A stretch of DNA of 13,013 nt. It comes from Nitrospinota bacterium. Lineage in GTDB: Bacteria; Nitrospinota; Nitrospinia; JACRGO01. A program made the translations under genes and the position numbers. Where the stretch lies: contig JACRGO010000229.1 of the NCBI GenBank assembly GCA_016212295.1, positions 1 to 13,013 of the forward strand, written 5' to 3'. The notes below the pieces were generated by a model. That model was not told where the DNA came from, searched no databases, and saw nothing but the letters and a program-made list of their open reading frames with translations. Positions 1-13,013 of the stretch are shown here, in pieces. Position 1 is the stretch's first letter. Each line of letters opens with the position of its first letter.

Positions 1-213
1 AATATCATAACGGCCTGTAAAATAGCCATGCCTGTAAATGAGCATAAGCATGGAAGGTGAAATTTTTACAATTTTTTTATCCAATAAAAAAGAATACCTT
101 GTTGATTTAAAAGACTTTTTCTTATTTATGCGTAGGCTCTCTATATTAAATGACCATTTCGGCCATTTCTGTTAAACCTGAATTTTTCATTTAAAAAAAA
201 ATAAAACCGTTTC

Positions 214-229
214 CGTGACAATTATCACA
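214..229. promoter_or_regulatory. CRP-type operator, near consensus
   Basis: The sequence reads CGTGA, six bases, then TCACA. It differs from the CRP consensus TGTGA-N6-TCACA only at the first base. It lies about 62 bases before the first gene of an operon whose third gene encodes a CRP/FNR-family protein with a CRP-like recognition helix. If the site acted as a class II activator site centred at -41.5, transcription would start near 263 with TAGCAT (251-256) as the -10 element. That promoter placement is inference; the palindrome itself is seen directly. Confidence 0.6.
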
Positions 230-291
230 GACAGAACATAAAATTTGAATTAGCATGGGAGGGCCATAAGGCACAAAGTGGATGAAAATCA

Positions 292-1140
292 ATGAACATC
301 AATAAGTTCCAAGCAAAAGAAGAAAACGCCCTTCCAAACGCGGTTTGTGCCCAAACCACTCAAAAGACCCTAAGTTTAATCATAAGCCAATTGAAAAAAG
401 ATAGACTATATAATGTAAATGTCATCGCTTCCATAAAAAAAACCTTGCCGGACATTAATAAAACCATTCGCCAGGGAAACCTGAACTGTAATTGCCTGGT
501 TATGAAGGTTTTAGCTGGAAAAATTGTGAAAACGGAGAAAGAAGTCTTAAAAAAACAAATCCAAGGCAAGAGGAAAGACCACTTCACCAGGTTATTTTTA
601 ATGCCGTTGGAGGAAAAAATCGTAAAAGGGGACAGTTTGGAGATAGCCCCCGAAAAAATCCCGCGAAGCATAATCCCCGTAATTAATAAGGCTGTGAAGC
701 GGATAGTTCCCCATAGTTTGATAGAAAAAAGCAAAGTACTGACAGATAAAATTACACTTTTTCATACGGGCATGGGCAAAGCGCGTGATGCTGATTGGGA
801 ATCCATTGCCAAGGATTGGGAAACCGCCCAAAAGATAATAAATTTTTTTAAAAAAGAAAGCGGCCATATTGATTGGAGAGAGGTCCATAATATCTGCCCG
901 ACCATGCGCAAGGATAAAATTAAAACAGTTAAACTGAAGAATCTTATTGAACTTCGCGAAGCCAATGAACAAATATTAAGGAATTTATTAATGGAATTCA
1001 CTAACCCTGAAACCGGGAAATTCAGCTTGCTCAAACTCAAAGGACTTATCCATGAACACCTTATGAAGGAAACGGGACTTGACCCTGGAGAGTCCATCAC
1101 AGAGAAAACTGGCGCTTTTTTATTAAAGGCATTGTCATGA
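292..1140 (+). CDS. Hypothetical protein, first gene of RR/CRP operon
   Basis: This 282-residue protein is lysine-rich and apparently soluble, and I do not recognise a family. It has no signal peptide and no convincing membrane segment. Predicted helical stretches dominate, especially the charged C-terminal half (about residues 165-260). A few cysteines (for example the NCNC near residue 66) form no recognised metal site. The start at 292 lacks a strong ribosome-binding site; the ATG at 282 is in another frame and stops after seven codons. Its stop overlaps the next gene's start as ATGA (1137-1140), which indicates translational coupling to the response regulator. It could be a partner or output protein of that regulator, but only gene order supports this. 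Base composition looks more A/T-rich than the mutase gene downstream. Confidence 0.8.
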   Translation: MNINKFQAKEENALPNAVCAQTTQKTLSLIISQLKKDRLYNVNVIASIKKTLPDINKTIRQGNLNCNCLVMKVLAGKIVKTEKEVLKKQIQGKRKDHFTRLFLMPLEEKIVKGDSLEIAPEKIPRSIIPVINKAVKRIVPHSLIEKSKVLTDKITLFHTGMGKARDADWESIAKDWETAQKIINFFKKESGHIDWREVHNICPTMRKDKIKTVKLKNLIELREANEQILRNLLMEFTNPETGKFSLLKLKGLIHEHLMKETGLDPGESITEKTGAFLLKALS

Positions 1141-1691
1141 ACAAGGACAAAATCTTGATAGTTGATGATGATCCCCATGTAAGCAAACTGATGGGCAGGG
1201 TCCTTCAAAAGGAAAACTATGATACGGTGTGGGCTGAAAACGGGAAAAAGGGGCTGGAACTGATTGAATCCGAAAGTCCTGATCTTGTCATTTTGGATTT
1301 GACGATGCCAGAAATGAGTGGAGAGGAAATGTTGGACTTATCCCTTAAAAGCCACCCTGAACTGCCGGTAATAATAGTCACCGCCTTTGGTTCCGAACAG
1401 AAAGCGGTAAAACTATTGAAAGGGGGCGCCGTGGATTATCTTCGCAAGCCTTTTAATGTGGACGAACTGGTTATCAAGGTGCGTGAATCCATAACCGCCG
1501 AGCGCCTGCTCCTCCAAATGGAAAGGGCGGCGGAAAATCCCTATGGCGCCCGCCATATTTTCCTGGCCTTTACCGCCACCTTGATAGGTTCCATCATCGG
1601 CCTTTATCTTTCTCTTTGCTACAGCCTGAATTTCCATGATGGTTTTCTGGGGCTGGCGGCTTATTTTTTTCCCGGCAAATATGTCCATTAA
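1137..1691 (+). CDS. Response regulator with C-terminal membrane segment
   Basis: Residues 1-120 form a receiver domain with the acidic pair D10/D11, phosphoacceptor D54 (in LDLTMPEMSG), T82 and K104 in the KPF motif. After a short linker the protein does not continue into a DNA-binding or enzymatic domain. Instead, residues 141-163 are strongly hydrophobic (HIFLAFTATLIG onward), followed by a further partly hydrophobic tail to residue 184. It is therefore predicted to be a membrane-tethered receiver, an unusual architecture. The start overlaps the preceding stop by four bases, and the 3' end overlaps the CRP-family gene by 11 bases, so the three genes are probably one transcript. No cognate kinase lies in this operon; the histidine kinases at 6006 and 8291 are possible donors. 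A frameshift that removed a larger output domain cannot be excluded. Confidence 0.88.
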   Translation: MNKDKILIVDDDPHVSKLMGRVLQKENYDTVWAENGKKGLELIESESPDLVILDLTMPEMSGEEMLDLSLKSHPELPVIIVTAFGSEQKAVKLLKGGAVDYLRKPFNVDELVIKVRESITAERLLLQMERAAENPYGARHIFLAFTATLIGSIIGLYLSLCYSLNFHDGFLGLAAYFFPGKYVH

Positions 1692-2346
1692 GCAAAAAAT
1701 CCTGGCTTCAACTCTTTTTTCCACCCTCAGCGAAGCGGAAATAGAAAGCATTGCTTCAGTTACAAAGACCAGGATATATCCGAAAGGGGCCATGATCATC
1801 GGCCAGGAGGAACATGGAAGCGCTCTGTTCATTATTGCAAAAGGCTCTGTAAAGGTTGTATTGTTCGGGGAAGATGGGGGCGAAACCATTTTGGCAACCC
1901 TGGAAAAGGGAAATTTTTTTGGAGAAATGGCCCTTTTCGGCGATATGCAGAGGTCCGCCACCGTCTATACCGCGGAAGAAACAGAACTTCTTGTAATTGA
2001 AAAGGGGGACCTCCTCAAGCTGATAAATAAATTCCCGGCCATTTCACTTTATTTCCTGAAGGAGCTTTCCAATCGGCTTCGCAATACGGATGAAAGGATT
2101 GAATGCATTACCCTCCTTGATGTTTACCACCGGGTCATTCGCGTTATATTACAATACGCAAAAGCCAAGGGTATTTATGGCGCGGAAGAAATTGTAATAA
2201 ACAATCGTCCGAGCAACCAGGAGATCGCCAACATGATAGGCGTTTCCAGGGAAACGGTATCAAGGGTGATGAGTTCCCTGGCCAAGGCAGGGTCCATCAG
2301 CGCCAACGGAAAAAAGCTCGTTATCAGAAAAACACCCGTGAAATAG
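1681..2346 (+). CDS. CRP/FNR-family transcriptional regulator
   Basis: This is a 221-residue regulator with a cyclic-nucleotide-binding-like β-roll (about residues 5-120), a dimerisation helix (about 122-148) and a winged helix-turn-helix (about 170-215). The phosphate-binding-cassette-like segment GEMALFGDM...RSAT (G81, E82, R91, S92) resembles cAMP-binding members, so a nucleotide ligand is plausible. There is no N-terminal FNR-type cysteine cluster. The recognition helix VSRETVSR has R190, E191 and R195 in the same spacing as R180, E181 and R185 of E. coli CRP, which predicts TGTGA half-site recognition. A matching site lies at 214-229. I chose the ATG at 1681 over the in-frame ATG at 1636 because the latter adds an atypical hydrophobic leader and a larger overlap with the response regulator; neither has a strong ribosome-binding site. 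Confidence 0.9.
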   Translation: MSIKQKILASTLFSTLSEAEIESIASVTKTRIYPKGAMIIGQEEHGSALFIIAKGSVKVVLFGEDGGETILATLEKGNFFGEMALFGDMQRSATVYTAEETELLVIEKGDLLKLINKFPAISLYFLKELSNRLRNTDERIECITLLDVYHRVIRVILQYAKAKGIYGAEEIVINNRPSNQEIANMIGVSRETVSRVMSSLAKAGSISANGKKLVIRKTPVK

Positions 2347-2391
2347 GGATTATAGATACTTACTCGCCTATTCTGAGAATTTATCTCGCGC

Positions 2392-2421
2392 TTCCGGCAA
2401 TGGCCGGCGCCTTTGCCGGAA
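2392..2421. terminator. Hairpin after CRP-family gene, possible terminator
   Basis: A perfect 9-bp inverted repeat (TTCCGGCAA and TTGCCGGAA) encloses a 12-base loop, 45 bases after the regulator's stop codon. The stem is GC-rich, but no T-run follows, so it is not a canonical Rho-independent terminator. It could instead stabilise the 3' end of the mRNA. Confidence 0.4.
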
Positions 2422-2480
2422 ACTTCCTGGACTATGGAAATTACACGGGTCATTTGCCACTGCGTCATTGAAATTGCTCA

Positions 2481-2516
2481 TTGACATCCCTCCCTTATTG
2501 CGGCTAAAATTTAGCC
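2481..2516 (+). promoter_or_regulatory. σ70-type promoter with leaderless spacing and operator-like palindrome
   Basis: A perfect -35 TTGACA (2481-2486) is followed after 18 bases by TAAAAT (2505-2510), a 5/6 match to the -10 consensus. Standard spacing places the transcription start at about 2517, the A of the downstream ATG, so the mRNA would be leaderless. There is no Shine-Dalgarno sequence. A perfect palindrome, GGCTAAA-A-TTTAGCC (2502-2516), covers the -10 box and abuts the start codon; it could be a repressor site. Confidence 0.6.
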
Positions 2517-3077
2517 ATGAATAAAGCCTTTATCATTATCCTGTCTCTTGTTTTCCGCACCATGTATCCTTCCGCGAATGTCTTTGCCGTGGAAGTCGCC
2601 CCTCGCATATCCGACAGAGAGATTGTTGAAAAACTTGCAAGGTTAGAGGAAGGACAGAGAGCCATTCAGCAGCAGATCAACGATCTCAGGGAATCCACGC
2701 AGCAGCAGATCAACGATCTCAGGGAATCAACTCAGCAACAGATCGGCGACCTCAAGGAATCAACTCAGCAGCAGATCAGCGATCTCAAGGAATCAACCAA
2801 CGACCTCAAGGAATCCACTCAACAGCAAATTAATGATCTCAAGGAGTCAACTAATAAAAGATTTGATGTTATCCAATGGATGTTGGGACTTTTTATTACT
2901 GTTGCCCTTTCCTTGATGGGGATTATGGGACGGATACTCTGGAACCAGCAGAAGAAACTAACCCAGATAGAAACCTCCCTTGAGGCGCAGAAGGAGGAAC
3001 TTTCGTTTCTGAAATCCCTCATCGAGAAGCTCCAGGCCCTCATCGAAAAACTCCTCCCGCCAAGAGGCGTATTATAA
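2517..3077 (+). CDS. Signal-peptide, hendecad coiled-coil membrane protein
   Basis: This 186-residue protein starts with a probable signal peptide (cleavage after VFA, residue 24; the arginine at 14 is atypical). A coiled coil follows (about 33-117) that includes near-identical 11-residue repeats at 51-112. Then comes a membrane helix (about 119-142, IQWMLGLFITVALSLMGIMG) and a second amphipathic helical segment (143-180). The repeats have I and L in positions that give an 11-residue (hendecad) period, typical of a right-handed coiled coil. The likely topology is a periplasmic coil anchored in the inner membrane with a cytoplasmic tail. The function is not recognised; a structural or scaffold role is a guess. 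It is transcribed from its own promoter, and repeat units could vary in number between strains. Confidence 0.82.
   Translation: MNKAFIIILSLVFRTMYPSANVFAVEVAPRISDREIVEKLARLEEGQRAIQQQINDLRESTQQQINDLRESTQQQIGDLKESTQQQISDLKESTNDLKESTQQQINDLKESTNKRFDVIQWMLGLFITVALSLMGIMGRILWNQQKKLTQIETSLEAQKEELSFLKSLIEKLQALIEKLLPPRGVL
2667..2852 (+). repeat. 33-bp tandem coding repeats (11-residue units)
   Basis: Five full units and one shortened unit encode QQQI(N/G/S)DL(R/K)EST. The fifth unit is only 21 bp (NDLKEST); it lacks the QQQI codons and keeps the reading frame. The first two units are nearly identical in DNA, the later ones more diverged. This suggests expansion by slippage or unequal recombination. 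Confidence 0.92.
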
Positions 3078-3113
3078 TAGTGCCTGAACGAAAACCCCTG
3101 TCCAGGCAAAATT

Positions 3114-3145
3114 CGAATATCGAAATCCGAAACAAATTCGAATGC
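3114..3145. repeat. Partial copy of the CGAATATCGAAAT dispersed repeat
   Basis: The sequence CGAATATCGAAATCCGAAAC and the bases after it match one end of the larger repeat at 11562-11743 in the same orientation, with a few substitutions. It is probably a truncated copy of that element. It lies between the coiled-coil gene and the mutase gene. Confidence 0.7.
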
Positions 3146-3191
3146 CATAAGGCGAAATCACCTAAACCAAAACCTTGGCATAATATTCAGC

Positions 3192-5120
3192 ATGGAAAAA
3201 ATAATCATTACAGAAGAAATAATGCAAAAAGAGTCTCTCAAGGAATGGGCTGGTTCCTTCCAATTGGGAACCGCCGGATACCGGGACGTTTTGAATCCGG
3301 ACAATATCAACGATCCCACCGTTAATTTCAACCGGGTGAAGGTGGCCTTGATGGCCGAGGCCAGGGCCAGGGTGTTGAAGAGGGAATGCGGGGAAAGCGT
3401 CCTGTGCCTGCACGTTGGAGGAGAGGTCCGTCCGCACACCAGGGAATTCATCGATCTCGTTTCCAGGATTTACGCGGGACACGGCATCAAGGTCCACAGG
3501 CGGCCCAAGGGAAAGACCACGCCTATATGGTATTCCTCCTTCGGGACATTTTACGAGGAGCTGACCGGGGGCGAAAACTTCACGGCCAGCCACTCCCAAT
3601 ATTTCAAGGGCGGCTGGAAACCCATGGACGGGGAAGGAAAGCAGTTACTGGAGATGGCGGGCCGCATCGCTGAAGAGGTCAGAAAGATATCCATTGCCGG
3701 CACAGAGGTCCTCCTGGCGCCTCTGGATTCGGAGTTTATCCTGGACGATTTCGATGTCACCGGACCCTATACAGAGTACCTGAAAACCATTGTAAAGGAA
3801 GAAAATATCCTGGCCGTCAACGAGGCTGAAAAGAGCGGATTCAAGGCGTTCTTCGCCACGCTTGGAGGCTCCATGGCGGTTACCGCCTTGGAAATCTTCA
3901 ATAAGTTGGGTCTCCAGGTTGGAGATGGCCAGGCGCTTAATTTCCTTTTCTCAGAGGAGGACCCTGCCTACCACAATATCGGCATGGTGGACGGGGTCAA
4001 TCATGGGGTCGACCCCGGCAAATGGCAGGTTTATAAGAATATAGGCGCCCAAAACATCCTGGCCAACCGGCTGGCGAACGTTGTATTCCTGTGGGACCCT
4101 GATGGCGACCGTTTCAATATGGTCACACGCGCCCCTGTGTCACTCTCCGAAAAAGCGTCGGATATGGGAATGGAAGTTGAGCCGCTCCCGGGCGATCCCA
4201 AAAACATCTGCGTTTATTTCAAGCCATGCCAGATATATTTCATGCTCATGGCCTGGCTCCTGGAGCAGTTGAAGGAGTCCGGGGAACTGGAAAAGCGTGA
4301 CTGGATCATCATGGAGACCTTTCCAACCAGCCGGTCCATAGCCGAGTTGGGAGAGAAATTCGGAGTAAAGGTCTTTTTCACGCCCGTGGGATTCAAGCAT
4401 TTCGGCCATGCGGTTTCGGAAATAGAGAAGGCTTTGGAAAGCGGGGCAGGGGAGGGGAATGATGACGGCGGGATAACCATCGAGGACTCCCTTGGACAGG
4501 AGAATGATATAGGGCTTAACCCAAGGGTCCTTGCCATGATGGAGGAGAGCGGAGGCGCGGCCATAGGCGGGGCTGGATTCATAAAAAGCCGGAACGGCAA
4601 GAGAAAGGCGCTCGCCATAAGGGAAAAGGACGGCATGCAGATCGGGCTTATATCCCTGGCGCTGGCCGCGGAATTGTTTAAAAAGAAGTCCAGTTTCGCC
4701 GCCTACTATCTTGAAGCAATGGATAAATACGAAATACGGAACCGTTATTACCACAGGGAGGACCTTGTCCTTTACGATGAAGGCATCAAGGACCGCTCCG
4801 AGCGGGAAAAGGCCAAGGCCGAGGGGCTCCAAAAAAGGGACTCCATAGTCTCCTTTTTCAAGGACCTGGCCGAAAAGGTCAGGAAGGGGGACACCAGCAT
4901 CAGTGAAGCAGTCATGGTCTTGAACAAAAAACAGAGTTTCATGGAGTTCGATTCGCTTCGCAATGTCTACTGGGCAGGGGACGGGACCTTTCTGGAGTTT
5001 CCGGATTTCTGGGTGGGAATCCGCGCCTCGGGGACGGACGCGGTCATGAGGTACTACATGGAAGGGACAGAGAAATATCTCCTCAATAAGGTGAGCAGGG
5101 CAATTATGTCCATTGAATGA
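3192..5120 (+). CDS. Phosphoglucomutase/phosphomannomutase-superfamily enzyme
   Basis: This 642-residue cytoplasmic enzyme belongs to the α-D-phosphohexomutase superfamily, which interconverts hexose 1- and 6-phosphates through an active-site phosphoserine. Visible landmarks in order are LGTAGYRD (residues 25-32), the phosphoserine loop TASHS (131-135, likely catalytic S133), the metal loop DPDGDR (302-307), the sugar-recognition region GFKHFGH, IEDSLGQ around E431-S433 where family members usually have EESGH, and the phosphate-binding loop GIRASGT (609-615). It is longer than the usual 450-580 residues, and two motifs deviate: TASHS-QYFKGG instead of TASHNP, and IEDS. Substrate is therefore uncertain; glucose and mannose phosphate are the default candidates. 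The start lacks a clear ribosome-binding site; an alternative ATG at 3222 would lose only ten residues. It appears to be monocistronic and is followed by a long hairpin. Confidence 0.9.
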   Translation: MEKIIITEEIMQKESLKEWAGSFQLGTAGYRDVLNPDNINDPTVNFNRVKVALMAEARARVLKRECGESVLCLHVGGEVRPHTREFIDLVSRIYAGHGIKVHRRPKGKTTPIWYSSFGTFYEELTGGENFTASHSQYFKGGWKPMDGEGKQLLEMAGRIAEEVRKISIAGTEVLLAPLDSEFILDDFDVTGPYTEYLKTIVKEENILAVNEAEKSGFKAFFATLGGSMAVTALEIFNKLGLQVGDGQALNFLFSEEDPAYHNIGMVDGVNHGVDPGKWQVYKNIGAQNILANRLANVVFLWDPDGDRFNMVTRAPVSLSEKASDMGMEVEPLPGDPKNICVYFKPCQIYFMLMAWLLEQLKESGELEKRDWIIMETFPTSRSIAELGEKFGVKVFFTPVGFKHFGHAVSEIEKALESGAGEGNDDGGITIEDSLGQENDIGLNPRVLAMMEESGGAAIGGAGFIKSRNGKRKALAIREKDGMQIGLISLALAAELFKKKSSFAAYYLEAMDKYEIRNRYYHREDLVLYDEGIKDRSEREKAKAEGLQKRDSIVSFFKDLAEKVRKGDTSISEAVMVLNKKQSFMEFDSLRNVYWAGDGTFLEFPDFWVGIRASGTDAVMRYYMEGTEKYLLNKVSRAIMSIE

Positions 5121-5138
5121 TAAAATGTATAGTTCTCA

Positions 5139-5215
5139 GTGATTCTTAGTGACTTTGTGTCTTAGTGGCAAAAAAAAAATTATAGCCACAAAGCCACTAA
5201 GTCACTAAGAATCAC
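5139..5215. repeat. Long imperfect hairpin, 31-bp arms
   Basis: The left arm (5139-5169, GTGATTCTTAGTGACTTTGTG onward) and right arm (5185-5215) are reverse complements at 28 of 31 positions, with a 15-base A-rich loop. It begins 18 bases after the mutase stop. It may terminate or protect that transcript, but it looks like a mobile intergenic palindrome of the CACTAAGTCACTAAG type seen in many environmental genomes (from memory). Confidence 0.85.
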
Positions 5216-5300
5216 AAAGTTTAAAATTTAGCACTCGTACTGCTACAACAAGGACAAAAAGAAATCGGAAGCCCCAGGGGTTTCAAAAAAGAAAGGCGCC

Positions 5301-5711
5301 ATGCCTGTAAAAGCCATAGTCTCTATTTTGGGCACCGTTGCCTTCGTAGCCGGCGTTTTTTTCATAACAAGGCCTGGCGCTGACAGGGAAAAAGCTTCCG
5401 GCGGCTTACGGGAAACCAGGCCTGTATTGGCCGCCGGCCAATTTTCAGGGAAGACCGCAATGGCGTACCAATACGCGGCGGAAATTCCGGTGGTCATTGA
5501 CCGCCAGTTTTGTTATTGCTATTGTGAAAAGAATTTCAACCACAAATCATTGCTGACATGCTTCGTCGGGGACCACGGGGCGGAGTGCGGCATCTGCCAG
5601 GACGAAGTCATACGCTCTTATGAATTGAGGCGAAGCGGGGCTTCAATTGAGGAAATCAAAAAGGCCATTGACGCTGAGTTCGGTGCAAACCCGGCCGGCC
5701 ATGCGGGCTGA
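5301..5711 (+). CDS. Membrane-anchored PCYCGC-motif family protein
   Basis: The protein has 136 residues. Residues 4-23 form an N-terminal membrane anchor, followed by a low-complexity linker and a cysteine-rich domain (about 54-130). Cysteines fall at C71-x-C73-x-C75, C87 and C96-x2-C99, with the pattern NHKSLLTCF...HGAECGICQDE. This matches the PCYCGC-motif family, although the namesake motif here reads FCYCYC. The family is exported or membrane-anchored and its role is unknown; the cysteine arrangement suggests metal or redox chemistry on the periplasmic side (inference). The ATG has an AAAGG a few bases upstream. The frame remains open upstream to 5232 and encodes a lysine-rich stretch but no start codon. 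It has no obvious operon partner. Confidence 0.82.
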   Translation: MPVKAIVSILGTVAFVAGVFFITRPGADREKASGGLRETRPVLAAGQFSGKTAMAYQYAAEIPVVIDRQFCYCYCEKNFNHKSLLTCFVGDHGAECGICQDEVIRSYELRRSGASIEEIKKAIDAEFGANPAGHAG

Positions 5712-5742
5712 AAAATAGAAGGCGGGTAACGCGGATGATATA

Positions 5743-5781
5743 GATTATCGCGGATAAAGCCTTTTAAAATCCGCGAAAATC
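5743..5781. repeat. Intergenic hairpin of ATCCGCGAAAATC type
   Basis: GATTATCGCGGAT (5743-5755) pairs with ATCCGCGAAAATC (5769-5781) at 12 of 13 positions, with a 13-base loop. It lies just downstream of the PCYCGC-family gene. No T-run follows, so a transcript-end role is only possible. The surrounding bases resemble a degenerate dispersed repeat. Confidence 0.55.
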
Positions 5782-5800
5782 AGCATGATCCCACCAACCT

Positions 5801-5980
5801 ATAAAACTTTGTTTTTTTTACGCGGTTTTTTTATGAAACTCGTTGAAAAATAAATTCGGAATCCGAATAACGAAATCCGAAACAATATCAAAATTCAAAG
5901 GTTCAAATTTCAAAACCCGGCCCCGTGGTTTGGAATATTGGAATTTGGTTATTCGGGTTTGTTTCGTATTTCGATATTCG
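5801..5980 (+). repeat. ~180-bp dispersed palindromic repeat, copy 1
   Basis: This segment aligns along its whole length with the reverse complement of 11562-11743, from ATAAAACTTTG through CTCGTTGAAAA to CGATATTCG, with scattered substitutions. Its inner ends are also near-complementary: CGAATAACGAAATCCGAAAC against GTTTCGTATTTCGATATTCG, 18 of 20. No coding capacity is recognised. It lies directly before the Rossmann–PAS kinase gene and may hold that gene's promoter. Confidence 0.88.
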
Positions 5981-6005
5981 TAATTTTGTTTTTTTTAAAT
6001 TTAAA

Positions 6006-7469
6006 ATGGAAATTCCCATGCAGTCAAAAAAAAGGCGGAAGGTCGCCATAATAGGAGCGGGCCGCGGGGGGACCGCTTTATTGCGCCTTTTATCAGAGCA
6101 CCCTGATTTGGAGGTGGCGGGTGTAGCTGAAATTGACCAGAATTCCCCCGGCCTCGAATTGGTCCGCCAAATGGGAATTCCCATAACCAGTGACTACCAT
6201 GAGTTCGCCTGCAGGGAAGACCTCGACCTGATTGTCAATGTGACCGGTGATCCTTCCATCGGCGAGCGCATTGAAAAAGAAAAAAAAGGGCGGCAGGAGA
6301 TACTGGGCGGCGCCAGCGCCCGGCTGCTATGGGAATTGGTTTATAACTTTAAACGCAGGGAGGAGGAAAAAGAGGAATTCCTGGCTAAACTGGCAACCAT
6401 CAACCAGGACTTGAATGCCACGAAGGAATATCTTGAAAATGTTCTGGAATACTCCGCGGATATTATTATCACCACGTCAGTGGATAGCGAAATTGTCTCC
6501 TTTAACCGGGGAGCGGAGAGAATCCTGGGATACAGCCGCGAAGAACTCACAGGAAAAAAGGTTGAAATTCTATGGAGGGACCCGGAAGAAAGAAAGAAGC
6601 TTTTCGGGCAATTGGACAGGGACGGTTTCGTGGCCAATTTTGAAACGGAATTGATTTCCAGGGACAAAAGGACTATTCATATTATGCTTACGTTATCCTA
6701 CCTGAGAAACCAGGAAGGGAAAATTATCGGGACTGTGGGAGTAAGCAAGGACATCTCGGAAAAAAAGAGGATGGAAATGGAACTGCTCAGGAGCAATCGG
6801 GACCTCGAGGACTTTGTCTACACTATTTCCCATGACCTGCAATCGCCTTTGAGGGCCATTTACGGCTTTTCCAAATTGCTGTCCGGGAAATACACGGATA
6901 AGTTGGATGAAACCGGATTGCATTATTTGTCAAGGATTCAAAAAGGAACGGAACGGATGAAGCGCCTGATAGACGATCTGCTGGCTTTATCCAGAATAAA
7001 TATGCAAAAAAACCAGTTTGAAAAGACGGATTTAAAGGATACGCTGCATGCTGTCCAGGATATTTTTCAACTCGATTTGGCCGCCAGAAACGGGGAACTG
7101 TTGCTCCCGGAAAAGTCGCCGGTTATTTTTTGCGACACGACCAGGGTCCAACAGATTTTTAACAATCTTGTTTCCAACGCCCTTAAATTTTGCAGGGGAA
7201 ACCCCCGCATTGAAATCGGGTACACGGAACGAAAGGACGAGCATGAGTTTTACGTCAAGGACAACGGCATCGGGATACACCCGGATTATCATCATAAGAT
7301 TTTCAAGATTTTCCAAAGATTGCATAATGATGAGAGCATTGAAGGCACGGGAATCGGCCTGACGATAGTAAAAAAGATAATTGACCTTCATCGCGGAAAA
7401 ATTTGGGTGGATTCTTATCCAGACAAGGGGGCCACGTTTTATTTCACTATTTCCAAGAATATTGAATAG
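6006..7469 (+). CDS. Rossmann–PAS sensor histidine kinase
   Basis: With this start the protein has 487 residues and no membrane segment, so it should be cytoplasmic. Residues 12-115 form a Rossmann-like nucleotide-binding domain (IIGAGRGG, G17-x-G19-x2-G22, with acidic E42/D44 after the second strand, which favours NAD(H)). A coiled linker follows, then a PAS domain (about 143-255), a HisKA domain with H276 in SHDLQSP, and a HATPase domain (N391; DNGIG from D419; GTGIGL from G447). The architecture suggests sensing of a dinucleotide or redox state plus a PAS ligand. The frame is open back to 5925, but those codons lie in the dispersed repeat; ATG 6006 or 6018 is preferred. It is the first of three signalling genes, and the Rcp1-type regulator 90 bases downstream is the likely phosphoacceptor. 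Confidence 0.9.
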   Translation: MEIPMQSKKRRKVAIIGAGRGGTALLRLLSEHPDLEVAGVAEIDQNSPGLELVRQMGIPITSDYHEFACREDLDLIVNVTGDPSIGERIEKEKKGRQEILGGASARLLWELVYNFKRREEEKEEFLAKLATINQDLNATKEYLENVLEYSADIIITTSVDSEIVSFNRGAERILGYSREELTGKKVEILWRDPEERKKLFGQLDRDGFVANFETELISRDKRTIHIMLTLSYLRNQEGKIIGTVGVSKDISEKKRMEMELLRSNRDLEDFVYTISHDLQSPLRAIYGFSKLLSGKYTDKLDETGLHYLSRIQKGTERMKRLIDDLLALSRINMQKNQFEKTDLKDTLHAVQDIFQLDLAARNGELLLPEKSPVIFCDTTRVQQIFNNLVSNALKFCRGNPRIEIGYTERKDEHEFYVKDNGIGIHPDYHHKIFKIFQRLHNDESIEGTGIGLTIVKKIIDLHRGKIWVDSYPDKGATFYFTISKNIE

Positions 7470-7496
7470 TTTGGTTGCGGCGAAATCAAACTATTC
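7464..7496. other. Hairpin spanning the kinase stop codon
   Basis: A perfect 10-bp inverted repeat, GAATAGTTTG (7464-7473) and CAAACTATTC (7487-7496), has a 13-base loop and includes the TAG stop. The stem is A/T-rich and is followed by an A-run rather than a T-run. It is thus not a classical terminator; it could be an RNA-processing or attenuation element between the kinase and the response regulator. Confidence 0.45.
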
Positions 7497-7559
7497 TGAG
7501 AAAAAAAATCACGCGAAAAACGCAAATTCCAGGCGGTAATAACATATAGGAGACGGCTT

Positions 7560-8015
7560 ATGACTGAAAAAATTCTGAAGATATTGCTGGTGGAAGACAA
7601 TCCTGACGATATTGAGTTAACGAGGATCGCCCTTAAAGAAGGAAAAGTCATCAATAAAATGGAAGTGATCAGGGACGGAGAGGAGGCTTTGGACTATTTT
7701 CAGAAAAATTGCCTTTCCCCGGACGCCTCGGAGTCGGATCTTCCAGGCCTTATTTTGCTGGACATCAATTTACCCAAGGTGGATGGAATAGAGATTCTTA
7801 AATTCATCAAGAAAACCGAGAAAATAAAAAGAATCCCGGTCGTCATGTTGACCACCTCGCAGAGGGATGAGGATATTGTCTCCAGTTACGACCTTGGAGT
7901 GAACAGCTATATTCAAAAGCCGGTTGAATTCGATAAATTCATCAAGACGGTCGCCACTGTTCAGCTTTACTGGATGCTGACCAACACCCCGCCCCTTTTA
8001 AACGGCAAGAGGTAA
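7560..8015 (+). CDS. Rcp1-type single-domain response regulator
   Basis: This 151-residue protein is a receiver domain only: E12/D13 acidic pair, phosphoacceptor D68 (LLDINLPKVDG), T98 in LTTS, and K120 in the QKP motif. The extended loop between strand and helix (about residues 48-62) and the C-terminal helix with QLYW are typical of regulators paired with phytochrome-like kinases of the HDLQSPLRAI type. Exactly that type of kinase is encoded 90 bases upstream. A good ribosome-binding site, AGGAG at 7548-7552, precedes the ATG. With no output domain it probably acts as a phosphorelay intermediate, passing phosphate to or interacting with another kinase or regulator; the REC–kinase next downstream is a candidate. 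Confidence 0.92.
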   Translation: MTEKILKILLVEDNPDDIELTRIALKEGKVINKMEVIRDGEEALDYFQKNCLSPDASESDLPGLILLDINLPKVDGIEILKFIKKTEKIKRIPVVMLTTSQRDEDIVSSYDLGVNSYIQKPVEFDKFIKTVATVQLYWMLTNTPPLLNGKR

Positions 8016-8040
8016 ACGCTGGGTCGTTGAATCATTGGGC

Positions 8041-8109
8041 AAAGGGCGAAAGACAGAAGGCAGAAGACAGAGAACAGAAGGCTGAAGGCAGAGGGCGGCA
8101 AGCAGTAGG
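8041..8109. repeat. Purine-rich imperfect direct repeats
   Basis: This stretch is composed of short imperfect units of the form GACAGAAGGCAGAAG. It is almost all A and G on the + strand and lies between the Rcp1-type regulator and the REC–kinase gene. No coding or known regulatory role is visible. It resembles simple intergenic repeats common in environmental genomes. Confidence 0.65.
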
Positions 8110-8115
8110 CAACTA

Positions 8116-8157
8116 ACTCATGACGCACGACTCATGACGCACGACTCATGACGCAGG
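8116..8157. repeat. Three tandem 14-bp units
   Basis: Three consecutive copies of ACTCATGACGCACG occur at 8116, 8130 and 8144; the last differs in two bases. A further half unit (GCGCATGAC) follows. The array is too short and lacks spacers, so it is not a CRISPR. Confidence 0.8.
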
Positions 8158-8183
8158 GCGCATGACCTCAATTCGTTAGCTTT

Positions 8184-8221
8184 TACATCCCCCTTTGTTA
8201 AGGGGGACCAAGGGGGATGTA
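8184..8221. repeat. Palindromic TACATCCCCCTT repeat
   Basis: TACATCCCCCTT (8184-8195) and AAGGGGGATGTA (8210-8221) are a perfect 12-bp inverted repeat with a 14-base loop that contains another AAGGGGG run. This resembles the AAGGGGGA/TCCCCCTT palindromes scattered in many environmental genomes (from memory). It lies 69 bases before the REC–kinase start. Confidence 0.8.
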
Positions 8222-8290
8222 AGTCTCTCTGCAATTGAGCTTGGCGTCGTTTTCAATAATCCCCCAGCGAGCAGTTACAAATAAAAAACC

Positions 8291-9397
8291 ATGCCGGAAA
8301 AAAAAACGCGTATTCTCCTGGTGGATGACAATTCCGACGACGCTTATCTGATCATGGAATCCCTCCACAAGAATGATCCAAGCCTTTCCATAAAAATCGT
8401 TGACAATGGGCTTGAATGCCTTAAAAGGCTTTCCGAAGAAGAATACCACCTTATGCTTCTCGATTATAAAATCCCGCTCAGAGACGGACTTTCCGTGCTG
8501 GATGAAATAAGAAATAAGGGGCATACCCTTCCAATTATAATGGTGACCGGTTTTGGGAATGAGACCATCGCCGTGGAATCCATGAAAAGGGGGGCTTACG
8601 ATTATGTGGTCAAGTCCCACACCTATCTTGACGGGCTTCCGATTATTATTTCCAGGGCGCTGGATAGCCATAAGTTTAAAAAAGAGAAGGAAAGATTGGA
8701 GCGGCAGTTGATCCAATCAGAGAAATTGGCGGGGATCGGGACCCTCGCCGCCGGCATAACCCACGAAATCAACAATCCGCTTCAGGGCATATCCAGCTTT
8801 GCTGAATTGATCCTCGAAGCGGCCCCTCCTCCCGCCGTCGCGGAATATGCCCAGAAAATCCTGAATTTATCGGAAAGAATCGCCCATATCGTCCGCAGAC
8901 TTTCGCAATTTTCAAGGGTTATTTCCCAAATGGACCTGGCCAGCACGCAATTGAACTGGATCATTGACGAATCCATTGAGTTGGCCACCCTCTCCCCGGA
9001 CTTCATGAACATTGAAATCAGAAAGGAATACCAGGCGTCCGCGTGTTTTGAAGCCCACCCTACCGAGGTCTCCCAGGTGTTCATAAATTTACTCAATAAC
9101 GCCAAGGACGCCATGAATGGGGGTGGGCAACTGACAATAAGGACAAGGGATCTGGATAAATTCACGGAAGCGGAAGTGTCCGACACCGGCCCAGGAATTC
9201 CGGATGATGTTTTGAAACAGATATTCGACCCTTTTTTCACCACGAAAGGGCCTGGAAAAGGCACAGGTTTGGGACTTTCCATCTCCCAAAGGATTATCGA
9301 ACGATACAAGGGTGAGATTCATATCGATACAAAGGTGGGAAAGGGGACAACAATTAAAGTGAGATTTCCAATGAAGACCTCAATGCAGGAGTTTTAA
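8291..9397 (+). CDS. REC–histidine kinase (NtrB-like transmitter)
   Basis: The protein has 368 residues, is soluble and begins with a receiver domain (D12/D13, D58 in LLDYKIP, T86, K108). A coiled linker follows (about 125-148), then a HisKA domain with H158 in the motif THEINNPLQG and a HATPase domain (N270; DTGPGI from D298; GTGLGL from G324). An N-terminal receiver ahead of the transmitter means kinase activity is set by phosphorylation of D58, which makes it an intermediate in a relay rather than a primary sensor. The upstream kinase and Rcp1-type regulator could supply that input. There is no strong ribosome-binding site. A 275-base repeat-rich gap separates it from the preceding gene, so co-transcription is uncertain. 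Its stop overlaps the convergent yqhA stop by a few bases. Confidence 0.92.
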   Translation: MPEKKTRILLVDDNSDDAYLIMESLHKNDPSLSIKIVDNGLECLKRLSEEEYHLMLLDYKIPLRDGLSVLDEIRNKGHTLPIIMVTGFGNETIAVESMKRGAYDYVVKSHTYLDGLPIIISRALDSHKFKKEKERLERQLIQSEKLAGIGTLAAGITHEINNPLQGISSFAELILEAAPPPAVAEYAQKILNLSERIAHIVRRLSQFSRVISQMDLASTQLNWIIDESIELATLSPDFMNIEIRKEYQASACFEAHPTEVSQVFINLLNNAKDAMNGGGQLTIRTRDLDKFTEAEVSDTGPGIPDDVLKQIFDPFFTTKGPGKGTGLGLSISQRIIERYKGEIHIDTKVGKGTTIKVRFPMKTSMQEF

Positions 9398-9936
9398 TGC
9401 GGCGGTTTTTTTTCTTTTGGTGGATGATGCCCAGGGCCGCCCTCCGTGATCCTGTCCATCAACGCGAGAAAAACTCCGGAAACCACGAAGGTGAGGTGGA
9501 TTCCAACCCTCCACGCCAGGTCCCGGTCTTTCATGTCGCTCACGTTCACGAATGATTTGAGCAGCTCAATGCCGGAGATGGCCACAATGGAGGCAATAAG
9601 TTTTATTTTAAGGCCGGAATAATCAACCTTGCCCATCCAGTCCGGGCGGTCTTCGTGTTTTCCCACGTCGATCTTGGAAACAAAGTTCTCATATCCGGCG
9701 AAGATGACCATAAGCAGCAAATTCCCGACCAGGGACATATCCACTAGCGTCAACACAGCCAGGATGACCTCTCCCTCGCTGCTGGACAGAATGCCAGGTG
9801 CGATGTGCAAAAACTCCTGCGCGAATTTGACAAGCAGGATAACCATTGCCCCTACCATGCCTATATAAAAAGGCGCAAGGAGCCACCGGCTGTTGAACAT
9901 AAGCAATTCCAGGAATTTTTCTATTTTTCGGAACAT
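9394..9936 (-). CDS. yqhA: YqhA/UPF0114 inner-membrane protein
   Basis: This 180-residue integral membrane protein has four hydrophobic segments, at about residues 19-43, 56-80, 109-130 and 140-163. Family landmarks include SRWLLAPFYIG near the N-terminus, LVDMSLVGNLL in helix 2, GYENFVSKID, and IVAISGIELL in helix 3. These align well from memory with E. coli YqhA, and the length is usual for the family. The molecular function of UPF0114 is not established. The tail is charged and proline/histidine-rich. The gene is convergent with the REC–kinase gene and shares its last bases with it (9394-9397). No Shine-Dalgarno sequence is evident; a GGCCGGCC-centred palindrome sits just upstream of the start. 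Confidence 0.92.
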   Translation of the reverse strand: MFRKIEKFLELLMFNSRWLLAPFYIGMVGAMVILLVKFAQEFLHIAPGILSSSEGEVILAVLTLVDMSLVGNLLLMVIFAGYENFVSKIDVGKHEDRPDWMGKVDYSGLKIKLIASIVAISGIELLKSFVNVSDMKDRDLAWRVGIHLTFVVSGVFLALMDRITEGGPGHHPPKEKKPPH

Positions 9937-9942
9937 GATTGT

Positions 9943-9973
9943 AAAGGCCGGCCTTTGAGAAATAATTATTATA
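9943..9973 (-). promoter_or_regulatory. Putative yqhA promoter (-10) and leader palindrome
   Basis: On the minus strand a perfect TATAAT (9973-9968) lies about 32 bases before the yqhA ATG; no convincing -35 is seen at standard spacing. Between it and the start lies a perfect 14-base palindrome, AAAGGCCGGCCTTT (9943-9956), in the predicted 5' leader. The palindrome may be an operator or affect translation, since it occupies the position where a ribosome-binding site is expected. Confidence 0.4.
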
Positions 9974-10050
9974 TTACCTCATTTGGGCCATTATTGAAAA
10001 CGTTTGCGTGAAATTCTATCCAAGGATATTTTTATTTTAAAAATTTGTAA

Positions 10051-10212
10051 TTATTCAGCGTACGCAAGGAAAGGATGCTCGTGCATGTATTTTTGAAACA
10101 CCTCCAACGCTTCAGGAGGGTCATTGACCGGTATGGCTGTATGGACAACCTTGTGCTCCTTGGTGTGGATTTCATAATAGGTGCGGTTGGAATACGAAGC
10201 CCGCTGACACAC
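10051..10212 (-). pseudogene. Possible gene remnant (C-terminal fragment), unrecognised
   Basis: The minus strand reads an open frame of about 50 codons ending in TAA at 10053-10051, with protein-like composition (YYEIHTKEHKVVHTAIPV, then an amphipathic helix ending HPFLAYAE). No ATG opens it; the only upstream start-like codon is a GTG at 10212 inside the repeat copy at 10207-10247, and an in-frame stop follows further upstream within that repeat. It may be the 3' end of a gene whose 5' part was replaced by the repeat, or a short GTG-started gene. The family is not recognised. Confidence 0.35.
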
Positions 10213-10247
10213 CCCGGCCTTCGGACGCCCCTCTCAAGAGGGGAATT
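10207..10247 (+). repeat. CCCCGGCCTTCGG palindromic element, short copy
   Basis: This is a short copy of the element that is longer at 10377-10481 and 12873-12978. It contains ACACCCCGGCCTTCGG and the hairpin CCCCTCTCAAGAGGGG, with one altered region (CGGACG instead of CGGCCAC). It is in inverted orientation relative to the copy 130 bases downstream, so the two flank 10248-10376. That flanked stretch holds no recognisable gene. Confidence 0.85.
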
Positions 10248-10376
10248 TTTCAGAAGAAAAAAATTTTAATCGCCGACGGTATAATTTTCAACGGTTTACC
10301 CGATGCCTTTATGATTTCCCGCGACTTGCCAGGATGCCTTGTGTCTTAATCCACTGTTGCGAGGACGCAGCATCTA

Positions 10377-10481
10377 TAAATTCCCCTCTTGAGAGGGGTG
10401 GCCGAAGGCCGGGGTGTGTTAAGGATTTTCGTGGCTGTGTTTGCAAGCCGGCGGACCGTAATGTTTTTCAAGACTGCTTCT
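10377..10481 (-). repeat. ~105-bp dispersed element, inverted copy
   Basis: The reverse complement of 10377-10428 is identical over 52 bases to 12927-12978 (AAATCCTTAACACACCCCGG onward, ending in GGGGAATTTA). Homology continues more weakly outward to the AGAAGC(A/T)GTCTTGAAAAA end at 10481. The core folds into two hairpins, GGCCTTCGGCC and CCCCTCTCAAGAGGGG. Similarity also appears to continue some 20 bases beyond the GGGGAATTTA end. Confidence 0.85.
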
Positions 10482-10520
10482 GACTTCTTTTTTGTCCGCC
10501 CGAAGGGCGCTTTGTTCACC

Positions 10521-11513
10521 TCATCTTTTTGAAAAATTACAGACCCCGGCCGCCTCCCTAGCCAGTTCACGGAACCTGGGAAGTTCGTCCCTTTCTTCCA
10601 ACTCACGGCAAAGATATTCCAGGCAGGGCCGGATATGGGCAAGGAATTGGGTCTTTTTTAATTCCAGGGACAAATAGGCAAAGGCCCCCAGGGCCTGGGA
10701 GTGCCTTTGGACGCCGGCCAGCCTGTAATACTCGCGGAAGGACGCCTCATCAAACCATTCTTTTGGCCTAGCCAGATCAACATAAAATTCCAGGAGATGT
10801 TTTTCCATTCCCTCTGGTATGCCTGCGTATGGGTCACGAAGCAGGGAAACCAGGTCATAATGCGGAAGGCCCAGGCGCGCCCCCTGGAAATCAATAAAAC
10901 AGACTCCTTTGGGGCCAACCATGATATTCTGTGATTGAAAGTCCCTGTGCATGAATACGCGCGGGACCTTTTCCAGTCTTTCAGCCAGCGCGTCGAACTC
11001 CTCGAACAGCTCGTCCTGGTTTTCAGGCGTGATCCCGCAATGCCGGACTATGAATTGCCTGAAAAAATAATCCGTCTCCCATCGGATGCCTTTAAAATCA
11101 AATTCCCTTTCCATCAAGGAAAATTCAGAGGCGCTCTGCATCCGGACAAGAAATTTTAAAACTTCTTCATAGCGAGGAGTCAATTCCTCTTTTGAAGCCG
11201 CTGCCTTGAGCAAGGAATAGAGAGTTGAGTCTCCGAGGTCCTCCAATAAGGCAAGGCATTTATCCGGCAATGCGGAATAGACCTCCGGGACAGGGACCCC
11301 GGCCTGTTTCAGTTTTTGGGACAGGGACATGAAGCATTTGAAATCATCAGGAAGCGCGGAACTGTCCATTAAAACCGTGGAGGCATGTCCGCTTGAAATA
11401 CGGTAATAGCCCCTGACAGAGCCGCCTTGGCTTACTGGACGGATTTCCACGATATCCGGGTCCGCCCACGAGGGAAGGATCGGGAGGATAGAGGAGAGGA
11501 TGGATTTTTTCAT
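10521..11513 (-). CDS. APH-fold kinase, AmgK-like sugar phosphotransferase
   Basis: This 330-residue cytoplasmic protein has the aminoglycoside-phosphotransferase/choline-kinase fold. Landmarks are a nucleotide-loop-like GGSVRGYYRI (about residues 20-29), the Brenner-type catalytic motif HRDFQSQN (H189, D191, N196) and the metal-binding IDFQGA (D208), followed by LPHYDLVSLLRDPY. GGS-x-RGYYR resembles the GDASFRRYFR segment of AmgK, the anomeric MurNAc/GlcNAc 1-kinase of cell-wall recycling, so a sugar or amino-sugar substrate is more likely than an antibiotic. The usual partner nucleotidyltransferase MurU is not in the window. I chose ATG 11513, with GAGGGG just upstream; extension to 11597 would read into the dispersed repeat. 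It appears to be transcribed alone. Confidence 0.82.
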   Translation of the reverse strand: MKKSILSSILPILPSWADPDIVEIRPVSQGGSVRGYYRISSGHASTVLMDSSALPDDFKCFMSLSQKLKQAGVPVPEVYSALPDKCLALLEDLGDSTLYSLLKAAASKEELTPRYEEVLKFLVRMQSASEFSLMEREFDFKGIRWETDYFFRQFIVRHCGITPENQDELFEEFDALAERLEKVPRVFMHRDFQSQNIMVGPKGVCFIDFQGARLGLPHYDLVSLLRDPYAGIPEGMEKHLLEFYVDLARPKEWFDEASFREYYRLAGVQRHSQALGAFAYLSLELKKTQFLAHIRPCLEYLCRELEERDELPRFRELAREAAGVCNFSKR

Positions 11514-11561
11514 GGACCCCTCAATCATAGCACGACATGGACGCAACCAAAATCCGAATAC

Positions 11562-11743
11562 CGAATATCGAAATACGAAACAAATCCGAATAACCAAATT
11601 TCAATATACCAAACCACGTTGGCCTGAGTTTTGAAATTTGAGCCTTTGAATTTTGATATTGTTTAGGATTTCGTTATTCGGATTTATAGTTTACTTTTCA
11701 ACGAGTTGCATGAAAAACTGTGCTAAAAAAAACAAAGTGTTAT
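11562..11743 (-). repeat. ~180-bp dispersed palindromic repeat, copy 2 (inverted)
   Basis: The reverse complement aligns end to end with 5801-5980. The conserved blocks are ACTTTGTTTTTTTTA, CTCGTTGAAAA, AACAATATCAAAATTCAAAGG, TGGTTTGG, TTTGGTTATTCGG and TTTCGTATTTCGATATTCG. It lies upstream of the AmgK-like gene, so its promoter may be in or near the repeat. With copy 1 it brackets 5.6 kb in inverted orientation. Confidence 0.88.
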
Positions 11744-11916
11744 AAGTTTGTAGTACAGATTTTATAAAAAATGATTTAATCTGTGCCATCTGCGGAATCT
11801 GTGGTTAAAAAATTTTGGTTGAGGCCAAAGGCCGCGCCATGTTCTATACAATTTATAGTAAACGCAAAAATTGATCCAGTCCGCCCATGCGTACTATAAT
11901 AAAAAAATAAGTAAAT
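11744..11916. other. Intergenic stretch with degenerate repeats, no gene seen
   Basis: Between the 180-bp repeat and the nested palindrome I see no convincing reading frame. ACAGATT (11755-11761) and AATCTGT (11778-11784) form a small inverted repeat. The following AATCTGTGCCATCTGCGG segment resembles a degenerate dispersed repeat. No clear promoter is visible. Confidence 0.5.
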
Positions 11917-12040
11917 TTTCACGCAAAGACGCAAAGGCCGCGAGACGTGTCCGGGATTCGTGTCCGGAAGAAAAAACAAAAAACGGACACGGTAAACGGA
12001 CACGGAGGACGGCCTTATCCTTGGCGAGCTTTGCGTGAAA
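11917..12040. repeat. Nested palindrome with doubled CGTGTCCG arms
   Basis: The outer arms TTTCACGCAAAG (11917-11928) and CTTTGCGTGAAA (12029-12040) are perfect reverse complements. Inside, CGTGTCCG occurs at 11946 and 11959, and its complement CGGACACG at 11984 and 11997. The 13-base spacing is identical on both sides and the centre nearly coincides with that of the outer arms. The whole can fold as a long cruciform. It ends about 30 bases before the DsrE2-like gene and could affect its expression; a mobile-repeat origin is equally possible. Confidence 0.85.
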
Positions 12041-12070
12041 CAAATATTATATACGGGAAAAATTATAAAC

Positions 12071-12547
12071 ATGAACGCTAAAAAATTATCCCTGGTCTGT
12101 TTCAGCGGAGACTTCGACAAGGCCGTTGCCGTTTTCACCCTGGCCTCCGGGGCCGCGGCAGTGGGCTGGGAGGTCAATATTTTCTTCACCTTCTGGGGAT
12201 TGAATGTCATCAGGAAGAATAAAGGCCGGGCCTTTACAGGACAGTCCTTCATGGCGCGGGCCTTTAATTTCCTGATGGGCGGAAGAAAGCACCTCCCCTT
12301 GAGCCGCTTCAATTTCGCCGGGATTTCACCGGTCCTTATGACAGGCATGATGAAGGGCCACAACGTGGCCACCCTGGAGGAGCTTATAGACTCCGCCAAG
12401 GCCCTTGGGGTAAAGCTGTACGCCTGCGAGATGGCCATGAATATCCTTGAGATCAAAAAAGAAGAGCTGGATGACGATGTAGTGGACATAATAGGGGTTC
12501 CCACCTTCCTGGAACAATCCCAGGACGCGCAAACCTTGTTTATATGA
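12071..12547 (+). CDS. DsrE2-like sulfur-carrier family protein
   Basis: This 158-residue protein is of the DsrE/DsrF/DrsH-like family, closest in look to DsrE2. The N-terminal strand LSLVCFSGDFDKA carries C10. Hydrophobic segments around GAAAVGWEVNIFFTFWGL and a basic central region follow, and the family motif YACEMAMNIL holds C119, the probable persulfide-carrying cysteine. Proteins of this type work with TusA and rhodanese in cytoplasmic sulfur transfer, as in rhd-tusA-dsrE2 clusters of sulfur oxidisers (family knowledge). Its stop overlaps the TusA-like start as ATGA (12544-12547), so the two are translationally coupled. ATG 12071 is preferred to the GTG at 12035, which lies inside the palindrome arm. 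No strong ribosome-binding site is visible. Confidence 0.88.
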   Translation: MNAKKLSLVCFSGDFDKAVAVFTLASGAAAVGWEVNIFFTFWGLNVIRKNKGRAFTGQSFMARAFNFLMGGRKHLPLSRFNFAGISPVLMTGMMKGHNVATLEELIDSAKALGVKLYACEMAMNILEIKKEELDDDVVDIIGVPTFLEQSQDAQTLFI

Positions 12548-12765
12548 AACACTTTCTTGACATCACCAAGGACCATTGCCCCATGACCTTTGTGAAGACT
12601 AAGCTCAAACTGAACCAGCTTGAAAAAGGGGACCTCCTGGAAGTCCTGTTGATGGAAGGAGAACCCCTGAAGAACATCGAAAAATCCTCGCTCGAGCAAG
12701 GATACAAGCTGCTCTCCGTGAATGGCGAGGGCAACGGCGTTTTCAGGGTGTTGGTGGAAAAGTGA
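12544..12765 (+). CDS. TusA-family sulfur-transfer protein
   Basis: This 73-residue protein has the TusA/SirA two-layer fold. The key cysteine C12 sits in HCPMTFVKTK, followed by a helix and the β-strand segment GDLLEVLL, then a C-terminal half matching the usual G-x-x-L-L-S pattern. TusA proteins carry sulfur as a persulfide on this cysteine. The canonical CPxP motif is altered to CPMT here, as in some TusA paralogues that partner DsrE-type proteins, so a role in tRNA thiolation is less certain than sulfur shuttling with the coupled DsrE2-like protein. No rhodanese, dsr or hdr gene lies within the window; downstream context is cut off by the repeat tail and the window end. Confidence 0.9.
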   Translation: MKHFLDITKDHCPMTFVKTKLKLNQLEKGDLLEVLLMEGEPLKNIEKSSLEQGYKLLSVNGEGNGVFRVLVEK

Positions 12766-12779
12766 TAGTTACCAGGAAC

Positions 12780-12810
12780 CAGTTTTCAGTTGTCAGTTCT
12801 CAGTTGTCAG
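12780..12810. repeat. Short CAGTT(N)T direct repeats
   Basis: The stretch consists of units such as CAGTTTT, CAGTTGT, CAGTTCT and CAGTTGTCAG in a row, immediately downstream of the TusA-like gene. It is a simple intergenic repeat without a recognised function. No Rho-independent terminator is evident between it and the gene. Confidence 0.7.
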
Positions 12811-12872
12811 GGTGCAGGGAAGAACGACTGATTTCCATGAATAACGCTGAAGGCTGAACAATTTTAAACTTT

Positions 12873-12978
12873 AGAAGCTGTCTTGAAAAAAACATTAAGG
12901 CCTTGCTTGCTTGCAAATTGCTGGAGAAATCCTTAACACACCCCGGCCTTCGGCCACCCCTCTCAAGAGGGGAATTTA
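12873..12978 (+). repeat. ~105-bp dispersed element, direct copy
   Basis: This copy matches the reverse complement of 10377-10481. The final 52 bases (12927-12978) are identical and the first ~54 are diverged, sharing AGAAGC-x-GTCTTGAAAAA and GCTTGCAAA. The identical part holds the two hairpins GGCCTTCGGCC and CCCCTCTCAAGAGGGG. After it, ATGGATGACGGCGCC up to the window end may start a reading frame, but too little is visible to call it. Confidence 0.85.
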
Positions 12979-13013
12979 TGGATGACGGCGCCTTTTCAAC
13001 AGGCGACTATGGG

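Follow-up and report, generated by a model that had tools for sequence, protein, structure and literature searches.

The DNA analyzed here, a stretch of 13,013 nucleotides referred to as the window, is one whole contig of a MAG from the class Nitrospinia (3.74 Mb, 90.5% complete). It carries a near-consensus CRP-type operator candidate upstream of three overlapping genes, the last of which encodes a CRP-type regulator that retains the residues for reading such a site (Table 1). We propose that the gene 3 protein binds positions 214-229 and controls its own three-gene operon, with class II activation as the likely mode, and we give this explanation as a whole an even chance of being correct. 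In the proposed mechanism, of which binding, ligand, operon transcript and sign of regulation are predicted from the sequence, the gene 3 protein would act as a cyclic-nucleotide-responsive CRP-type dimer that contacts the operator through R190, E191 and R195 and, once bound, would control transcription of the three genes. With TAGCAT as the -10 box, the operator would be centered at about -41.5, which corresponds to class II spacing, and autoregulation would be positive at high cAMP or cGMP. The membrane-tethered receiver and the gene 1 protein would simply be co-expressed with the regulator.

Table 1. Features of the candidate operon, its upstream region and the promoter of the following gene (window positions).
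Feature	Position	Strand	Remarks
Promoter block with one homologous copy in the genome (C127:4248-4373), operator identical	198-289	+	91% identity over 198-260, 92% over 265-289
CRP-type operator candidate CGTGACAATTATCACA (CGTGA-N6-TCACA)	214-229	none (pseudo-palindrome)	one mismatch to consensus
Sigma-70-like promoter match GTGACA-N18-TAAAAT	215-244	+	10/12 matches; -35-like hexamer inside operator
Alternative -10-like box TAGCAT (TAN3T)	251-256	+	21 bp after operator; class II spacing
Gene 1, uncharacterized protein of 282 aa, probably all-helical	292-1140	+	no family match
Gene 2, receiver domain and C-terminal membrane helix, no DNA-binding output domain	1137-1691	+	Pfam 1.4e-30
Gene 3, CRP-type regulator: cNMP-binding domain and Crp helix-turn-helix	1681-2346	+	G81-E82, R91-S92, R190/E191/R195
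Promoter match TTGACA-N18-TAAAAT for the next gene (2517-3077)	2481-2510	+	11/12 matches, strong

The original prediction had described a site one base from the CRP consensus ahead of a three-gene overlapping operon that ends in the regulator, spanning 214-2346, and both parts held. The candidate CGTGACAATTATCACA has a single mismatch to TGTGA-N6-TCACA, the 15-mer TGTGATAATTGTCAC is a perfect match on the minus strand, and the ATG of gene 1 follows 62 bp downstream. Genes 1 and 2 overlap by 4 bp and genes 2 and 3 by 11 bp, in agreement with the coordinates given earlier. In the 148-bp intergenic region 5' of the operon, a match with at most one mismatch is expected 0.004 times; over the whole 13-kb window, three matches with at most two mismatches were found compared to 3.8 expected, which is unremarkable. 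Binding of the regulator to this site ahead of its own operon is a plausible prediction that these observations support. Autoregulation by the gene 3 protein is not to be assumed from homology, since in Yersinia pestis, whose CRP is highly similar, no autoregulation was detected (PMC3050693).

By its architecture, gene 3 falls within the CRP type of the CRP/FNR superfamily, with an N-terminal cNMP-binding domain and a C-terminal Crp helix-turn-helix, and all of its Pfam matches are over the cut-off (PF00027, 4.4e-24; PF13545, 1.8e-13; PF00325, 1.2e-8). Its recognition helix reads S189-R190-E191-T-V-S-R195, and alignment to R180, E181 and R185 of E. coli CRP bore out the earlier claim that R190, E191 and R195 are equivalent to the DNA-contacting residues of that protein. 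R180, E181 and R185 are the main DNA contacts of CAP, and RE(T/M)VGR is the recognition-helix motif of the main Crp cluster (PMC10127613); the corresponding RETVSR of gene 3 retains Arg, Glu and Arg, with Gly replaced by Ser. The residues for the cyclic-nucleotide phosphate are likewise retained (G81-E82 and R91-S92-A93), and the genome encodes four class III cyclases. Because the equivalent of E. coli CRP S128 is Asp, the ligand is uncertain. Gene 3 scored 130.9 bits against NF008732 (cAMP-activated global regulator CRP), far under the curated cut-off of 266, and we therefore describe the protein as CRP-like and do not file it as a CRP equivalog. An additional in-frame ATG lies upstream, at 1636.

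Only two proteins of this MAG pass the Crp helix-turn-helix cut-off, namely gene 3 and the CRP-family protein C80 (L025:3925-4614). Both belong to the same family at 35% identity, but C80 represents a separate lineage that is found class-wide (45-53% identity among members). Its helix reads SSETFTR compared to SRETVSR in gene 3, so that in this genome Ser takes the place of the first recognition arginine, the equivalent of R180; its relatives read SRET or TRQT, and the DNA specificity of C80 may have changed. In contrast to gene 3, the C80 gene has no site upstream and no receiver gene adjoining. Judged by these residues, no confident CRP-type protein of this MAG other than the gene 3 product retains the Arg-Glu-Arg reading set, and as C80 lacks the first recognition arginine, gene 3 would be the better candidate reader of the site.

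Across the genome, near-consensus sites were found to differ in location from weaker ones. Counted on either strand, 8 of 13 distinct TGTGA-N6-TCAC sites are intergenic, compared to 3 of the 28 remaining GTGA-N6-TCAC sites (Fisher p 0.001, or 0.003 when the duplicated pair is taken as a single site). As evidence for function this preference is moderate, because genes were called simply as open reading frames for the intergenic assignment, and among the eight sites the one at C199 falls within a short frame that is doubtful. The GTGA-N6-TCAC core as such occurs 41 times in this genome compared to 15 for the reversed control, and 49 times compared to 5 in G010, a genome without a close relative of the gene 3 regulator. 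Since relatives that have no close homologue of the regulator show an equal or larger excess, we regard it as a background property and dropped it as support. The perfect 16-mer TGTGATATAGATCACA is common to both genomes of the genus, which suggests that CRP-type sites may be in use within it. In the genus relative it is located downstream of one CRP gene (G001:C409, L108:3487-3503) and precedes a gene for a small exported-looking protein; in this genome it occurs at C43 (L013:4157-4172) as the reverse complement, and the genes downstream are unrelated to those at G001:C409. C43 harbors two tandem CRP-type sites. An extended promoter motif in common with C43 (AAATTTGnATTA after the site) is not claimed, as shuffles equaled its score in 257 of 5000 cases; patterns related to it were found as single occurrences in 11 of 39 other genomes.

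The comparison with relatives included one genome of the same genus, the only one found, which is itself a MAG. The three-gene operon was not found in any relative examined, and the closest CRP among them is no more than 37% identical to gene 3. Homologues of gene 1 are present in this genome (C95, 37% identity) and in the genus relative, which has one at 41% and a further, distant one; they are absent from 98 other genomes, and a scan of species genomes returned the genus relative only. No receiver and CRP pair adjoins the gene-1 homologues at C95 and C32, and no site with at most one mismatch was found ahead of nine comparable genes, of which seven encode other CRPs and two are gene-1 homologues. 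The distant gene-1 homologue (G001:C372, L028:234-4873) is flanked by a receiver gene on one side and a PilZ gene on the other, with a chemoreceptor adjoining, and this neighborhood would fit a signaling role for the gene 1 family. For a distant gene-1 homologue, an EcsC match was weak and under the cut-off, and we did not rely on it.

The promoter block that contains the operator has a counterpart at C127, where window positions 198-260 pair with C127:4248-4312 and the alignment resumes from 265-289 at C127:4349-4373. In this region (L014:3748-4400, corresponding to C127:4248-4900), a start-less fragment comes after the block and resembles, by eye, the small subunit of a NiFe-hydrogenase; next in order is a hybrid histidine kinase carrying two receivers and an Hpt. 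The C127 copy has CAAAAT in place of TAAAAT at the -10 position, with loss of the first T, and TAACCT at the class II offset, where TAN3T is retained. The identity of the operator between the two copies may be explained by duplication and not by selection; in relatives, no match to the block above background was found. Further upstream, window positions 1-143 are the terminal part of a dispersed repeat. Over 20 near-identical copies of this repeat were found, almost all of them located where contigs end, and it probably broke the assembly. The repeat was also considered as a mobile element carrying the promoter, a candidate that we rejected: it stops some 70 bp short of the site, and beside its internal copy no transposase was found.

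Both signs of regulation appear compatible with the upstream region, in which the operator overlaps a -35-like hexamer, in line with repression, and stands at class II spacing to TAGCAT, in line with activation. TGTGA-N6-TCACA sites with TAN3T about 22 bp downstream follow a rule described for cyanobacterial SyCRP1-type regulators (PMC2633013), and TAN3T is found at the class II offset in the window and at C127, C43 and G001:C409. The class II reading was made post hoc, and we favor activation over repression weakly. Negative autoregulation, in which the regulator bound to 214-229 would cover the -35 hexamer GTGACA (215-220), block RNA polymerase and thereby limit operon expression, seems possible to us but doubtful. 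It would agree with the best promoter match of the upstream region having its -35-like hexamer within the operator, and with the findings that CRP acts as a repressor at sites overlapping the core promoter and that the crp gene of E. coli is both repressed and activated by its product (PMC3050693). On the other hand, it is the first T of TAAAAT that is altered in the C127 copy and the class II TAN3T that is retained, and promoter-like matches upstream of the operon are not enriched over shuffles (8 compared to 4.6 expected, sd 2.1), a difference that is not significant alone.

We consider it unlikely that the site is due to chance or is a by-product of duplication, the block 198-289 having been copied from or to C127 with no selection on the operator. 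The start-less fragment beside the other copy implies that duplication and rearrangement happened there, matches with at most two mismatches are expected several times in the window as given above, and no comparable gene in relatives carries the site; yet a match as close as this one is rare in the intergenic region, the operator is identical between the copies although their flanks differ (with few changes to judge by), and an intergenic location is more frequent among near-consensus sites than among weaker ones. Another reader of the site, either the C80 protein or a regulator missing from the MAG, which would leave the operon regulated and not autoregulated, is decidedly improbable: the incompleteness of the MAG (90.5% complete) and the membership of C80 in a CRP lineage common to the class speak for it, but C80 has SSET without the first recognition arginine and no further protein passes the family cut-off. 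The reading of an autoregulated operon put forward in the original prediction has gained a predicted reader, as the sole confident CRP-type protein with Arg-Glu-Arg, and a class of near-consensus sites that are mostly intergenic, and autoregulation itself stands as a candidate only. The link from phosphorelay input to the regulator that had also been envisaged is speculative and rests on gene adjacency and on the distant gene-1 homologue beside a receiver gene. We regard as highly improbable the extended version, in which the receiver and gene 1 would control the CRP-type regulator post-translationally, joining phosphorelay and cyclic-nucleotide signals, and the autoregulated circuit would also drive the C127 hybrid kinase through the copied promoter.

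The gene 3 regulator and its candidate operon share several features with E. coli CRP and autoregulated crp genes, namely the domain architecture, the Arg-Glu-Arg set and a TGTGA-N6-TCACA-like site ahead of the transcription unit that includes the regulator gene (PMC3050693). In contrast to E. coli CRP, to which it is only 32% identical, the gene 3 protein carries Asp for S128, and unlike autoregulated crp genes, gene 3 is the last in a three-gene operon, behind an uncharacterized protein and a receiver. Cyanobacterial SyCRP1-type proteins are likewise non-proteobacterial CRP-type regulators with TGTGA-N6-TCACA and TAN3T about 22 bp on (PMC2633013), a likeness in motif and spacing only. The arrangement is common in kind; the present instance belongs to a lineage-specific operon, one of whose proteins is uncharacterized. 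CRP autoregulation is already established, and the general view of CRP-type regulation would stay unchanged. If the proposal is true, a cyclic-nucleotide regulator would be identifiable in one uncultured Nitrospinia lineage, together with a predicted motif and a few candidate targets, and an output-less receiver as well as a lineage-restricted protein family would come under CRP-type control.

The two genes ahead of the regulator also conformed to their earlier description as an unrecognized protein and a membrane-tethered receiver. Searches with gene 1 against Pfam, NCBIfam and PHROG gave no significant family, and its AlphaFold model is all-helical at low confidence (mean pLDDT 41.6). In gene 2, the receiver domain is followed by a hydrophobic helix at about residues 140-162, and Asp54 is the probable phospho-acceptor. 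The membrane tail of gene 2, HIFLAFTATLIGSIIGLYLS (window positions 1539-1688), recurs in the tandem-receiver protein C173 of the same genome (L120), and a tail of this type is also found in single-helix proteins of 48 to 54 residues that adjoin PilZ-like genes in another genome (L116, L121). The strong promoter match behind gene 3 would be consistent with the operon ending there. The next gene encodes a coiled-coil protein with the internal repeat QQQINDLKEST and a C-terminal membrane helix.
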